From the NCBI RefSeq assembly GCF_011057685.1, contig NZ_LNFY01000009.1, positions 62,001 through 126,000 of the forward strand: a stretch of 64,000 nt of DNA. Reading direction: 5' to 3'. A program made the translations under genes and the position numbers. The stretch comes from Thermotoga sp. Ku-13t. GTDB lineage: Bacteria; Thermotogota; Thermotogae; Thermotogales; DSM-5069. Each line of letters opens with the position of its first letter. Within the stretch, counting starts at the first letter, position 1. The notes under the pieces are model-generated. The model did no database searches. It was given only the letters and a program-made list of their open reading frames with translations, and was not told the DNA's origin. This document shows, piece by piece, positions 1-64,000 of the stretch.

Positions 1-19
1 GAGAAGAGCGAAAGAAAGA

Positions 20-1624
20 ATGAAAAAGATCATCTTCAAGAAAGAAGGATACGTGAGGAGCGTCATGGTCGGAAGGAGACTATTCAACTCGGCGAGGTCC
101 GTCATCGTTCCGTGTCCAGAACTCGAACCGGACAGGGTACTCCTGCCCGCGGAGTTCGGAATGGTCTTCTTCGGAAAGCCATACGCAACGGTGGAGCAAC
201 TCAACGCGCTCGCGAAGTTCAAATTCGTCCTCGTGAACAGACAGCCGTCTCTGCACAAGCACAACATACAGGCCTTCAAATTCGAGTTCTGGGAAGAGTG
301 GGCCATAGGTTTCCCCATACTCGCGTGCAAAGGTTACAATGCTGACTTCGATGGCGACACGGTCGCGGTGTACTATCCCACGATCCAGCACGAAAACGAG
401 CTGACAAGAATGACCCTCAAAGAAAATCCGTTCATCTTCGGAAGTGCCGAGCTGGCACTCAGCATCGACCAGGACATAGTTTACGGTATGAGCCTCATGG
501 GTTTCAAGAACAAAAAAGAAGCGCAGAAGCACTTCAAGGAGTTGCTACTCGCCGGTGAATGGGACAGGGCCATGGATGTTTACAGAAAGGCGCTCGAGCT
601 CGCAACGAAGAACAACCTCACATTGAGCATCTTCGAAATAGAGCGAGATTCGGAAAGTTTCGCGAAGATAAAGCAGACGGAGTGCAGGGGCAGCAGAGAA
701 CAGTACGAACAGCTCAACAGGAACATAGATTACGGCTCTTTAAGGTTGAAAGGCAACTTCATCGAAGGTGTCAATCTCGAAGATTACCTCAGATACATCT
801 CCGAGAGGGCGAGAAAATCGCTCATGGACAAAAAGCTCCACGTCGCCGAGGCGGGGGACTTCACGAGGTTCTTGGTGGAGGCGGCGGGTCACGTGGTACT
901 TGGAGAAGGAGAAGAGAACGTGCTGGAATACAGCGAAGAGTTTGTCAGCAAGCTCGCGCAGCGCAACCTCCTGAAGAACGCTCTGCTGTGGAGGTACGAC
1001 GTGGACCTTGGAAAGTATCTCACCGAGGAGGACCTGGAGGACATCAAGAACAGACCGAGAAGGGTGAGGATCTATTCTCCTGTGGGCGGGACCGTGACGA
1101 AGAGATCGTTCGGACTGGACCCGAGCACAGGTAAAGAGTTGAAGATCAAGTACATCGGCGTGGCCTGCGCACATTCCACTGGTGAGAGAGGAACGCAACT
1201 TTCGATGCAGACCTTCCACACGGGCGGTAGCGGTGAACCATTCAGGATGTCCAGGGTCAGGAGCTACATAGTGAAATCGGCCAAGGAATCGAGGGATTTC
1301 CTCGATTTCCTCGAAAGGTTGATGGAACCCAGTGAGGCTGACGAAGACGCAAGAACGATTATCGAGATGCTGAACCTCAAAAGCAAGAGTAAAGGCATCT
1401 TCGAGTACTTCTCGGTTCAGTTCTCCCTGCTCGAGGTGCTCTACGAGCCGTTGAGGAGTTTCAGAGAAGCCATCTCGCTCGACAGAGGGCCACTCACGTG
1501 CATGAGTTACGAACGGGGTCACGAAGTGGTGAAAAAGATCAAGTCGCAGCTCTCGAACTCAGGTTCGTTGAAATTTTTTGAAAAACACCCCAGAGCGTTC
1601 TTCTTCGACGCGTTCGTTCTCTGA
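20..1624 (+). CDS. Divergent RNA polymerase beta-prime-like subunit (C-terminal two thirds; may continue left of window)
   Basis: Catalytic large subunit of a multisubunit RNA polymerase, very divergent and compact. Seen in order: a GRRLFNSARSVIV stretch like the GKRVDYSGRSVI of beta-prime (about 19-30), NRQPSLHKHNIQAF (73-86), the Mg-binding loop NADFDGD (107-113), CRGSREQYEQL followed by a bridge-helix-like ARKSLMDKKLHVAEAGDFTR (264-283), a trigger loop with GERGTQLSMQTFHTGG (388-403), and a terminal switch-like PLTCMSYERGHEVV. Only about 270 residues separate the catalytic loop from the trigger loop, against about 470 in the E. coli protein. The cysteines of the second zinc site, expected before the trigger loop, are absent. 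An AGA-free reading frame runs to the left window edge without a stop, so the ATG at 20 may be internal and the N-terminal clamp and zipper part may lie outside. It is too divergent to be the housekeeping rpoC; a mobile-element or phage-type polymerase is my inference. Confidence 0.8.
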   Translation: MKKIIFKKEGYVRSVMVGRRLFNSARSVIVPCPELEPDRVLLPAEFGMVFFGKPYATVEQLNALAKFKFVLVNRQPSLHKHNIQAFKFEFWEEWAIGFPILACKGYNADFDGDTVAVYYPTIQHENELTRMTLKENPFIFGSAELALSIDQDIVYGMSLMGFKNKKEAQKHFKELLLAGEWDRAMDVYRKALELATKNNLTLSIFEIERDSESFAKIKQTECRGSREQYEQLNRNIDYGSLRLKGNFIEGVNLEDYLRYISERARKSLMDKKLHVAEAGDFTRFLVEAAGHVVLGEGEENVLEYSEEFVSKLAQRNLLKNALLWRYDVDLGKYLTEEDLEDIKNRPRRVRIYSPVGGTVTKRSFGLDPSTGKELKIKYIGVACAHSTGERGTQLSMQTFHTGGSGEPFRMSRVRSYIVKSAKESRDFLDFLERLMEPSEADEDARTIIEMLNLKSKSKGIFEYFSVQFSLLEVLYEPLRSFREAISLDRGPLTCMSYERGHEVVKKIKSQLSNSGSLKFFEKHPRAFFFDAFVL

Positions 1625-1639
1625 AAGGGGGTAGATTCG

Positions 1640-2329
1640 ATGGCGCAGAGGCAGAAACCTGTGGCAGGGACAGAAACAGAAACTTGTTCAGAAGCAGAAA
1701 CGGAGGGGTATAACACTCGCCCCAGAGCCACTAGAAGATCACTTCGCCGAAGTTTCCGAACCCAGCGAATACGATGAGGAAGATTCCAGGGCGAACCAGG
1801 CCGAGAAATCCGAAGTGTCTTTGCACACGATGGGTTTCAGATCGGGCCTCAGGAAGGTCGGATACATCTTGAAGACGCAGGCGGGCTTGCAGTTGTTCAC
1901 AACCGTCAGGAAAAAAGTGACCACGCGGCGGACCACGTGCTGGAGAAGATCTCAGAGCGCCTCAAATCCGTTCAGAGCAGCAGGGAACTCTTCGGCAAGA
2001 TCGTTGTTTCGGAGAACGTTTCCAGGACCGATCTGAAGAGGTTCGGTCTTGAGCTCGAAGACGGTACCGTCGTTTCTCTTTCTCACTTCACCCCTGCTGG
2101 AAGATCGAAGAAAGAGAGCCTGGAAGAGAAGGCTGAACAAGCCTGGCAGGAGTTTAGAGACGAACTGATTCTCTGGAAGAGAGAATACGCCAGCAAGAAG
2201 CGGCTCAGAGAAACGCCTCTTTTTGAGGAAATCTGTAGAAAGTACGCCGTTCATCAAAGAGAGGTGAGCAAATTTGAGCAGGAACTGCTCGCAAAAATCA
2301 CCGATGGTTCGGGTGATCTTGAAGATTGA
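1640..2329 (+). pseudogene. Unknown charged protein with two frameshifts, downstream of the polymerase-like gene
   Basis: No family recognised. A ribosome site (AAAGGGGGTAG) precedes ATG 1640, 15 bases after the polymerase-like gene. Codon usage typical of the window moves between frames twice. It starts in the frame of 1640, passes by about 1665 into the frame encoding LAPEPLEDHFAEVSEPSEYDE and on to QLFTTVRKK, then returns at the A6 run at 1911-1916 to the first frame (SDHAADHVLEKISERLK) and runs to the stop at 2329. The joined product would be about 230 residues, with an acidic stretch near residue 40 and a helical, charged C-terminal half. The end overlaps the start of the next gene by about 26 bases, which suggests one operon. 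The frame changes could be sequencing errors or true decay. Only the last 130 residues (from GTG 1937) are in one open frame. Confidence 0.5.
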
Positions 2330-3693
2330 CAGGGACAAAGAGTTGAAAGAATGCGCCGAAAAAATCGTGAAGAACTTGCTCGAAGAGATACCGAACAAAC
2401 TGGGGAAAGAGGAACTCTGCTACGCCAGCATCGATGAAGATGATGGAAAAAGAATACTTATCACGGACAAGGTGGGACACCTGGCTATGGACGAGTTCGA
2501 CGTGGTGTTTCTGTTCATCGACGACAAACTGGACGACGATACAATAAAAAAACATCGTCAAACACGAAGTCTGGGGAATATTCGTGAAAAAGAATTTCCT
2601 CAGCGAGTACGAAGAGAAAGGCAAGTTCGAAGCTTCGCTCAAGGAAGCGATCAGGACTTTAGTGATGGAATCCATCCACGACGAATCGCTCTTCTACAAG
2701 AAGGTCGACTGGAAGTACAGTTTCAAATCTTCTGGAAAGAAATCCAGTGGCGAGGAGAATAACTTCATCAGTCTTTTCCTCGATCCTTCCATGAGACAGG
2801 TTGCATCCCAGATCAGGTACGTTTGCAAACAAGTGAAGGAATCGTACAGGAAGCTGAACCTTTCAAAAAAGCTCAACGACAGGTTCGAACTGATCAAAAA
2901 GTTGAAGTCGCTCGAGGGCAAGTCAGAAAAACAAAAGAACAACATGGACGAGATGATAAAGGATAAATTCGGTGAGCGTCCGGCCGAGAGAGGATTGATC
3001 CCCTCGGTGCTGATAGAGGGGGAGACCGGTACTGGGAAAACCCTGGTGGCTGAGTTGATCGCTAAAGCGGCATACGAAGCTGTTCAGAACAACAAAGCGC
3101 GGTTTGAAGACTTCTTCTGCAGATTTTCCATAGTCAACATGGCGAGCGACATAGTGGATTCGGAACTCTTCGAAACGAGGTCCGGTGCTTACACGGACGC
3201 CATAGACAGACTCGGAAAAATCCTGTCGTTCGCCGGTGGGGTGGTGTTCCTGGACGAGATCGGGGAAATCGATGCGCATCTTCAGGCGAAACTGCTGCTC
3301 TACCTCGACAGGTGGCTTGTCCAGCCCGCCGGGAGCGACGAGGTCTTCTACGCTCCAGCCATCATCGTGGCGGCCACGAACAGAGATCTGAGAAGGATGA
3401 TCGAAAAAGGTAAATTCCGCGCTGATCTCTACCACAGGTTCAAGTACAAGATACATCTGCCACCGCTGAGGGAGAGAAAGAAGGATTTGAGATTGTTGAT
3501 CAGCTTCTGTCTCTCTATCTCGGAAGCCAGAGAAAGAGGCGTCGAGAGGATAAGCCTGAGGGCTCTGGAAAAGCTCGAAAGCTACCATTATCCCGGCAAC
3601 TTCAGAGAACTGATGCAGATAATCGAAAAGGCCGTTCACGAGGCAAGCTCGAGAAAGAGAGACATCATCCTCGAAAGGGACATCCAGTTCTGA
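2304..3693 (+). CDS. Sigma54-activator-type AAA+ ATPase with GAYTDA loop, no DNA-binding domain (A7 frameshift near N-terminus)
   Basis: AAA+ ATPase of the bacterial enhancer-binding-protein type, which normally remodels sigma54 polymerase. Numbered from the GTG at 2584 it shows Walker A GETGTGKT (146-153), a GAYTDA loop where sigma54 activators have GAFTGA (201-206), Walker B VVFLDE (220-225), sensor I ATN, an arginine-finger segment DLYHRF, the PPLRERKKDL signature and a sensor II YPGNFRELMQ. The protein stops soon after, so the usual Fis-type helix-turn-helix is missing. An N-terminal domain of about 80 residues (ATG 2304, VRVILKIDRDKE...DVVFLFIDDKLDDDTIK) is in another frame. Removing one A from the A7 run at 2546-2552 joins it to NIVKHEVWGIFVKKNFL. 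The fused protein is about 460 residues. Its neighbour is a polymerase-like subunit, so a role in activating that polymerase is my inference. The frameshift could be an error, decay or slippage. Confidence 0.7.
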
Positions 3694-3835
3694 GAGAACA
3701 CCCCACCAGGACCATTTAAGAAAGTGTGCGTTTCAACGCAGAGTGGGCGGTTAACCACTTTGATCGTTTCTCCGTAACTTTCAATCCCTCTTTCTTCGCC
3801 TTTCACGCTGGAAAACTTGTTCGTCTCGCTGCCTG

Positions 3836-3855
3836 CAGGAAAGTGTACATGAAAA
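3836..3855 (+). repeat. 20-bp direct repeat, copy 1 (CAGGAAAGTGTACATGAAAA)
   Basis: An exact 20-base sequence that recurs at 6030-6049. It lies in the 239-base gap between the AAA+ gene and the small-protein cluster, about 60 bases upstream of a strong ribosome site at 3914-3922. It contains the TGTACA palindrome. Both copies precede a gene start, so it may be an operator or part of an unusual promoter; no classical -35/-10 pair is clear next to it. Confidence 0.6.
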
Positions 3856-3932
3856 CTATGGAAGGTCCCACGCCAAACTGTGCTCAAAACCGCTCAAGCG
3901 GAAAAAAGCTTTCAAGGAGGGGTGATGTCATC

Positions 3933-4253
3933 TTGGAAAAGCTGCCCAGCAAGAAACTCACGTGGGAGGAAGAAGAATCCGGCTCCTTCTTCAAATCCAT
4001 CAGCGGTTACCACGAAGCGCTGGACAAAGCCTTCAAAACGTTCGACCAGTCCGTACAGGAGCTCGACCTCATGATGAACAGCGTTTGCGAACCAGAAAGA
4101 CAGCAGCTGGAAGAAAAACTCTACGGCATCGTGACCCAGGCCAGGGCGGCCTTCGATCAGGCGAGCAGGCTCATGGTCACCGTGATGGAACTGTACGTGA
4201 CGATGGCCAGGCTCCTGCACGATCGTAGTGGCTGTGGAGATGGTGCCGCGTGA
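3933..4253 (+). CDS. Small helical protein of unknown function (106 aa)
   Basis: No family recognised. TTG 3933 was chosen as start because a strong AAGGAGGGG ribosome site lies at 3914-3922, 10 bases upstream; the open frame itself goes further left but without a plausible start signal. The product reads MEKLPSKKLTWEEEESG, then four predicted helices rich in Glu, Lys, Gln and Ala (for example AFKTFDQSVQELDLMMNSV and EPERQQLEEKLYGIVTQA), and ends with a Cys-Gly-rich tail. There is no signal peptide and no membrane segment. The stop overlaps the next start (GTGA), so the two are probably co-translated. It sits in the polymerase/AAA+ cassette; a small helical bundle subunit of a complex is possible but unproven. 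Confidence 0.55.
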   Translation: MEKLPSKKLTWEEEESGSFFKSISGYHEALDKAFKTFDQSVQELDLMMNSVCEPERQQLEEKLYGIVTQARAAFDQASRLMVTVMELYVTMARLLHDRSGCGDGAA

Positions 4254-4600
4254 GCCTCGATGAGATCAGATCGAGGCTGAAAAAGAGTGAAAACCACAGA
4301 GAACTCAGCGTGGCCCTGCTCGTCTGTGCGGCCACAAAGCTTTACGAGTTCGGGATAGACTTTTCGAAGTTCAAAAAAGAGCTGAGAAAGCTGCTCAGAG
4401 AACAGAAAGTCTTTGAAGAGTCGATGTTGAAACTCTGCAGGCTCGTGCTGGACGCAGCTGGAATGATCAGAGGTGAGCACGGACACGAAGAAATGAGAGA
4501 AGATCCAGACGGCCGTTCGGAGGAAGAATTCATCGGCCGGATCGGACAGCTTGCGCAGAACCAGGCTTCGGGGGTGGAACGGTGGCTTACTTCAGAGTGA
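4250..4600 (+). CDS. Small helical protein of unknown function (116 aa)
   Basis: No family recognised. It starts at GTG 4250 inside the stop of the preceding gene (four-base overlap), and its end overlaps the next gene by 19 bases. The first 75 residues are predicted helices with alternating basic and hydrophobic faces (ELSVALLVCAATKLYEF, FKKELRKLLREQKVFEESM). The last 40 residues are polar and acidic (HGHEEMREDPDGRSEEEF), probably flexible. No cysteine pair, signal peptide or membrane segment is seen. The tight overlaps point to a single translational unit with its neighbours, probably for subunits needed in fixed ratio. Confidence 0.55.
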   Translation: MSLDEIRSRLKKSENHRELSVALLVCAATKLYEFGIDFSKFKKELRKLLREQKVFEESMLKLCRLVLDAAGMIRGEHGHEEMREDPDGRSEEEFIGRIGQLAQNQASGVERWLTSE

Positions 4601-4899
4601 ACGTCGAGGTTGGCCATCTGGGTTCTGGCAGGTCCATGACGTTGACGAGGCACATACGCGCCAGGGACGCAGTCGACGCATACCGTGCCGCCAAGTTCAT
4701 TCCGCGCGTGAAACGTGTGAACGCCGTCGAGCCCGTTGAAAACCTTGAAGACTTAGCGCTGGGCCTGCTGAACGACGTGAAACCTGTGTGGTTCTTCCCG
4801 AGGACGGCGACCGAGATCGTCATCCTGCTCATAAGAGTCGCGTTCGAGCTGGCGGGTGCACCCCTGCAGGAAGAACGCCCCGCGCAGGTCAAGCTCTGA
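4582..4899 (+). CDS. Small basic protein of unknown function (105 aa)
   Basis: Starts at GTG 4582, overlapping the previous gene by 19 bases. The N-terminal half is a predicted beta-strand followed by a glycine turn and basic residues (AYFRVNVEVGHLGSGRSM, then TRHIRARDAVDAYRAAKFI). The alternation of strand and helix, with repeated Arg and Lys, resembles small nucleic-acid-binding alpha/beta folds such as the L20A/LX ribosomal type, but this is a shape impression, not a match. The C-terminal half is hydrophobic (ATEIVILLIRVAFELAGAP). It could equally be a phage-type accessory protein. It is the last gene before the gap that contains the promoter at 5042-5072. Confidence 0.5.
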   Translation: MAYFRVNVEVGHLGSGRSMTLTRHIRARDAVDAYRAAKFIPRVKRVNAVEPVENLEDLALGLLNDVKPVWFFPRTATEIVILLIRVAFELAGAPLQEERPAQVKL

Positions 4900-5041
4900 A
4901 GGCTGTTCGGCGTGGAACCTCATCTCGAGAAGTTTTTTGAAAACTTTCCACCCGAACCTGCGAACAGCGTTGCGTTTTTGCTCACGCAAGAGAATTTCGA
5001 ATTTCAGCTGTTCATAACGAATTCGACACTCAATAATCATT

Positions 5042-5072
5042 TTGATCCAAACAGAAAAAATGTTAGTATAAT
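5042..5072 (+). promoter_or_regulatory. Probable sigma70-type promoter for the zinc-ribbon gene
   Basis: A perfect TATAAT at 5067-5072 is preceded by TTGATC at 5042-5047, with a spacer of 19 bases, somewhat long. Transcription from here would begin about 15 bases before the GTG at 5095. It is one of the few textbook -10 boxes in the left part of the window and suggests the zinc-ribbon gene is expressed apart from the upstream cassette. Confidence 0.5.
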
Positions 5073-5094
5073 TCCTGTACGAACACGTCAGGGG

Positions 5095-5280
5095 GTGAAG
5101 GTTATTTACCACCGCTGTCCAAACTGTGGACAGATTTATTACTCGGCAGCGACGCTCAAGGGAGACCAGCTCATCTGCGACCGCTGTGGTGCCATCATTG
5201 TCCCCATCACTAGCGAGCAGTTAAAAAAGTTCATCGAGGAAGAAAAATCGAAATCTAAAAAGAGCGAGGACGCTTCCTAA
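5095..5280 (+). CDS. Small zinc-ribbon protein (61 aa)
   Basis: Two CxxC knuckles, RCPNCG and CDRCGA, separated by 17 residues form a classic zinc ribbon, followed by a charged Lys/Glu/Ser tail (EEEKSKSKKSEDAS). GTG 5095 was chosen because it follows the TATAAT promoter and an AGGGGG ribosome site. The same frame is open back to GTG 4912, which would add 61 residues (EPHLEKFFENFPPEP...) and is an alternative start. Zinc ribbons of this kind occur in transcription factors and in single-stranded nucleic-acid proteins; given the polymerase-like gene upstream a transcription role is possible, but the family is not identified. Confidence 0.6.
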   Translation: MKVIYHRCPNCGQIYYSAATLKGDQLICDRCGAIIVPITSEQLKKFIEEEKSKSKKSEDAS

Positions 5281-5333
5281 GTGGTTTTGTTCCTCGCCAA
5301 CTCGTGAGGCGTCTCATAGAAAGAAATCCTCAT
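5277..5333 (-). pseudogene. Remnant: first 18 codons of a lost gene, possibly a phosphosugar isomerase/deaminase
   Basis: On the minus strand an ATG at 5333 follows a good ribosome site (GGGGGTGGA) just after the ThuA-like gene. It reads MRISFYETPHELARNKTT and then stops. The start resembles the N-terminus of glucosamine-6-phosphate deaminase or 6-phosphogluconolactonase proteins (ETPEELAR type), from memory of that family. The reading breaks exactly where the zinc-ribbon gene ends, so this may mark the right edge of inserted DNA. Confidence 0.3.
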
Positions 5334-5358
5334 CGTTCCAGGTCCACCCCCAGCGTTT

Positions 5359-5955
5359 TCACGATTCTTCGATCAGCCACTCCAGACTCTTCGCAAGCAA
5401 AGATCTGAATCTTTCGTTCTTGAGACCTTCTTCAGCGTGGGCGGGTGTCAGCGCAAGTATTTTGCCCTTCCCAACGTGTTTCTTCCATCCCGCCGTGGAT
5501 CGGCCATAGTTCGATTCTGACCAGAGGAAAACTTCGATGTTGCTTCTCAATTCGACGAAGTAATGTTCGTCCACGATTTCGAACGAAAAACCGTCTGTGG
5601 TGAAGTACCTGACCAGCGCTCTTTGGGGGTGGAATATGAACCTGCCGCCGACGAGTTCTGTGTAATCAGGTGGATAGCCCGCAAGACCAGCGTGCCAGAC
5701 GAACAGTCTTTCACCGTCCTTTATGTACTGAGCGAGCGTCTGCACCTCTCGCTCATTCAGCCAGCAACTTTTGTCCTCGTTCTGGTTCGATCTACCGATG
5801 ACGACGAGGTCTGGTTCTTCTTTCAGCATCGAAACGAAATCGGGGCTTTGAAGCACCTCAAATCGTTCAAAAATCTTCGCGCATGCCTCGTTCAGAACGT
5901 CCTCGAAGATCTCTTTTCTGTGGTAGCGATCCTCTGAGCACACGAAGATCCTCAA
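5359..5955 (-). CDS. ThuA-like (trehalose-utilisation type) domain protein
   Basis: About 198 residues matching the ThuA family, a glutamine-amidotransferase-like fold usually found in sugar catabolism operons. Features seen: RIFVCSEDRYHRKEIF at the N-terminus, EPDLVVIG, a central LAQYIKDGERLFVWHAGLAGYP (ThuA proteins have GGG..HSG at this place), GGRFIFHP, and a late GKGKILALTPAHAEEGL. TTG 5955 was chosen for its GGGGGTG ribosome site; GTG 5970 is an alternative. On the minus strand it would have been followed by the truncated gene at 5277-5333. The broken GH172 gene at 15901-16826 is also leftward and sugar-related. The biochemical activity is unknown for most of the family. Confidence 0.65.
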   Translation of the reverse strand: MRIFVCSEDRYHRKEIFEDVLNEACAKIFERFEVLQSPDFVSMLKEEPDLVVIGRSNQNEDKSCWLNEREVQTLAQYIKDGERLFVWHAGLAGYPPDYTELVGGRFIFHPQRALVRYFTTDGFSFEIVDEHYFVELRSNIEVFLWSESNYGRSTAGWKKHVGKGKILALTPAHAEEGLKNERFRSLLAKSLEWLIEES

Positions 5956-6029
5956 GCTGCACACCCCCACGAGTTATTCTCCCACACCTTCCTCACCAAG
6001 GGCTTATGGAACCCCACCACCCACTCTGT

Positions 6030-6049
6030 CAGGAAAGTGTACATGAAAA
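6030..6049 (+). repeat. 20-bp direct repeat, copy 2 (CAGGAAAGTGTACATGAAAA)
   Basis: An exact copy of 3836-3855. Here it lies about 35 bases upstream of the small ORF at 6086 and 20 bases before its AAAGGAGGTG ribosome site. Flanks of the two copies are not alike beyond the 20 bases, which favours a binding site over a recent duplication. Confidence 0.6.
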
Positions 6050-6085
6050 TTTGGGGAACGAACACTGAAAAAGGAGGTGTGAGGG

Positions 6086-6199
6086 ATGAAGTTCATAATG
6101 ATCCTTCTCACCATCGCGTGCATAGCTGAGCTAATCAATGAAATTACCAAGAACGTGTCTGAGACGATCTCTACGATGAAAAAGTTCGCAAAGGCGTAA
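6086..6199 (+). CDS. Small hydrophobic peptide (37 aa), possibly frameshifted from about 64 aa
   Basis: ATG 6086 follows a near-perfect ribosome site AAAGGAGGTG with good spacing. The peptide begins MKFIMILLTIACIAEL, which could be a membrane anchor or signal, then NEITKNVSETISTMKKFAKA and a stop. If the A5 run near 6180 had one more A, the frame would continue as KVRKGVKAKTSARNVQ and DVIVFAALRIAKILEA to a stop at about 6278. No family recognised. It sits between the second 20-bp repeat and cas4. A toxin-like or regulatory peptide cannot be excluded. Confidence 0.4.
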   Translation: MKFIMILLTIACIAELINEITKNVSETISTMKKFAKA

Positions 6200-6354
6200 A
6201 AGCAAAAACCTCAGCGAGAAACGTCCAGGATGTTATCGTTTTCGCGGCTCTGAGGATCGCCAAGATCTTGGAAGCGTAGTCTTTGCAACATGGTCGCCCC
6301 GCCACGGGACGGCCGTCACTTCGACCGATCCAGAAGGGGAGTGGAGGACCCGCA

Positions 6355-6846
6355 ATGGTCACGGGAACGACGCTCCTGAGCATGACGGTATGTGAACGGG
6401 AAGCCTGGCTGATCGCTCACGCCATCGGGCCGGACCAGGACAATCCTTTCATCGAGATCGGCAGACTGCTACACCAGGAAAGCTACAGGGAAAAAACGAT
6501 TCGGGAGGTCAACCTGCCAGGGATCAGGATCGATCTGATCTACGATGAAAAGGGAGTGCTCGTGGTGGGTGAGATCAAGAAATCGTCGAAGTTCCTCAAA
6601 GGTGCGAGGATCCAGCTTCTGCATTATCTGAACGAGCTCGAGAAGAGAGGAGTGCGCGCCACCGGGAAGATACTGATCCCGAAAGAGAAGAAACAGTTGC
6701 CCGTCGTTCTCGACGACGAATCGAGAGAGGAACTTCGGAGGTTCATCGAGTTGACCGAACGAACGATCAGGCTTCCAAAGCCTCCAGAAAAACGAAGAAA
6801 CAGTTTCTGCGGGAAGTGTGGTTACGAACTTCTCTGCTGGTCGTGA
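6355..6846 (+). CDS. cas4: Cas4 nuclease, type I-B CRISPR adaptation
   Basis: PD-(D/E)XK, iron-sulfur-cluster nuclease that helps select and trim new spacers. The 163-residue product begins VTGTTLLSMTVCEREAW (first cluster cysteine), has GRLLHQESY, the motif II aspartate in GIRIDLIYDE and motif III GEIKK (E-x-K), and closes with CGKCGYELLC, giving the remaining three cysteines. ATG 6355 was chosen over the longer frame from 6283 because AGTGGAGGA lies just upstream and the VTGT start fits the family. It is the first gene of the I-B operon; cas1 starts inside its stop codon (GTGA overlap). Confidence 0.9.
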   Translation: MVTGTTLLSMTVCEREAWLIAHAIGPDQDNPFIEIGRLLHQESYREKTIREVNLPGIRIDLIYDEKGVLVVGEIKKSSKFLKGARIQLLHYLNELEKRGVRATGKILIPKEKKQLPVVLDDESREELRRFIELTERTIRLPKPPEKRRNSFCGKCGYELLCWS

Positions 6847-7842
6847 AGGAGGGTGAAAACCTGGCAGAACCCATCTACATCTTCACCAACGGAACGCTGC
6901 GGCGCAAAGACAACAGCCTCGTGCTGGAAACCGAAACAGGGAAGCGTCACATACCCGTTGAGAACGTCGCCGATATAAAAGTTTTTGCGGAAGTGGAGCT
7001 CAACAAGAGGTTGCTGGAGTTCCTCACGCAGAAGAACATCCCCGTTCATTTCTTCAACCACTACGGCTACTACGTCGGAACCTACTATCCCAGAGAATTC
7101 CTCAACAGCGGCCTCGTGGTGTTGAAGCAGGCGGAATTCTACCTCGATCTGAAAAAGCGTACACATCTTGCCCGCAAGTTCGTTGAGGGCTCGGTGAAGA
7201 ACATGATCAGCGTTTTGAAAAACTACGATCGTTCCTCTCTGAAAGAAGCCGTTGAGGCTCTGACCGAGAAACTCCACATACTGGACAGGTGCAACATGAT
7301 CGAAGAGCTGATGGCAATCGAGGGGAACGCGCGAGAAATCTACTACAGGAGCTTCGACAAGATCATCCACGGTCGAGGAGTTCGGATTCGAGCGTCGCAG
7401 TCGCAGACCACCGGAGAACGAGTTGAACGCGCTGATGAGCTTTGGCAACGGACTGCTCTACACCACCGTTCTCTCTGAGATCTACAGAACGCACCTCGAT
7501 CCGAGGATTGGATACCTCCACACCACGAACAACAGGAGCTTCACCTTGAATCTGGACCTGGCCGACGTGTTCAAACCGATCGTCGTGGACAAGCTCATCT
7601 TCACGCTGGTGAACAGAAGGCAGATCAAAGCGAAAGACTTCCACGAGACTGTGGAAGGCATCGCGCTCAAAGACAGCGCAAAGAAGCTCTTTGTGCAGGC
7701 CTTCGAGGAGAAGTTGAAAGAGAGCGTCTATTCCAGGCGTCTCAAACGGTACGTCTCACGCAGGACACTGATAAGGATGGAGGCCTACAAGCTGGAGAAA
7801 CACATCCTCGAAGACGAACCTTACGAACCGTACGTGGAGTGA
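6843..7842 (+). pseudogene. cas1: Cas1 integrase, type I-B, interrupted by one frameshift
   Basis: Cas1 is the metal-dependent integrase that inserts spacers. The first frame runs IYIFTNGTLRRKDNS to FDKIIHG, including the catalytic glutamate region MAIEGNAREIYY. After GGT at about 7371 one extra base shifts the frame; the true sequence EEFGFERRSRRPPENELNALMSFGNGLLY is in the next frame. That frame carries the catalytic histidine region (DPRIGYLHTTNNRSF) and the acidic LDLADVFKPIVVDKL, and ends at 7842. Joined, the protein is about 332 residues, normal for the family. GTG 6843 overlaps the cas4 stop; CTG 6861, nearer the AGGAGGG site, is an alternative. If the frameshift is real, the I-B system cannot acquire spacers with its own Cas1. 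Confidence 0.88.
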
Positions 7843-7848
7843 TGCGGT

Positions 7849-8112
7849 GTGTATCTGATCCTCACTTACGACGTCGAAGAAAAGCGTGTCGCGAAGGTTC
7901 TGAAGGTGTGCAGGAAGTATTTGAACTGGGTGCAGAACTCGGTCTTCGAAGGTCAGATCACCGAAGCGAAGTTCGAAAAACTCAAACTCGAACTCGAAAG
8001 GACCATGAACCCCGAGACGGATTCGGTCAGGTTCTACGTGCTGAGAGACGCAAGTTCTTTCAAACTCGAAGTTCTCGGCTCGGACAAATCCGAGAGCTTC
8101 CAGATCTACTGA
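7849..8112 (+). CDS. cas2: Cas2, type I-B
   Basis: An 87-residue ferredoxin-fold protein that forms the structural core of the Cas1-Cas2 integrase. It starts at GTG 7849 with YLILTYDVEEKRVAKVLKVC (the YDV aspartate is the family hallmark) followed by RKYLNWVQNSVFEG and a C-terminal FQIY. It lies 6 bases after cas1. It is intact, unlike cas1 upstream and cas8b downstream. Confidence 0.93.
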   Translation: MYLILTYDVEEKRVAKVLKVCRKYLNWVQNSVFEGQITEAKFEKLKLELERTMNPETDSVRFYVLRDASSFKLEVLGSDKSESFQIY

Positions 8113-8125
8113 GGAGTGGTGCTTC

Positions 8126-9837
8126 ATGCTGTCAAAGGTCATCGAGATCGGCAGAGTCTTCAAAAGTGAGGAAGACTACAAAAACTTCGCAGAATCGATC
8201 GAGCACGAAAAGGGGATCGTCTTGGTCTTCAACCACGATCCTGTGGAGTACTTGTACGCGCGCGTGGACGAGAGGCCCTCGGACTGGACCACGCTCCTGT
8301 TCGTGAATCAGAAGGGCAACGTTTCGGGCAGATCATGCACGGTGAACCTCGAGCTGAGCACCGATTCGAAGATCGCGGAGAAAGTCGAGAGAGCGCTCGA
8401 AAAACTCTCAGACTTTTTCGAAGGAGCAGAGCTTGGTGCGTACAAAGACGAGATCGAAAAAAGAAAAGCATCATCGTTGAAGACATCAAAGAAAAGGCCG
8501 TTCAGCTCAGACAATCCGGTCAACGGATGGCCTATCTGAGCATCTGCGTTCTGAAAGACGGCGAAGAGCTCAGGCCGGCACACATAGAAGCCTTCAGAAA
8601 CCAGTTCATGAAGCGGGTCTCACGTAAGATGGTAGAAACTTCCGAACTCGGAACGTGCGCGTTCTGTGGAAGGTGCGGCTACGTGTCCGCGACGGTGAAC
8701 GAAGCGTTCAAGTTCGCCACGTTCGACAAACCCGGCTTCTGTCCGAGCTTGAGGAAGCAGGACGCGACGAAGGTCCTGCCCATCTGCAGTGAATGCATGA
8801 CCTATCTGAAGAACGGCGCGAACAGGATCATGAAGAATCTTTCTCTGGACTTTCTCAACGTGAAGTTGTGGATAATTCCGTCACTCCTGCGGCGGGACGA
8901 CGGACTCCTCGAAAAAGTCGTGAAGTCCATCGAGTCGACCGTTGGAGAGTACAGAGACTTCGCACGGAACGAAACGAGGATAGTGCGAGCGCTCTCCCAG
9001 ATCGATGAACAGGTGTTCTACGATTTCGTGTTCGTGTCCATCAAACAGAGCCAGCAACGGATCGAGCTGCACCTCACCCAGATCTCTCCAACGAGGTTGA
9101 AGCTCCTCGTGGACGCATCGAAACGTGTGGGCGAGAGGCAGACCTTGAACGAAAACGAGCTTCCAACGGTGGAGAGGATGTGGCATCTCTACCAGAAACC
9201 GGCGCGCAGAACCCTCGCGGGCAAGAATTACTTCGCTCTGGTGAGGTCCGTCTTCCACGGCGAAAACTACAGCTACCAGAGGTTCCTGTGGCACTGCATG
9301 GACACGCTGAGGAAAACGGTGTTCTCGGGTGACGAGAAGAACAAACTCAGCGCGACCAGGTCCCTGGCGAGGCAGATCTTCGCGTGCGTGCTGTATCTCA
9401 ACTCGATCGACGTGTTCAATTTTCGGGAGGTGAAGGGCGACGTGAGCGAAAACTTCGCCGAGCGTTTCTTCGAGAAATTTCCGGAATTCTTCAACCACCC
9501 ATGGAAGAAGGCCGTCTTCCTCACGGGTGTGCTCACCGGAAAGCTCCTTTCGATCCAGTACGCGAAACGCCAGGCCACACCGTTCTTCAACAAGCTGAAG
9601 GGCCTGAAGATGAACATTCGAGACGTTCAAGCGCTCGTTCCTGAGATAAGGAACAAGCTGCAACAGTACGGTGCGTTCGGAAACTGGGCGCAGGAACTGA
9701 TCCGCCTGATCGGACACTACTACATGCTCTGTGGAGACTGCAAGGTCGGGATCGACGAATTGAACTTCGTCTTCACGCTCGGAATGGCTTATTCGAACGG
9801 CGAGAATTTCACAGTGAAGGAGGATGAGAACGCATGA
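8126..9837 (+). pseudogene. cas8b: Cas8b (Csh1/TM1802 family) large Cascade subunit, one frameshift
   Basis: Large subunit of the I-B Cascade complex, which recognises the PAM and recruits Cas3. ATG 8126 begins LSKVIEIGRVFKSEEDYKNF. At the A6 run at 8458-8463 one base is missing: one more A joins KDEIEK to KSIIVEDIKEKAVQLRQSGQ, and the frame then runs to 9837, about 570 residues in all. A zinc-binding cluster is seen (CAFCGRCGY ... GFCPSLRKQ ... LPICSECMTYL), typical of the TM1802 family. The ATGA at its end overlaps cas7 by four bases. Without correction the main frame would lack the first 115 residues. Like cas1, this could be an A-run sequencing error rather than decay. Confidence 0.85.
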
Positions 9838-10733
9838 ACCATGCTTTCAAAAACAGATCCGAAATCCTGTTCCTCTACGACTGCAAGTGGGCCAATCCGA
9901 ACGGCGATCCACTGGATGAGAACAAACCTCGCATCGACGAAGAGACAGAAAGGTGCATCGTGACGGACGTGAGACTGAAGAGGACCACGAGGGACGAATG
10001 GCAGTCCTGGGGAGAGGTCTTGTGGGTCAGCGGCGAGAACGTGAATCCCAAAGAGAGGCGCAAAGAACTTGGTATCGAGAGAAAGGAAGACGCACTGAAA
10101 CTTTTGGATGTGAGACTCTTCGGTGCGGTCATACCCATGAAAGACCGCGCGGACACCTCGTACACCGGACCGGTGCAGTTCAGATTCGGAAGCTCGCTCC
10201 ATTCGGTGAAGGTCGTTTACCAGCAAGGGACTGCCGCGTTCACGACCAGGGATGCCCAGCAGAGGAGCTTCAGGGAAGAATACCTCGTTCCGTACGCTCT
10301 GATCTGTTTCTACGGTATCGCCAACGAAAACATGGCGAAGATAACAGGCGCGAGCGAGGAGGATATGAAAAAGCTTCTGAAAGGCATGTGGCTCGGCACC
10401 AAGAACCTCATAACGCGTTCTAAGATGGAGCACAACCCGAGGTTGCTCTTGAGGATCGTTTACAAAGAGAACGGCAACTGGCACATTGGAGAACTCGATT
10501 CGTACCTGAAACTCGTCACAGAGGTCGACGAAAAGAGCATCAGGGACGTTTCGCAGGTGAGCCTGGACGTGACAGAACTTCTCAAAATTCTGGATCAACA
10601 CAGAGACAGGATAGAGGGGATCGAGCTCAAAGAAGATGGCAGACTGAAGCTCCTCCACAACAAAGAAAGGATCGAGCTGGCCCACAAGCTCCAGCAGATG
10701 GGCTTCAGAGTGGAGGTACTGGATCTTCCATGA
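9834..10733 (+). CDS. cas7: Cas7 (Csh2-type) backbone subunit, type I-B
   Basis: RAMP-fold backbone subunit that polymerises along the crRNA. The 299-residue protein begins with the family signature RSEILFLYDCKWANPNGDP, followed by PRIDEETERCIVTDVRLKR (strand and thumb region, with the family's NPNGDP and D.R.KR residues) and VRLFGAVIPMKDRADTSYTGP, which carries the usual (S/T)xTGPVQ motif. It overlaps cas8b and cas5 by four bases each (ATGA), so the effector genes are translationally coupled. It appears intact. Confidence 0.93.
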   Translation: MNHAFKNRSEILFLYDCKWANPNGDPLDENKPRIDEETERCIVTDVRLKRTTRDEWQSWGEVLWVSGENVNPKERRKELGIERKEDALKLLDVRLFGAVIPMKDRADTSYTGPVQFRFGSSLHSVKVVYQQGTAAFTTRDAQQRSFREEYLVPYALICFYGIANENMAKITGASEEDMKKLLKGMWLGTKNLITRSKMEHNPRLLLRIVYKENGNWHIGELDSYLKLVTEVDEKSIRDVSQVSLDVTELLKILDQHRDRIEGIELKEDGRLKLLHNKERIELAHKLQQMGFRVEVLDLP

Positions 10734-11425
10734 GGGTGCTGGTGTTCGACGTGTTCGGCAGATACGCGTTGTTCCGCCGTAGCTACACCACCACGAGCTC
10801 CACCAGCTACGACTTTCCTCCCCGAACCGCGGTGTGTGGGCTGATGGGTGCAGTGCTCGGATTGACCAACAAAACGAGCGATTCGAGCGAACATCTGAGG
10901 CACTTCGACTCGGCACACATCGCCCTGAGGCTGTTGAAGCCTGTCAGAAAGACGTGCCTCGGTGTGAACTACGTGGAAACGAAAACTGGCAAAGAAAACC
11001 GAACGCAGATCCTGCTCGAAGTCATAAAAGACCCCGCTTACAGGATCTACGTCAGCGAGTTCGAACTGTTCGAACAGTTGCAAAAGCACCTTCGAAATAG
11101 CACCTGTGTCTACACGCCATACCTTGGCCAGGCACAGATGATCGCCACGCTCAGATTCGTGGGAGTGCACGAACTGAAGGAAGTTCCAGCTCCCCAAAAG
11201 GTTCACAGCGTGATCAAACAACTGGAGGGTTTGAAGGTGAAACCTGAGGAGAACCTCGTCATCGTCAGGGAGACGATGGTGCTGAACATGGACAACGAGC
11301 GACGCCCAACAGAGTACGCAACGTACTGGGTGGAGAAGAACGCGAAGGCTCTGGAAGTTCTGAACTATCCAGGGAAGATCTACAGGGTCGAAGGGCTGGG
11401 CGAGTGTGTATGCTGGATGGACTGA
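10730..11425 (+). CDS. cas5: Cas5 (Cas5h/Cas5b) subunit, type I-B
   Basis: RAMP protein that caps the 5' handle of the crRNA in Cascade. The 231-residue product starts RVLVFDVFGRYALFRRSYTT, continues with SYDFPPRTAVCGLMGAVLGL (the conserved PPRTA..G glycine-rich region of Cas5 proteins) and ends EGLGECVCWMD. It overlaps cas7 by four bases and the start of cas3 by about 20. Cas5 is normally non-catalytic in I-B, where Cas6 cuts the repeat RNA; no I-B cas6 is present here. Confidence 0.92.
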   Translation: MRVLVFDVFGRYALFRRSYTTTSSTSYDFPPRTAVCGLMGAVLGLTNKTSDSSEHLRHFDSAHIALRLLKPVRKTCLGVNYVETKTGKENRTQILLEVIKDPAYRIYVSEFELFEQLQKHLRNSTCVYTPYLGQAQMIATLRFVGVHELKEVPAPQKVHSVIKQLEGLKVKPEENLVIVRETMVLNMDNERRPTEYATYWVEKNAKALEVLNYPGKIYRVEGLGECVCWMD

Positions 11426-13638
11426 AATCTCATCCGGATCGATCGTTGATCGATCATCTTCTTGGAACCGCGAGGAGGGCAGAGGAGAAGGGGAGGATCA
11501 TCGAATGGAGCGTCCTCGGTCTGGACAGGGATCGTGCACTGGAAATGCTGAGAATCTGCGCGCTTTCTCATGATTTTGCCAAAGCCTGCGCGGACTTTCA
11601 GGACTATTTGAAAAATGAACGAAGGCACGTTTCGCACGCTCCCCTCTCCTCGCTCGTTTGCTATCTTGTCCTGAAGAAAAAAGGCTTCGACAGGAAACTC
11701 TCAGCCTTCGCTTACTTCACTGTCAGGTACCACCATGGAACGCTTCCAAACTTCGGCCTGCAACAGGAAATCACAGAAAGCGACCTTCAAACCTTCCAGA
11801 GACAGTTCGGCACGATGCCTCGCAGCTTCCTCGACTGGTTCTCCAAAACAGTCGGTTGTGGTATGGATGGATCGATCGTGGAAATCGCGAAAGAGATCGA
11901 TCAGAACATCGCAGAGATCTCTCTGTTGCACGACTTCTCCATTCAGGATTACGTTCTTCTGCACACACTGTACTCCATCCTGGTCTCTTCGGACAGGGAA
12001 GACGCGGCGCTGAAAGATTCACAGATCCGAATCGAAAGGAAACTGACTCTCGATCTTCTCGAACGCTACGTTTCTCGCTTACCGAGCAACACGCCCATGG
12101 ATGGCGTAAGAAAACAGTTCGGCGAGACCGTGAAACAGAGGCTGGATCGGATCGGTTCGAACATCGTCGCCGTGACCGCTCCCACTGGCATAGGAAAAAC
12201 GCTCGCGAACCTGAGACTGGCCCTCTCGCTCGCGGACGACAACAGCCTGATCGTTTACGCTCTGCCGTTCATAAACATAATCGATCAGACGATTCAAACC
12301 CTTCATAGCATCCTCTCAGAAACACAGTTCGACGCGACCACGGTCCTTCCGTACCACCATCTGGCGGACCCGAGGTACGAAGATCCCCTGTACGAGCAGC
12401 AGTCGATCCAGCATGTGCTCATAAACGGCTGGCGCTCGCAGATCGTCGTGACCACGTTTGTTTCGCTCTTCGAATCTCTGTTCACCAACAGGAGAGTGCC
12501 CTTCTTTCACAGACTGCTGAACTCGGTGATCGTGCTTGACGAGGTCCAGTCGATCCCGCACAGGTACTGGAAACCACTGGCGAGCCTGCTGGAGACCTTG
12601 AGCCGGTTGAACTGCAAGATCATCCTCTGCACCGCGACACAGCCAATGCTGTTCGAGAATGTCCAGCCTCTCGTTCAGGAGGACTTCCACCTGAACAGGA
12701 CAAGAGTGCAACTCTGTGGAGAAATCGACTTTGAAGGCTTCAAAGAGCGAGTCCTCCACCTTGCGAGGAACTGTTTGAAGGAGAACAAAAGCTTGCTCGT
12801 GGTTCTGAACACGATAAGGGAAGCTAGAGAAACCTACGAAGCGCTGAAGGCTTTGAAAGACGAGGCCGAGCTGTACTATCTGTCTTCGCACGTGGTACCG
12901 AAACGCAGGATCGAGAGAATAAACGCGATGAAGAAAGACCGTTCATCGAAGGTGTGTGTGAGCACGCAGGTGGTCGAGGCCGGGGTCGATCTGTCCTTCG
13001 ACGTGGTGGTGCGCGACGAGGCACCGCTGGACAGCGTCTTCCAGGTCGCCGGAAGGTGCAACAGGAACTTCTCCAGACCGGTGGGAGAAGTCTACCTGTA
13101 CCGTGTTCGGGACGAAAGAACCGGCCGCTTCTTCTCTTCGTACATCTACGATCCCTTACTGATCGACGCGACGAGGAAGATCCTGAAAGACCGCGAGGTT
13201 CAGGAGAAAGACTTCTTCAATTTGTCGACACAGTACTTCTCTTTCCTGAAGAAACACGCCAATCTGGACAGGGAAAACCTCATGGAGCAGATAGAAGGGC
13301 TCAGATTTGAAGACATGGCGAACAGCTTCCGCCTCATAGACAGGAATTTCCAGACTGTCAGCATTTTCATCGAGTACGATGAAGAGGCGAAACAGCTGAG
13401 AGAACAGTTGAAGAACGCTCTGAATTCGAAAATGGAAAAGTTCGAAAAGATAGCGCTCATCGCCAGACTCCTGAAGAGGATGTCCAGCTACACGATAGAC
13501 GTACCTATCACGAGTGAAGAACTCAAAGGAGCCTTGCTCTTCGAGAACGGCTTCATGGTAATGACGCATGACAACCTCGAACTCTGGTACGACGAAGAGA
13601 CCGGTTTCAAGAGGTCAGAAGAAACCATGATATTCTGA
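11404..13638 (+). CDS. cas3: Cas3 HD nuclease-helicase, type I-B
   Basis: Effector that unwinds and degrades target DNA once Cascade binds. The 744-residue protein has an N-terminal HD nuclease domain (SLIDHLLGTARRAE, then ALSHDFAKACADF with the HD pair) and a superfamily 2 helicase: Walker A TAPTGIGKT (about 258-266), DEVQ box VLDEVQSIP, ATQP motif III, STQVVEAGVDLSFD motif V and QVAGRCNR motif VI. GTG 11404 starts inside cas5; ATG 11410 is an alternative. It is the last gene of the I-B operon and is followed by the CRISPR leader. It is complete and full length for a Cas3 with both domains. Confidence 0.95.
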   Translation: MCMLDGLKSHPDRSLIDHLLGTARRAEEKGRIIEWSVLGLDRDRALEMLRICALSHDFAKACADFQDYLKNERRHVSHAPLSSLVCYLVLKKKGFDRKLSAFAYFTVRYHHGTLPNFGLQQEITESDLQTFQRQFGTMPRSFLDWFSKTVGCGMDGSIVEIAKEIDQNIAEISLLHDFSIQDYVLLHTLYSILVSSDREDAALKDSQIRIERKLTLDLLERYVSRLPSNTPMDGVRKQFGETVKQRLDRIGSNIVAVTAPTGIGKTLANLRLALSLADDNSLIVYALPFINIIDQTIQTLHSILSETQFDATTVLPYHHLADPRYEDPLYEQQSIQHVLINGWRSQIVVTTFVSLFESLFTNRRVPFFHRLLNSVIVLDEVQSIPHRYWKPLASLLETLSRLNCKIILCTATQPMLFENVQPLVQEDFHLNRTRVQLCGEIDFEGFKERVLHLARNCLKENKSLLVVLNTIREARETYEALKALKDEAELYYLSSHVVPKRRIERINAMKKDRSSKVCVSTQVVEAGVDLSFDVVVRDEAPLDSVFQVAGRCNRNFSRPVGEVYLYRVRDERTGRFFSSYIYDPLLIDATRKILKDREVQEKDFFNLSTQYFSFLKKHANLDRENLMEQIEGLRFEDMANSFRLIDRNFQTVSIFIEYDEEAKQLREQLKNALNSKMEKFEKIALIARLLKRMSSYTIDVPITSEELKGALLFENGFMVMTHDNLELWYDEETGFKRSEETMIF

Positions 13639-13778
13639 AAAACATCTTCGCTGGCTGAACTTTCTCGGATTAATCTTTCTGTAATAGTGAAGACATATTT
13701 AGAGGGGAAACCCCCAGATCTCGAAAACCAAATATCTACATTCCAGGAATATATCACTTTCAGTTAGATGCGACTAAT

Positions 13779-13869
13779 CATTGTGAAAAAATCTAGTAAA
13801 CACAATGAAGAATCGTGAGATGATCAATTTCAATAGCACTTTCATCAACTTTGTGAAAAATCACAAAGT
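13779..13869. promoter_or_regulatory. Two inverted repeats in the I-B leader (TTGTG...CACAA type)
   Basis: CATTGTG (13779-13785) and CACAATG (13801-13807) form an inverted repeat with a 15-base spacer. ACTTTGTG (13848-13855) and CACAAAGT (13862-13869) form a second with a 6-base loop. Both carry the same TTGTGAAAAA core. They could be a binding site for a regulator or integration factor, or a weak terminator for cas3. No gene is seen in 13639-14083. Confidence 0.45.
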
Positions 13870-13936
13870 GGCACGCTCAAATGTTACAGCAACCCATGAA
13901 AAACGGCACTTTTCGACCAAACCTCCGATAGCCGAA

Positions 13937-13952
13937 AAACCCCCGGGGGTTT
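13937..13952. repeat. Perfect 16-bp palindrome in the I-B leader
   Basis: AAACCCCCGGGGGTTT reads the same on both strands with no loop. It lies in the leader about 130 bases upstream of the first repeat. A protein-binding site or a cruciform is possible; it has no U-run for termination. Confidence 0.5.
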
Positions 13953-14037
13953 CCCCCAGACCCATCAAAGCGAGCAAACGCGCACTCAAAGTGACTTCTC
14001 GCACGATTTACCACCCTCCGGACATACACTTAGACGA

Positions 14038-14065
14038 TTGCACCCCCACTTTGATGTGGTATAAT
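14038..14065 (+). promoter_or_regulatory. Leader promoter of the I-B CRISPR array
   Basis: TTGCAC at 14038-14043 and TATAAT at 14060-14065 are 16 bases apart. Transcription would begin about 10 bases before the first repeat at 14084, as expected for a pre-crRNA promoter reading rightwards. Confidence 0.7.
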
Positions 14066-14083
14066 CTAATTGAATCGTAATGG

Positions 14084-14315
14084 GTTTCAATCGAACCTTA
14101 GAGGGATGGAAACTCCTATTGACTTGAAGTGTACTTTTACCCACATCATCGTTTCAATCGAACCTTAGAGGAATGGAAACCAGACTTCACACCCCCACAA
14201 AATGTCAAATTCACTACCGTTTCAATCGAACCTTAGAGGGATGGAAACAGGGTGACGCCGTTGGTGGCACAATCCCAGAATGCGTGTTTCAACCGAGCCT
14301 CAGATGGATAGAAGC
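14084..14315 (+). CRISPR. Short CRISPR array, I-B type: 3 repeats plus one decayed repeat, 3 spacers
   Basis: 30-base repeats at 14084-14113, 14151-14180 and 14219-14248. They begin GTTTCAATCGAACC and end GGATGGAAAC, except that the second has GAATGGAAAC. A decayed terminal copy at 14286-14315 begins GTTTCAACCGAGCC and ends GATAGAAGC. Spacers are 37, 38 and 37 bases. The repeat closely resembles the T. maritima repeat. The leader and promoter lie to the left and the decayed repeat to the right, so the array is transcribed rightwards. So few spacers agrees with an adaptation module that is damaged or rarely active. Confidence 0.93.
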
Positions 14316-14768
14316 GCCCCTTTCAGTTCGTGCCATCTCGCATTTGATGAACTTCGAGGTGTTGAGGTCCACACAGATGCCGTGGGGTTACCCATCAAGA
14401 CAAAGAGTTTTGATCGATTCCCGCTGCTGCGAAAGTGTCCGCTCGTCAGTTTCCTGCCCGCATGATTTGTGTTTCGATTGCACGCTGCGGTATGAGAAAA
14501 GATCCGACCGAAACAGCCTCGCTGTGTTTGAGTCGAACGTCGGAAAAGATGCGAAGCTGATATGTGGTCCAGATGAAGCTCGCAGACCATTCGGTGAGAA
14601 ACCAGGCCTCAATGTTGTGAGGGGTTTCACCCTGGCCGGGAGTGCCTGATATTTCCGAAAGATCGCGAAAGAAGCGAGCGCCTCCCCACGATGCGGAAGG
14701 ATCGAACATCGATGGCGGATTCTTTCTAAAATCCTTTCATACTGATCCATAGAAAGGTGGGCATATGT
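14316..14768. other. Gene-free stretch after the I-B array
   Basis: Open frames on both strands exist here, but their codon use is unlike the neighbours and they have no ribosome sites. A weak match to the repeat (GTTTCGATTGCACG at 14471) has about 17 of 30 matching positions but is not in register with the array. I see no convincing gene, promoter or terminator. Confidence 0.4.
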
Positions 14769-14933
14769 GTGGAAGGTTTTCTGGTTTTCTTCACCATCTA
14801 TCTGGTGATCGCATTCATCGCAGTTATCAGGGGGCAGATTCGACGTGTCAAGCGTACAAAGGCGCAAATCACGATCATGAAGAAGATCGAGGAAAGGCTC
14901 AGACAGAAAAAAGATAGGGGCGATCACAAATGA
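14769..14933 (+). CDS. Small single-pass membrane protein (54 aa)
   Basis: Not a long open frame but well supported. GTG 14769 follows AAAGGTGG, and the product has one transmembrane helix (EGFLVFFTIYLVIAFIAVI) followed by a strongly basic tail (RGQIRRVKRTKAQITIMKKI, then EERLRQKKDRGDHK). The in-frame GTG 14757 is an alternative. Its stop overlaps the start of the next gene (ATGA), so both are translated together. The basic cytoplasmic tail could bind the partner protein or nucleic acid. No family recognised. Confidence 0.55.
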   Translation: MEGFLVFFTIYLVIAFIAVIRGQIRRVKRTKAQITIMKKIEERLRQKKDRGDHK

Positions 14934-15895
14934 GATTCATCGCGGTGATTGTTTCGACGTTTCTCGGCCTTCTTGTGATTGTCCTGCTCGTGTTCGCTGT
15001 GATAGGGGCAGTCACCGGCATCGAGCTGCTGACTGAACGCGCGATAAAGAAGGCGAAGAAGAGGATATTCCAATCTGAAGTGGCAGGACCTGTCGAATAC
15101 GAAGTCGACTACGTTCCGAGGAACGAAACCGATACCACCCTGTTCTATCTAAGCCACGTCGGAAGCGTTTGTTTCTTCGAGGAGAATCGTAAGTATCCCG
15201 AAACCATACTGCTGTACGTGAAAAAAGATGACAGGACGATGCTCCAGTTTGCGATCGAGATGTTCGGAGAAAGCTACAAAATCTTCAACGACAGCGCGGT
15301 GTTCCGTCTGAACGCGAACGAAAAGAAAATCCCGCTCGACCTGTTCATGGCGGATTGCCGCAGAGAGATGCGTGAAGCGATGCGCTTCGCCCTGGACAGG
15401 TGGTTCACTCCCCGCGAGTTCGCAGATTACGTGAAGCTGGTGATCCTCAGGGTAATGATCAGATATTCAGGTGTGTACAAAAAGTTTCGCAGGCTGTATT
15501 CGGGCACGATCCACTACGAAGCGTTCACGCAGTTTCTGCCCCTTCTCAGAGATGTCGCGATCGAAAACTTCGAAGGATCGCTTTCCGGGTCTGATCCTTA
15601 CCGAGAATTCGAAAAGATCGATTTCTACAGGTTCATCAGGAGTTTGCTGCACGCCATCGAGATGGACGAAGAAATCGAAGAGACGGTCCATCCCGTTTTC
15701 CAAAGGGAACTGGGTATCATAAGACGGTGCATCCTTGCGGTATGTCTGAACGACGAACAGAAACTTTCAGAGCTTTTGAGATTCTACTCCAAACGCACCC
15801 ACGTGCTGGCGGTGTATCTGTACTTCGTGCTGGCAAACGAGTCCGTCTTTCAGCGTTCCTTGGACAGTCTCTTCGATTCGCTGAGATCTCTCTGA
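14930..15895 (+). CDS. Membrane-anchored protein of unknown function (321 aa)
   Basis: Begins with one long hydrophobic helix (residues about 4-30, IAVIVSTFLGLLVIVLLVFAVI), then a basic segment (AIKKAKKRIF) and about 280 soluble residues with many helices and no recognised motif. An aromatic, acidic segment (DRTMLQFAIEMFGESYKIF) and a Cys in MADCRREMREAM are seen. It starts within the stop of the preceding small membrane protein. The pair lies just downstream of the I-B array but has no recognised link to CRISPR. No Walker motif, HExxH or nuclease signature was found. Confidence 0.6.
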   Translation: MRFIAVIVSTFLGLLVIVLLVFAVIGAVTGIELLTERAIKKAKKRIFQSEVAGPVEYEVDYVPRNETDTTLFYLSHVGSVCFFEENRKYPETILLYVKKDDRTMLQFAIEMFGESYKIFNDSAVFRLNANEKKIPLDLFMADCRREMREAMRFALDRWFTPREFADYVKLVILRVMIRYSGVYKKFRRLYSGTIHYEAFTQFLPLLRDVAIENFEGSLSGSDPYREFEKIDFYRFIRSLLHAIEMDEEIEETVHPVFQRELGIIRRCILAVCLNDEQKLSELLRFYSKRTHVLAVYLYFVLANESVFQRSLDSLFDSLRSL

Positions 15896-15900
15896 TCCAA

Positions 15901-16826
15901 TCACCGCGGCCATCTCTTTTCGAGGTTCAAAAGCTCGGGAAAGGACGCATGCGGTTCCGTCTGGTACCAGTAAGCCACCGTGGTGATGTCGTCCGTCAAG
16001 GGTTGATAAGTTCCATCAGGCCACCAGTCGAGCGCCTGTACGATGACCTTCAGCCTCTTTTTAAAGAATATCGGATCGGCGATGTGCCATCTGTACATAA
16101 CGTGTTTCGGTATCTGTCCCTCAGTCTTCAGCCACAGTGGGTATCCAACGAAAGCTGTCGAATAAGTCTTTCCATTGGAGAGTTGTTCCCAGGCCACGAC
16201 AGTTCCGACGTATTTGCCTTTTCCTTCGACAGAATTGAGTATCACGTGCTGTGGGTCCTCTCTGCTGGTCATGCTCCTTCGCCACTGAGAATGGAAGTAC
16301 GCCACGTCTTCTTCGAGCTTTTTTCTCACGAAACTGATCTGGTAAAAGAAATGAAGAATATCCTGATCGATCTGGTTCTCGATCGTTATCCTCGCCCTCT
16401 TTCTGAGCGGCATGGACCAGTAACAGTTGAATCCACCCGTGGGATTCACGCAAACTGGCAGAGAGTTCACTTCGAACCTCATTCCGAACGGGTTGACAAA
16501 AAATCCCCCAGGGGGACTTCCACGGAAGGATTGGTTTCATCGTCCCAGTACATCCTCAAAACGCAGGTTTTGTAAGCCTTCTCGGTGACGGTGATCCAGA
16601 TGTAAGTGATAACTCCTGGACCTTCGATGTCTGCGAGCAGTGTTTCCTGTCTGGCCTTCAGGTTGATGCACGGTCGAACCTTCCAGCCTTTGCCGAGCCT
16701 CCTGGCGGGATTGTCCAGACCGGGTATCTCGAGCGCTCCTCTGTCTCTTTCCCCGGTGGGATTCTCAGCCGAGATGGAAAATGTTTCCGCATCCTCAAGC
16801 CCATAAAACCTTCCAAAGTCGAACAT
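15901..16826 (-). pseudogene. GH172-family (DUF2961) glycoside hydrolase-like protein, one frameshift
   Basis: Leftward gene of about 308 residues. It starts at ATG 16826 after GGAGGTGG with FDFGRFYGLEDAETFSISAE, then GPGVITYIWITV and MYWDDETNPSVEVPLGDF. Here the T6 run (A6 at 16498-16503 on the plus strand) is one base short. One more T gives GDFFVNPFGMRFEVNSL, and the frame continues with the family signature CVNPTGGFNCYWSMPLRKRA and AYFHSQWRR. GH172 members are fructan- or arabinofuran-active; the substrate here is unknown. The ThuA-like gene at 5359-5955 is also leftward and sugar-linked, so the two may once have been closer. The frameshift may be an A/T-run error. Confidence 0.75.
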
Positions 16827-17047
16827 CAAACCACCTCCGTGCGTTTCAGCGTTCAGAACTATGGTACTATGAGCGATATCTTTGTGAGAAACACTCGAGC
16901 GGGGCGTGTTTCATCGTTTGAGAATAAGAAATCACGAGTGCCAGTAAGAAAAGGAAAGAAAACCGATCGTAAAACGTATTTATCGTTGTTTTTTAAACTG
17001 ATAGAGCTGTTTGTTCACCTTGGCCTGGAGGTGTGGTTTTTGATAAG

Positions 17048-17072
17048 TTAGTTGCAGGATGCACCCAACTAA
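17048..17072. promoter_or_regulatory. Inverted repeat upstream of the ROK regulator, probable operator
   Basis: TTAGTTG (17048-17054) and CAACTAA (17066-17072) are exact inverted copies with an 11-base centre, ending 15 bases before the ATG of the ROK regulator. The position suggests autoregulation of the operon. Confidence 0.6.
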
Positions 17073-17087
17073 TCAGGGGGGTTATCA

Positions 17088-18134
17088 ATGATCAACCAGC
17101 TTCAGCATCAGATCCTCAGATCGCTCAGCGTTGCTCCTTCGACTGCTCAGTCTATTGCTACTGAGCTCGGCGTTGATGAGTCCACGATTTCGAGAAACCT
17201 CAGATTTCTTTTGAACTGCGGTATCGTTGTTGTCAAAGACTATTTACCCGCCAGCAGTTCGGGTGGCAGAAAGTCTCGCTTGTTGTCTTTGAACCCGGAC
17301 TGGTTGAAAATAATTGGTTTGTCCATTGAACAGGGTGGAATCTGTGTAATTTGTGCCGATTTCACCGGTCGTCAACATTCATCAGAGAAAAGGATCACAA
17401 GCATAGGCCCAGGTAACTTTGAAAAAGTGATTCACAAGATAATTCAAGAGCACAGCAATTCAAACGCTGTCTCCATCGCGGTACCTGGACTAATAAATTC
17501 ATCGAAAGGTGAGATCGTTTATTCTCAGGCACTGTCGCTCAGAAATTTCTCTTTCGATCTGGGAGATATACCGTTCACGCTTTTGAATGATGCGAACGCA
17601 GCAGCGGCATGTTACTTGAACGACGCAAGAAACGTACTGTATTTTCTGCTCACCATTCCCTACGACCTTTCAAAACCGATCGGCCTTGGAGCGGGGATAG
17701 TGATCAACGGATCTCTGTACGAAGGTAGCAACAGCTCAGCTGGCGAGCTTGGAGAAGGTGTTCCTCTGACTACTCTGCATGACCTGACCATCGAGGATCT
17801 GGAAAGAGACAGCAGTGTACTGTTCAGGGATCGGAAGTGTCTCGAGGAGTTCAAGCAGCACATATCGTTCAAGATTGCTACGGCAGTCAATCTCGTCGAT
17901 CCTGAACTTTTCATCCTCGGAGGAGATTTCTGTCTTCTTGACAGAACTATCATTCAGGACATCATCAACAATGTTGAGAAGCAAGTCACGCTGAGAAAGA
18001 TAAAGAAGATCAACTGGCAACTCGACGAGAATGGTTCAAAAACAGTTGCGCTCGGTGCTGTGACAGCTTTTCTGAAAAAGTTTTTCGATGATCTCGAGTT
18101 CGCCAATTTTATCTTACAGAACAGAAGGTGTTGA
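17088..18134 (+). CDS. ROK-family transcriptional regulator (XylR/NagC type)
   Basis: The 348-residue protein has an N-terminal MarR-like winged helix (ATELGVDESTISRNLRFLLN, about 25-45) and a ROK sugar-kinase-like domain. The latter includes VSIAVPGLINSSKGE, the phosphate loop region LGAGIVINGSLYEG and SSAGELGEG. The CxCGxxGC zinc motif of ROK proteins is not clear; after the GELGEG motif the sequence runs ERDSSVLFRDRKC instead. ATG 17088 follows AGGGGGG. It heads the operon for the GH3 enzyme and the sugar ABC importer, so it is probably a repressor released by the imported sugar, acting at the inverted repeat at 17048-17072. Confidence 0.88.
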   Translation: MINQLQHQILRSLSVAPSTAQSIATELGVDESTISRNLRFLLNCGIVVVKDYLPASSSGGRKSRLLSLNPDWLKIIGLSIEQGGICVICADFTGRQHSSEKRITSIGPGNFEKVIHKIIQEHSNSNAVSIAVPGLINSSKGEIVYSQALSLRNFSFDLGDIPFTLLNDANAAAACYLNDARNVLYFLLTIPYDLSKPIGLGAGIVINGSLYEGSNSSAGELGEGVPLTTLHDLTIEDLERDSSVLFRDRKCLEEFKQHISFKIATAVNLVDPELFILGGDFCLLDRTIIQDIINNVEKQVTLRKIKKINWQLDENGSKTVALGAVTAFLKKFFDDLEFANFILQNRRC

Positions 18135-18136
18135 CG

Positions 18137-19504
18137 ATGAAGGAGTTTGAGAAGGTATTCTTCTGTGGTGTGTCGAATCTTGAAGAGTGCGAATACCTGA
18201 TGAATAGAAACGTCGGTGGTGTACTCCTTTATCCGGAGATTTTCGAAGATCCGTCTGAATTTCTCGAAGCAATTCACAGAATCCATGGAAAGAATGTTCT
18301 GCTTTCCACGGACCATGAAGGTGGACAGATGGAAATAATTCCTTTTGTGCCTCCTTCACCGGGAAATCTCCTGTTCGGTAGACTCGATCCATCCTATGTG
18401 GAAAACTACTGTGCCACGGCTGGAAGGATCATGAAGGCTCTTGGTATGAACATGGTCTTTGCACCTGTTCTTGACCTGCTCTTTCCTGAAACGAATCCAG
18501 TGATCGGTTACAGAAGTTATGGAAGTGACCATCGTACGGTTGCAGAGATGGGAAAAGCAGCGATCGTCGGGTACAGGAAGGCTGGCATATATTCCTGCGC
18601 AAAACACTTTCCTGGTCATGGCAGGAGCCGTCAGGATAGCCATGAAGATTTGAGTGTGGTGAAGGTTTCCCTGGATGAGCTCGAGAAGGATCTCTATCCT
18701 TTCAGGGTGGCGATTCAAAGCGGTGTCGATTCCATAATGCTTTCACACGTCATCTACAAAGCGATCGATGACAGACCTGCTTCCATTTCTGAAAAAATAA
18801 TCAAACAGCTTCTCAGAGAAGAACTCGAATACGATGGGCTCGTCCTGAGCGATGCAGTTGAGATGAAGGCCCTGGCAAAGAAATACAGCCCCCCAGAAGT
18901 GGTCACAGAATTTTTCAACGCGTCTGGAGACATGTTGATTCTTTCGGATCCTTCTAGTTTGAAGGTTTATTCTCAAGTTCTTGAAGACGCCCTGTATTCT
19001 GGAAAGCTTTCCAGATCTTCCATAAATCAAAGTATTGAAAGGATCGATCGTCTTAGCAAAAATGTGGAAAGCGATATTGTCTCCATGTTTGAAGCGATTC
19101 AAAAGGCCGTGGTCTTCAACGTTAGTAAATCAAGCTGTGAGTCTGTAACTCTCGTTCTTCCTGACACCGCTCTCTACACCAAAGCGGACGTTTCATCTTC
19201 CTATATTCCATTCATCGAGGCTCAGGCGAAAAGAATTCTGGGTGCGAGGGTGATTCGTTTCAGCCAGCTCGATTCCGTTCAGAGAGGCGAAATCGTTCTA
19301 GATCTGATAATCGATCTCACTGACGAAGAGATTGATTTGCACAGGAAACTCTCACAGAGGTTCAAGGTCGTCTATGTGATCACTCGCAATCCATATCTGG
19401 CAGAGCACTTTTCTGACAGAGATCACGTCGTCACGTACTCTCTCGCACCTGTCGTGATGGGACTGGTTTTCAGAAGATTGTCACAGATCTTCAGGAGGGG
19501 GTGA
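18137..19504 (+). CDS. Family GH3 glycoside hydrolase, NagZ-like beta-N-acetylhexosaminidase
   Basis: About 455 residues and cytoplasmic (no signal peptide). The GH3 TIM barrel shows the substrate motif STDHEGGQM, FAPVLDLLF, the signature KHFPGHGRSRQDSHEDLS (NagZ-type KHFPGHG plus the flexible catalytic D-H loop) and SDAVEMKAL with the nucleophile aspartate. The C-terminal 130 residues form a second domain. The KHFPGHG with a nearby Asp-His pair argues for an N-acetylglucosaminidase rather than a beta-glucosidase. ATG 18137 follows AGAAGGTG, two bases after the ROK stop. With the importer that follows, it probably splits chito- or muro-oligosaccharides brought into the cell. Confidence 0.85.
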   Translation: MKEFEKVFFCGVSNLEECEYLMNRNVGGVLLYPEIFEDPSEFLEAIHRIHGKNVLLSTDHEGGQMEIIPFVPPSPGNLLFGRLDPSYVENYCATAGRIMKALGMNMVFAPVLDLLFPETNPVIGYRSYGSDHRTVAEMGKAAIVGYRKAGIYSCAKHFPGHGRSRQDSHEDLSVVKVSLDELEKDLYPFRVAIQSGVDSIMLSHVIYKAIDDRPASISEKIIKQLLREELEYDGLVLSDAVEMKALAKKYSPPEVVTEFFNASGDMLILSDPSSLKVYSQVLEDALYSGKLSRSSINQSIERIDRLSKNVESDIVSMFEAIQKAVVFNVSKSSCESVTLVLPDTALYTKADVSSSYIPFIEAQAKRILGARVIRFSQLDSVQRGEIVLDLIIDLTDEEIDLHRKLSQRFKVVYVITRNPYLAEHFSDRDHVVTYSLAPVVMGLVFRRLSQIFRRG

Positions 19505-19510
19505 GTTTCT

Positions 19511-20722
19511 ATGGTGAGGAAGGTTCTTCTTGCAGTCCTTCTGATCGCTGCAGTAGTGAGCTTTGCGAAAACCAAGATCGTTTTCTGGCAATTCATGATG
19601 GACGATGCCCTGGCAAAAGAAGTGCTCGCAGGATTCTCGAAGGAGTTTCCAGACATCGAGGTAGAAGTTGTCCAGCTGTCCTGGTCGACGGGATTCGACA
19701 AGATCGTCACTGCCATAGCGGCCGGTGCGGCACCGGACGTGGTGGAACTCGGTAATACCTGGGTGGCAAGCTTCGCTTCGCAGGGCGTTCTAAGGGAGGT
19801 TGATCCAGAAGACGTCGCGAAGTACAAAGACTTCCCCGGTATGAACTGTGCCGAGTACATGGGCAAGTATTACGGTTATCCATGGTTGCTCGGTACGAGG
19901 GCGATGTTCTACAACGTCGATCTCATGAAAAAAGCAGGTCTCGATCCAGACGATCCACCTGAAACGTGGTCTGAGCTGCTGGACGCTGCGAAGAAAATTT
20001 CAGCGCTACCGGGCGTGTATGGAATAGGATTGCCGGCCGGTGAGGTCTACAGTCCATGGCAAGAATGGTTCCTGCTAGCATTGTGGGGCAACGGAGGAGA
20101 CGTTGTGTCTAAGGATCTCAAAACCGCCGTGTTGAACTCGAGTCAGAACAAAGAGACGGCCAGGTTTTACCAAGAGCTGTCAAAGTACGCGCTGAAGAGC
20201 AAGCAGAAGGACCTTGGAGAAGCGTTCGGTGAAGGCAGAATAGGATTCCTCGTGAGTGGTGCATGGAGTATAGGAACTCTGGCACAGTCCTATCCGAATC
20301 TGAACTACGGCGTTTGTCTCATACCCAGGCCAGACAAACCGGGAGGTATTCACGCGTCGTTCCTCGGCGGTGAAGTGCTGGCGATACCAACCCAAACGAA
20401 GAATGTGGACGCGGCCAGGAAACTGATAAACTACCTCATGAGGCCGGAAGTTGCCATGATGATCACGAAGCATTATCCTGGAGTGTACCCTGCAGATCCA
20501 AGAGCAGCCTCAGATCCGTGGTTCGAAGATAACCCGCTGCACCTTGTGTTCTTCGAACAGCTTAAGACTGCCTCCCCAGTGCCACCAACACCAGCCTGGC
20601 CAAAGATTGAAGATATCCTGACCAACCTGGTTGACGATTTGATCGTGCACTACAAGGATGTCGACGAGGTGCTCGAGTATTACAACGCAGAGATACAGAA
20701 GGTGCTGAATGAAGTCAAATGA
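19511..20722 (+). CDS. Sugar ABC transporter substrate-binding protein
   Basis: The 403-residue extracellular binding protein of the MalE-like cluster has a signal peptide (VRKVLLAVLLIAAVVSFAKT). The mature part begins KIVFWQFMMDDALAKEVLAG, with EFPDIEVEVVQLSW, AAGAAPDVVELGNTW and WLLGTRAMFYNVDLMKKAGL, all family hallmarks. No lipobox cysteine is seen, so it may be released or anchored by the signal itself. It follows the GH3 gene and is separated from the permease genes by a strong hairpin, which would favour its over-expression. The ligand is probably an amino-sugar oligosaccharide, inferred from the GH3 neighbour. Confidence 0.92.
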   Translation: MVRKVLLAVLLIAAVVSFAKTKIVFWQFMMDDALAKEVLAGFSKEFPDIEVEVVQLSWSTGFDKIVTAIAAGAAPDVVELGNTWVASFASQGVLREVDPEDVAKYKDFPGMNCAEYMGKYYGYPWLLGTRAMFYNVDLMKKAGLDPDDPPETWSELLDAAKKISALPGVYGIGLPAGEVYSPWQEWFLLALWGNGGDVVSKDLKTAVLNSSQNKETARFYQELSKYALKSKQKDLGEAFGEGRIGFLVSGAWSIGTLAQSYPNLNYGVCLIPRPDKPGGIHASFLGGEVLAIPTQTKNVDAARKLINYLMRPEVAMMITKHYPGVYPADPRAASDPWFEDNPLHLVFFEQLKTASPVPPTPAWPKIEDILTNLVDDLIVHYKDVDEVLEYYNAEIQKVLNEVK

Positions 20723-20727
20723 AAAAA

Positions 20728-20750
20728 GGCGGGGACGATGAGTCCCCGCC
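20728..20750 (+). terminator. GC-rich hairpin between binding protein and permease genes
   Basis: GGCGGGGAC (20728-20736), loop GATGA, and GTCCCCGCC (20742-20750) form a perfect 9-bp stem. Only TTC follows, so it is a weak terminator or an mRNA 3'-end stabiliser, which would lower permease expression relative to the binding protein. Confidence 0.75.
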
Positions 20751-20768
20751 TTCATGGAGTGAACAGGA

Positions 20769-21638
20769 ATGAAAAGTAGAGAGAAAATGACCATCTTGCT
20801 CTTCCTGCTTCCATGGATTGTGAGTTTTGGCCTTTTCACAGTTTATCCTCTGTTCTTTTCTGTTTTTGTGAGCTTCACAAACTACACAGGCCTGAAACCT
20901 TCTCTAGAGTTCGTTGGTTTGAACAATTATACAAGAGCTTTCACAGACAGAGTCTTTTTAACGGCTCTCAAGAACACTTTCGTTTTTGTTGTGGTCACAG
21001 TTCCGATCACGACTGTGATCTCTTTGTTTCTGGGCATTCTTCTCACCAGCGGCATAAAGTTCAAGAGGATCTTTCAAGCGGGTTATTTCCTGCCGTCGGT
21101 GATTTCCATGGTTGTCATCTCCATGATCTGGCTTTACATATACAGTGCCACAGGCCCGCTGAACCTTTTTCTAACCAGGCTGGGGTTCAGAGTTCCGGCT
21201 CAAAGCTGGCTTGCTTCTCCGAAAACCGCCCTCGGATCGATAATGCTCATGGATGTGTGGTCTGCCGTGGGTTACTACACCGTCCTCTACGTGGCAGGCC
21301 TTCAGAGTATACCCTTGGAACTTTACGAAGCGGCCAAGATCGATGGGGCAACGAAATGGCAAACGATACGAAGAATCACACTGCCACTGTTGAAACCCAC
21401 GACGCTTTTCGTCATATCCATAAACTCGATAAGGTCTTTCCAGATCTTCACGGAAATTTTTACACTCACGGGTGGTGGACCGGCAAATTCGACGCAGACC
21501 ATAGTCCATTATCTGTACGACGTTTCTTTCAGGAAATTCGAAATGGGTTACGGTTCGGCGATCGCTTACATTCTGTTCATGATCATCATGATAGTTACGC
21601 TCGTGCAGAGAAAGTTGCTGAAGGGTGAGAAACTGTGA
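20769..21638 (+). CDS. Sugar ABC transporter permease (MalF-like)
   Basis: The 289-residue inner-membrane protein has six predicted helices (the first is MTILLFLLPWIVSFGLFTVY) and the EAA loop that contacts the ATPase: ELYEAAKIDGATKWQTIRRI, near 195. The final segments match the family end (YASAIAYILF-like GYGSAIAYILFMIIMIVTL). It starts 46 bases after the binding protein and overlaps the next gene by four bases. No ATPase gene is in this operon, so a shared MsmK-type ATPase encoded elsewhere is expected. Confidence 0.93.
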   Translation: MKSREKMTILLFLLPWIVSFGLFTVYPLFFSVFVSFTNYTGLKPSLEFVGLNNYTRAFTDRVFLTALKNTFVFVVVTVPITTVISLFLGILLTSGIKFKRIFQAGYFLPSVISMVVISMIWLYIYSATGPLNLFLTRLGFRVPAQSWLASPKTALGSIMLMDVWSAVGYYTVLYVAGLQSIPLELYEAAKIDGATKWQTIRRITLPLLKPTTLFVISINSIRSFQIFTEIFTLTGGGPANSTQTIVHYLYDVSFRKFEMGYGSAIAYILFMIIMIVTLVQRKLLKGEKL

Positions 21639-22849
21639 AGATGTTAGTTTATTCGATCCTGATCCTGTTCCTTTTCATATCTCTTTTCCCCACATTTCTC
21701 ATGCTCATAACTTCGTTCGTCCCCGAAGGCGATCTTTTCAACAGAACCCTGGTTAAGATCGTGACGGATTTCGAGGTACCAAGAACGATACTGCTCAACA
21801 GGGTCAGACCTTTGAACACAACGTTGAATCTTCTTAAGGAGGAGAACAACACCTTCGTCAGGCTCGAAGCTAAGGCAGATTTTTCGGGCATCGCGCCGTC
21901 ACTCGGCTCTTCAGACATAAACAGGATAAAGTCTGTTCGGTTTCGTGTCAGAAATTCTGGACCTGTAACATTGAGAATGGGCTTCAAAGACATAAGGGAA
22001 AAGATCGAGTACTTTGTTGAAGAACTTCTCGAACCTGGTGAAAAATGGAAAGATGTGGACTTCAAACTGGACACAAGAAAGCTGAGCATCGATGTTTTGC
22101 ACGTGTCGCAGCTGAGGATCGAAGTTTCGGGCAGCGGTCATGTAGACATAGATGATGTCGTTCTGGTCAACAGGTATCCGACCCTGTACAATTTTGTGAA
22201 GGTTCTCAGGGATGACTACTTTGGAAGATATTTGCTGAACAGCGCGATAGTCTCGGTCAGTTCGGTGCTGGGCAATCTTTTCTTCTGCTCGATGGTTGCC
22301 TACGTTTTTGCGAGAAAACGTTTCAGGTTTAAAGAGTTGCTTTTCTCTCTCGTGCTGGCCACGATGATGATCCCGCCCCAGGTGACCATCATTCCAACTT
22401 TCATTCTGATGAAGAAGCTCGCGTTGATAGATACATACTGGGCTCTGATATTACCTAATCTAGTCACGCCGTTCGGTATCTTCCTGATGAGACAGTACAT
22501 TGAACAGCTTCCGGTCGAACTGGACAACGCGGCATTCGTTGACGGTGCGAACGATTTTCAGATCTTCTGGCACGTACTGCTTCCACTCAGCAAACCAGCC
22601 TTAGCGGTGCTTGGAATCAACACTTTCATAATGACCTGGAACGATCTGTTCTATCCACTGATACTCACAACCTCCAGACAAATGAGAACGATCCAGGTGG
22701 GATTGGCACTCTATCAAAAACTCAACGTTTTCACGTGGCCCACTCTGATGGCCGCTTCCACAATCGCTGGTATTCCCATAATTGTGGTTTTTCTGATTTT
22801 CGAGAAAAAGATCATCTCGGGTATTCTTGAGGGGGCAGTGAAGGGCTGA
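21635..22849 (+). CDS. Sugar ABC transporter permease (MalG-like) with inserted beta-sandwich domain
   Basis: The 404-residue permease is longer than the usual 275-300. After the first membrane helix (LVYSILILFLFISLFPTFL) comes an insert of about 150 residues (about 35-185) rich in strands: FRVRNSGPVTLRMGFKD, EPGEKWKDVDFKLD, LRIEVSGSGHVDIDDVVLVN. It resembles a carbohydrate-binding-module-like jelly roll. The usual permease core follows, with the EAA loop ELDNAAFVDGANDFQIFWHV. The insert would lie outside the membrane between helices 1 and 2, where it could touch the binding protein or sugar. It overlaps the previous permease by four bases (GTGA) and is the last gene of the operon. Confidence 0.9.
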   Translation: MKMLVYSILILFLFISLFPTFLMLITSFVPEGDLFNRTLVKIVTDFEVPRTILLNRVRPLNTTLNLLKEENNTFVRLEAKADFSGIAPSLGSSDINRIKSVRFRVRNSGPVTLRMGFKDIREKIEYFVEELLEPGEKWKDVDFKLDTRKLSIDVLHVSQLRIEVSGSGHVDIDDVVLVNRYPTLYNFVKVLRDDYFGRYLLNSAIVSVSSVLGNLFFCSMVAYVFARKRFRFKELLFSLVLATMMIPPQVTIIPTFILMKKLALIDTYWALILPNLVTPFGIFLMRQYIEQLPVELDNAAFVDGANDFQIFWHVLLPLSKPALAVLGINTFIMTWNDLFYPLILTTSRQMRTIQVGLALYQKLNVFTWPTLMAASTIAGIPIIVVFLIFEKKIISGILEGAVKG

Positions 22850-23031
22850 GTCATTGACCTTGAAAAATGTAAACAATGCATGAAGAATAGATTCATGTAC
22901 TGCCACTGAATGACTGAGCCGGTAACACACTCATTCCGGTTCCTCACTCTATAATCAGTGGCGTAGATGGCGATTTATCCGGACCGAGTGCCACTCTCAT
23001 GCTGATAGACAACCACGAACCCTGGTCTGAC

Positions 23032-23121
23032 TCATTCAGAAACAGGATAGTTCAAAGAGAAAAGAAAGTCCTTCGCCTGGGCGAAACACGAGGCAAGAAC
23101 AAGCAGCGTAATCAGCATCAC
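23032..23121 (-). pseudogene. Remnant: signal peptide and start of an exported protein
   Basis: On the minus strand, from GTG 23121, the frame reads VMLITLLVLASCFAQAKDFL and then FSLNYPVSE before a stop: a clear signal peptide with a short mature part. A neighbouring frame continues with LNESDQGSWLSISMRVALGP and a few more residues to a stop near 22950, so a frameshifted exported protein is likely. The family is unknown. Together with the next entry it shows that 22850-23830 holds broken genes only. Confidence 0.35.
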
Positions 23122-23230
23122 AAGCGGTTTCGTGTATCATACCTCTTCGTATGGATCTTTGAAACCTTCAATGGCGAAAGTGTCGAATGTTCTGGAAATT
23201 TCCTAAAAAACTCCTTCGCTTTCTCAAAGC

Positions 23231-23815
23231 CTACGTTTCCACAAGGTAGCTGTAAAACCCGGCTGTGAAGTTGTAATACAGAAGCCCGTTTCTGTAGTCA
23301 TCATCGGGTGCTATCTTTCTGTAACCAGGAGATGGAAAATTGGAAAGTGAGTAATAGAACAGGCCGTCCGAGAAGAAAGGATTGTTGAGTCTTCCAGATG
23401 AAGCTGAGAAAGAACTCTCGTTGAAAAGGGTAACACCCTCCATCAGGTCGCTGAAGGGTTGAGGATAAAGAGGAATTCCTGTGAGTTTTGTTACCGTCTT
23501 TCCTATTTCGTCCTGATAGGTGAGATGAAACATGTGGGAGAATTCGTGAATGAGAACGTAAGCGTACCAGTTTTCAAGAGGAAGGCGAAAATAAATCCAG
23601 CTTTCAGGAGGCCACAGGTAGATCACTATCGTTTTATGAAAGAAAGGCATCGTGTAGCAGTTAGAGATGGTGCCTCTGTCTTTGAGAACTATCGTTATCC
23701 GTTCCGGGTCGTTTCCAATAAGTTCTATCACCTTCGACCTGATCGTCTCGAAGATGTTTCCAGTAAGGACAGCGTTTTCAAAGTGTCCTTCAAGATAAAC
23801 AACATCCGCTTTCAA
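23231..23815 (-). pseudogene. Fragment of a zinc metalloprotease (HEFSH motif)
   Basis: A 194-residue leftward fragment with the gluzincin motif YVLIHEFSHMFHLTYQ, then PLYPQPFSDLMEGVTLFNE, where the glutamate of the second helix could be the third zinc ligand. No signal peptide is present; an in-frame stop lies just upstream of TTG 23815. The end (NFTAGFYSYLVET) stops at a point where related Thermotogales proteins continue into a long beta-propeller. Both ends therefore look truncated. Large secreted proteins with this layout are known in the order; this copy is probably a relic. Confidence 0.5.
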
Positions 23816-23864
23816 ACCTCTCGGTGAGTCCGCTCATCTATTTGTCCTGGCAAAGCTGGAAGAA

Positions 23865-25643
23865 CTATCCGAACTTTTTAATCATCCATTTCTCTATTTC
23901 TTCAACGGGTTTCTTCAATCTGTAGCTCACTGGCATTTTTCTTCCTGTCCACTCTATGAAACCTTCCAACTCTAAAATTCCAAGCGCCATATCTATTTTG
24001 TATTTTTCAGACCTCCCGTGAAACTTCCTTCCTGGTGTGAGTTCTTCGTCCTTAAGCGAAGAAGCAATTGTTAAAGCACTGACTTCATCGCTGGTTTTAA
24101 AAGCCTCCAGAGTTTTTCTCATGACAGCACGAAAATATTCAAGAGAACAAGAATGATTGTACGGCTTTTCCTTCCGAGCCCTGGCAACTACTGAACTTTT
24201 TCTCACTTCCCACTCGAAGTATTTTGTTGCGAATTTCTTTGTGGCAGAAGAATCGTTGGATGTTCTGGTATTTCCAATCTCATCCAAAATATCTTTGACC
24301 ATTCCTGCGTATTCTTCAGCGATTCTGTAGTTTTCCTTTATCCATGGTTTTGGTCTATCGTATCTAATCACTTTTTCCAAAAAATCGTGGTCGTTTATAC
24401 TCTTCGAAATGGTTGTCAGAACGAGCCCTGCCTGTTGCATGTCTTTCGCCTCGCCTTGCCTTATGAGTTCCTTCTTTATCACTTCTCGGGTCACGGTTCC
24501 AAGTTTCAAACAGAGAGGAAGCAGGACGTTTCTGATCCAGCGCGGGACATCTTTATTTTGAAGGAGATAATCTTTCAAGAGCTTCCTCAAAGTACTCTCT
24601 TCATTGTTCGCAGGATAAACCTCTTCCAGACTTTCAGCAATCCTTTTGAAGATCTCCGAAACATTCTTTCTGCTCGTTATGAGAAAGTATTTCCCATCAG
24701 AATTTTCTTCTACAGCTTTTATGAGCGGTGATTTCAGGAAGTTGATAATCTCTTTCACTTCCTGTGGCTTCAATCCAGCTTCCTGGATCTTCTCTCTTGC
24801 CGAGAGACTGTCTATCGAGAAGTATCTAAGCCAACTCTTTTGTAGAGCTTTCATCTCGTCGAGGAGAAGTTTCAGGTGTTCAAGAAACCTTGTTCTGTCG
24901 CGATGCTTTTCTATGACCGTTTTCACGGTTTGTGAAGAATTGCCCGGTGTTTCGAAAAGTTCTCTGAGTTCAACCAAGTTGAAGGGAAAACGGACATGTT
25001 CTTTCAAAATTTCTATCAAATCTTTCGTCTTCAAAAGTACAACTCTGTTTTGTTGCGCTCTCTTTTCAAGATTTCCTCCAGCAAAATCAGGTCCGACAAC
25101 GACCACGAAATCTGCTTCTGTTTTTTCTTTGTGGTCTTTCAGGGAGAGCCAATCTATCTGCACATCATCGATTTTTCCGCGCTTGCTTGTTTTTCCATCC
25201 ACATTTGCGCTGTACGATCTTTCCCCCACTTCTGCTTTCAAAAGTACATCTGTGTTTCCAGGTGTTCCTATGAGTTCCGTCTCAAATCCTAAGAAAGAAA
25301 AAGCGTCTCTCAAGGTCTCTTCAAACTCCGATGGTGACACACTTTTGTATTGTGTTTCTTCCAGTCTTCTGATCAGATCTTCAAGTTCTGACCCTTCTCT
25401 TCTTCTTTCCGCACAGTGCTCTCTTAGTGCGAAGATGCCCTTTCCAACTTTAACAAACGTGGAAGAATCACCATGTAACATGAAGTCGTTGTACATAACG
25501 TCGTAGATTTTTGTTCTCAATTTGGACAAATTTTTCGGAGAATCGATCAAATTCTCCCTTAATGCTATTTCCGTTATTTCTTTTGCACTCATGGATCTTT
25601 TTTCCCTCTCCAAAATGAAACGTGCCACTTCCTTGAAGGTCAT
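23865..25643 (-). CDS. HARE-HTH domain fused to a PD-(D/E)XK-like nuclease domain (about 592 aa)
   Basis: Residues about 1-75 (TFKEVARFILEREKRSMSAKEITEIAL ... DFMLHGDSSTFVKVGKGIFAL) match the HARE-HTH (HB1/ASXL) domain found in restriction enzymes and chromatin proteins. Residues about 95-215 look like a restriction-endonuclease fold: LRDAFSFLGFETELIGTPGN, TDVLLKAEV, YSANVDGKTSKRGK with a D-x-K-like catalytic motif, and ADFVVVVGPDF. The rest is helical with no recognised motif. ATG 25643 follows AGGGAGTG. No methyltransferase is next to it; the divergent neighbour is an archaeal-type ATPase. A lone restriction or defence nuclease is the best inference. The base composition is AT-richer than in the flanks. 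Confidence 0.65.
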   Translation of the reverse strand: MTFKEVARFILEREKRSMSAKEITEIALRENLIDSPKNLSKLRTKIYDVMYNDFMLHGDSSTFVKVGKGIFALREHCAERRREGSELEDLIRRLEETQYKSVSPSEFEETLRDAFSFLGFETELIGTPGNTDVLLKAEVGERSYSANVDGKTSKRGKIDDVQIDWLSLKDHKEKTEADFVVVVGPDFAGGNLEKRAQQNRVVLLKTKDLIEILKEHVRFPFNLVELRELFETPGNSSQTVKTVIEKHRDRTRFLEHLKLLLDEMKALQKSWLRYFSIDSLSAREKIQEAGLKPQEVKEIINFLKSPLIKAVEENSDGKYFLITSRKNVSEIFKRIAESLEEVYPANNEESTLRKLLKDYLLQNKDVPRWIRNVLLPLCLKLGTVTREVIKKELIRQGEAKDMQQAGLVLTTISKSINDHDFLEKVIRYDRPKPWIKENYRIAEEYAGMVKDILDEIGNTRTSNDSSATKKFATKYFEWEVRKSSVVARARKEKPYNHSCSLEYFRAVMRKTLEAFKTSDEVSALTIASSLKDEELTPGRKFHGRSEKYKIDMALGILELEGFIEWTGRKMPVSYRLKKPVEEIEKWMIKKFG

Positions 25644-25713
25644 GTTTCTCACTCCCTGCAGGGTTCCTTACAGATATGTTACCACTTCAAAATCTGAGAG
25701 AGAAAGCTTCTAT

Positions 25714-25747
25714 GTAACTTCCGACCCCGGAAGTAACTTCCGACCCC
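25714..25747. promoter_or_regulatory. Tandem and palindromic repeat in the nuclease/ATPase divergent promoter
   Basis: GTAACTTCCGACCCC occurs at 25714-25728 and again at 25733-25747 (period 19). Between them CGGAAGT-A-ACTTCCG (25728-25742) is a perfect palindrome. It lies between two divergent genes, 20 bases before the ATPase start, and so is a likely operator for both. Confidence 0.6.
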
Positions 25748-25757
25748 CAGAAGTGAT

Positions 25758-26863
25758 ATGATAAGAATGAAGGTGAGCGATTGCTTTTTTTCCCTTACTC
25801 CCAAGACGAAAAAGGAAGATCTCTTCAATAGAGAAAGAGAATTGAAAGACCTTGAAAAACTGCTTGAAACCTATCCGATCGTTGTGATCACCGGCCTGAG
25901 GCGGGTTGGAAAGTCTTCTCTTGTGAAAGTCTTTCTGAACGAAAGCGATCTTCTACACATAACCGTGGACGGAAGAAGACTCTACGAAACATCGGGAGGT
26001 AACATCTCATCCCATCATCTCACAAGATTTCTTGGGGAAGAACTGTCCAGAATATCGAAATCTCAGAAACTTTTGAACGTTCTCAAGAGGGTTCGTGGGA
26101 TCACAGTTAGTGGAACATCGATAGAACTCAATTCAAAAGAATTCAGTCTCTCTGATCTTCTTGAAAAGCTGAACGAAACGGCAAAGAGGCGGAAGAAAAA
26201 GATAGTCATCTTCTTCGATGAGGCACTGTATCTCAGATACTACGGCTCTCGAGGCGGAAGCGATCTTCTGGCACTCTTTGCCTACTGCTACGATAACTTC
26301 GAAAACGTACGCTTCATCGTCAGCGGTTCAGAAGTCGGCGTTCTCCACGATTTTTTGAAACTCGAAGACTACAATTCACCCCTCCACGGCCGTGGAATAG
26401 GTTTTCTCACGGTGAGACCGTTCACCTTCGATCAATCCGTGGACTTCCTCATAGAAGGCTTTCGCGAGGTGGGGAAGAAGGTCAACTTCGACGTGGAAGA
26501 AATCGTGAGAGAAATAGATGGCATAGTGGGATATCTCGTCCTGTTTGGAGTGAAGTACCTCGAAAAGAAGAACAAAGATGAAGCGCTGAAAGGGGTGTTC
26601 CATGCTGTGAAGGTCCTTTTTGAAAAGAAATGGAAGAGCTCAGAAAAAGGAGCGAAAGGTATCCATTCATATTGAGACAAATCGCAAGGGGTATAAATAC
26701 CTGGTCTGATTTGAAAAACATCTTCCTCGCAAAAGGCGACTTCATAAGCGATTCCCGATTGTACTCTCTCCTCGAAACTCTGGAAAAGATGTCTTTCATA
26801 GAAAAAACGCAGAGTGGATACAGAATAGTTGATCCGGTTTTTGAGAAGATTTTGAGCGAATGA
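25758..26863 (+). pseudogene. Archaeal-type ATPase (Arch_ATPase family), one frameshift near the C-terminus
   Basis: P-loop ATPase of the STAND-like archaeal family: FNRERELKDLEKLLE, then Walker A VITGLRRVGKSSL (about 45-57), Walker B KKIVIFFDEALYL, FIVSGSEVG, and FLTVRPFTFDQSVDFL (the family's R.L.PF....S..F region). At about 26622-26633 the frame breaks. One extra A in GAAAAG would join VLFEKEMEELRKRSERYPFI to the downstream frame, which ends at 26863 with a winged-helix-like domain (LYSLLETLEKMSFIEK). Joined, it is about 368 residues, normal for the family. These ATPases are common in archaea and Thermotogales and are thought to be transferred between them; their role is unknown. Confidence 0.8.
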
Positions 26864-26877
26864 AACGGAGAAATTCG

Positions 26878-27285
26878 TTACCTTCCTTCCGTGGCCTTTC
26901 GGTACTCTTCTTCTGTGACAGATCCAAACCACTCTGCAGGACCGAGATGAACCTGTGTACTGATACCTATATGTGCGAGTTCTTCATTGGGTGCCGCACC
27001 ATGCCAGTGAACCACGTTCGGTGGAATCTCCACCACATCAGCTTTTTTCAAAACTCTTGCGGGTTTTCCCCTTTCCTGGTAAAAGCCTTTTCCCCGGGTC
27101 ACGATCAGGATCTGTCCTCCCGGATGGCTGTGCCAGTGTGTTCTCGCTCCTGGCTCGAATACCACGTTGTATATCTGTGTGTTGAATACTCCGTTTTCGT
27201 CAGTAACCAGCATCTTCACCCAGACGTTCCCAGTGAAGAAGTCGCTCGAGCCTTTAGAACCCTTTTCAAAGATATCATCCACCAT
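26878..27285 (-). CDS. Single-domain cupin protein (135 aa)
   Basis: Small beta-barrel protein. Motif 1 is GARTHWHSHPGGQILIVTRG (three His and following strand) and motif 2 is DVVEIPPNVVHWHGAAPNEE, which together give the metal-binding His/His/Glu-type set of cupins. The C-terminus (LGPAEWFGSVTEEEY) resembles the carboxymuconolactone-decarboxylase-linked cupins. The reaction is unknown; detoxification or quinone chemistry is typical of relatives. It begins the leftward group of enzyme genes that runs from 31195 to 26878. Confidence 0.85.
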   Translation of the reverse strand: MVDDIFEKGSKGSSDFFTGNVWVKMLVTDENGVFNTQIYNVVFEPGARTHWHSHPGGQILIVTRGKGFYQERGKPARVLKKADVVEIPPNVVHWHGAAPNEELAHIGISTQVHLGPAEWFGSVTEEEYRKATEGR

Positions 27286-27299
27286 GGTTGTACCTCCTC

Positions 27300-29204
27300 T
27301 TAGTGGTTTTTCATGTTTTTCACCCAGAATTCTATTGCTTTGTCAATCCATCCTTCCGCAATGGTACCTTCTCCAAGCCCAAAACCATGTGAAAGCCCAG
27401 GAAAAACAATTATTTCTGCATCAGTTCCATTTGCCTTAATCCTTTTGACTCTGTCTATCATAACCCTGTAAGGTACGATTGGATCGCTTGTTCCTACAAC
27501 TGCGAATGTTGGTGGTTCTTTCCCAGTAACATCTGTCAAAGCAGTATATTGCATTATTACAGCTGCCGGACGTGGATATCTCTTTTCTCCAAAACTCTCA
27601 GTACCATGGCTTCCGAGCCACGCTACAACACGGGCTCCAGCAGAGCCTCCCCACAATGAATAATCCTGCATGTCTATTCCAAGTTCATCAACGTTCTCAT
27701 ATAGAAACGCAATTGCTCTTGCAAGATCTTCACAAGCAGCTTGAGGATCTGGACGATAAATTAAAGCAAAAGCGTTGTATCCTCTTTTGCTGAGTTCAAG
27801 AGCATGTGGAAAACTGTCTTGCATTGCTCCGACATATACGAATCCTCCACCCGCAACAATAATAGCTGTCTTTGCACCTTCATTACCACGAAAGAAAAAC
27901 AACCCTGTATCTTTTTTGCTTGGATCCTTTAATTTTTCTTCATCGGAGTAGATATCATAGAAAATAGTTTCCCCTGCATCAGCTCGTTTTTTAAGATAAT
28001 TAACAATTTCTACCGTTTTACTTGGGTTGATATTGCTATACCACATGAGAGAAAGTTCTCCAAGAGTATCTCCACTGTAGTAATTTTTGTTTGTTGGAAA
28101 AAGAAGTCTACCAAAATCCTTAAAAGCTGGATATTTAATTACCTCTTCAATTTTTGTATTTACAGTAAAATCCTCTTGAGATTGGCTCTTCTGCAAATTC
28201 GTCTCAGCCTCCGACAAACCTTTTTTGATATTATTTTGAACACCCCAAAATGCTTTCAACCCGTTGTAGATATACTCCATTGCAGCCCTCATATCATGAG
28301 AATATTCTTCCTTAACACGAAACGCAAAATTACCGTCATGTCTTTCATCGATATTGATAAAATAAGGGGACATTTTCATAAGCTCTACTCTGGCTTTATC
28401 GTAGCTGTACGCAAAGTCATTTGTTCCTGTAATAATGAAGACAAAATAATCATTCAGATCATGTCCACGAGCTGCGGCAAAGATCTCTTCATTATCCAGA
28501 GTGGTACCGCAACTCATCGGCAGGAAATAGCGGAAGTAATCGAGGGCGTATTGGAATGTTCGCCAGGTTGCAACCGCACCCATGGAAAATCCTCCGAATC
28601 CACGATGGTCACGGGAAGCGATTAGGTCCTTTCTTGACGTGCTTACAGCATAGGTGCTGTAGGTCCCTTCCACCGCAGGGATCAAATCGTTCACCAATTC
28701 ATTGTGGTAGTTCCTTGTCAACTGCATTGCTAGGGAAAAGCTGGCAGAATCCAGTCCATTTTCATTCGTGTTGTTATAAGTCGGACATACTATGATCAGC
28801 GGCCTGATCTCTCCTGCAGCAATTGCATTATCAATGACATTCTTAAGCGGAGAGGGTCCATCTGGAGTGCCGAGCATGGTAGTTTCATCTCCCCAACCAC
28901 CGTGCATCAGATAAAAGACATCGTATTTTCGGTTTTTATCATAGCCATGAGGAAGATATACGATTGCGCGTTTTTTAATGATCTTTGATTTTTCAGAATA
29001 GGAGAAAGATTCATAAGTGTCATAATATAATTCCACCAATGTTCCTGGTTGAGATGATGGTCTGAAATACTCGTTTGGAATCTCTTTCAATTCCTGTGGA
29101 ATCTCTATATTTATTACTTCTGATGCCGCACCATCACTTCCAAAGCCCAGAGTCCACACAAGAAGGGTCAACACGATCATCGAAATATTTCTCATTTTCA
29201 CCAT
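27300..29204 (-). CDS. Exported tandem esterase: CE1/feruloyl-esterase-like domain plus second alpha/beta hydrolase
   Basis: About 634 residues with a signal peptide (VKMRNISMIVLTLLVWTLGF). The first domain (about 60-330) is an esterase of the CE1 type: VYLPHGYDKNRKYDVFYLMH, then GFGGFSMGAVATW with the GFSMG nucleophile elbow and a late FRVKEEYSHDMRAAMEY (acid/His region). After a linker, the second domain (about 440-634) has IVAGGGFVYVG and a second nucleophile elbow, LWGGSAGARVVAWLG, then VGTSDPIVPY and FPGLSHGF. Each domain thus has its own catalytic triad. Such proteins remove acetyl or feruloyl groups from xylan. ATG 29204 was chosen because it creates the signal peptide. The codon use is clearly AT-rich, unlike most of the window, which suggests transfer. 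Confidence 0.85.
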   Translation of the reverse strand: MVKMRNISMIVLTLLVWTLGFGSDGAASEVINIEIPQELKEIPNEYFRPSSQPGTLVELYYDTYESFSYSEKSKIIKKRAIVYLPHGYDKNRKYDVFYLMHGGWGDETTMLGTPDGPSPLKNVIDNAIAAGEIRPLIIVCPTYNNTNENGLDSASFSLAMQLTRNYHNELVNDLIPAVEGTYSTYAVSTSRKDLIASRDHRGFGGFSMGAVATWRTFQYALDYFRYFLPMSCGTTLDNEEIFAAARGHDLNDYFVFIITGTNDFAYSYDKARVELMKMSPYFINIDERHDGNFAFRVKEEYSHDMRAAMEYIYNGLKAFWGVQNNIKKGLSEAETNLQKSQSQEDFTVNTKIEEVIKYPAFKDFGRLLFPTNKNYYSGDTLGELSLMWYSNINPSKTVEIVNYLKKRADAGETIFYDIYSDEEKLKDPSKKDTGLFFFRGNEGAKTAIIVAGGGFVYVGAMQDSFPHALELSKRGYNAFALIYRPDPQAACEDLARAIAFLYENVDELGIDMQDYSLWGGSAGARVVAWLGSHGTESFGEKRYPRPAAVIMQYTALTDVTGKEPPTFAVVGTSDPIVPYRVMIDRVKRIKANGTDAEIIVFPGLSHGFGLGEGTIAEGWIDKAIEFWVKNMKNH

Positions 29205-29214
29205 CCCCAGAAAA

Positions 29215-30120
<906 letters not shown>

Positions 30121-30193
30121 CTAACCTTTCCCGCTACCGTGAAAAAGATCGAAGAAGATACAAAAATAACGGACACCAACAGCACAGAATGTT

Positions 30194-31282
<1,089 letters not shown>

Positions 31283-31322
31283 TCAAAGAGTAAAATCTTA
31301 TCAGAAAGGAGATGAAAAAATC

Positions 31323-32222
31323 ATGGATGAATTCGATCACACTCGGAGAAAGCTGATTGAAATGATTTTACATCTCACAGAAAAACAACCCGTGGTGAGA
31401 CCACTTCCGGGTCTGACTGTGGGCAGGAGGGAGTCTCCTACAGAACCTTCCACTTACATCCTTCCGCCATCGATATGCATCGCTGTTCAGGGTGCAAAGC
31501 GCGTTCTCATTGGAGAAGAGTACTACGTTTATGACGTGGAGAATTTTCTTCTCAACTCCTTCGATATTCCTGTGATTGCCCAGGTGATAGAAGCCTCTAA
31601 GGAAAAACCTTATATCGGAATGACCTGGGAGATAGACATGGAGATCCTTATGGAGATCGTTGTTGAGCAAAAGCTCAATACAAGACCAATCACGCCATCC
31701 CGCGGTACATCGCTGGGAAAGGTCACTTACCAGCTCTTAGACGCTTTCAAAAGGATGCTGGATCTCCTCGATGAACCGGAACACATTTCCGCACTCCTTC
31801 CTGTGATAAAAAAAGAGATCATCTACAGGCTCCTTGTGAGCGAACAGGGCTCAAGACTCATTCAGATCGCGCTGTCTGGAAAGAACGATGTGATAGCAGC
31901 ATTGAATTATCTGAAAGAACACTTCAGTGAACCCGTGAACATGAAAAAGCTTGCCGAGATGGTGGGAATGAGCGTATCGACTTTTTATCAGAACTTCAAG
32001 GCTCTCACTGGCATGGCTCCTCTTCAGTATCAGAAGAAACTTCGGCTGTGCGAGGCAAGAAAGCTTCTCATGGCAGGAAACGATGTCACAACCGCAGCCT
32101 ACCAGGTGGGATACGAGAGCCTTTCGCAGTTCAGCAGGGAGTACAAAAAATTCTTTGGTGTTTCTCCTTCACAGGATGCGAAGAGATTGAGGAATAGTCA
32201 TTTAACGAGTGTGGTTCACTGA
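31323..32222 (+). CDS. AraC-family transcriptional regulator with AraC_N domain
   Basis: 299 residues. The N-terminal AraC_N cupin-like domain is seen in TYILPPSICIAVQGAKRVLIG, then YYVYDVENFLLNSFDIPVIA. The C-terminal double helix-turn-helix is NMKKLAEMVGMSVSTFYQNF, then LLMAGNDVTTAAYQVGYESLSQFSREYKKFFGVSP. ATG 31323 has AAAGGA 12 bases upstream; the open frame continues left to 31044 without a plausible start. In other bacteria this subtype often sits beside, and controls, aldo/keto reductase genes, as here. Confidence 0.9.
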   Translation: MDEFDHTRRKLIEMILHLTEKQPVVRPLPGLTVGRRESPTEPSTYILPPSICIAVQGAKRVLIGEEYYVYDVENFLLNSFDIPVIAQVIEASKEKPYIGMTWEIDMEILMEIVVEQKLNTRPITPSRGTSLGKVTYQLLDAFKRMLDLLDEPEHISALLPVIKKEIIYRLLVSEQGSRLIQIALSGKNDVIAALNYLKEHFSEPVNMKKLAEMVGMSVSTFYQNFKALTGMAPLQYQKKLRLCEARKLLMAGNDVTTAAYQVGYESLSQFSREYKKFFGVSPSQDAKRLRNSHLTSVVH

Positions 32223-32410
32223 GGATTGGGAAAGAAAGGGTTTTGGAAAGATCTTTGTCCTGCTCACGTAGTAGTCGGAAATTGGTATGTGTTCTCCTGC
32301 TGTGATATTTTTGCTTCCCAGTTAGGCTATGAAGAAACTGTCTACGATGCTCCACAGTGAATATTGATGGTATAATGTACAACAACGATAATACGGGACG
32401 GAGTGGTTCT

Positions 32411-33466
32411 ATGAGGGTACCTTTTCCAGAATTTCCGTTCTCGGCGAAAAAAATCATCGTATTCGTTCCTCGCTCTGATTATCTCAATTATTTACTTCTC
32501 AAATTCCGAGATGTCTTCAAAGACGATGTAGAACTCACCTATTCAGAGGACTATATATCCTTTGAAATGGCATTCGACGAATTCATAGATCTTTCGATTT
32601 CCACCCAAGAGTTCACAGAGATGGAAATGCATAAATTAATGATACTTCCCCTGGATCAGAATGAGACATTTTCGTTGAAAAGTCTGAAGAAAATGAGGCC
32701 TTTGCAGTACTGGATCGACTTAAGGAAAGCAGAAGGCCTGAAATTTATTCTCGAGAACGAAACTCTTGTCACATACTTCCAGCCTATCGTGAACTGTGTA
32801 GCTGGCGAAATTGTTATGTACGAATGCCTCTCACGAGGTTTCGATAAGGACGGAAAGATGATATCACCACAGCCTCTCTTTGAACTCGCAGAGAGTCTGA
32901 ACGTATTTCTAGAACTGAATCGACTTGCTGTTACAAAGGCGCTGGAAAAAGCTAAAATAAAGAATGTTGAGAAACCCATTTGTATAAACTTCCCCCCAGA
33001 AGCCCTCCTCGATCCAGATTTTGTCTACAGAGAAATAGCAAACCATCTTGAAAATTTAGGAATGAAGCCAGAACAGATAATTTTTGAAATAACTGAACAA
33101 AAAACTGGAATAGAGTATGTCGAAAGTTTCGTAATCAAAACTCTGCAAGAGAAAGGGATAAAGATAGCCATAGACGACGCGGGAAACGGTTTTTCTTCGT
33201 TAAGGAGATTGACAGAATTAAAGCCGGACATCATAAAAATCGATATGAACCTTATCAGAGATGTCGATAAAAATCGACTGAAACGCTACATGGTCGAGGC
33301 ACTATTTTCTGCTGGGAGTAAATCTGGCGCGAAAGTGATAGCAGAAGGCGTGGAAACGATCGAAGAGTATAAAACTCTTCGCCACTTGGGTGTCGAATTG
33401 ATGCAGGGATTCCTTTTTGCAAAACCGGAACCAGACCCGGTTCAAAGTGTTCATCTACCCTTGTGA
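32411..33466 (+). CDS. EAL-domain cyclic-di-GMP phosphodiesterase-like protein
   Basis: 351 residues. The N-terminal 95 residues form an unrecognised domain (FPEFPFSAKKIIVFVPRSDY). The EAL domain follows with FQPIVN, YECLSR in place of the canonical EALxR (Glu retained), INFPPEAL, EITEQ, IAIDDAGNGFSSL for DDFGTGYSS (both Asp kept), IIKIDMNLI with the Lys, and VIAEGVETIEE. The metal-binding Glu, Asp-Asp, Lys and Glu are present, so activity on c-di-GMP is possible. ATG 32411 follows GGAGTGG. There is no membrane segment. It stands alone, next to the ABC-gene remnant. Confidence 0.85.
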   Translation: MRVPFPEFPFSAKKIIVFVPRSDYLNYLLLKFRDVFKDDVELTYSEDYISFEMAFDEFIDLSISTQEFTEMEMHKLMILPLDQNETFSLKSLKKMRPLQYWIDLRKAEGLKFILENETLVTYFQPIVNCVAGEIVMYECLSRGFDKDGKMISPQPLFELAESLNVFLELNRLAVTKALEKAKIKNVEKPICINFPPEALLDPDFVYREIANHLENLGMKPEQIIFEITEQKTGIEYVESFVIKTLQEKGIKIAIDDAGNGFSSLRRLTELKPDIIKIDMNLIRDVDKNRLKRYMVEALFSAGSKSGAKVIAEGVETIEEYKTLRHLGVELMQGFLFAKPEPDPVQSVHLPL

Positions 33467-33565
33467 ACTTTCCCTTAAAAACCTCTGAGTGCGCTGACGC
33501 CAATGTTTCCTGTCACGTTTTTCACAAATTCCTGGCTGTTTCTGAAAAGTCTTTGAACCGCAAGG

Positions 33566-33766
33566 ATATACCTTCAGGACGAAGGTGAGATCTTTTTGTT
33601 TGGAAAGAAAGTGGAGAAGAAGCTCAGCAGGAGAAAAGAACTCGAATACAGAAGGAACGTTCAGATGATCTTTCAAGATCCATTCTCTGCCCTCAATCCG
33701 ACAAAGAAGATAAAGAGCATCCTCGAACGCCCTGTCAGGATCTTCAAGCTGGACGGAAACACTTAA
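33566..33766 (+). pseudogene. Remnant of an oligopeptide-type ABC transporter ATPase (OppF/DppF-like)
   Basis: An internal piece in one frame: DEGEIFLFGKKVEKKLSRR, then VQMIFQDPFSALNPTKKI with the Q-loop signature of OppF/DppF ATPases, then a short tail to a stop at 33764-33766. Walker A, the LSGGQ signature and Walker B are all missing, so it is a deletion relic. No other gene is seen between 33467 and 33988. Confidence 0.6.
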
Positions 33767-33988
33767 TATTATCGCATCTTTCATTTACAGAACCTGGCAA
33801 AAGGCACATTCGCTCCGGTTTTTCAGGAAAGGTTTCTCCAAAAACGTTTCTTTTGCAAAATCACTCAATCGTGTATCATTCTTTGAAAACCGCCCCGATC
33901 TGTCACCTTGGACGAATAATATCTGCGCTCTGGTTCAAAAGTAAAATCTTTCGGATGATGATAAAATCCAGTGAGGAGATATGAAACC

Positions 33989-36613
33989 ATGACAGAGTCG
34001 ATCCTCAAGATAGCCTTTCGAAACTTCAGAGTGCACATCAAAACCGTGATCGTGCTCATCGTCGGGATCGGTGTTCCTGCGATGCTCATAGTCGGTGGTC
34101 TTTCCATAAACGACACGATCGCGAACTGGATCACTTCGAGTTTTTCGAAAAACTTTGATCCTGCCGATGCTTTCGTGGAGAACAGAAGAAACAACATCTT
34201 CATGAAAATAGCCCTGGACGAACAAATTGTTTCTTCCCTGAAAGATTTCCCTACCGTTGAGAAAATCCTTCCCGTTTCAGAGACGCTTGGCAGAATCGAG
34301 TTCGATGGGAAAACTCTGGACTGTCTGATCATCGCACTCAGGCCCGAAGATCTTCAAAGTTTTCTGGGAAAGAGAGTCGATCTTTCTGAAGGAAGAATCA
34401 TCGTTTCGAAAACGATCGCAGACTTTCTGAGCCTCTCTAGGAACAGCAAGATCACCGTCAACATCGGCGCGGGTGAGGAACAATTCGTTGTAGGACAGAT
34501 CGGTGAAGAAGGTTTTTTGAACTTTCGCGGTGAAAACCTTCACTACGCAGGAACCATCTTCGTTCACGTGGACGATCTTTCAAAAGCTATGAGTTTTCCA
34601 ACAAGGGTGTATTTGGACCTGCGCGGAGAAATAAAGGAACACCAAGCGATAATCGAGGAACTGAGAAGAAGTTTGAACGTGAGAGCCGTCGCCATGAAGG
34701 CAGACTTGCTGAATTCACCTGCCACGAAAGCTTTAGGTTATCTGACAATCGCCTTCAGTGGTTTTTCCATCCTGGCATCCTTCGTTTTGGTCTATCTTTT
34801 CGCTCAGAGCTTTGTCGAAGAAAGGACCACGGTCATGGCGACTTTGAGAATACTTGGCATGAAGGCGAACCACATAGCTGCAACCCTTTTGATAGAAGGT
34901 TTGGCTTACCTTGTGGTGTCTGGAATCTTTGGTGGAACGCTGGGCGTTTTTCTGGCGAGGTACTTGCTGAACAGATTTCTGGCAACGACCAGCGTTTTCA
35001 GTGCCAGTTTTGGACCAATCTTTGACGATCTTCAGCTTTACGTTTCTCCCATGACGGTGTTTCTCGGTGTTTCAGCCGGCTTGATCGTTCCGATTCTGAT
35101 ATTCGCAAGAAGGATTCTTCAGATAACTCGTAAATCTCCCGTGCAAATGCTTTCAGCTTTTCAATCAGAATCGCACAGTTCCACGTTTGGAAAGTTCGGA
35201 AAAATCATCGGTGCAGGAATGTGTGCCTTTGGTATCTTTCTATTGTTCACTTTGAAGAGCTTCTGGCTTTTCGGTCTGCTCTCGATCTTCGTAGGATTGT
35301 TCTTGGTGGTCTTTCATCCGGCAGTTAGTTTGGTGCTTGGGATCGTCGCGATCGTTGTGGTGAGCTATTCGGCTCCAAGTGAAGTTATTGGTGGATGGGA
35401 GATTCTTCAAAGAGGAGCGGTTTTCTTCGTTGGAAGCTGGTTGATCTTCATATACGCGATCGTGCTCATAAGAGAGATCTTTTTGAAAAAGCTTTTGAGA
35501 CGATCTGTTTCGAGCTTCATAGCGCTCTCGTACGTTGAGAGGAACTTGAGAAATTCTTTCATCATAGCCTCGATGTTCAGTTTGATCGTCTTTGTCATGA
35601 TTTTGGTCGTTACGATCCCGCACAACGTTCAGAACTTCGTTCAAGATCGGCTGAAGAACGGCCTTTTCGGCTACGATTTCATGGTGGTTCGAAACCCGTT
35701 GAAGCTGATCTTTTTAAAAAGCGAAATCGAAGTTGCGGAAGGCCTGACCAGTTATTCGAGGATCTACGTTGCGGAATTCGAAAACGATATGATAGCCTTC
35801 GTCGATGAAAGCTTCTTGCAAAACGCGCTGGTGCCGTTCGAAACCAACAAGCGGTGGCGCGAAAGATTGCTAGAACCTGGCAAGGCAATCGTTGGATATT
35901 CTCAAAAGGATGAAGCTTCGAACCTGGTTGGTAAAACGGTCACAGGGAGGGTTAAATCTCCCTTCAGAATAGGCGGAGCAAGAGTGATGGATTTTGAGAT
36001 CGTCGATACTTTCGACATGAGACAGGCGATGGTTCCGGTCAAATACGTTGCCTCGATCAACAGTATGCCGAAGGAAGTTCGTGTCATACCCGTGCTGCTT
36101 GCCAAGATCGAGCCTCAGAAAGTTGCCGAGGCGAAGAACTTTTACAGTAAACTCTTTGACTTTCCCATCTACATAAACGAAGAACTCAACAGGCTCTTCA
36201 CTGGAATAAACATGCTCATTCAAACCGCGATCGCGCTGCTCTACTTCGGACTGATAAGCGGTTTCAGTGGGATCGCTTTTCATTCGCTCAGGAGCGTCAT
36301 CGTCAGGAAACGTTTGATCGGCACCCTCAGGGCTGTTGGAATGTCCAATAGGAGCGTTTCTATGGCTTTCATTCTCGAAAACATCGTCATAGCGTCTCTG
36401 GGGATTGTGGTTGGATGCTTTGCAGGTTATCTGGAATCGAGGGATATTTCCAGATTGATCTTCACCCTGTTCGGATCCGGGGAATTTTCGTTTCCGCTTT
36501 CGAACTTCTTGATTTTGCTTGTGGCCATATACGCCGTGATAATTGTTGTGGTGTCGCTTCCGATCGTTTTGACGAAGAAGAGCCCGGCCGAGGCCTTGAG
36601 AGCGCCAGATTGA
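33989..36613 (+). CDS. FtsX-like ABC transporter permease (two-module, 874 aa)
   Basis: Large inner-membrane protein of the MacB/LolC superfamily. It has an N-terminal helix (VIVLIVGIGVPAMLIVGG), a periplasmic domain of about 200 residues, then FtsX-type helices (LGYLTIAFSGFSILASFVLV, LLIEGLAYLVVSGIFGG). A middle membrane block (about 410-540) is followed by a second periplasmic domain and a final FtsX triplet ending TKKSPAEALR. ATG 33989 follows GAGGAGAT. The next gene, 13 bases downstream, is its ATPase. Relatives export lipoproteins, peptides or antibiotics, or act as mechanotransmitters; the substrate here is unknown. Confidence 0.88.
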   Translation: MTESILKIAFRNFRVHIKTVIVLIVGIGVPAMLIVGGLSINDTIANWITSSFSKNFDPADAFVENRRNNIFMKIALDEQIVSSLKDFPTVEKILPVSETLGRIEFDGKTLDCLIIALRPEDLQSFLGKRVDLSEGRIIVSKTIADFLSLSRNSKITVNIGAGEEQFVVGQIGEEGFLNFRGENLHYAGTIFVHVDDLSKAMSFPTRVYLDLRGEIKEHQAIIEELRRSLNVRAVAMKADLLNSPATKALGYLTIAFSGFSILASFVLVYLFAQSFVEERTTVMATLRILGMKANHIAATLLIEGLAYLVVSGIFGGTLGVFLARYLLNRFLATTSVFSASFGPIFDDLQLYVSPMTVFLGVSAGLIVPILIFARRILQITRKSPVQMLSAFQSESHSSTFGKFGKIIGAGMCAFGIFLLFTLKSFWLFGLLSIFVGLFLVVFHPAVSLVLGIVAIVVVSYSAPSEVIGGWEILQRGAVFFVGSWLIFIYAIVLIREIFLKKLLRRSVSSFIALSYVERNLRNSFIIASMFSLIVFVMILVVTIPHNVQNFVQDRLKNGLFGYDFMVVRNPLKLIFLKSEIEVAEGLTSYSRIYVAEFENDMIAFVDESFLQNALVPFETNKRWRERLLEPGKAIVGYSQKDEASNLVGKTVTGRVKSPFRIGGARVMDFEIVDTFDMRQAMVPVKYVASINSMPKEVRVIPVLLAKIEPQKVAEAKNFYSKLFDFPIYINEELNRLFTGINMLIQTAIALLYFGLISGFSGIAFHSLRSVIVRKRLIGTLRAVGMSNRSVSMAFILENIVIASLGIVVGCFAGYLESRDISRLIFTLFGSGEFSFPLSNFLILLVAIYAVIIVVVSLPIVLTKKSPAEALRAPD

Positions 36614-36625
36614 GGAGGAAGGAAC

Positions 36626-37318
36626 GTGATAGTGGTCAAAAACCTCTGGAAGATTTACGGAAAAGGTGAAAAGAAGGTCGAAGCCCTCAGGGGCGTGGAT
36701 TTTCAGATAGAACAAGGCGAGTTCGTGGCGATATTGGGTCCGTCAGGCTCTGGAAAGACGACCTTGCTGAACTGTCTTTCGGGCATAGATTCACCCACCG
36801 AGGGGGAAATCTTCTTCGACGGGGTTGAGTTTCACCGTTTGAGCGAAGAGGAAAAGACGAAGTTCAGGGCGCAGAACATGGGCTTCGTTTTCCAGTTCTT
36901 CAATTTGATACCGGTCCTCACAGTTCTTGAGAACGTCGAACTGCCTCTGAGGATTCTCGGCCAGAAAGGAAAGAGCGTGACCGAAAGGGCACTCGAAATG
37001 ATCAAGAAGGTGGGACTTTCTGGAAAAGAGGACAAGTTCCCATCGCAGCTTTCTGGGGGAGAACAACAGAGGGTTGCTATCGCGAGAGCTTTGGTTCACA
37101 ATCCCAAGATCGTATGGGCGGACGAACCGACGGGCAATCTTGATTCAGAAACCGGAGCGGCGATCATCGAACTGCTCGAAACGATCCGCTTGGAAAACAG
37201 AACCACCCTGGTGGTCGTCACCCACGATGAAAAGATCGCTCAGAAGGCAGACAGAATCTTCCTCTTCAGAGACGGAAAGATACTGAGAATAATAAAAAAA
37301 GGTGAAAGCTCAGGCTGA
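36626..37318 (+). CDS. LolD/MacB-type ABC transporter ATPase
   Basis: The 230-residue ATPase has Walker A GPSGSGKTT (about 38-46), Q-loop FQFFNLIPVLTVLENVELPL (typical of the LolD/MacB family), signature LSGGEQQR, Walker B IVWADEPTGNLD and the H-switch VVTHD. GTG 36626 follows GAGGAGGAAGG. It pairs with the FtsX-like permease upstream. Nothing else belongs to this operon within the window. Confidence 0.94.
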   Translation: MIVVKNLWKIYGKGEKKVEALRGVDFQIEQGEFVAILGPSGSGKTTLLNCLSGIDSPTEGEIFFDGVEFHRLSEEEKTKFRAQNMGFVFQFFNLIPVLTVLENVELPLRILGQKGKSVTERALEMIKKVGLSGKEDKFPSQLSGGEQQRVAIARALVHNPKIVWADEPTGNLDSETGAAIIELLETIRLENRTTLVVVTHDEKIAQKADRIFLFRDGKILRIIKKGESSG

Positions 37319-37620
37319 TACGATGAATCGTCCTCGATGTGATTTTCCTGATCGTTCCAGAATCAGCCAGCTTACTTTTTCATCTGTTTTCCAGCGCATG
37401 TTTTCGATGTTTGAACATGATTTTCAGAGAAAATCAAAGTAACAGAGAAAAAAAGAGAAAAAAGAAAAGTTCCCTACGAAATATCTGTGAAAATCATTCT
37501 GATCTGCGGGATTTCTCTGTTCATCTGCACTTGAAGTGTGACGCATGATGTGATATTTTTGAAGCAAAAGCTTCCAAATGGTTTTCCATTGGAAGCATTT
37601 ACTCCAAAGGAGGTTTTACT
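37319..37620. promoter_or_regulatory. Intergenic region with alternative hairpins upstream of tctC
   Basis: No gene is seen in these 302 bases. Just before tctC, GAAGC (37561-37565) can pair with GCTTC (37570-37574) through an AAAA loop. The same GCTTCCAAATGG (37570-37581) can instead pair with CCATTGGAAGC (37586-37596), leaving one bulged A. The two stems exclude each other, as in attenuators. A strong AAAGGAGG ribosome site follows at about 37606-37613. Confidence 0.5.
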
Positions 37621-38556
37621 ATGAAGAAACTTCTGGTGGCTGTCTCGCTGATTCTTGCGACCCTGCTTCTTGCGGCCTATCCCGACAGACCCATCACTTT
37701 CATCATTCAAGCGGCACCTGGCGGGGCATCAGACATGGTATCAAGAACCATCGCAGCAATCGCACAGGAAATCTTGAAGGTACCAATCAACTGCATAAAC
37801 ATCACGGGCGCGTCTGGGGCAATCGCGATGAAAAAACTTCAAACCAGCAAACCTGATGGCTACACGATGGGGTACGTACCCGTTGAGCTTTCGATGGTCA
37901 AAGCTTTGGGATATGCAGACTTTGGGCCACAGGACTTTGATCTACTCATGAGAATAATGGTGATACCCGCAGCAGTAACCGTTCGAGCCGATTCGCAATG
38001 GAAGACGATCCAAGAATTCATTGATTACGTAAAAACTCACCCAGGCACGGTGACAGTTGGTAATTCTGGTCCGGGTTCCATCTGGCATATCGCTGCGTTG
38101 AGTTTTGAGAAAGCCATCGGTACAAAACTCGTCCATGTTCCGTTCGATGGTGCAGCACCTGCGGTTGCCGCTCTGATGGGAGGACACATCACTGCCGTTA
38201 CCGTCAGTCCAACCGAGGTCAAATCTGGTGTGGAATCTGGTCAACTGAGAATCCTCGCCGTGATGAGTGATGAGAGATCTCCGCTCTTTCCAGATGTACC
38301 GACATTGAAAGAACTTGGTTATGACGTTTCGGTAGCGGCATGGGGAGGCCTTGCACTGCCCAAAGGTGTAGACCCAGAGGTTTACAAAATACTCGCAGAT
38401 GCGTTCAAAAAAGCGTATGAAAGCGAGACCTTTCAAAAATTCCTCAGGGATAGAGGCATGACACCGGCTTATCTTGATGGTGAGAAATTCAGAGAATTCG
38501 CTATATCGCAGTACAACATGTTCATGGAACTCATCCCAAAGGCGTTGGGTAAATGA
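37621..38556 (+). CDS. tctC: Tripartite tricarboxylate transporter substrate-binding protein (TctC family)
   Basis: The 311-residue periplasmic-type binding protein has a signal peptide (KKLLVAVSLILATLLLAA) and mature start YPDRPITFIIQAAPGGASD, the family's YP.kpI.(i/l)ivpf.pGG..D signature. TVGNSGPGSIWHIAALSFEK and VPFDGAAPAVAALMGGHI follow as usual. It binds a carboxylate; which one is not readable from sequence. It is first in the operon tctC-tctB-tctA-aldolase-kinase. A perfect hairpin follows its stop. Confidence 0.93.
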   Translation: MKKLLVAVSLILATLLLAAYPDRPITFIIQAAPGGASDMVSRTIAAIAQEILKVPINCINITGASGAIAMKKLQTSKPDGYTMGYVPVELSMVKALGYADFGPQDFDLLMRIMVIPAAVTVRADSQWKTIQEFIDYVKTHPGTVTVGNSGPGSIWHIAALSFEKAIGTKLVHVPFDGAAPAVAALMGGHITAVTVSPTEVKSGVESGQLRILAVMSDERSPLFPDVPTLKELGYDVSVAAWGGLALPKGVDPEVYKILADAFKKAYESETFQKFLRDRGMTPAYLDGEKFREFAISQYNMFMELIPKALGK

Positions 38557-38562
38557 TCCTCC

Positions 38563-38584
38563 GGCTGCCCCTTCTGGGGCAGCC
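38563..38584 (+). terminator. GC-rich hairpin after tctC
   Basis: GGCTGCCCC (38563-38571), loop TTCT, GGGGCAGCC (38576-38584): a perfect 9-bp stem with a short T/C tail. As in the sugar ABC operon (20728-20750), it lies between the binding-protein and membrane-protein genes and would lower or stabilise expression downstream or upstream respectively. Confidence 0.75.
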
Positions 38585-38605
38585 TTCAACGTTGAGGTGA
38601 CGAAG

Positions 38606-39031
38606 ATGGGTGATCTGTTTTTCTCACTAATTTCAATCGCTTATTCGATATTTCTTTTTGTGAAATCTTCGAAGTTACCTGAAGGCATTGCCAACATGCC
38701 AGGACCAGGGTTTTTCCCCAGGTTGATAGCCTTCATGATTTTGATTCTGTCTTGCTGGCTCTTGATTTTGAGTCTCTGGAGATTTTCCAAAAAAAGAGAA
38801 GCTTCATTTTCTCAAGGAAGATGGGGCCAGACCATCTCGATTATCTTGTTGGTTTTCCTTTACGTTCTACTTTGGGGTAAAGGGAATTTTCTATTCAACA
38901 CCTTTGTCCTGTTGTTTTTGATTCAAGTCGTTACCGGCTCGAAGTGGTACGTCGCGTTGATCGGTTCTGCAACTCTGAGCGTCAGCGTTTTTCTGCTATT
39001 TGGTAAGGTCTTTCACGTGCTCTTTTTCTGA
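38606..39031 (+). CDS. tctB: Tripartite tricarboxylate transporter small membrane subunit (TctB family)
   Basis: 141 residues with four predicted helices. The family pattern is seen in KLPEGIANMPGPGFFPRLIA, the usual G.gP.ffP motif after helix 1. ATG 38606 follows GAGGTGACG. TctB is poorly conserved and its exact role in the carrier is unclear. It is followed after 12 bases by tctA. Confidence 0.88.
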   Translation: MGDLFFSLISIAYSIFLFVKSSKLPEGIANMPGPGFFPRLIAFMILILSCWLLILSLWRFSKKREASFSQGRWGQTISIILLVFLYVLLWGKGNFLFNTFVLLFLIQVVTGSKWYVALIGSATLSVSVFLLFGKVFHVLFF

Positions 39032-39043
39032 AGGGGTGATCAC

Positions 39044-40519
39044 GTGCAACAGTTTATTCAGGGATTCTTCCAGGCAGTTGATCCACGGGCGGTAATCTAT
39101 CTACTCTTGGGAACCTTTTCAGGGCTTGTTATCGGGACTCTCCCAGGACTGACGGCCACGATGGCGGTCGCCATACTCACACCCTTGACCTTTTGGCTGC
39201 CGCCGAACCAAGGACTCGCGATGCTCATAGGAGTGTGGAATTCTGCCATCTTTTCTGGTGGGATCTCCGCGATTCTGATCAACACACCAGGTACACCTGC
39301 TTCAATCGCGTCGACCTTTGATGGTTTCGCACTCACTAAGAAAGGTATGGCTGGTCTGGCACTCGGTATAAATGTTGTCTTTTCGTTCATCGGTGGAATC
39401 TTGGGTGTCCTTGCGCTGATCGTTGTTGGCTTTCCCCTGGCGAGATTTGCCCTATCTTTTGGACCCGCAGAGTATTTCACTCTCGCGATCTTTGGACTTT
39501 CGACGATGGTAGCCGTTTCCGGCAAATCCGTGCTCAAGGGAATGATTGCCGGATTTTTGGGCTTCTCGATCTCGCTGATAGGCCTTGATCCCATATTTGG
39601 CTCCGAAAGATTCACCTTTGGTAGGATGGAACTCTTAAATGGTATCTCGTTCATACCTGTGATGATTGGTTTGTTCGGAGTTGGTGAGGTTTTCTGCCAG
39701 ATATTCTCAAGAAGGCAAGTTGTTTCAACAGGCGCGCAGCCAGTAACTCAACTTGGAAGAGTGGTACCAACCTTCAAAGAAATAAAGGATCTGACGCCCG
39801 TGGCACTCTTGTCGGCTCTGATAGGAATAATCATAGGTGTTATCCCGGGAGCAGGTGCTGACATAGCTGGTTTAGTGGCATGGGATCAGAGTAGGAGAGT
39901 TGCAAAAAAGCCACAGGAGTATGGACAAGGTTCTCTTGAAGGGCTGGCAGCATCAACGACTGCAAACAATGCATGCCTTGGCGGAGCTCTCACAACGATG
40001 ATGGCGCTCGGCCTTCCAGGAGATGCCGTTACCGCTGTTTTGATAGGGGCTTTCATAATGTACGGTGTCCAACCCGGACCAATTATGTTCAGAGACAACG
40101 CGAGTTTTGTTTATACGGTCATAATGCTTATGATACTGGCAAATGTTGCTTTTCTCGCTGTGGGCTTTTTTGTTTCAAAGCTTCTCACGAAATTCCTCTC
40201 CTTGCCGCAGAGTTTCATTTGGGCAACGATAATCATTCTGTCCCTTGTTGGAAGTTACGCGATTAACAACAGCGCGTTCGATCTTCTGATTGTGTTCATC
40301 TCAGGCGTTGCTGGGTTCGTTTTCAGATTGCTCGATGTGCCGCTCGGACCAATTGTCCTTGCGTTGATACTGGGTCCAATGGCAGAGGCCAACATGAGAA
40401 GAGCTTTGATTCTAAGTCAAGGCAATTTTGCCACTTTCTTCACAAGACCGATTTCTTTGGTTTTGGTAATTCTCTCAGCTATATCTTTGCTGACATCCAC
40501 TTTGAAGAAAGAGCGATGA
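39044..40519 (+). CDS. tctA: Tripartite tricarboxylate transporter large membrane subunit (TctA family)
   Basis: 491 residues with about 12 membrane helices, the transport channel driven by ion gradient. Family signatures: LGTFSGLVIGTLPGLTATMA, INTPGTPASIASTFDGFALT, and a second internally repeated IIGVIPGAGADIAGLVAWDQ followed by STTANNACLGGALTTMMALG. GTG 39044 follows AAGGGGTGATC. It is intact and of normal length. Confidence 0.95.
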   Translation: MQQFIQGFFQAVDPRAVIYLLLGTFSGLVIGTLPGLTATMAVAILTPLTFWLPPNQGLAMLIGVWNSAIFSGGISAILINTPGTPASIASTFDGFALTKKGMAGLALGINVVFSFIGGILGVLALIVVGFPLARFALSFGPAEYFTLAIFGLSTMVAVSGKSVLKGMIAGFLGFSISLIGLDPIFGSERFTFGRMELLNGISFIPVMIGLFGVGEVFCQIFSRRQVVSTGAQPVTQLGRVVPTFKEIKDLTPVALLSALIGIIIGVIPGAGADIAGLVAWDQSRRVAKKPQEYGQGSLEGLAASTTANNACLGGALTTMMALGLPGDAVTAVLIGAFIMYGVQPGPIMFRDNASFVYTVIMLMILANVAFLAVGFFVSKLLTKFLSLPQSFIWATIIILSLVGSYAINNSAFDLLIVFISGVAGFVFRLLDVPLGPIVLALILGPMAEANMRRALILSQGNFATFFTRPISLVLVILSAISLLTSTLKKER

Positions 40520-40529
40520 ACGGAGGTAG

Positions 40530-41165
40530 ATGATCTTGATAGATAAACTGCTCGAAGGCAAAATCTTGATAGTGATCAGAGGTCTCAACGTGAAAGAATC
40601 AACAGATCTCTGTCACATACTCTTGGAAAACGATGTGAGATTTGTAGAAGTTAGTTTTTCAGATGAAGATGCATCTGAGGTGCTGAAGGCACTGAAATCG
40701 TCCTTCGATGGGAAATTATTCCTTGGCGCGGGAACAGTTTTTGAAGAAAGAATTTATCAAAAAGCGCTGGCATTGGGTGCCAATTATGTGTTAAGCCCGG
40801 GTCTGAGTCAGAAGGTGGCAGAGTTATCAAAGAAAGACCAAATACCTTATATACCTGGTGTCTTCACATCGACAGATGTTCAGAATGCCTTAGAGTTGGG
40901 ACTCGATCTACTCAAGCTGTATCCTGCAGATTTGGACTTACTCCGATCTTACCGCGGGCCCTTTCCAAAGGTGAAATTCATGCCTTTTGGTGGTGTTACC
41001 GATGCAAATGTGGTTCAGTACTTTTCTTATGGCGCATCCGCAGTTGGCATAGGTTCTTATATAGCAAACAAAGAATTACTGCAGGAGAAAAGGTTTACAG
41101 AGCTGGCAGATCGTATCAAGAAGATAAAGCAGTTGATAGGTGGTTCAAATGGACCTGTGTGTTGA
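40530..41165 (+). CDS. eda: KDPG/KHG aldolase (Eda family)
   Basis: The 211-residue class I aldolase cleaves 2-keto-3-deoxy-6-phosphogluconate or a similar 2-keto-4-hydroxy acid to pyruvate and an aldehyde. It shows VRFVEVSFSDEDAS (catalytic Glu in the E(V/I)..R.. region), GAGTV, YIPGVFTSTDVQNALELG with PGV, DLLKLYPADL with the Schiff-base lysine (LK.FPA in most), and MPFGGVTDANV. All key positions are in place. It is coupled to the transporter genes and overlaps the kinase, so the imported carboxylate is likely a sugar acid broken down through this step. Confidence 0.88.
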   Translation: MILIDKLLEGKILIVIRGLNVKESTDLCHILLENDVRFVEVSFSDEDASEVLKALKSSFDGKLFLGAGTVFEERIYQKALALGANYVLSPGLSQKVAELSKKDQIPYIPGVFTSTDVQNALELGLDLLKLYPADLDLLRSYRGPFPKVKFMPFGGVTDANVVQYFSYGASAVGIGSYIANKELLQEKRFTELADRIKKIKQLIGGSNGPVC

Positions 41166-42054
41166 TATAGGTGGTACCAAAACATTTGTCGCCGTTTTTG
41201 ACGATAACAGCATCACTCCACGCGAGGTAGAGCAATTTCCCACGCAGTCTCACAGAGGTTTTGAAGATTTTCTGAACAGGATGGTGAAAATAAGCAAAAG
41301 GCTTCTTAATGGCAACCACCCAAATGTTTGGGGTATTTCCACAGCCGGAGCCGTCGATGAATACGGCAATCTCTTGTGGTCACCGAATTTGGGCTGGAAG
41401 AATCTTCCTTTGAAAAAGATCGTCAGCGAGATCTTTGGCGACAATGGGGTTGTAGAAAATGACTGCAACGCTGCCGCTTATGCTGAATCCTGGGTGCGAC
41501 AGTCCGACAATTTGGCTTACGTGACGGTGAGTACCGGCATCGGCATGGGGTTGGTCTTGCAAGGAAAGGTATTTCGTGGATCACATTCTTCAGCGGGGGA
41601 GATAGGGCATACGATCGTCGAAGAAGAAGGTCCTGTGTGTAGCTGTGGGCGTAGAGGTTGTCTACAGGCGTTGTCTTCAGGCAGAGGTTTGGAGAATCTG
41701 ATTCAGTCGATAACGGGAGAAAAACTGTCCTGCGAAGAGATACTTCTGAGAGCACAGAACGGAATTGAACCGTACCTCAAGGTGGCTTTGCATGGTGCAC
41801 AGGTTTTGGCAAGAACTTTGACCAACATCGTCGATGCGCTTGATTTACAGACCCTTGTGCTCGGTGGTGGACTGACAAAGAACGAGTTTTATGTCGGCAA
41901 AGTGCTGAAGTACATTCAGCAGAACTATTATCGTCCGCCGGGCAAAGTGGTCTCGTTGGAACTTTCTAAGGTTGAGCCAAATCCGGGCGTCGTAGGTGTG
42001 TTGCTGATGGCTCGCGAAATCTTCAAGGGGATAAAAGGTGACATTGGTCGGTAA
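41149..42054 (+). CDS. ROK-family sugar kinase
   Basis: 301 residues. The ATP phosphate loop is LCVDIGGTKTFVAVFD, the catalytic Asp is in VVENDCNAAAYAE, then VTVSTGIGMGLVLQGKVFRG, SSAGEIGH, the zinc motif CSCGRRGCLQALSSG (CxCGxxGC) and LVLGGGLTKN. It has no DNA-binding domain, so it is an enzyme rather than a regulator. ATG 41149 (ribosome site AGGTGG at 41136-41141) overlaps the aldolase end; GTG 41140 is an alternative. It probably phosphorylates the sugar or sugar acid ahead of the aldolase; the true substrate is unknown. Confidence 0.88.
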   Translation: MDLCVDIGGTKTFVAVFDDNSITPREVEQFPTQSHRGFEDFLNRMVKISKRLLNGNHPNVWGISTAGAVDEYGNLLWSPNLGWKNLPLKKIVSEIFGDNGVVENDCNAAAYAESWVRQSDNLAYVTVSTGIGMGLVLQGKVFRGSHSSAGEIGHTIVEEEGPVCSCGRRGCLQALSSGRGLENLIQSITGEKLSCEEILLRAQNGIEPYLKVALHGAQVLARTLTNIVDALDLQTLVLGGGLTKNEFYVGKVLKYIQQNYYRPPGKVVSLELSKVEPNPGVVGVLLMAREIFKGIKGDIGR

Positions 42055-42222
42055 GTTTTTTGAATTGATGAAGATATTTCAAGCCGGGAAAATCACGCTC
42101 AACGAAACTTCCGTCTGTACGTTATCAGAGAAAGGATCGTTCAACTGGAAAAGTTCGTTGGAGGGATAGAAAAGATACTTGAAAAGATAACGCAGGAGTA
42201 CTCAATGGATCTGACCGAGTAG
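42038..42222 (+). pseudogene. Small ORF with one frameshift, unknown function (about 60 aa)
   Basis: GTG 42038 overlaps the kinase end and reads TLVGKFFELMKIFQAGKITL. Near 42105 the plausible coding frame changes to LYVIRERIVQLEKFVGGIEK, then ILEKITQEYSMDLTE and a stop at 42222. The joined product is a short amphipathic helical protein of no known family. It might be an accessory peptide of the operon or a relic. Confidence 0.3.
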
Positions 42223-42317
42223 TTTGAAGCTCGGACCAGAGATAAATTGTTCATCTTAGTGAGCCGAGTCCACAGAGTGGTTCTGATTAAATCCATAAAC
42301 GGAGGTGTTCAAATTCT

Positions 42318-43163
42318 ATGGACATTGACGAATACAAAAAGAAGATCCAGAAGGTGTACTCAAAACTTACCAAGAGCCAAAGAAAGATCGCTGAGTTCAT
42401 CATTGACAATCCGTCCAAGATCACGTTGATGAGTGCCGATCAACTTGCTAAAGCGTCTGGTGTTGGCGAGGCGACTGTTATAAGATTTGCTCGCGCCCTT
42501 GGTTATCGTGGGTATTCTGATATGAAAGAAGAATTCCAGCGTGCGCTGGTTAACAATCTCACATCTTCTAAGAAGGTTGAAGAGAGTTTAAAGACAGTTT
42601 CATCTGAATCTGTACTTGAAGAACTCGTGAAGACGCACCAAGCAGTCTTTCAAAGTATGAACATATCAGGGATCACCAAGAGGCTGAAGAATGCCGCGAA
42701 AATCATCTCTGAAGGGAACGACGTCTATGTTTTCGGAGAAGGTGCCGCTCTGGTGCCTGCCTTAGAACTGTCTTTTTGGCTGAACAGGTTTGGCAAAAAA
42801 ACCTGGTTGTTCAATACAACGGGTCGTTCTTTCTTTGAAAACATAGTGAACATACGTGAAAACGATGTTTCCATCGGCTTTGCTTACAGGAAGATCAATT
42901 TTGAGCTGAGAATACTGTTCTCGGAAACTCACAAGAGAGGAGGAAAGAACATACTGTTCACAGACAAGCCACTGAGTCAGCTGAGTGAGCTTGCAGACGA
43001 AATCATCGTCACAGATCGTGGAGGAATAGGTAGCTATCGTTCGATGGCCATACCTGTCATCATGTCTGACGCTCTGCTTTTTGAGTTTGCTGCCATCAAT
43101 GGGGCGAGCCTCGAGAACCTCAGAAACCTCGAAAGGATCCGCAAAGAGTATGGCTTTGAGTGA
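42318..43163 (+). CDS. RpiR-family transcriptional regulator (HTH plus SIS domain)
   Basis: 281 residues. The N-terminal HTH shows KLTKSQRKIAEFIIDNPSKI, then MSADQLAKASGVGEATVIRF and ARALGYRGYSDMKEEFQR, the family signature. The SIS sugar-phosphate-binding domain (about 110-260) includes ISEGNDVYVFGEGAALVPAL. ATG 42318 follows GGAGGTG. It probably senses a phosphosugar made by the kinase and controls the tct/aldolase/kinase operon upstream. Confidence 0.92.
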   Translation: MDIDEYKKKIQKVYSKLTKSQRKIAEFIIDNPSKITLMSADQLAKASGVGEATVIRFARALGYRGYSDMKEEFQRALVNNLTSSKKVEESLKTVSSESVLEELVKTHQAVFQSMNISGITKRLKNAAKIISEGNDVYVFGEGAALVPALELSFWLNRFGKKTWLFNTTGRSFFENIVNIRENDVSIGFAYRKINFELRILFSETHKRGGKNILFTDKPLSQLSELADEIIVTDRGGIGSYRSMAIPVIMSDALLFEFAAINGASLENLRNLERIRKEYGFE

Positions 43164-43199
43164 TCTTGAACGATTTAAGACCAATAAGAACCGTTTTGA

Positions 43200-43373
43200 A
43201 TCATCGTTTTCACAAAAGACCTCCTCTCTCGAGATGCGTTACAACCAGTCTTGACCGTTTCCGATGGTCCGCTCTACCCTACCCCTTCGTGGGTTCACGA
43301 TGGCTTGATGCCGGTTGAAAGCGTGGGGTGGGCAACCTTTGCTCGCTTGCAAGCTTTACCAAGTCGTAATTAA
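43200..43373 (+). other. Relic open frame in the RpiR-TusA gap, possible end of a transposase gene
   Basis: Between RpiR and TusA (43164-43451) one open frame of 57 codons reads VLTVSDGPLYPTPSWVHDGL, then MPVESVGWATFARLQALPSR and a stop at 43371-43373. It has no start signal. The M/VPVE ending recalls C-termini of IS200/IS605-type TnpB proteins, but no catalytic motif is present, so this is a guess. Nothing else is seen in this gap. Confidence 0.2.
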
Positions 43374-43451
43374 AGTCAACAATCATGCAAAGTGACAATG
43401 TTAGTATTTTTCTGGAGATTGAGCATTTTTTCACAAAAGGAGGTGTGGTGC

Positions 43452-43691
43452 ATGGCGAAGTATCAGGTTACGAAGACGCTGGATGTCAGAGGAGAAGTTT
43501 GCCCGGTGCCCGATGTTGAGACCAAGAGGGCTCTGCAGAGCATGAAGCCTGGCGAGATCCTCGAGGTGTGGATCGATTATCCGATGTCGAAAGAAAGAAT
43601 CCCGGAGACTGTGAAAAAACTCGGGCACGAGGTTCTGGAAATCGAAGAAGTTGGTCCGAGCGAATGGAAGATCTACATCAAGGTGAAGTGA
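43452..43691 (+). CDS. TusA-family sulfur carrier protein
   Basis: The 79-residue SirA/TusA-fold protein carries persulfide sulfur on the cysteine of its CPxP motif, here TLDVRGEVCPVPDVETKRAL. PGEILEVWIDYPMSKERIP and EVGPSEWKIYIKVK complete the fold. ATG 43452 follows AAAGGAGGTG. It is the first gene of the sulfur operon TusA-YeeE-DsrE-DsrF-DsrH. The same fold recurs as the second half of the regulator at 45791. Confidence 0.93.
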   Translation: MAKYQVTKTLDVRGEVCPVPDVETKRALQSMKPGEILEVWIDYPMSKERIPETVKKLGHEVLEIEEVGPSEWKIYIKVK

Positions 43692-43706
43692 GGAGGTGCA
43701 GACGTC

Positions 43707-44705
43707 ATGGTCTGGACGGGACTAATAATCGGAATCATATTCGGTGTAATTCTTCAGCGCGGTAGGATCTGCTTCAATTCGGCTTTCAGAGATGTTCTGA
43801 TCTTCAAAGACAACTACCTGATGAGGCTCGCTGCCCTGACCCTCGCTCTTGAATCCATCACGCTTTTGATCTTCGCTCAGGCTGGCTTCATAGCGCTCGC
43901 TCCCAAGCCGCTGAACTGGCTGAGCAACATCGTTGGTGGATACATCTTCGGACTTGGAATGGTTCTTGCCGGTGGCTGTGCGTCCGGTGTTACCTACCGT
44001 TCTGGTGAAGGTATGACGACGGCATGGCTCGCGGCCCTGGCCTACGCTTTGACAGCGCGCGCCACGCAAGGTGGTCTGTTCTCGAACTGGTTGAAATGGG
44101 TGAACCAGTACAGCATAACGATCGACAGCACAAATCCAGTGTACGCTAAGAAGATAGGTCCAACCATCGCGACCGTTCTCGGAATCAATCCGTGGATCGT
44201 CACGATAATCTTCGCCGCGCTCCTGATCTGGTACGCCTTCGGCGTGAAGAACAAATCTGAAAGACCTTCCAAGCTGAATTGGATCGCTGCTGCAGTTCTC
44301 ATAGCAATACTCGCGCCCATAGCCTGGTGGACGAGTGCGAAGACGGGAAGGAACTACGGTCTTGGGATCACCGGCGGATGGATCAACCTGATCTCGGTCT
44401 ACACAACCAACGCGAAGCTGAGCTGGGAAGGCGCCGAGATCATTGGAATAATCATCGGTGCTGCCATATCTGCCGTTGCGGGCAAGGAGTTCAAACTGAG
44501 AATGCCGAAGAACCCATTGACCTACATACAGGTGCTCGTTGGAGGATTCCTGATGGGCTTTGGTGCCGTGACAGCTGGTGGGTGCAACATAGGTCACTTC
44601 CTGACCGGTGTTCCAACGCTGGCGATCTCTTCGATAGTCGCGTCCATTTTCTTCATCCTCGGAAACTGGACGATGGCCTGGATAATGTTTGGAAGACAGA
44701 AATGA
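43707..44705 (+). CDS. YeeE/YedE-family (sulfur or selenium transport) membrane protein
   Basis: 332 residues with about nine helices in two repeated halves. Each repeat has a conserved cysteine motif: LAGGCASGVTYRSGEG (about 91) and TAGGCNIGHFLTGVP (about 291), as in the thiosulfate importer TsuA. The start MVWTGLIIGIIFGVILQRGR, followed by ICFNSAFRD, is also typical (RGR.CF..AFRD). It lies 15 bases after TusA. The pair TusA-YeeE is a known unit for thiosulfate or polysulfide uptake, with the imported sulfur passed to TusA. Confidence 0.9.
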   Translation: MVWTGLIIGIIFGVILQRGRICFNSAFRDVLIFKDNYLMRLAALTLALESITLLIFAQAGFIALAPKPLNWLSNIVGGYIFGLGMVLAGGCASGVTYRSGEGMTTAWLAALAYALTARATQGGLFSNWLKWVNQYSITIDSTNPVYAKKIGPTIATVLGINPWIVTIIFAALLIWYAFGVKNKSERPSKLNWIAAAVLIAILAPIAWWTSAKTGRNYGLGITGGWINLISVYTTNAKLSWEGAEIIGIIIGAAISAVAGKEFKLRMPKNPLTYIQVLVGGFLMGFGAVTAGGCNIGHFLTGVPTLAISSIVASIFFILGNWTMAWIMFGRQK

Positions 44706-44724
44706 TCTAAGAGGAGGAAAAACC

Positions 44725-45081
44725 ATGAAGATAGGGATCCAGGTGATGGTGCCGCCTTACACGTACGAAGATCTCGACACCGCGATGAAGATTGCCGAGG
44801 CGGCGCTGGAGAAAGGACACGAAGTGACATTGTTTCTCTTTGCAGACTCTGTCATTTGTACCAACAAGAACATCAAGCCGTTGAGGATAGACCGAAACAT
44901 TCCGCAGAAGCTGATAGAGATGATGAAGAAAGGCAAATTCGAAGTTCACATCTGCGGTATATGCATGGACTACAGGGGTATAACACCGGACATGATAATA
45001 GAAGGCTCGAAGCCAAGCGGCCTGCCTGAACTTGCAAACCTTCTCGCCACCTGCGACAGGTTCATAAACCTTATGGCTTGA
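44725..45081 (+). CDS. DsrE-family sulfur-relay protein (118 aa)
   Basis: DsrE/F-fold protein with KIGIQVMVPPYTYEDLDTAM, EKGHEVTLFLFADSV, and the cysteine loop FEVHICGICMDYRGI (two Cys, one likely the active persulfide site), ending LLATCDRFINLMA. ATG 44725 follows AAGAGGAGGAAA. It is followed by DsrF- and DsrH-like genes, the same order as dsrEFH/tusDCB, a heterohexamer that transfers sulfur from TusA. Confidence 0.88.
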   Translation: MKIGIQVMVPPYTYEDLDTAMKIAEAALEKGHEVTLFLFADSVICTNKNIKPLRIDRNIPQKLIEMMKKGKFEVHICGICMDYRGITPDMIIEGSKPSGLPELANLLATCDRFINLMA

Positions 45082-45090
45082 GGTGAGACC

Positions 45091-45444
45091 ATGAAGAAGC
45101 TGCTGTTCGTGGCATATCAATCACCGGTTGGGAGCATCTGGGTCAACGAAGCGTTCAGAACCGCGTTTGGAATGTATGGGGAAGACTTGGAGCCGAGCGT
45201 GCTTTTGATCGAGGAAGCTTCTGTGGCACTCTCGAAAAACACGAAACCTGAAAGGCTCGGTCTGCTGCCGCTGTCGATCTGCCATAAGTACATCAAGAAC
45301 TACGGAACGAAGGTTTACGTAGTAAAACAGCACCTTGAGAAGTACAGGGTGAAGGAGCTGGATGAGAACTTCGGAGCACAAATAATAGACGAATCCAACT
45401 TGTCTGAGTTCTTGCACAGCTTCGACTACGTTATCTTCATGTGA
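45091..45444 (+). CDS. DsrF/TusC-like sulfur-relay protein (117 aa)
   Basis: DsrE/F-fold protein: KKLLFVAYQSPVGSIWVNEA, FRTAFGMYGEDLEPSVLLIE, and a CHKYIKNYGTKVYVVKQHLE stretch. In DsrF-type proteins the N-terminal strand and the acidic LLIEEA loop are usual. It starts 9 bases after the DsrE-like gene and likely forms the second subunit of a DsrEFH-like complex. Only one cysteine, in SICHKYI, is seen. Confidence 0.82.
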   Translation: MKKLLFVAYQSPVGSIWVNEAFRTAFGMYGEDLEPSVLLIEEASVALSKNTKPERLGLLPLSICHKYIKNYGTKVYVVKQHLEKYRVKELDENFGAQIIDESNLSEFLHSFDYVIFM

Positions 45445-45455
45445 GGTGACGCAGG

Positions 45456-45719
45456 ATGGCTTTGATACTCGTCAAGTACGGAACGGATCATCCCGTTGAG
45501 CAGCTCAAAATAAAATCTGCAAAAGCCGAAGACAAGATCGTGCTCATACAGAACGGCGTCTACTGGGCTTTGAAAGACATCGAAACGCCTGCAAAAGTCT
45601 ACGCGATCAAGGACGATTTCCTCGCGAGGGGATACTCTGAAGAAGATACGAAAGTGAGTCTGATCAGCTACAGCGAGTTCATAGACCTTCTCGAAAGTGA
45701 GGAAAAGTTCATAGGGTGA
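45456..45719 (+). CDS. DsrH/TusB-like sulfur-relay protein (87 aa)
   Basis: The 87-residue protein has ALILVKYGTDHPVEQLKIKS, DKIVLIQNGVYWALKDIETP (the KIVLIQNGVYWA segment is the best DsrH mark) and VYAIKDDFLARGYSEED. The catalytic cysteine found in many DsrH proteins is not present, so it may be structural. It is the last gene before the hairpin at 45750-45770. Confidence 0.85.
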   Translation: MALILVKYGTDHPVEQLKIKSAKAEDKIVLIQNGVYWALKDIETPAKVYAIKDDFLARGYSEEDTKVSLISYSEFIDLLESEEKFIG

Positions 45720-45749
45720 AGCTGGTAAAATAAAGTTATGAACAAGACA

Positions 45750-45770
45750 GGCCGCGGGTCAACCGCGGCC
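45750..45770 (+). terminator. Hairpin terminator after the dsr-like genes
   Basis: GGCCGCGG (45750-45757), loop GTCAA, CCGCGGCC (45763-45770), followed by TTTG. A strong 8-bp GC stem with a short T-run, ending 20 bases before the regulator start at 45791. It should cut or reduce read-through from the sulfur operon into the regulator gene. Confidence 0.75.
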
Positions 45771-45790
45771 TTTGTAAAAGGTGAGGTTTC

Positions 45791-46342
45791 GTGAAGCGTA
45801 GAAAAAGTGTGTTGAATCTTTTCAAGATTCTGTCCAACCAGACACGGCTCGACATCCTCATGCTTCTGAGGGACAGTTGTCTCACAGCTTCCGAGGTGGC
45901 TGAGAAACTCAAAATCGATCTCTCAACGGCTTTCAGATATTTGAACCAGATGGTTGAAAACGGAATACTCAACGTTGTTAAAACCCCCAGCGGGGACAGA
46001 TACGATTTCTCTTCCGTTCGCGTGCTCAGGATGCTCGAAGAGGCTGTGGGGCTGGTGTACGAAGATGGAGAAGATCTCAAGCTGCAGAGTCACAAGGTCG
46101 ATGAATCAACGCAGCTGGAAAAGTGTCTGGACGCGCGTGGTCAGATGTGTCCCGTGCCAGAGATCATGACCAAAAAAGAACTGGAAAAACTTCAACCTGG
46201 AGAAACGTTGATCGTGCTGTGCGATTATCCACTCTCAGCAGAAAGGATCGTCAGCTTCGCGTTGAGAAACGGTTACAGGGTGAACGTTGAAAAGTTCGGG
46301 CCAGTCACGAAGATCTACATATCCCTGCCAGAGGACAGTTAG
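45791..46342 (+). CDS. ArsR-type HTH regulator fused to a TusA sulfur-carrier domain
   Basis: 183 residues. Residues about 1-85 are an ArsR winged helix (LFKILSNQTRLDILMLLRDS, then ASEVAEKLKIDLSTAFRYLNQM and GILNVVKTPSGDRYDF). Residues about 105-180 are a full TusA domain with the persulfide cysteine, KCLDARGQMCPVPEIMTKKE, and GETLIVLCDYPLSAERIVSF. The carrier cysteine could act as the sensor: persulfidation by the same relay proteins encoded upstream would change DNA binding. GTG 45791 follows AAAGGTGAG. It sits directly behind the TusA-YeeE-DsrEFH genes, so it probably regulates them. The sensing mechanism is inferred. Confidence 0.88.
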   Translation: MKRRKSVLNLFKILSNQTRLDILMLLRDSCLTASEVAEKLKIDLSTAFRYLNQMVENGILNVVKTPSGDRYDFSSVRVLRMLEEAVGLVYEDGEDLKLQSHKVDESTQLEKCLDARGQMCPVPEIMTKKELEKLQPGETLIVLCDYPLSAERIVSFALRNGYRVNVEKFGPVTKIYISLPEDS

Positions 46343-46375
46343 AAAGGTTCAACCGTTTCGGAGTGAATTGCCGCA

Positions 46376-46438
46376 GGCTGATGATTTCAGCCGATACGGT
46401 AAGAACCTGGATCTAAAAAGCCCCGTACCTCGATACGG
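46376..46438 (+). terminator. Hairpins after the ArsR-TusA gene
   Basis: GGCTGA-TGATT-TCAGCC (46376-46392) and CCGTA-CCTCGA-TACGG (46423-46438) are two short stems in the 272-base gap before cas6. The sequence CGATACGGT occurs twice (46392 and 46431), so the TACGG strands can swap. No T-run follows, so termination is uncertain. No gene is seen in 46343-46614. Confidence 0.35.
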
Positions 46439-46614
46439 TGAGTTTTCCACAACCCTGATCTGACACACTGACGTTTCGTTGTTGGAGAACGACATGCATT
46501 GTCCTCGAAGGCCTGTATGATTCCTGTGTGATAGAATGAAAAGTGAGGATCTGAGTGATCTCACACCTCGCAGTTATAGCCTCGTTTGTTTTTACATATT
46601 TGTGGGGGATAGGT

Positions 46615-47352
46615 TTGATCGAAAGTTTTATTTTCATATCACCGTGCACGGATGCCTTCATCGATAATCCAGCTGAAAGACTCCACGGAGCCTTAATAAA
46701 GACAATAGCGAGTAAGTTCTCGATCGACAGGATTCACGGGCCGTCTCGCGATCGTTTCTCTTTATCTCTCATCTACGATCTTTCCCTCGCTTCTGTCAGG
46801 CATTTCAAGAAGGGTGAAACTTATTTCTTCAGGATTACCTCGATGTCTGATGACATTCACATATGTTTCGTCAAACAGCTTGCACTCAATCCGAAATTGA
46901 AACTGCAGGATGTGGATTTCGAAGTCCTCGAAGTTCGAACGGCTACAAAGTTCAGCTTTGACGAATCGAGTATGGACACAATTTATTTCATCTCACCAAC
47001 GACTTTCAGAATTTCCAAGAATCAAAACCTTCCTTTGCCTGATCCAGAGAGAATCGCCAGAAATTTGTCGAACCTGCTGGGGGTTGCTGTGGACTTACCA
47101 CCACTGAAGGAAGCGTGCATCAAGACCAAAGCGGTGAACTTTGCGAAACACGTTGTTATCGGTTTCACAGGTTACGTACGCTTCGACAAACCACTCCGCG
47201 AGCTTCATTTGTTCCACTTTGCGGGGATCGGTTATTCCACCGCCAGAGGCCTCGGTTCAGTCATTGTCAGGGGTGTGGTGCCACTGGATGAAGAAGTTTC
47301 CAGACGACACCAGAGGTTCATAAACCATGAAACGAAGAGATGTAGAGAATAA
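46615..47352 (+). CDS. cas6: Cas6 pre-crRNA endoribonuclease
   Basis: 245-residue RAMP protein that cuts CRISPR repeat RNA. It begins ESFIFISPCTDAFIDNPAER, has a central ferredoxin fold, and ends with GFTGYVRFDKPLRELHLFHF and the glycine-rich loop AGIGYSTARGLGSVIVRG, the best hallmark. TTG 46615 was chosen because GGGGGAT lies just upstream and residues before it (up to GTG 46555) do not fit. It is the first gene of the I-D locus and the only cas6 in the window. It may therefore also serve the I-B array, but the two repeats differ greatly. Confidence 0.85.
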   Translation: MIESFIFISPCTDAFIDNPAERLHGALIKTIASKFSIDRIHGPSRDRFSLSLIYDLSLASVRHFKKGETYFFRITSMSDDIHICFVKQLALNPKLKLQDVDFEVLEVRTATKFSFDESSMDTIYFISPTTFRISKNQNLPLPDPERIARNLSNLLGVAVDLPPLKEACIKTKAVNFAKHVVIGFTGYVRFDKPLRELHLFHFAGIGYSTARGLGSVIVRGVVPLDEEVSRRHQRFINHETKRCRE

Positions 47353-48319
47353 GATCAATCGTATTTACAGGATCATGAGCAAGTTGATGAAAGGCACAAA
47401 GGTCCACACACGACAACTCGCCGAGGAGTTGAACGTGACGGTTCGCACAGTCGAAAGGTACATCGAGGAGATGAAGATGGCGGGTATACCCGTGGTTAAT
47501 CGTCGTGGGGTTGTCGAGTTGCAGAAAGACTTCGTTGTGGACCATGACTATACGCTATCGCTTACAGCGAGGCAGAAAAAGATACTCCTACTGATCGTGG
47601 AGTTGGCGAAGAAATATTTTGGTTCTCTCTACTTCGATGATTTGAAGGAAATAGAACTGAAAATTCGCGACTCGCTACAGCTGGATAGCTTCTTCTGGAA
47701 GTATGCAACGAGGATCGACTATTATTACCTTCTGAATCCGAAGTCTGAATTCGTAGATCGAAACATCATCGAAGCTCTGGAGGAAGCGATGGAGCGTCGC
47801 TACGTCGTTTCTTTCACCTACAGACATCCGATCCTGGGATGGAGGAGCTATATTGTCGAACCATACAGGTTCGTATTCACCGACGAGCATTGGTATTTGT
47901 TCTGCCGAGAAGCCTCGAGAAACTTCGAGTTACTTCTGCGTGTGTCACGCATACATCCGCCGGTGCAGGCCACGGGCAAGATTTTTTCAATGCCCACGAC
48001 TCGCGAGATAGAGTCTAAGCTTTCTAAGGTCTGGGGTACGCACTTTTCGAACAACAGCTATCAGATCGAAGTTTGGTTCTCAAAGAAGGTCGCAAACAAA
48101 GTGCGAGAAACCATCAGACATGAAACTCAACGGGTTCAGGAACTTGAAGACGGATCTCTGATCTATTCTGTGAACATTTGTGGATACAGAGAATTCATCT
48201 CGTGGGTTCTGTCGTGGGGAGCGGAGGCCAAACTGTTATCACCAGAGTGGATGAGAAAAAAGGTGATCGACGAAATAGACCGTATGAAAGCCATTTACGC
48301 TCAAGACGACAGACATTAG
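47327..48319 (+). CDS. WYL-domain transcriptional regulator
   Basis: 330 residues. An N-terminal HTH reads TRQLAEELNVTVRTVERYIE (about 27-46). A WYL domain in the middle reads EEAMERRYVVSFTYRHPILG, then VEPYRFVFTDEHWYLFCREA with the W-Y-L signature. It is followed by the WCX-type C-terminal extension (IEVWFSKKVANKVRETI). It overlaps cas6 by 26 bases and precedes cas10d. WYL regulators often sit in CRISPR loci and sense nucleic-acid ligands to control cas expression; that role is inferred here. Confidence 0.9.
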   Translation: MKRRDVENKINRIYRIMSKLMKGTKVHTRQLAEELNVTVRTVERYIEEMKMAGIPVVNRRGVVELQKDFVVDHDYTLSLTARQKKILLLIVELAKKYFGSLYFDDLKEIELKIRDSLQLDSFFWKYATRIDYYYLLNPKSEFVDRNIIEALEEAMERRYVVSFTYRHPILGWRSYIVEPYRFVFTDEHWYLFCREASRNFELLLRVSRIHPPVQATGKIFSMPTTREIESKLSKVWGTHFSNNSYQIEVWFSKKVANKVRETIRHETQRVQELEDGSLIYSVNICGYREFISWVLSWGAEAKLLSPEWMRKKVIDEIDRMKAIYAQDDRH

Positions 48320-48382
48320 TCGTTTTGAGAATACCATTTGCGGATTGATTATATTCCTTGTTGAAAATGGGGGGACTGAAAG

Positions 48383-50938
48383 ATGGCGGAACAAGATAGG
48401 GAAGGAATGGTTAAAGCCATACTGAACGTAAAGAATTTCTATGGGTCTCGATATCACACGAGCGGACCAAAGGCCGGAAGATCTTTTGCCGATCACTTCG
48501 TGAACGTGGCTCTTGTGAGTTACCAGCTGGCAAAACTGTGTGAAAGTCTGGGGATACTTTCCCCTGAGCACGTGAAGCTTTCGTTCTACGCCGGATTGAT
48601 CCACGACACAAACAAGATCTTCGAAAGTACCTTGAGGCAGAGTGCAGACCTGGAAAGTATAAGGCAAATTCTTGAAAGACTCGACGTCAATGACGAGGAT
48701 GTTCGCCGCGATGAGAGTCTGAAAATTCTGCAGGCCTGTGTCGGTCTTCATCAAACGAGTGGACTCAGCGGGATGGAACTTCTTTTCAACAAGGGTGTTT
48801 TTGACGAAAAAGTGAAGATCCTGACGAGGATCGTCAAGTTCGCAGACAAGTTCGACAACTTCAAGGACGCCGATCTGTCGATCGATGATAGCTTGAAAGC
48901 ATCGTGCGAAATAGTCCTCGAAGAACTAAGCGAATTGACGAATAAAAAATTTCAGTTCACACACCTGTTCTACTTCAAGCTCAAAGAGTACAGAGGGGCT
49001 CTGACCGAAATCATCTACGAAGTGATGAACAGGTTGCTGGAAGAAAAATTCGAAATGGTCGCCATCGCGCGGTTTCCAAATGGAACCGTTTATCTGTCAA
49101 AACGCAGAGTGACTTTCGATGAACAGAGTTACAAGCAGTTTGTTGACGAACTTTCGGATGAGATTCTCAACGATTCCCCCTTTGCGAACGCTGTTGCCGA
49201 TGCGGCAGCGACCTTCTCACAAACTGGCGTCAGGTTCTCAGACAGCGCTTTTGAACTGGACTGGCGAAGTTTGTTGAGCAGAATTTTATCTGTATCGAGG
49301 AAATCCAAATACGAAGCGAGCGCAGTTTTCGTGGATGGCTTGAGAAAGCTGTTCGATAAGCTCAAAGAGGGATTGTCTGAAAAGAGTGAAGAATACAGAA
49401 AAGCTCGTGCCATGTTCAAGGAAATTATTGGCGTCGATCCTGATGAGCTACCGAGGTCGGGGAAACTCGAGGCTATCTATTCCAAGATATCCGAAAAGAT
49501 TTCCATCGAGAATGACCAGCTGGATGAAATTGTGCAAAAGTTAATGTCGCTGGAAGAAGTGTACAGAACTTTCCAGAGTAAACAGAAGAGTCCAACGCTC
49601 CAAGCCGTGATGAGAGAATACCTTGAATCGACGCTCGAGCTGAACGGTTTCTGGTTACCAAGATCCGAGATATTCAAAAATGCATTTGCACACTACGGAA
49701 GATACGAAACAACCTGCTCCGTGTGTGGAATGAGTGCGGAAAAGGATCGCATAATCGAGATCAGATCAGCAGAAAGTCCCGATCTGAAAGTTCAGTATTT
49801 CACGAACAGGCTCACCGCCCACGCGAAAAAGGAACCTCGAAGGATGGTTTGTCAGTTCTGCAGGTTACAGTTTCTGGCAACGAAGGTAAAGCTACCCTTC
49901 AGCAGTGAAAAGGAAGTTCTGTTCATTTTGATTCCGTCCAATTTCTACCCACAGGAGTTTCTCGAGATACTCAAGAAAAGCCACGATGAACTACAGAATG
50001 CGCCCTCAAAAGGAACGCGCGCAAAGATCCCGCAGAACATCATGAACCTCATCTACGGACCAGCCGGAACTTCCAAAAAACTTCCACACACCGTTTTCGG
50101 CAACATGACGTACTTTTCTTTCACTTCCTCGGCGGCAGATAGCTGGCAAAAACTCGCCACTCTGGCGACTTTACACGCTGTCAGGATCGTTCGGAACCTG
50201 CCGGTCAGGGTACTCGTCACCACGGACGTGCTGCTTTTACAGGATGACATCGAATTCAGTTCCGACGTGTACATCAAAGATTTACCGGCGGTTGCGCAGA
50301 AGATTCTGGAAAGTTCTTCAAGTATGGATATGTGGGCTCAATTCGCTGAATATCTCGATGATGGCAGAGTTCTTGAAAACTTCTTTGAATTTGTAAAACA
50401 GCCATCGAACATCGATAGAGCCGCGCTGGTCGGCAGGCTGTGGGGAGAAACGATCAGGAACGATGTCGCGTTCAATCTGTTCAGGATATTCGGGGGTGAT
50501 GAAATGAGAGAGATCCAGGAGATGGCAAAACTTGCAAGAAATTGGGCCCATCGGAGGACTAACAGTCCGAAGGTGAGTGATCATCAGTACCTGAAGCCCT
50601 TCACGGACGCTTTCTCAGCCGTGAGGAAGTTCGATCCGAAGCTGGGCGAAGACGAAAAAGTCCTCGAAGCGCTCCTGTTGGAATCCGTTTCAAGGTCCCT
50701 ACCAGAAAACGCGGGTATCGATCAGGCAAAAGCCTTTGTTGACGAGTTTCTAAACTTTCTCAAAACTATCGGGAATGGTGATCTCTTGAGAGGGAGGGAG
50801 ATACTCATCGCCGATTTTTCCAAGTACAAGAACGTGTTTCTGGGGAACGTCAGGCTGATTTCGCTTGAGAGGAAAGTTCAAGGCGAAAAATCCGGTGAGG
50901 AGGGTGAGCCAGATGGTTCTGAAAAGTCCAGTAGCTGA
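48383..50938 (+). CDS. cas10d: Cas10d (Csc3) with N-terminal HD nuclease, type I-D
   Basis: 851-residue large subunit of the I-D effector. The N-terminal HD domain reads GRSFADHFVNVALVSYQLAK, then FYAGLIHDTNKIFE (HD pair) and VGLHQTSGLSGM. Zinc-binding knuckles CSVCGMSAEKD and CQFCRLQF are at about 453 and 492. A palm-like region follows, without an intact GGDD. In I-D systems Cas10d supplies the HD nuclease that cuts target DNA, since the Cas3 lacks it, and this matches the Cas3 here. ATG 48383 follows GGGGGGA. It overlaps csc2 by 26 bases. Confidence 0.93.
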   Translation: MAEQDREGMVKAILNVKNFYGSRYHTSGPKAGRSFADHFVNVALVSYQLAKLCESLGILSPEHVKLSFYAGLIHDTNKIFESTLRQSADLESIRQILERLDVNDEDVRRDESLKILQACVGLHQTSGLSGMELLFNKGVFDEKVKILTRIVKFADKFDNFKDADLSIDDSLKASCEIVLEELSELTNKKFQFTHLFYFKLKEYRGALTEIIYEVMNRLLEEKFEMVAIARFPNGTVYLSKRRVTFDEQSYKQFVDELSDEILNDSPFANAVADAAATFSQTGVRFSDSAFELDWRSLLSRILSVSRKSKYEASAVFVDGLRKLFDKLKEGLSEKSEEYRKARAMFKEIIGVDPDELPRSGKLEAIYSKISEKISIENDQLDEIVQKLMSLEEVYRTFQSKQKSPTLQAVMREYLESTLELNGFWLPRSEIFKNAFAHYGRYETTCSVCGMSAEKDRIIEIRSAESPDLKVQYFTNRLTAHAKKEPRRMVCQFCRLQFLATKVKLPFSSEKEVLFILIPSNFYPQEFLEILKKSHDELQNAPSKGTRAKIPQNIMNLIYGPAGTSKKLPHTVFGNMTYFSFTSSAADSWQKLATLATLHAVRIVRNLPVRVLVTTDVLLLQDDIEFSSDVYIKDLPAVAQKILESSSSMDMWAQFAEYLDDGRVLENFFEFVKQPSNIDRAALVGRLWGETIRNDVAFNLFRIFGGDEMREIQEMAKLARNWAHRRTNSPKVSDHQYLKPFTDAFSAVRKFDPKLGEDEKVLEALLLESVSRSLPENAGIDQAKAFVDEFLNFLKTIGNGDLLRGREILIADFSKYKNVFLGNVRLISLERKVQGEKSGEEGEPDGSEKSSS

Positions 50939-51884
50939 GAAACTGAGACGTTTCTTTGTCGAGGAGGAATTTCCAGTCAAACCAGAATCTCGCTTTGTCA
51001 GCGTCGTTGTGTTGAGAAAATCAGAATCCGAACTCATTCTTCGAACCGATGAAGGCATCAGCAAAGAGCTGACGTACATGGGATTCGTGGACAACAACAT
51101 CAAGGCTCGAGTTGTGTTCTCCAAGAGGAAGGTCGTGGCGCCGGAGAGGAGAACGGGAAGAGAGTTCTTAAGGTTTTACGGGTTGTTCGATGAGGACTGT
51201 TCAATCAACGGACAGATGTGCGGAAAGTGTGTGGATTGCCAGCTGTACGGTTTTGCCGCGGCTGAGAAAGGAGGCACGTCGAAAGGTAGCCTGAAATCAA
51301 GAGTCTTGTCCGACACGGCCTATTCCGTTCTTCCAGCGTCGGAGATAACGGAGATTCTCACGATCAATGCCTTGAGCGAGTTGGGCACTATGACTGAATT
51401 CACCGGGCAGGGATTGGAAATGCGAGAGAGCCTCGCGAGCGTGGAGTGTATCAAACCTGAAACGCATTTTGTCGATGTAGAAACTCTCAGAGACGTTCGT
51501 GAAGAAGAGTTCGTCTACTGTTTAGGCAACATTCTGAGAACGACGAGGTACGGTGCTGTCACTTCAAGGATCGGTAAGGTGAAAAACGAAATAGTCGCGA
51601 TCATAGGTTCCGACGCAGAGCTACTCAGCTCCCTGCAACTGACGAAGGCTGTCTGGGACAAACTTGATGCATCAATGAAACAGCACCCTCTATCCCACGA
51701 TATGGTGAAGGATACACTTTTGAAATGCGTTGAGGAATCCTTAAAAGCTGCACCGGCAACTGTACAGATCGTAAAGGAACAGGAACTTGAAGAGCTGCTT
51801 CAGGAAATACGTGAGATTTATGCAAATCCTGTTGATAAGGGATTTGTGAATGCTCTGAAAAACTTAAAGAAACTTCCAATTTGA
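50913..51884 (+). CDS. csc2: Csc2 (Cas7d) backbone subunit, type I-D
   Basis: 323-residue RAMP backbone protein that lines the crRNA. It begins KSPVAEKLRRFFVEEEF, with KVVAPERRTGREFLRFYGLF and a zinc-like cluster INGQMCGKCVDCQLYGFAAA, as in the Csc2 crystal family. ILRTTRYGAVTSRIGKVKNE follows. ATG 50913 follows GAGGAGGGTGAG, inside the cas10d end; the frame opens further left but without a start signal. The length and motifs are normal. Confidence 0.92.
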   Translation: MVLKSPVAEKLRRFFVEEEFPVKPESRFVSVVVLRKSESELILRTDEGISKELTYMGFVDNNIKARVVFSKRKVVAPERRTGREFLRFYGLFDEDCSINGQMCGKCVDCQLYGFAAAEKGGTSKGSLKSRVLSDTAYSVLPASEITEILTINALSELGTMTEFTGQGLEMRESLASVECIKPETHFVDVETLRDVREEEFVYCLGNILRTTRYGAVTSRIGKVKNEIVAIIGSDAELLSSLQLTKAVWDKLDASMKQHPLSHDMVKDTLLKCVEESLKAAPATVQIVKEQELEELLQEIREIYANPVDKGFVNALKNLKKLPI

Positions 51885-51906
51885 TACCGAAGCGAGATGA
51901 TCCGCG

Positions 51907-52638
51907 ATGTACCTTTATGGATGTGTTTTAACAACGCATGAGGAACTTTTCTTTGCCAGCAAGGAAGTTTCCTCGATGTTCGTGACGATTCCTTTCATAG
52001 GAAACTACGCCCTAGCTTACGCGCTTGGCTTTGCCCAGCAAAGCTACATTGGATTCGATACCCCTCGCTACCAGAAAGACTTGAATGGTGTTAAAGCTTA
52101 CGTGTTTCCCGCGAAATTCGTGGAGTACAACTGGACAACCACGAGTTTCAACTCGATAGGTGAAGGATTCTTCCTCAGCATGAAAGAAAATGTGGTGGTC
52201 GATGCAACTGTTCTGCGAGAATATGCTGATGCTGGGAAAGGTCCCAGACCACGCAATTCTCCGCAAATCGGGCAGTTCAAAATGATCGCACCGGAAAGTG
52301 TGGCAATCTTTTACGTTCTCGCACCCGAGAAAATCGCGTTTCCTAAGTTCATACGGCTTGGCAAACTGATGAGTAAATGTGAGCTGAGCGTTGAAATGCT
52401 GGAAGCAGAAGAGCGTGAAGGTGAATTCGTGTGCCAGCATCCCATAAATCCGATCGATTTGTCGAGTTCGTACGATCTGCTCAGCTACGAGGTCATTTCC
52501 ATGAAACCTGTTCCATTGATCGAAAACGTGAAAATGCGCGGTAAATACCTGGAGGTTCGAACGCTTATTGAACAGAACATAAAGCAGACAGTGTTTCTGC
52601 CAAGCCAAGTCTGTTATTTCGCATCGGGGAGTGGTTAG
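51907..52638 (+). CDS. csc1: Csc1 (Cas5d-like) subunit, type I-D
   Basis: 243-residue Cas5-type subunit of the I-D complex. It begins YLYGCVLTTHEELFFASKEV, then IPFIGNYALAYALGF, IGEGFFLSMKENVVVDATVL and the pattern KLMSKCELSVEMLE, characteristic of Csc1. It binds the crRNA 5' handle and stabilises the foot of the complex. It starts 22 bases after csc2; the next gene, cas3, begins about 12 bases after its stop. Confidence 0.9.
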   Translation: MYLYGCVLTTHEELFFASKEVSSMFVTIPFIGNYALAYALGFAQQSYIGFDTPRYQKDLNGVKAYVFPAKFVEYNWTTTSFNSIGEGFFLSMKENVVVDATVLREYADAGKGPRPRNSPQIGQFKMIAPESVAIFYVLAPEKIAFPKFIRLGKLMSKCELSVEMLEAEEREGEFVCQHPINPIDLSSSYDLLSYEVISMKPVPLIENVKMRGKYLEVRTLIEQNIKQTVFLPSQVCYFASGSG

Positions 52639-52649
52639 CACTGAAACAG

Positions 52650-54674
52650 TTGATGGGTTATTCGGTGCCAGTACTGGAGGAAGATGGGAGAACGTGGGTA
52701 GACCACCAGGTTAGAACATACAGAGAGTTGGAAAACAGCGACGTGGTCATAAACGTCTATCCAACAGGAACTGGTAAAACGCTGGCAGTGTTGAACGCCA
52801 TCAGAAAGCTGAACATCGACAGGGTGCTCATCATCGCTCCGGTGAACGAATTGATAAACCAGTACGAAGCAACTGTGGAACGATTCGTGCAGGAACACAA
52901 GCTTGGACACAAAGTTTTTGTTGTGACCTCGCAGAGCCTTGAGGAAATGGATAGTTCATCACACTCTCGCGCCCTTAGATCGATCCTCCTGGCAGAAAGA
53001 GCCATAGCCATCACGAACCCCGACATAGTCTTCTACGTTCTTCTTCAAAGGTACGGTGCGAGAGTGCGATCTAGAGATCTGCTTGTGAAGCTGTTCGAAT
53101 TCCCTCAGCTTGTTGTGTTCGACGAATTTCATGTCTACGATCCCGGCAGACTGTTCTTTGCGTTCGCCTTGATCGCAACTTCCTGTTACTTTAACCTGAG
53201 GCAGAAGTACATCTTCATGACGGCGACGCCCAGCAGACACGTGGATAACGCTTTTACTAAGCTGGGGCTAAGGGTGAGCCGAGTTGGGTTAGAAGAAAAC
53301 AGTTCGCAAGATTTCAAACCGGCTGCTTCACCCGTGTACGTCGAGCTCGTGCGGGGCTTTGGGAAACTTGACGAACACATGGACCTAATCCTGCAGATCG
53401 TCAAAGAACACGCCGACAAAGACATTCTGATCGTGTCCGATTCGCTCTCTCGTCTCGCAAAACTCGCACACTATTTGAGAAACAATGGAATCGAGTTTGG
53501 AATGGTGACCGGTCCAATGGCGCGTGAAGAGAGGATCACGGCTCTGCGTAAAAGGTTGATGCTCGCCACAACGACCATAGACGTTGGGTACGAAATCAGC
53601 AGGCCAGAAAAGGATCGTCAAGGGTTAGACATCGTTATTTTTGAAGCATCGACGGCAGAAGATATAGTGCAGAGACTCGGGCGTGTGGGCAGGGTCCTAG
53701 GCAAGAACCGCGCGGACGTCCCTGCCTACGCGTACATGTTCGTTCCTGCGAGGATTTTCTCGGCTGTTCAGAAGATACTTGAGGAATCAAACGACAGGTT
53801 AGAGTTTGCCAGAAACGTTCAGAGCAAGCTGTCCTCATCTGTCGAAAACTTGAAAAGAGAGTACCTGGGACCTCAGGGGTTGGTCCTGGCATTTTACGAA
53901 GATTTCTTCACGTGCCTCTTTCCGAAGGATCACAAAGATCTCTTAAGAGAGTATTTCCAGCTGCTCGAATCTCTGTTTGGCCTTGAAAGGAACTTTCTCA
54001 GTCGGCATTCGAGGAGGATCGAACTGGATTTTTACTACTTCGCAAAAAGTTTGTTGGATGATGAATCTGAGATTGCCGGACATGTTCTGGAAAGATCACC
54101 GCAGTTGCGTGAAAAGATCGGAACGCTCTATCAGGGCGATGAGTTGATGAGAGCGTGTGCTGTGTACAGAAAATTCGTGGAAAAGTTCATCCTGAGTTTC
54201 AGAAGTGAGTTCACACAAAAGGTATACGTTGTTGATCCAAAAAAATTCTGTGGTACGGAGCGCTTCGTCTACGATAAATTCTTCATTCTAACGCGATACA
54301 AGGTGAGAAAGCTGGAGAAAAGCGTCATACCTGCTGATGTGAGAGGAATCGTCAACGAAGCGTACGAACTTCTGGAACCTCTTGAAAAACCACAAAAAAT
54401 TCATTTGAGTATCATGACCAGATCAGAAAAGAAATTCTTCATACCAACCAAGGTGGAGTCACAGATGTTTGACATGAAGGCTTTAGAACTCGACGGTCTA
54501 CCTGTCTACCGTCTTATTCCAGAGGAAGAAAGCGAATGCTTCTTCATGGACCTTGCTGTGAGAGAAGCTGAAATCAACGGATGGAAAGAGAAGGTTGTCA
54601 TAGGAACCGACGCGATAAAAGCTGCCAGCTATCTTTCCGAGAAACCCTGGGAATGTGACCTTTTTCCCCAGTGA
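52650..54674 (+). CDS. cas3: Cas3 helicase (no HD domain), type I-D
   Basis: 674-residue superfamily 2 helicase. Walker A reads VYPTGTGKTLAVLNAI (about 37-45); the Walker B variant is VFDEFHVYDP (DEFH); then MTATPSRH, ILIVSDSLSRLAKLAHYLRN, TTIDVGYEISRPEKD and VQRLGRVGRV (motif VI). No HD domain is present, as expected for I-D, where Cas10d provides it. The start is TTG 52650 or ATG 52653. It ends 11 bases before the cas4-cas1 fusion. Confidence 0.92.
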   Translation: MMGYSVPVLEEDGRTWVDHQVRTYRELENSDVVINVYPTGTGKTLAVLNAIRKLNIDRVLIIAPVNELINQYEATVERFVQEHKLGHKVFVVTSQSLEEMDSSSHSRALRSILLAERAIAITNPDIVFYVLLQRYGARVRSRDLLVKLFEFPQLVVFDEFHVYDPGRLFFAFALIATSCYFNLRQKYIFMTATPSRHVDNAFTKLGLRVSRVGLEENSSQDFKPAASPVYVELVRGFGKLDEHMDLILQIVKEHADKDILIVSDSLSRLAKLAHYLRNNGIEFGMVTGPMAREERITALRKRLMLATTTIDVGYEISRPEKDRQGLDIVIFEASTAEDIVQRLGRVGRVLGKNRADVPAYAYMFVPARIFSAVQKILEESNDRLEFARNVQSKLSSSVENLKREYLGPQGLVLAFYEDFFTCLFPKDHKDLLREYFQLLESLFGLERNFLSRHSRRIELDFYYFAKSLLDDESEIAGHVLERSPQLREKIGTLYQGDELMRACAVYRKFVEKFILSFRSEFTQKVYVVDPKKFCGTERFVYDKFFILTRYKVRKLEKSVIPADVRGIVNEAYELLEPLEKPQKIHLSIMTRSEKKFFIPTKVESQMFDMKALELDGLPVYRLIPEEESECFFMDLAVREAEINGWKEKVVIGTDAIKAASYLSEKPWECDLFPQ

Positions 54675-54685
54675 GGCGATTTCAA

Positions 54686-56272
54686 ATGGAAGAAATTCCG
54701 GTATCTGCCGTAAACGCTTATTTATACTGTCCGTACAGGTGTTACATAGAATACGTGAAGGGCCAGTTCGTGACGAACGCACACGTTGAAGAAGGACGTT
54801 TCCTGTCCCAGAAGCTCGAGAAGAAAGTGCAGACCAAGGATTACAAGAAAAGGCCTCAGGTTTTCGTTCAATCGCGAAAGTATGGACTTTACGGAACCAT
54901 AGACCAGACTGTCGTCAAGCAGGACAAGATTGTGATCGTCGAGACGAAAAAGGGTGCCACGGATCGACCGTATGAAAACGACGTTCTGCAGCTTTTGGCT
55001 TACATGGTCTGCTGCTCGGAAAGTTTCGAGGTCGAGCTTGAAAAAGTAAGTGGCAAATTGGTGTATCTCGGTTCTCAAAAGACTTTCGAAATTCTTCCAA
55101 ACGACGAACTGTTGGAGAAATTACGCTCTGTTGTTGAATCCATAAGAAGCCTTTCGAGTAACCCACCTAAGCCACAGTATTCTCGAAAAAGATGCGATCC
55201 ATGTTCGTTGATCAACATATGCATGCCCGAAAAGAATCAAGGTGAAGAGAACGTACAGCGAAAGATCATGCCGACCAACCGGCTAACACAGCCATTGTTT
55301 GTCTGCACACAGGGAGCCTACATAGGCAAGATGGGAGAAAGCGTGCAGGTAACCTACGCGGGAGAGGAACTGTTGAGGTTGCATAAGTCTCTCTTGAACG
55401 CGCTCTATCTGTTTGGAAACGTTCAGGTGTCAACGCATGCGTTGAAAATGCTTGCAGAATCCGAAATTCCAATCGTTTTCAGCGACACGGCAGGACGTTT
55501 TTCGTTCCTGTGCTTTTCGGGGAGTTCGAAGAATATCAACCTGAGACTCAAACAGTATGAAACCAGACAGGATCCTGAAAGAAGGTTGAAAATCGCAAAA
55601 CAGATCGTACTTGGTAAGCTGAAGAATCAACTGTTCGTCCTGAGAAGAAAGTCTCTGATCGATGGTTCGAGGATGAAAAGATTTAAAGAGTTGCTGCGGA
55701 GTGTTGAGTCATGCCGAAGCATCGAGGAACTCATGGGTGTGGAAGGACTGTTCGCAAGTGAATATTTTGACGCTTACTCCAAGGCTTTTGACGATTCCTG
55801 GAAGTTCGTCAACAGGAACAAAAGGCCCCCTACTGATCCGATAAACGCGTTGCTGAGCTTTGGGTACATGATGCTTCACGGTACGGTACTCACAGCGGTG
55901 CTGGGTGTGGGTTTCGATCCTCTCATAGGCGTTCTTCACAATCATCATTACGGAAGGTTTTCACTCGCGCTCGACTTGATGGAAGAGTTTCGTCCCATCC
56001 TTGTGGATCAACTTGTGCTTTCTCTGGTGAACCTCGGACAGATCAAATTTTCAGATTTTGTTGAGAATTTAGAAGGTTCTTACACACTCACTGATAAGGG
56101 CCTCAAGAAATTCGTGCAGGCTTATAAAGAGAAGCTCGAAACAAAGCATTATCACCCGTTGTTGAAAATGTCGGTCGAGTACGCCAGAATTATTGAGGCG
56201 CAAGCACGGGTCTTTGAAAAGTGCATACTTGGTGAGATCAGCACTTACGTTCCTTTCACGGTGACAAAATGA
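54686..56272 (+). CDS. cas4-cas1: Cas4-Cas1 fusion protein, type I-D adaptation
   Basis: 528 residues joining two adaptation enzymes. The Cas4 part (about 1-185) has cysteines in AYLYCPYRCYIEYV and CDPCSLINICMP, motif GTIDQTVV and the nuclease E-x-K in VIVETKKGATD. The Cas1 part (about 200-528) has the catalytic Glu in LMGVEGLFASEYF, the His in GVLHNHHYGRFSLALDLMEE and the acidic EFRPILVDQLVLSLVN. Both active sites look intact. The fusion would couple PAM trimming to integration. ATG 54686 was chosen because upstream residues are not part of Cas4. It overlaps cas2 by four bases (ATGA). Confidence 0.94.
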   Translation: MEEIPVSAVNAYLYCPYRCYIEYVKGQFVTNAHVEEGRFLSQKLEKKVQTKDYKKRPQVFVQSRKYGLYGTIDQTVVKQDKIVIVETKKGATDRPYENDVLQLLAYMVCCSESFEVELEKVSGKLVYLGSQKTFEILPNDELLEKLRSVVESIRSLSSNPPKPQYSRKRCDPCSLINICMPEKNQGEENVQRKIMPTNRLTQPLFVCTQGAYIGKMGESVQVTYAGEELLRLHKSLLNALYLFGNVQVSTHALKMLAESEIPIVFSDTAGRFSFLCFSGSSKNINLRLKQYETRQDPERRLKIAKQIVLGKLKNQLFVLRRKSLIDGSRMKRFKELLRSVESCRSIEELMGVEGLFASEYFDAYSKAFDDSWKFVNRNKRPPTDPINALLSFGYMMLHGTVLTAVLGVGFDPLIGVLHNHHYGRFSLALDLMEEFRPILVDQLVLSLVNLGQIKFSDFVENLEGSYTLTDKGLKKFVQAYKEKLETKHYHPLLKMSVEYARIIEAQARVFEKCILGEISTYVPFTVTK

Positions 56273-56556
56273 ACGATCACAGAGAGGCCTACATAGTTAC
56301 GTACGACGTCTCACAGGACAAACTGCGAAACAAGGTTGAGAAGATCATTAAAGAATACGGAGTGCGCGTGCAGTACAGTTGTTTCTACTGTCCTGTTGAA
56401 AAGAGGGTTCTGCTGCAAGTTTTGATGAGGTTAGAGAAGATCATAGACAAAAAGACAGATTCTGTGATTGCAGTTCCACTCGAAAAAGATTGGGAAAAGT
56501 ACGTGATAGGTACGCTGAGAAACGATCCTAATTTTGAGATTAAGAGGGTGATCTGA
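56269..56556 (+). CDS. cas2: Cas2, type I-D
   Basis: 95 residues: EAYIVTYDVSQDKLRNKVEK with the YDV aspartate, then IIKEYGVRVQYSCFYCPVEK (Cas2 normally has VQ.SVFE here) and a second half with DSVIAVPLEKDWEKYVIGTL. The integrase core pairs with the Cas4-Cas1 fusion. It is clearly different from the I-B Cas2 at 7849. It ends 184 bases before the first repeat, so the leader lies between. Confidence 0.93.
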   Translation: MNDHREAYIVTYDVSQDKLRNKVEKIIKEYGVRVQYSCFYCPVEKRVLLQVLMRLEKIIDKKTDSVIAVPLEKDWEKYVIGTLRNDPNFEIKRVI

Positions 56557-56739
56557 GCCACGCAGACCTTCTTTTTCTGAATGACCGCCGTCCTTTGCGT
56601 GCGGTTGTTAAGGCTTTCCAGAAGCTCAATCGAAAGACACCGGTTTCTGATAGCCGTATTCTATACAATGTATTAGAAAGAATGTCTGCGAAAAAGTACT
56701 TCTGGAATCATCATAGGAAAATAATTCTTATCGCCCGGT
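56557..56739 (+). promoter_or_regulatory. Leader of the I-D CRISPR array
   Basis: 183 bases between cas2 and the first repeat, transcribed rightwards. TATACAAT at 56662-56669 could be a -10 box, but no good -35 is seen. AT-rich runs (GGAAAATAATTC near 56720) precede the repeat. Leader motifs for integration are not recognisable by eye. Confidence 0.5.
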
Positions 56740-59147
56740 GCCTCAAAACCAAATTCCGTAGAACGGAATTGAAAGCGTAAAACTTCGGGCGCCTGTTGCG
56801 AATCGCTTCAAGGCCTCAAAACCAAATTCCGTAGAACGGAATTGAAAGATCGAGGATATTTGTGGTAGTAGGCTAGGGCAGATTACAGAGCCTCAAAACC
56901 AAATTCCGTAGAACGGAATTGAAAGTCTTCGTACGGCATCTGATTGAAGCGATGAAACTCCGGCCTCAAAACCAAATTCCGTAGAACGGAATTGAAAGAT
57001 TCGATTTTACCAGGAAATCCGCAAGATCACAGAGATGCCTCAAAACCAAATTCCGTAGAACGGAATTGAAAGGAAAATCCTCCTGCGAAAACTCTGTTGC
57101 CTCTTCCATGCCTCAAAACCAAATTCCGTAGAACGGAATTGAAAGGGGAATTTGATAGGAATCGAGGAGAGAGAGGACAAGACGGCCTCAAAACCAAATT
57201 CCGTAGAACGGAATTGAAAGTTCGCGACTGTAGGTGCTTTCATGCCTTATGCAAGGCCTCAAAACCAAATTCCGTAGAACGGAATTGAAAGTGGAACCAA
57301 GAAACGCCCCGACGGAAGGTGGATTACCGAGCCTCAAAACCAAATTCCGTAGAACGGAATTGAAAGATTTCCTCGTCCTTGTCATAAATTTGCACAAAAA
57401 GTTCAGGCCTCAAAACCAAATTCCGTAGAACGGAATTGAAAGTCCAATTAGTTTCGCCCGTGATGAGGCGTATTAAGGGCCTCAAAACCAAATTCCGTAG
57501 AACGGAATTGAAAGGAGGATCTTAGTTGCTAAGCTGTCTGCTGTTTGCTTGCCTCAAAACCAAATTCCGTAGAACGGAATTGAAAGTCGTATCCCGTCCG
57601 GCCGAGTACGGGCACAGGCACGGTGCCTCAAAACCAAATTCCGTAGAACGGAATTGAAAGGAACCTGGAACCCGTTTTCCGCGCCTTATAAGCCAAAATG
57701 CCTCAAAACCAAATTCCGTAGAACGGAATTGAAAGCAATTGCTCGAAAACCTAGCAGAACAAGACAAGACATATTGCCTCAAAACCAAATTCCGTAGAAC
57801 GGAATTGAAAGAAAGCACTCAGGAGCTTGAGGAGCCGCGGGAAGACGAAGAGCCTCAAAACCAAATTCCGTAGAACGGAATTGAAAGCAAGCTGAAGGTT
57901 AACGGGACAGGCGAGGCAACCATTACGCCTCAAAACCAAATTCCGTAGAACGGAATTGAAAGTTGTATATTGGCTGGGAAGCCGAAAAGGCATAACTCAT
58001 GCCTCAAAACCAAATTCCGTAGAACGGAATTGAAAGATTGCGAAGGCTGCCGCGGCTGTTGGAGCATTCCTATCGCGCCTCAAAACCAAATTCCGTAGAA
58101 CGGAATTGAAAGGATTTCCGCCCACAACGTGTCCCGTGCGTTTGTTCCATGCCTCAAAACCAAATTCCGTAGAACGGAATTGAAAGTCAGCAAGAACGGT
58201 GAATCTGAATGATCCGAATTATTACGAGCCTCAAAACCAAATTCCGTAGAACGGAATTGAAAGATGCTTGCAGATGTCCAGCCCGACTTTTTGCCCTCCG
58301 GCCTCAAAACCAAATTCCGTAGAACGGAATTGAAAGGTATAGCACGTTGAATGCATTTGCTACGATGCTGAGCCTCAAAACCAAATTCCGTAGAACGGAA
58401 TTGAAAGATGTATCTCTGCACCTCCTCAGGTGTCCAGGGTTGCTCGGCCTCAAAACCAAATTCCGTAGAACGGAATTGAAAGGGGGACGGTTGGGTAGTA
58501 CTCCGCCCCCTCACTGTTCGTGCCTCAAAACCAAATTCCGTAGAACGGAATTGAAAGACAAGTGGGTAGGCCCATCGGACCGGAGGACGACAAAGCCTCA
58601 AAACCAAATTCCGTAGAACGGAATTGAAAGTCTACGGAAACTTGCTGGTCTTCTTGTGACACAGGAGGCCTCAAAACCAAATTCCGTAGAACGGAATTGA
58701 AAGTAGGATTAGCTCCGGACACTTGTTGCGCAGGTAGTTTTCTGCCTCAAAACCAAATTCCGTAGAACGGAATTGAAAGAACGAAACATTATTTTGATTC
58801 AGTCGACAGCAGCTCGGCCTCAAAACCAAATTCCGTAGAACGGAATTGAAAGAGTTCTTTTGCCTCAGGGTCAATCTCCAGCACTTGTGCCTCAAAACCA
58901 AATTCCGTAGAACGGAATTGAAAGACTGATAGGTTGGAAGGAGACGCTGGAAATGGCCGAGAGCCTCAAAACCAAATTCCGTAGAACGGAATTGAAAGCG
59001 AAATAGAGCTTGTAAATTTCCGCACTCAGGTTCTCTAGCCTCAAAACCAAATTCCGTAGAACGGAATTGAAAGAGGGAGACTGCGATGATTTTGCACTTG
59101 CTGCATGCCGGGCCTCAAAACCAAATTCCGTAGAACGGAATTGAAAG
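56740..59147 (+). CRISPR. CRISPR array, I-D type: 33 identical 36-bp repeats, 32 spacers
   Basis: Repeats begin GCCTCAAAACC and end CGGAATTGAAAG. Inside each, AATTCCGT-AGA-ACGGAATT is a perfect 8-bp hairpin for Cas6, leaving a 5' handle ending ATTGAAAG. I find 33 copies, the first at 56740-56775 and the last at 59112-59147, with no repeat mismatch noticed. The repeat-to-repeat period is 71-77 bases, so spacers are about 35-41 bases. The leader and cas2 lie on the left. No spacer was recognised as matching other parts of the window. The many long ORFs here are translated repeats, not genes. Confidence 0.97.
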
Positions 59148-59180
59148 ACCCTCTAGAGAGGCATTGTCGAGGGCATGGGC

Positions 59181-59288
59181 AGAAGAGTCCTTATCACCCT
59201 GTGAGGAATTTGAAAGGTGAGAAGTGGTGCGCGCACGTGTTGTGAAAACTGACTCTCAGGACCAGATTCAGTAAATCAAAATTGGAAG
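59181..59288 (+). repeat. Two decayed repeats at the distal end of the I-D array
   Basis: About 59181-59216 ends GAGGAATTTGAAAG, and 59253-59288 (starts CTCTCAGGACC, ends AATTGGAAG) matches the repeat at 25 of 36 positions. Both sit at the array's regular spacing of about 70 bases, so they are old trailer-end repeats losing their sequence. Confidence 0.65.
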
Positions 59289-59298
59289 GAGCTCTGTT

Positions 59299-59496
59299 GG
59301 ATCCTTCAATTCGATCGACAGCTTGATGAGGATAATCGCCCCTCTTGCAGGCGGTGCGATAATCCAGTTCTTAGGCCCAGCTTTTAAGGGGACCTTCGAG
59401 AGTGCGGCAATGATGATTTCTTTTTTGATCTTGATCTTTGCTTCTTCGCTGGCACAACCCGCGTTTCACAAAAATCCCTCTGGAAACCAGCCATGA
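59299..59496 (+). pseudogene. Remnant: C-terminal end of an MFS transporter
   Basis: One frame reads NSIDSLMRIIAPLAGGAIIQ, then FLGPAFKGTFESAAMMISFL and ILIFASSLAQPAFHKN before a stop (TGA 59494-59496): two transmembrane-like stretches with the RI.APL.GG pattern of major facilitator proteins. No start or upstream part exists; the CRISPR array occupies that side. Array growth or insertion probably replaced the gene. Confidence 0.45.
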
Positions 59497-59535
59497 CTAC
59501 GATGTACCGGGAGAAAGAACCAAGGGTAGGGAGTG

Positions 59536-60252
59536 TCAGCCTCTCACTCTGTCCAGATCGGCGCGCATGAAGAGGAGTAGATAATAAACCGGCTCGTCGC
59601 GACCTTCAATGTAGATCCAGCGGGACATCTTCAAAAACTCTTCGACATCGATCAGATTCTGCACGTGTTTTTCTGCTTCCTGCTGGGTACAGGGTTCTAT
59701 GATCTGTTCGATTCTGGAAATCTTTGCATCCTTCAAACTGTTGAAGAACAGTTTGGCAAGGGACTTTGTGAGATCTTCGTTTTCAAATGGTTTTGAAACC
59801 TCAGGATGGAAGTAGGACTCTTCCACCACGATGGGGACTTCGTCGACGTATCTGAGCCGCTTGACCAAGAAGCATTCTTGAATGTTTTTCCATCTCGCAG
59901 CTCGAGACAGGTTCTCATCGAGTTCCACGTATCCTTTCTTGAGCAAAATGTTCTTGCTCACGAAGCCAAACGTTTCGAGCGCGTAGGAGAGGCTTATGAG
60001 TGGTTCGAAGCTGAAGGTGGGTCTGAACTTTCTGACGAACGTTCCAACGCCGTGGCGTTTCACCAAAAAACCTTCCGCGACCAGCGCGTCTATCGCGGCC
60101 CTGACGGTCGCCCTGCTTACGCCGTAGAGCTGCATGAGCTCGAACTCAGGTGGAATCTTTTCGTTGTCTTTCCATTCGCCCTTCAGTATCTTTTCCTTCA
60201 ACTTTTCTGCAAGCTGTGCATAAAGCGGCACCGCGCTGCTCTTGTCGAGCAA
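59536..60252 (-). CDS. GntR-family regulator (HutC/UTRA type)
   Basis: 238 residues. An N-terminal GntR winged helix reads VPLYAQLAEKLKEKILKGEW, then PPEFELMQLYGVSRATVRAA and LVAEGFLVKRHGVGTFVRKF. The UTRA ligand-binding domain (about 90-235) includes CFLVKRLRYVDEVPIVVEES. TTG 60252 follows AGGTGAAAGG. It lies at the downstream end of the leftward operon that includes the FAD oxidase and FGGY kinase, and probably controls it in response to a metabolite such as a phosphorylated polyol. Confidence 0.9.
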   Translation of the reverse strand: MLDKSSAVPLYAQLAEKLKEKILKGEWKDNEKIPPEFELMQLYGVSRATVRAAIDALVAEGFLVKRHGVGTFVRKFRPTFSFEPLISLSYALETFGFVSKNILLKKGYVELDENLSRAARWKNIQECFLVKRLRYVDEVPIVVEESYFHPEVSKPFENEDLTKSLAKLFFNSLKDAKISRIEQIIEPCTQQEAEKHVQNLIDVEEFLKMSRWIYIEGRDEPVYYLLLFMRADLDRVRG

Positions 60253-60288
60253 GGCCTTTCACCTGGTTTCATTTTACCATGCGGGCTT

Positions 60289-61977
60289 TTACAGATCCAG
60301 CGCGAGCGTGCCACCAGGGTTCATGATGTTGTTCGGATCGAAGTGGCGCTTCAAGGCTCTGAACACTTCGAGCTGGTTTTTGCCTATGCACTTTTCAAGC
60401 CAGGGTGCGAAGAGCTTTCCCACACCGTGGTGGTGGCTCAACGAAGCGCCGCTCTCGACGATCTTGTCTATAATCTTCGCCTGGTAATCGACGAACTCCT
60501 GAATGCTTTCGAACTTGCCTATGAAGATGAAGTACAGATTCGTGCCCTGCGGATAAAAGTGGGAACAGTGGCTCATCACGATCGTTTTCGGTCTGGATTT
60601 GCACACCTCTCTAACTGTTCGCCAGACGTGTTCGACCTGGTCCCACGCCATGGCGCATTCGAGCGTGTCGATCAGTATTCCAAAATCGTTCAGATCGTCC
60701 CTCAGATACGGATCGGTGAACCTGCCCTTCTCCCACGCTTTCGCGACGTAGCCTGTGGTGTAGAACGCACCGTAAGATTTCGCGATTTTCTTTATGTTCC
60801 TCTTGACATTCTTCGCAAAATTTTTCTCACCCTGAGCCACGCCAAGCAGAAGGCATCTTTCCATGGGCCTGTAACCCATCGAGCTCACGAACTTGTCTAT
60901 GACAGTGCCTTCGACTCCGTAGAGTTTGAACGCGATGTGTGTCTCTTCCGGATCTGAGAGCCTCATGATCGCGGGAAAACCGAAATTTGACTGCATGATC
61001 TCTCTGCACGCTTCGAGGGCGCTGTGAAAGTCTTTGAAGACAAAGCTGAACTTCTGATCATTTTCTGGCATGTATCTGAAGATCTTCAGCGTGACGGACA
61101 CAAGAACTCCGAAAGCGCCCTCACTGCCTATCATGATCTGGTCGATCGAAGGTCCGATCGCCGCGCGTGGATATTCCTTAGTCTTTATCTCCCCGGCGGG
61201 AGTGACGTATTCCTGGCAGACCACCAGGTCCTCTATCTTGCCGTAGTAGGTGGAGTTTTGACCTGCCCCACGCGTCACGACCCAGCCGCCAACGGTGGAG
61301 TATTCGAAGGACTGTGGTAGATGACCACATGTGTAGCGATGTTTGGCTCCGAAATATTCTGGTGCTCTGTTCAGCTTTTCTTCAAGCGCAGGGCCGTAGA
61401 TACCAGGTTCGACGGTGACGGTGCAATTGGTTTCGTTGAGTTTCAATATCCTGTTCATGTGTTTTGTCAAATCCAGGCTCACGCCGCCTCTGACGCACTC
61501 TGTTCCTCTCGTCACTCCAGAGCCCCCACCGCGTGGATAGATCGCTATTCTGTTGGCGTTGCAGTATTTGACGATCTGTACAACGTCTTGTTTGTCCCGT
61601 GGATAGATCACAAGGTCTGGAACGTTTTCTATGATTTTGTGTCTGAGCCTGAGCACATCGTACTGAGTCTTTCCGTAGCTCGCTTTGATCCTGCTGTAAC
61701 TGTCCAGCGCGACGTTCTCCGGGCCGACGATCTTCTGGAAAGCTTCTATGTGCTTCGATTCGAGCCTGATGGGCAACTCCACGTCGACGGTTTCGAAACC
61801 CGTGTTTCTTGGTGAAGCGAGTTCTTCATCGGAAAGTTGAAGGGCTTCTCTCATGAGTTTGCACAATCTCTCGTTCGGGTGTTTGAAATATTTTGGATCG
61901 CCCCATCTGAAGATCGATCTGTAGCTTCCCTCAGGTGCAACTTCTTCTATCCACTTTGGACAGCTCACCGTTCTCAC
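60289..61977 (-). CDS. FAD-linked oxidase of the AGPS/GlcD family
   Basis: 562 residues. The FAD-binding (FAD_binding_4) domain shows PDLVIYPRDKQDVVQIVKYC, AIYPRGGGSGVTRG (the pyrophosphate loop), GWVVTRGAGQNSTYYGKIED and IDQIMIGSEGAFGVLVSVTL. The C-terminal domain ends with SLSHHHGVGKLFAPWLEKCI and LFDPNNIMNPGG-like HFDPNNIMNPGGTLALDL. The HHHGVG stretch is typical of alkyl-DHAP synthase and its relatives. Several alternative substrates are possible: a sugar alcohol, glycerol 3-phosphate or a hydroxy acid. GTG 61977 overlaps the kinase region with a shared ribosome site; GTG 61968 is an alternative. Confidence 0.85.
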   Translation of the reverse strand: MRTVSCPKWIEEVAPEGSYRSIFRWGDPKYFKHPNERLCKLMREALQLSDEELASPRNTGFETVDVELPIRLESKHIEAFQKIVGPENVALDSYSRIKASYGKTQYDVLRLRHKIIENVPDLVIYPRDKQDVVQIVKYCNANRIAIYPRGGGSGVTRGTECVRGGVSLDLTKHMNRILKLNETNCTVTVEPGIYGPALEEKLNRAPEYFGAKHRYTCGHLPQSFEYSTVGGWVVTRGAGQNSTYYGKIEDLVVCQEYVTPAGEIKTKEYPRAAIGPSIDQIMIGSEGAFGVLVSVTLKIFRYMPENDQKFSFVFKDFHSALEACREIMQSNFGFPAIMRLSDPEETHIAFKLYGVEGTVIDKFVSSMGYRPMERCLLLGVAQGEKNFAKNVKRNIKKIAKSYGAFYTTGYVAKAWEKGRFTDPYLRDDLNDFGILIDTLECAMAWDQVEHVWRTVREVCKSRPKTIVMSHCSHFYPQGTNLYFIFIGKFESIQEFVDYQAKIIDKIVESGASLSHHHGVGKLFAPWLEKCIGKNQLEVFRALKRHFDPNNIMNPGGTLALDL

Positions 61978-61978
61978 C

Positions 61979-63532
61979 TCACATCTCGGGATAGTTAGTT
62001 ATTCTCTGCATGGCTTTGTAGAGTGGCCTGAGGCGTGGATAAAGCTTTTTGTAAACACTCTCGTAGAGTTTTTGATAGAGCGAAGATCTTTCAGGATCCG
62101 GCACGCATTCGTGGATGTATCTGACCATTTTCTTCGTCGTCTGTTCGAAGTCTTTGTAAAAGCCGAGTGCGTGGAAGCAAACGATCGCAGCGCCCAGACC
62201 TGCGGCTTCGTACACGTGCGTTCGAAGCACTTTTTTGTTCATGACATCGCTCAAGATTTGACAGACCAGGTTCGACCTTGAACCACCACCCGTGGCGACT
62301 ACAGCTTTGATGGGTATCTTCGAGACCTTTTCGATTTTTTCCGATGCGTCCTTCAGAGCGTAGGCCAGGCCTTCAATGATCGATCTGTACAGATAGGCTC
62401 TGTTGTGCACGTCTCCGAATCCCACGATCGCCCCTCGCGCTTCGGGTTGTTTCAATCCCGCGCCCCAGTAAGGTTGAAGCACCAGCCCGAAACTGCCAGG
62501 TTGAGTCTGCAAGAGGAGCTCTTCGAGCACTTCTTCTGCGGATACGTTCTTTTCCTTCGCGATCTGGCACTCCGGCGCGGCGAACTGCTCTTTGAACCAG
62601 GTCACCATCCAGAAACCTCTGAATATCTCAACCTCCGGATTGAACTTGCCGGGGATCACGGCAGGATAAGACGGCATGAACTTGATGGGTTCGAGGTACT
62701 TGCTGCTGGTTATCTGCAGCGTGAGCGTGGTGCCAAGGCTGGCGCACGCCGTGGATTCATCGACGCACCCTGCCGCAAGAGTTTCACAGCCTTTGTCCGA
62801 GCCCGACGCGACCACAGGTGTTCCCTGCCTCAGGCCCGTGAGTTTCGCTGCCGTGTCTGTTAAACCACCGATGATCGTGCCTGGTGGCACCAGCTCTGGC
62901 AGTTTGTCTTTCTCTACTGGGAAGAGGTAGGGATGAAAGTCTGTTCTGGGATCTGCCCAGGTTTGTTTTTTGTAGTTGAACGGGATGTGGCCTATCTGGC
63001 TCGCGACGGAGTCGACGAACTTTCCAGAAAGTAAATAGTTGAACCAGCCCGAGAGGAGCAAAAACTTGTGGGTGTTTTTCCAGATCTCCGGTTCGTTCTG
63101 CCTGACCCAGTTCGCCTTGCACTTTTTGGCAGATATGATCGCCGCCTTCTCCATTCCGACGAGTTTGAAGCCGATCTTGAAATGCAGAGGAAGCTTGATG
63201 TCGTATTCAGCCATCCTCTGATCGAGCCACAGGATGGCGGGTCTGAGGGGTTTTCCGTCTTTATCAAGGAAAACACACGTGTCGCGCTGACTCGTCACGC
63301 TGATGGCGAGAACGTCTTCGACTTTGACTTTGCCTTTTTCGAGCAAAGTTCTGCAGGCCTTTGAGAGGGCAGATTCGTAAACGCTGAGATCCTGCTCCGC
63401 CCAGCCTGGTTTTGGTGAGACGTAGGGCTGAGGGTACTCCACCTTGCACATGTCGATGAGGTTTCCGTTCTCGTCGAAGGCCAGCGCCTTTAAACTCTGC
63501 GTACCGCAATCAATACTGAGCACGATTGACAT
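61979..63532 (-). CDS. FGGY-family carbohydrate kinase
   Basis: 517 residues: phosphate-1 loop IVLSIDCGTQSLKALAFDEN, GWAEQDLSVYESAL, ISVTSQRDTCVFLDKDG, AILWLDQRMAEYD (catalytic Asp in the LDQR region), VVASGSDKGCETLAAG, and the ATP-site VVATGGGSRSNLVCQILSDV. It is closest by eye to xylulokinase/glycerol-kinase relatives. Substrate choice cannot be read from sequence; the neighbours (FAD oxidase, DUF1667) suggest a polyol or glycerol-like compound. ATG 63532 starts 22 bases inside the DUF1667 gene. Confidence 0.9.
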   Translation of the reverse strand: MSIVLSIDCGTQSLKALAFDENGNLIDMCKVEYPQPYVSPKPGWAEQDLSVYESALSKACRTLLEKGKVKVEDVLAISVTSQRDTCVFLDKDGKPLRPAILWLDQRMAEYDIKLPLHFKIGFKLVGMEKAAIISAKKCKANWVRQNEPEIWKNTHKFLLLSGWFNYLLSGKFVDSVASQIGHIPFNYKKQTWADPRTDFHPYLFPVEKDKLPELVPPGTIIGGLTDTAAKLTGLRQGTPVVASGSDKGCETLAAGCVDESTACASLGTTLTLQITSSKYLEPIKFMPSYPAVIPGKFNPEVEIFRGFWMVTWFKEQFAAPECQIAKEKNVSAEEVLEELLLQTQPGSFGLVLQPYWGAGLKQPEARGAIVGFGDVHNRAYLYRSIIEGLAYALKDASEKIEKVSKIPIKAVVATGGGSRSNLVCQILSDVMNKKVLRTHVYEAAGLGAAIVCFHALGFYKDFEQTTKKMVRYIHECVPDPERSSLYQKLYESVYKKLYPRLRPLYKAMQRITNYPEM

Positions 63533-63896
63533 TCACTTTCCCCCCAACAAGATTGTACGAGCTTGAGGTGGCTATGAGGTTGGCGTTCGTGTTTTCGATG
63601 TTCTCCACGATGATTTCCCCACGGCGCACGGGCTTGTCCAGCACGAGTTGTTTTATTCTTTCCATCACCTTTTCGAAGGATTCGAGTGGAATCTCTCTGT
63701 CCGTGCGAACCGGCAGGAGGGGTTTGAGAGGATCTTTTGTGAGGACGGTCGAGCACAGAATTCTCTTTGGATTGACGAGGTCCTGCTTTGCGAACTCGAG
63801 TCCTCTTTCGCAACCGTAACCTTTGAAGAGTGGACTTGAAGGATCGCCGTAAACTTCGACCTCGCAGCCTTTTGGACACACGATGCACACCAAGCT
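63510..63896 (-). CDS. DUF1667 protein (glycerol-operon type); frame open to window edge
   Basis: About 128 residues: VCIVCPKGCEVEVYGD with the CxxC-x3-C cluster, a second Cys in KGYGCERGLEFAKQDLVNPK, then RILCSTVLTKDPLKPLLPVR, and ENTNANLIATSSSYNLVGGK near the end. DUF1667 proteins stand beside FAD oxidoreductases in glycerol 3-phosphate operons of Thermotogales (from memory), which fits the kinase next to it. The start is uncertain. TTG 63896 is used, but the frame stays open back to 64000 with likely coding use (IDVAAQFDEAPLKLSIRSA), so it may be fused to or run in from an upstream gene cut by the window end. Confidence 0.8.
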   Translation of the reverse strand, partial: SLVCIVCPKGCEVEVYGDPSSPLFKGYGCERGLEFAKQDLVNPKRILCSTVLTKDPLKPLLPVRTDREIPLESFEKVMERIKQLVLDKPVRRGEIIVENIENTNANLIATSSSYNLVGGKVNVNRAQY

Positions 63897-64000
63897 TTTG
63901 AACGGTTGTTCCTCCGAAGCAGGAGCGCTTCTGATCGAAAGCTTGAGCGGGGCTTCGTCGAACTGAGCGGCAACGTCGATGAACTCTACCTGCTGGGGTC

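Follow-up and report, generated by a model that had tools for sequence, protein, structure and literature searches.

An ArsR-TusA fusion protein predicted to regulate a thiosulfate import operon in Thermotogota

Directly behind the genes tusA-yeeE(tsuA)-dsrEFH, Thermotoga sp. Ku-13t encodes one protein that joins an ArsR-type winged helix to a TusA sulfur-carrier domain. The fusion recurs in Thermotogota with a single invariant cysteine, and it co-occurs with the YeeE importer and with a conserved motif upstream of tusA, which is its predicted operator; on sequence comparison, this link between regulator and operator appears fairly strong. Coordinates refer to the window, which is the whole stretch of 64,000 nucleotides analyzed.

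The fusion protein and its gene neighborhood

The ORF check of the window placed the fusion gene exactly at positions 45791-46342 (+), with a GTG start and a product of 183 amino acid residues. The protein shows a winged helix (residues 1-90, with a helix at 76-89), a linker predicted to be disordered (residues 92-107) and a TusA domain (residues 113-177). According to Pfam, the N-terminal part matches HTH_20 (6.8e-9) and HTH_5/ArsR (5.6e-8) in residues 14-63 and the C-terminal part matches TusA (PF01206, 1.7e-18) in residues 113-177, all above the curated cut-offs, and HTH_5 was matched by 23 of 24 members of the fusion family. AlphaFold2 predicted both folds confidently. In Foldseek, the top matches of the ArsR part were CzrA, SmtB and HlyU, with SqrR (6o8k) also among the top matches, and the TusA part matched 3hz7 with a TMt of 0.82. 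The winged helix of ArsR/SmtB transcription factors is therefore found both by profile and by fold, and in sequence the DNA-binding part is most similar to HlyU (4k2e). The score against the NCBIfam model of metalloregulators ArsR/SmtB (NF033788) was 31.6 bits, below its cut-off of 55.

In the C-terminal part, the TusA fold comes with the conserved cysteine of the CPxP motif: the sequence is RGQMCPVPE, in which CPVP is intact and the cysteine is C120 (codon 46148-46150, +). By the properties of its family, this domain is predicted to be a carrier able to accept sulfane sulfur and pass it on. Sequence comparison placed it nearest to the TusA of the operon and to YeeD/TsuB, and it contains the TsuB-like motif DYPLSxERI; it resembles TsuB but is not one by curated score (NF041048, 21 bits, below the cut-off of 147.5). 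The source genome, a member of Thermotogota, encodes one fusion and one stand-alone TusA, and no second fusion.

The operon ahead of the fusion gene lies entirely on the forward strand. It starts with tusA (43452..43691), which is TM0983-like and has a TsuB-type DYPxSxERI motif, followed by the thiosulfate transporter gene yeeE/tsuA (43707..44705; NF052577, 568 bits against a cut-off of 400), the TusD-like dsrE (44725..45081; PF02635, 1.4e-25), the TusC-like dsrF (45091..45444), assigned by its operon position, NCBIfam TusC at 1.2e-6, which is below the cut-off of that model, and Pfam DsrE at 0.005, and dsrH, the tusB gene (45456..45719; PF04077, 2.6e-13). An earlier note, made from the sequence alone, had described a winged helix and an intact CPVP TusA domain in one protein behind TusA-YeeE-DsrEFH, and the ORF, Pfam, NCBIfam and gene order bear this description out.

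Between dsrH and the fusion gene, a possible -10 box of the fusion gene itself (TGGTAAAAT, 45726..45731, +) is followed by a stem-loop (45749..45771, +) with a 9-bp stem, a weak T tract and z = -2.7, which is a possible partial terminator or leader hairpin. Inspected by eye, a similar TGnTAAAAT/TATAAT-like box precedes the stem-loop in about 10 of 15 genomes, and the gaps of L032, L051 and L053-L064 show in most genomes a strong stem-loop of varying sequence. The regulator gene may thus have its own promoter, together with a leader hairpin or a partial terminator.

A CRISPR gene set begins immediately after the fusion gene (46555-52638). It contains Cas6 (PF10040), a WYL regulator and Csc2 (PF18320, 1.4e-86), which points to type I-D; an ORF of 851 amino acids lying between these genes, with no Pfam match at 1e-5, is probably Cas10d. 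In families f2, f3, f8 and f10, the operon adjoins a dihydrolipoyl dehydrogenase gene, often accompanied by an extra gene for a glycine-cleavage H-protein (L033:5671-7420, L071:7045-8780, L041:1805-3601 and L036:7469-9196), and several of these genomes have, at another place, a standard gcvH adjacent to gcvP as well. By analogy with LbpA in sHdr systems, this suggests that sulfane sulfur may be handled on lipoyl groups.

Distribution and conservation in Thermotogota

A search of 103 Thermotogota genomes in all six frames found the full-length fusion in 36 of them (families f1, f2, f3, f9, f10 and f11). The order of the operon is retained in nearly all fusion genomes. Since the two-domain protein is kept in so many genomes, mostly with the same neighbors, and both folds are predicted confidently, it is not a chance read-through. 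In the alignment of the 35 distinct fusion proteins, C120 is invariant (35/35) and is the sole invariant cysteine; no other cysteine is present in more than 19 of them (C30 in 19/35, C144 in 7/35).

The fusion follows the importer closely, being present in 36 of the 41 genomes with yeeE (34 full-length and two partial, one broken across frames in G031 and one cut by a contig end in G086) and in two of the 62 without it. These two, G039 and G045, retain dsrEFH or part of it, and their loci (L033, L080 and L078), with the fusion and dsr genes and without a yeeE match, offer a natural test of the need for the importer. In G039, and by sequence also in G041 and G045, the gene directly upstream of the detached fusion gene codes for another ArsR-like protein, which is small and contains a CLCEL box (L033:4787-5044). 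Five genomes have yeeE and no fusion, so the operon can function without it.

Several genomes have the fusion gene detached or inverted, and in G087 and G088 it is the first gene of the operon. In the tree of TusA domains, the main clade of fusions (31 rows, with a support of 99/99) stands apart from the TusA of the operon. The tree suggested that in G086-G088, where the gene is first in the operon and the helix has diverged, the two domains had been joined a second time, independently; however, one clade was not rejected by the AU test (p = 0.50), and a second event was not accepted. Genome G064 has decayed remnants of the fusion gene in two places, L046:3693-3908 (-) and L047:530-853 (-), in which the helix part is joined to an ETLLVLCDY piece of TusA, each adjoining an ORF of about 910 amino acids. 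In a single-sequence search of genome contigs, matches reached only as far as Pseudothermotoga; no relatives of the fusion were found in viral contigs, and plasmids had stand-alone TusA only. No description of an ArsR-TusA fusion was found in open-licence papers.

The operon promoter and its two motifs

Two motifs, A and B, are conserved across genera upstream of tusA. Motif A is TTTACCAAnnnGTAA; some genomes have a longer form, the perfect palindrome TTGGTAAATTTACCAA. In the window it reads TTTACCAAGTCGTAA (43355..43369, +), and the left half of the dyad (cttgcaag) reaches to about 43347; the source genome contains a single exact copy and no copy that differs by one letter. Using leave-one-genus-out matrices (p of about 0.003-0.03 each, on the correct strand), motif A was detected in 31 of the 33 loci in which the fusion carries a standard recognition helix (consensus STxYRHL), in none of the four loci with the operon and no fusion (L041, L045, L049 and L050), and in none of the three loci in which the helix of the fusion has diverged (L037, L038 and L048). 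The two standard-helix loci that were missed, L035 and L036, contain similar but degraded sites 50-52 nt ahead of a perfect TATAAT. As expected of a local regulator, a conserved operator at the neighboring operon thus co-occurs with it (31/33 against 0/7 loci), and we infer that the winged-helix dimer of the fusion would bind motif A. The link between helix and operator is supported by two to three phylogenetically independent contrasts; nearly all of them point the expected way, but they are too few for significance. Where the fusion gene sits elsewhere, the operon still has motif A; the motif is absent upstream of the detached fusion gene itself in 11 of 12 loci inspected for autoregulation.

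The predicted -10 box of the operon is TAGTAT with an upstream TGn (43402..43407, +), at a distance of 49 nt from where the motif A 20-mer begins, and the transcription start is predicted at about 43414 (+). Genus after genus, this distance is 48-51 nt, with z = 4.3 at exactly 50 (genus-averaged), and the center of motif A lies near -52. The match to a -35 box is no better than background (2.31 against 2.58 of 6). Fixed spacing and a poor -35 box together form the layout of an activator-dependent promoter, although the argument is weakened by the extended -10 found in 8 of 29 promoters, which makes a poor -35 box ordinary there.

Motif B (TTGTGAAAAAATGCTCAA, 43419..43436, -) spans about +6 to +23, overlapping the predicted start site, and is found near that site in most genera, including where the fusion is absent. 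It was considered as the operator of the fusion and rejected, as it is present in all four genomes without a fusion and matches a Rex operator of T. maritima. This published operator of TM0201, ATTTGAGAAATTTATCACAAAA (PMC8836258), scored 16.0 bits on the motif B matrix, a value reached by 0 of 20,000 shuffles; motif B is therefore most likely a Rex site, a prediction from its sequence. Two proteins with a Rex-type N-terminal domain are encoded in the source genome. Weaker sites related to motif B were found upstream of gap and hcp, gene names that were read from their sequences. In L096 (G000:C1:540214), the apparent hybrid-cluster-protein gene (hcp) is preceded, at 16 bp, by a site that differs from motif B at two positions; this gene is another candidate target of Rex or HcpR.

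Proposed regulation by sulfur on the carrier cysteine

In T. maritima, yeeE, which is in one unit with dsrE/tusA homologs, was 42.6-fold upregulated with thiosulfate and slightly with S0, and no regulator was named (PMC9431562). Motif A and the fusion both occur in the genus of T. maritima (L053, with a TusA identical to PDB 1jdq (TM0983) over the aligned part); genomes G090 and G091 likewise pair such a TusA with the same operon, motif A and the fusion. From the gene order we infer that the T. maritima fusion is TM0978, a hypothetical protein in a published listing (PMC4331810). The single cysteine C17 of StYeeD, a TusA-type partner of YeeE, was found in persulfide, perthiosulfonate and thiosulfonate forms (PMC11073785).

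We lean, by a modest degree, to the reading that the fusion is a dedicated activator with a single target, tusA-tsuA(yeeE)-dsrEFH, acting at motif A, gated by sulfur on C120 and combined with an NADH gate by Rex. Thiosulfate would enter through YeeE, and sulfur would load onto C120 of the TsuB-type TusA domain as a persulfide, thiosulfonate or perthiosulfonate, as on YeeD/TsuB, either directly from thiosulfate or from the TusA/DsrEFH relay of the operon. The winged-helix dimer would sit at motif A just upstream of the promoter, compensating the poor -35 box, and the loaded regulator would turn the promoter on. Rex at the transcription start would serve as the NADH gate and keep the promoter off at high NAD+, so that import of the electron acceptor would be switched on in the presence of thiosulfate and at high reducing power. 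Support for this reading comes from the fusion, its conservation, its co-occurrence with the importer, the operator, and the link of operator and recognition helix; the readout of sulfur through C120 and its effect on DNA binding are deduced, and the activating sign, taken from the position of motif A, is probable. The second conserved motif at the same promoter counts against it, as do the five yeeE genomes that lack the fusion, and the disordered linker leaves no visible path from C120 to the DNA-binding domain.

The proposal of the earlier note, a regulator that senses sulfur load on its own carrier cysteine, gains from the invariance of C120, from the association of the fusion with importer and operator, and from the thiosulfate induction of the T. 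maritima operon (PMC9431562). Its generic persulfide flux is here narrowed, the likely route of the ligand being thiosulfate via YeeE and a TsuB-type TusA.

Most known ArsR proteins are repressors, which counts against an activator. If the fusion were one, the apo protein would block the promoter at motif A and loading of C120 would release it, as in SqrR, BigR and SoxR. Its fold, with CzrA, SmtB, HlyU and SqrR among the top matches, is in line with this, as is the repressor function of SoxR and sHdrR, which are characterized ArsR proteins responsive to sulfur (PMC12423496), and thiosulfate induction is compatible with either sign. However, repressor sites usually overlap the promoter, a place held here by the Rex site, whereas motif A is clear of -35 and -10, at a fixed spacing to the latter and with a poor -35 box, and we consider repression rather unlikely. 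Still more doubtful is a docking sensor, independent of the state of the cysteine, in which YeeE or the DsrEFH complex would bind the apo-regulator, as TsuA binds TsuB, and let it go to DNA once these partners are busy. The flexible linker, the strict association with yeeE and the resemblance of the TusA domain to the YeeD/TsuB that docks on YeeE would suit it, but docking alone would not require an invariant sulfur-accepting cysteine, and G039 and G045 retain the fusion without yeeE, though with dsr genes. That motif A is the site of another regulator, with the fusion controlling something else or only carrying sulfur, seems very improbable: the operator assignment comes from sequence comparison and the presence of the motif is partly confounded by phylogeny, but motif A is lacking in just those loci that have no fusion or a fusion with a divergent recognition helix, and its single copy in the source genome is what a local regulator would have.

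Among known systems, the fusion shares its fold, and the best sequence match of its DNA-binding part, with the persulfide sensors SqrR, BigR, YgaV and HlyU. The HlyU cysteine aligns with M24 of the fusion in the aligned region, and the ArsR part of the fusion has no conserved cysteine. The two-cysteine switch of the SqrR/BigR/SoxR/HlyU type was not found in this domain, C30 being present in only 19 of the 35 proteins and at another position; the fusion is therefore a new ArsR variant. ArsR-rhodanese fusions likewise join the ArsR DNA-binding domain to a sulfurtransferase, which is a rhodanese there and TusA here. With TsuA-TsuB (YeeE-YeeD) of Spirochaeta thermophila and E. coli, the system shares the transporter family and a TsuB-like TusA domain with an invariant cysteine; TsuB, an uptake partner and thiosulfate-decomposing protein, has no DNA-binding domain, whereas the fusion has one.

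SoxR and sHdrR of Hyphomicrobium denitrificans are ArsR repressors responsive to sulfane sulfur (PMC10451225, PMC12423496). Like the fusion, each is an ArsR-type regulator of a thiosulfate pathway, with a YeeE-family transporter (theirs SoxT1B) and TusA encoded alongside, but their TusA is separate and their sulfur bridge forms between two ArsR-domain cysteines, while in the fusion TusA is attached and the conserved cysteine pair is absent. Loading of SoxR by SoxT1B-imported sulfur, perhaps via TusA, has been proposed (PMC11582611). SoxT1B, TusA and SoxR are the nearest functional parallel, the transfer of sulfur from TusA to the repressor being a proposal there.

In Thermotogota, both proteins form a single polypeptide that has only one invariant cysteine and for which an operator is predicted; a single heat-stable protein, once purified, and a probe of 25 bp would therefore be enough to address this question. 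The fusion is a named candidate behind the so far unexplained 42.6-fold induction of T. maritima yeeE by thiosulfate, and the activator reading would tie thiosulfate import to NADH control. Tentatively, the fusion may be a one-component activator whose effector, rather than a free molecule, is a sulfur atom handed covalently along the import relay to its own fused carrier domain and integrated with NADH through the Rex site, which would make it a substrate-on-carrier sensor distinct from all persulfide sensors with a cysteine pair.
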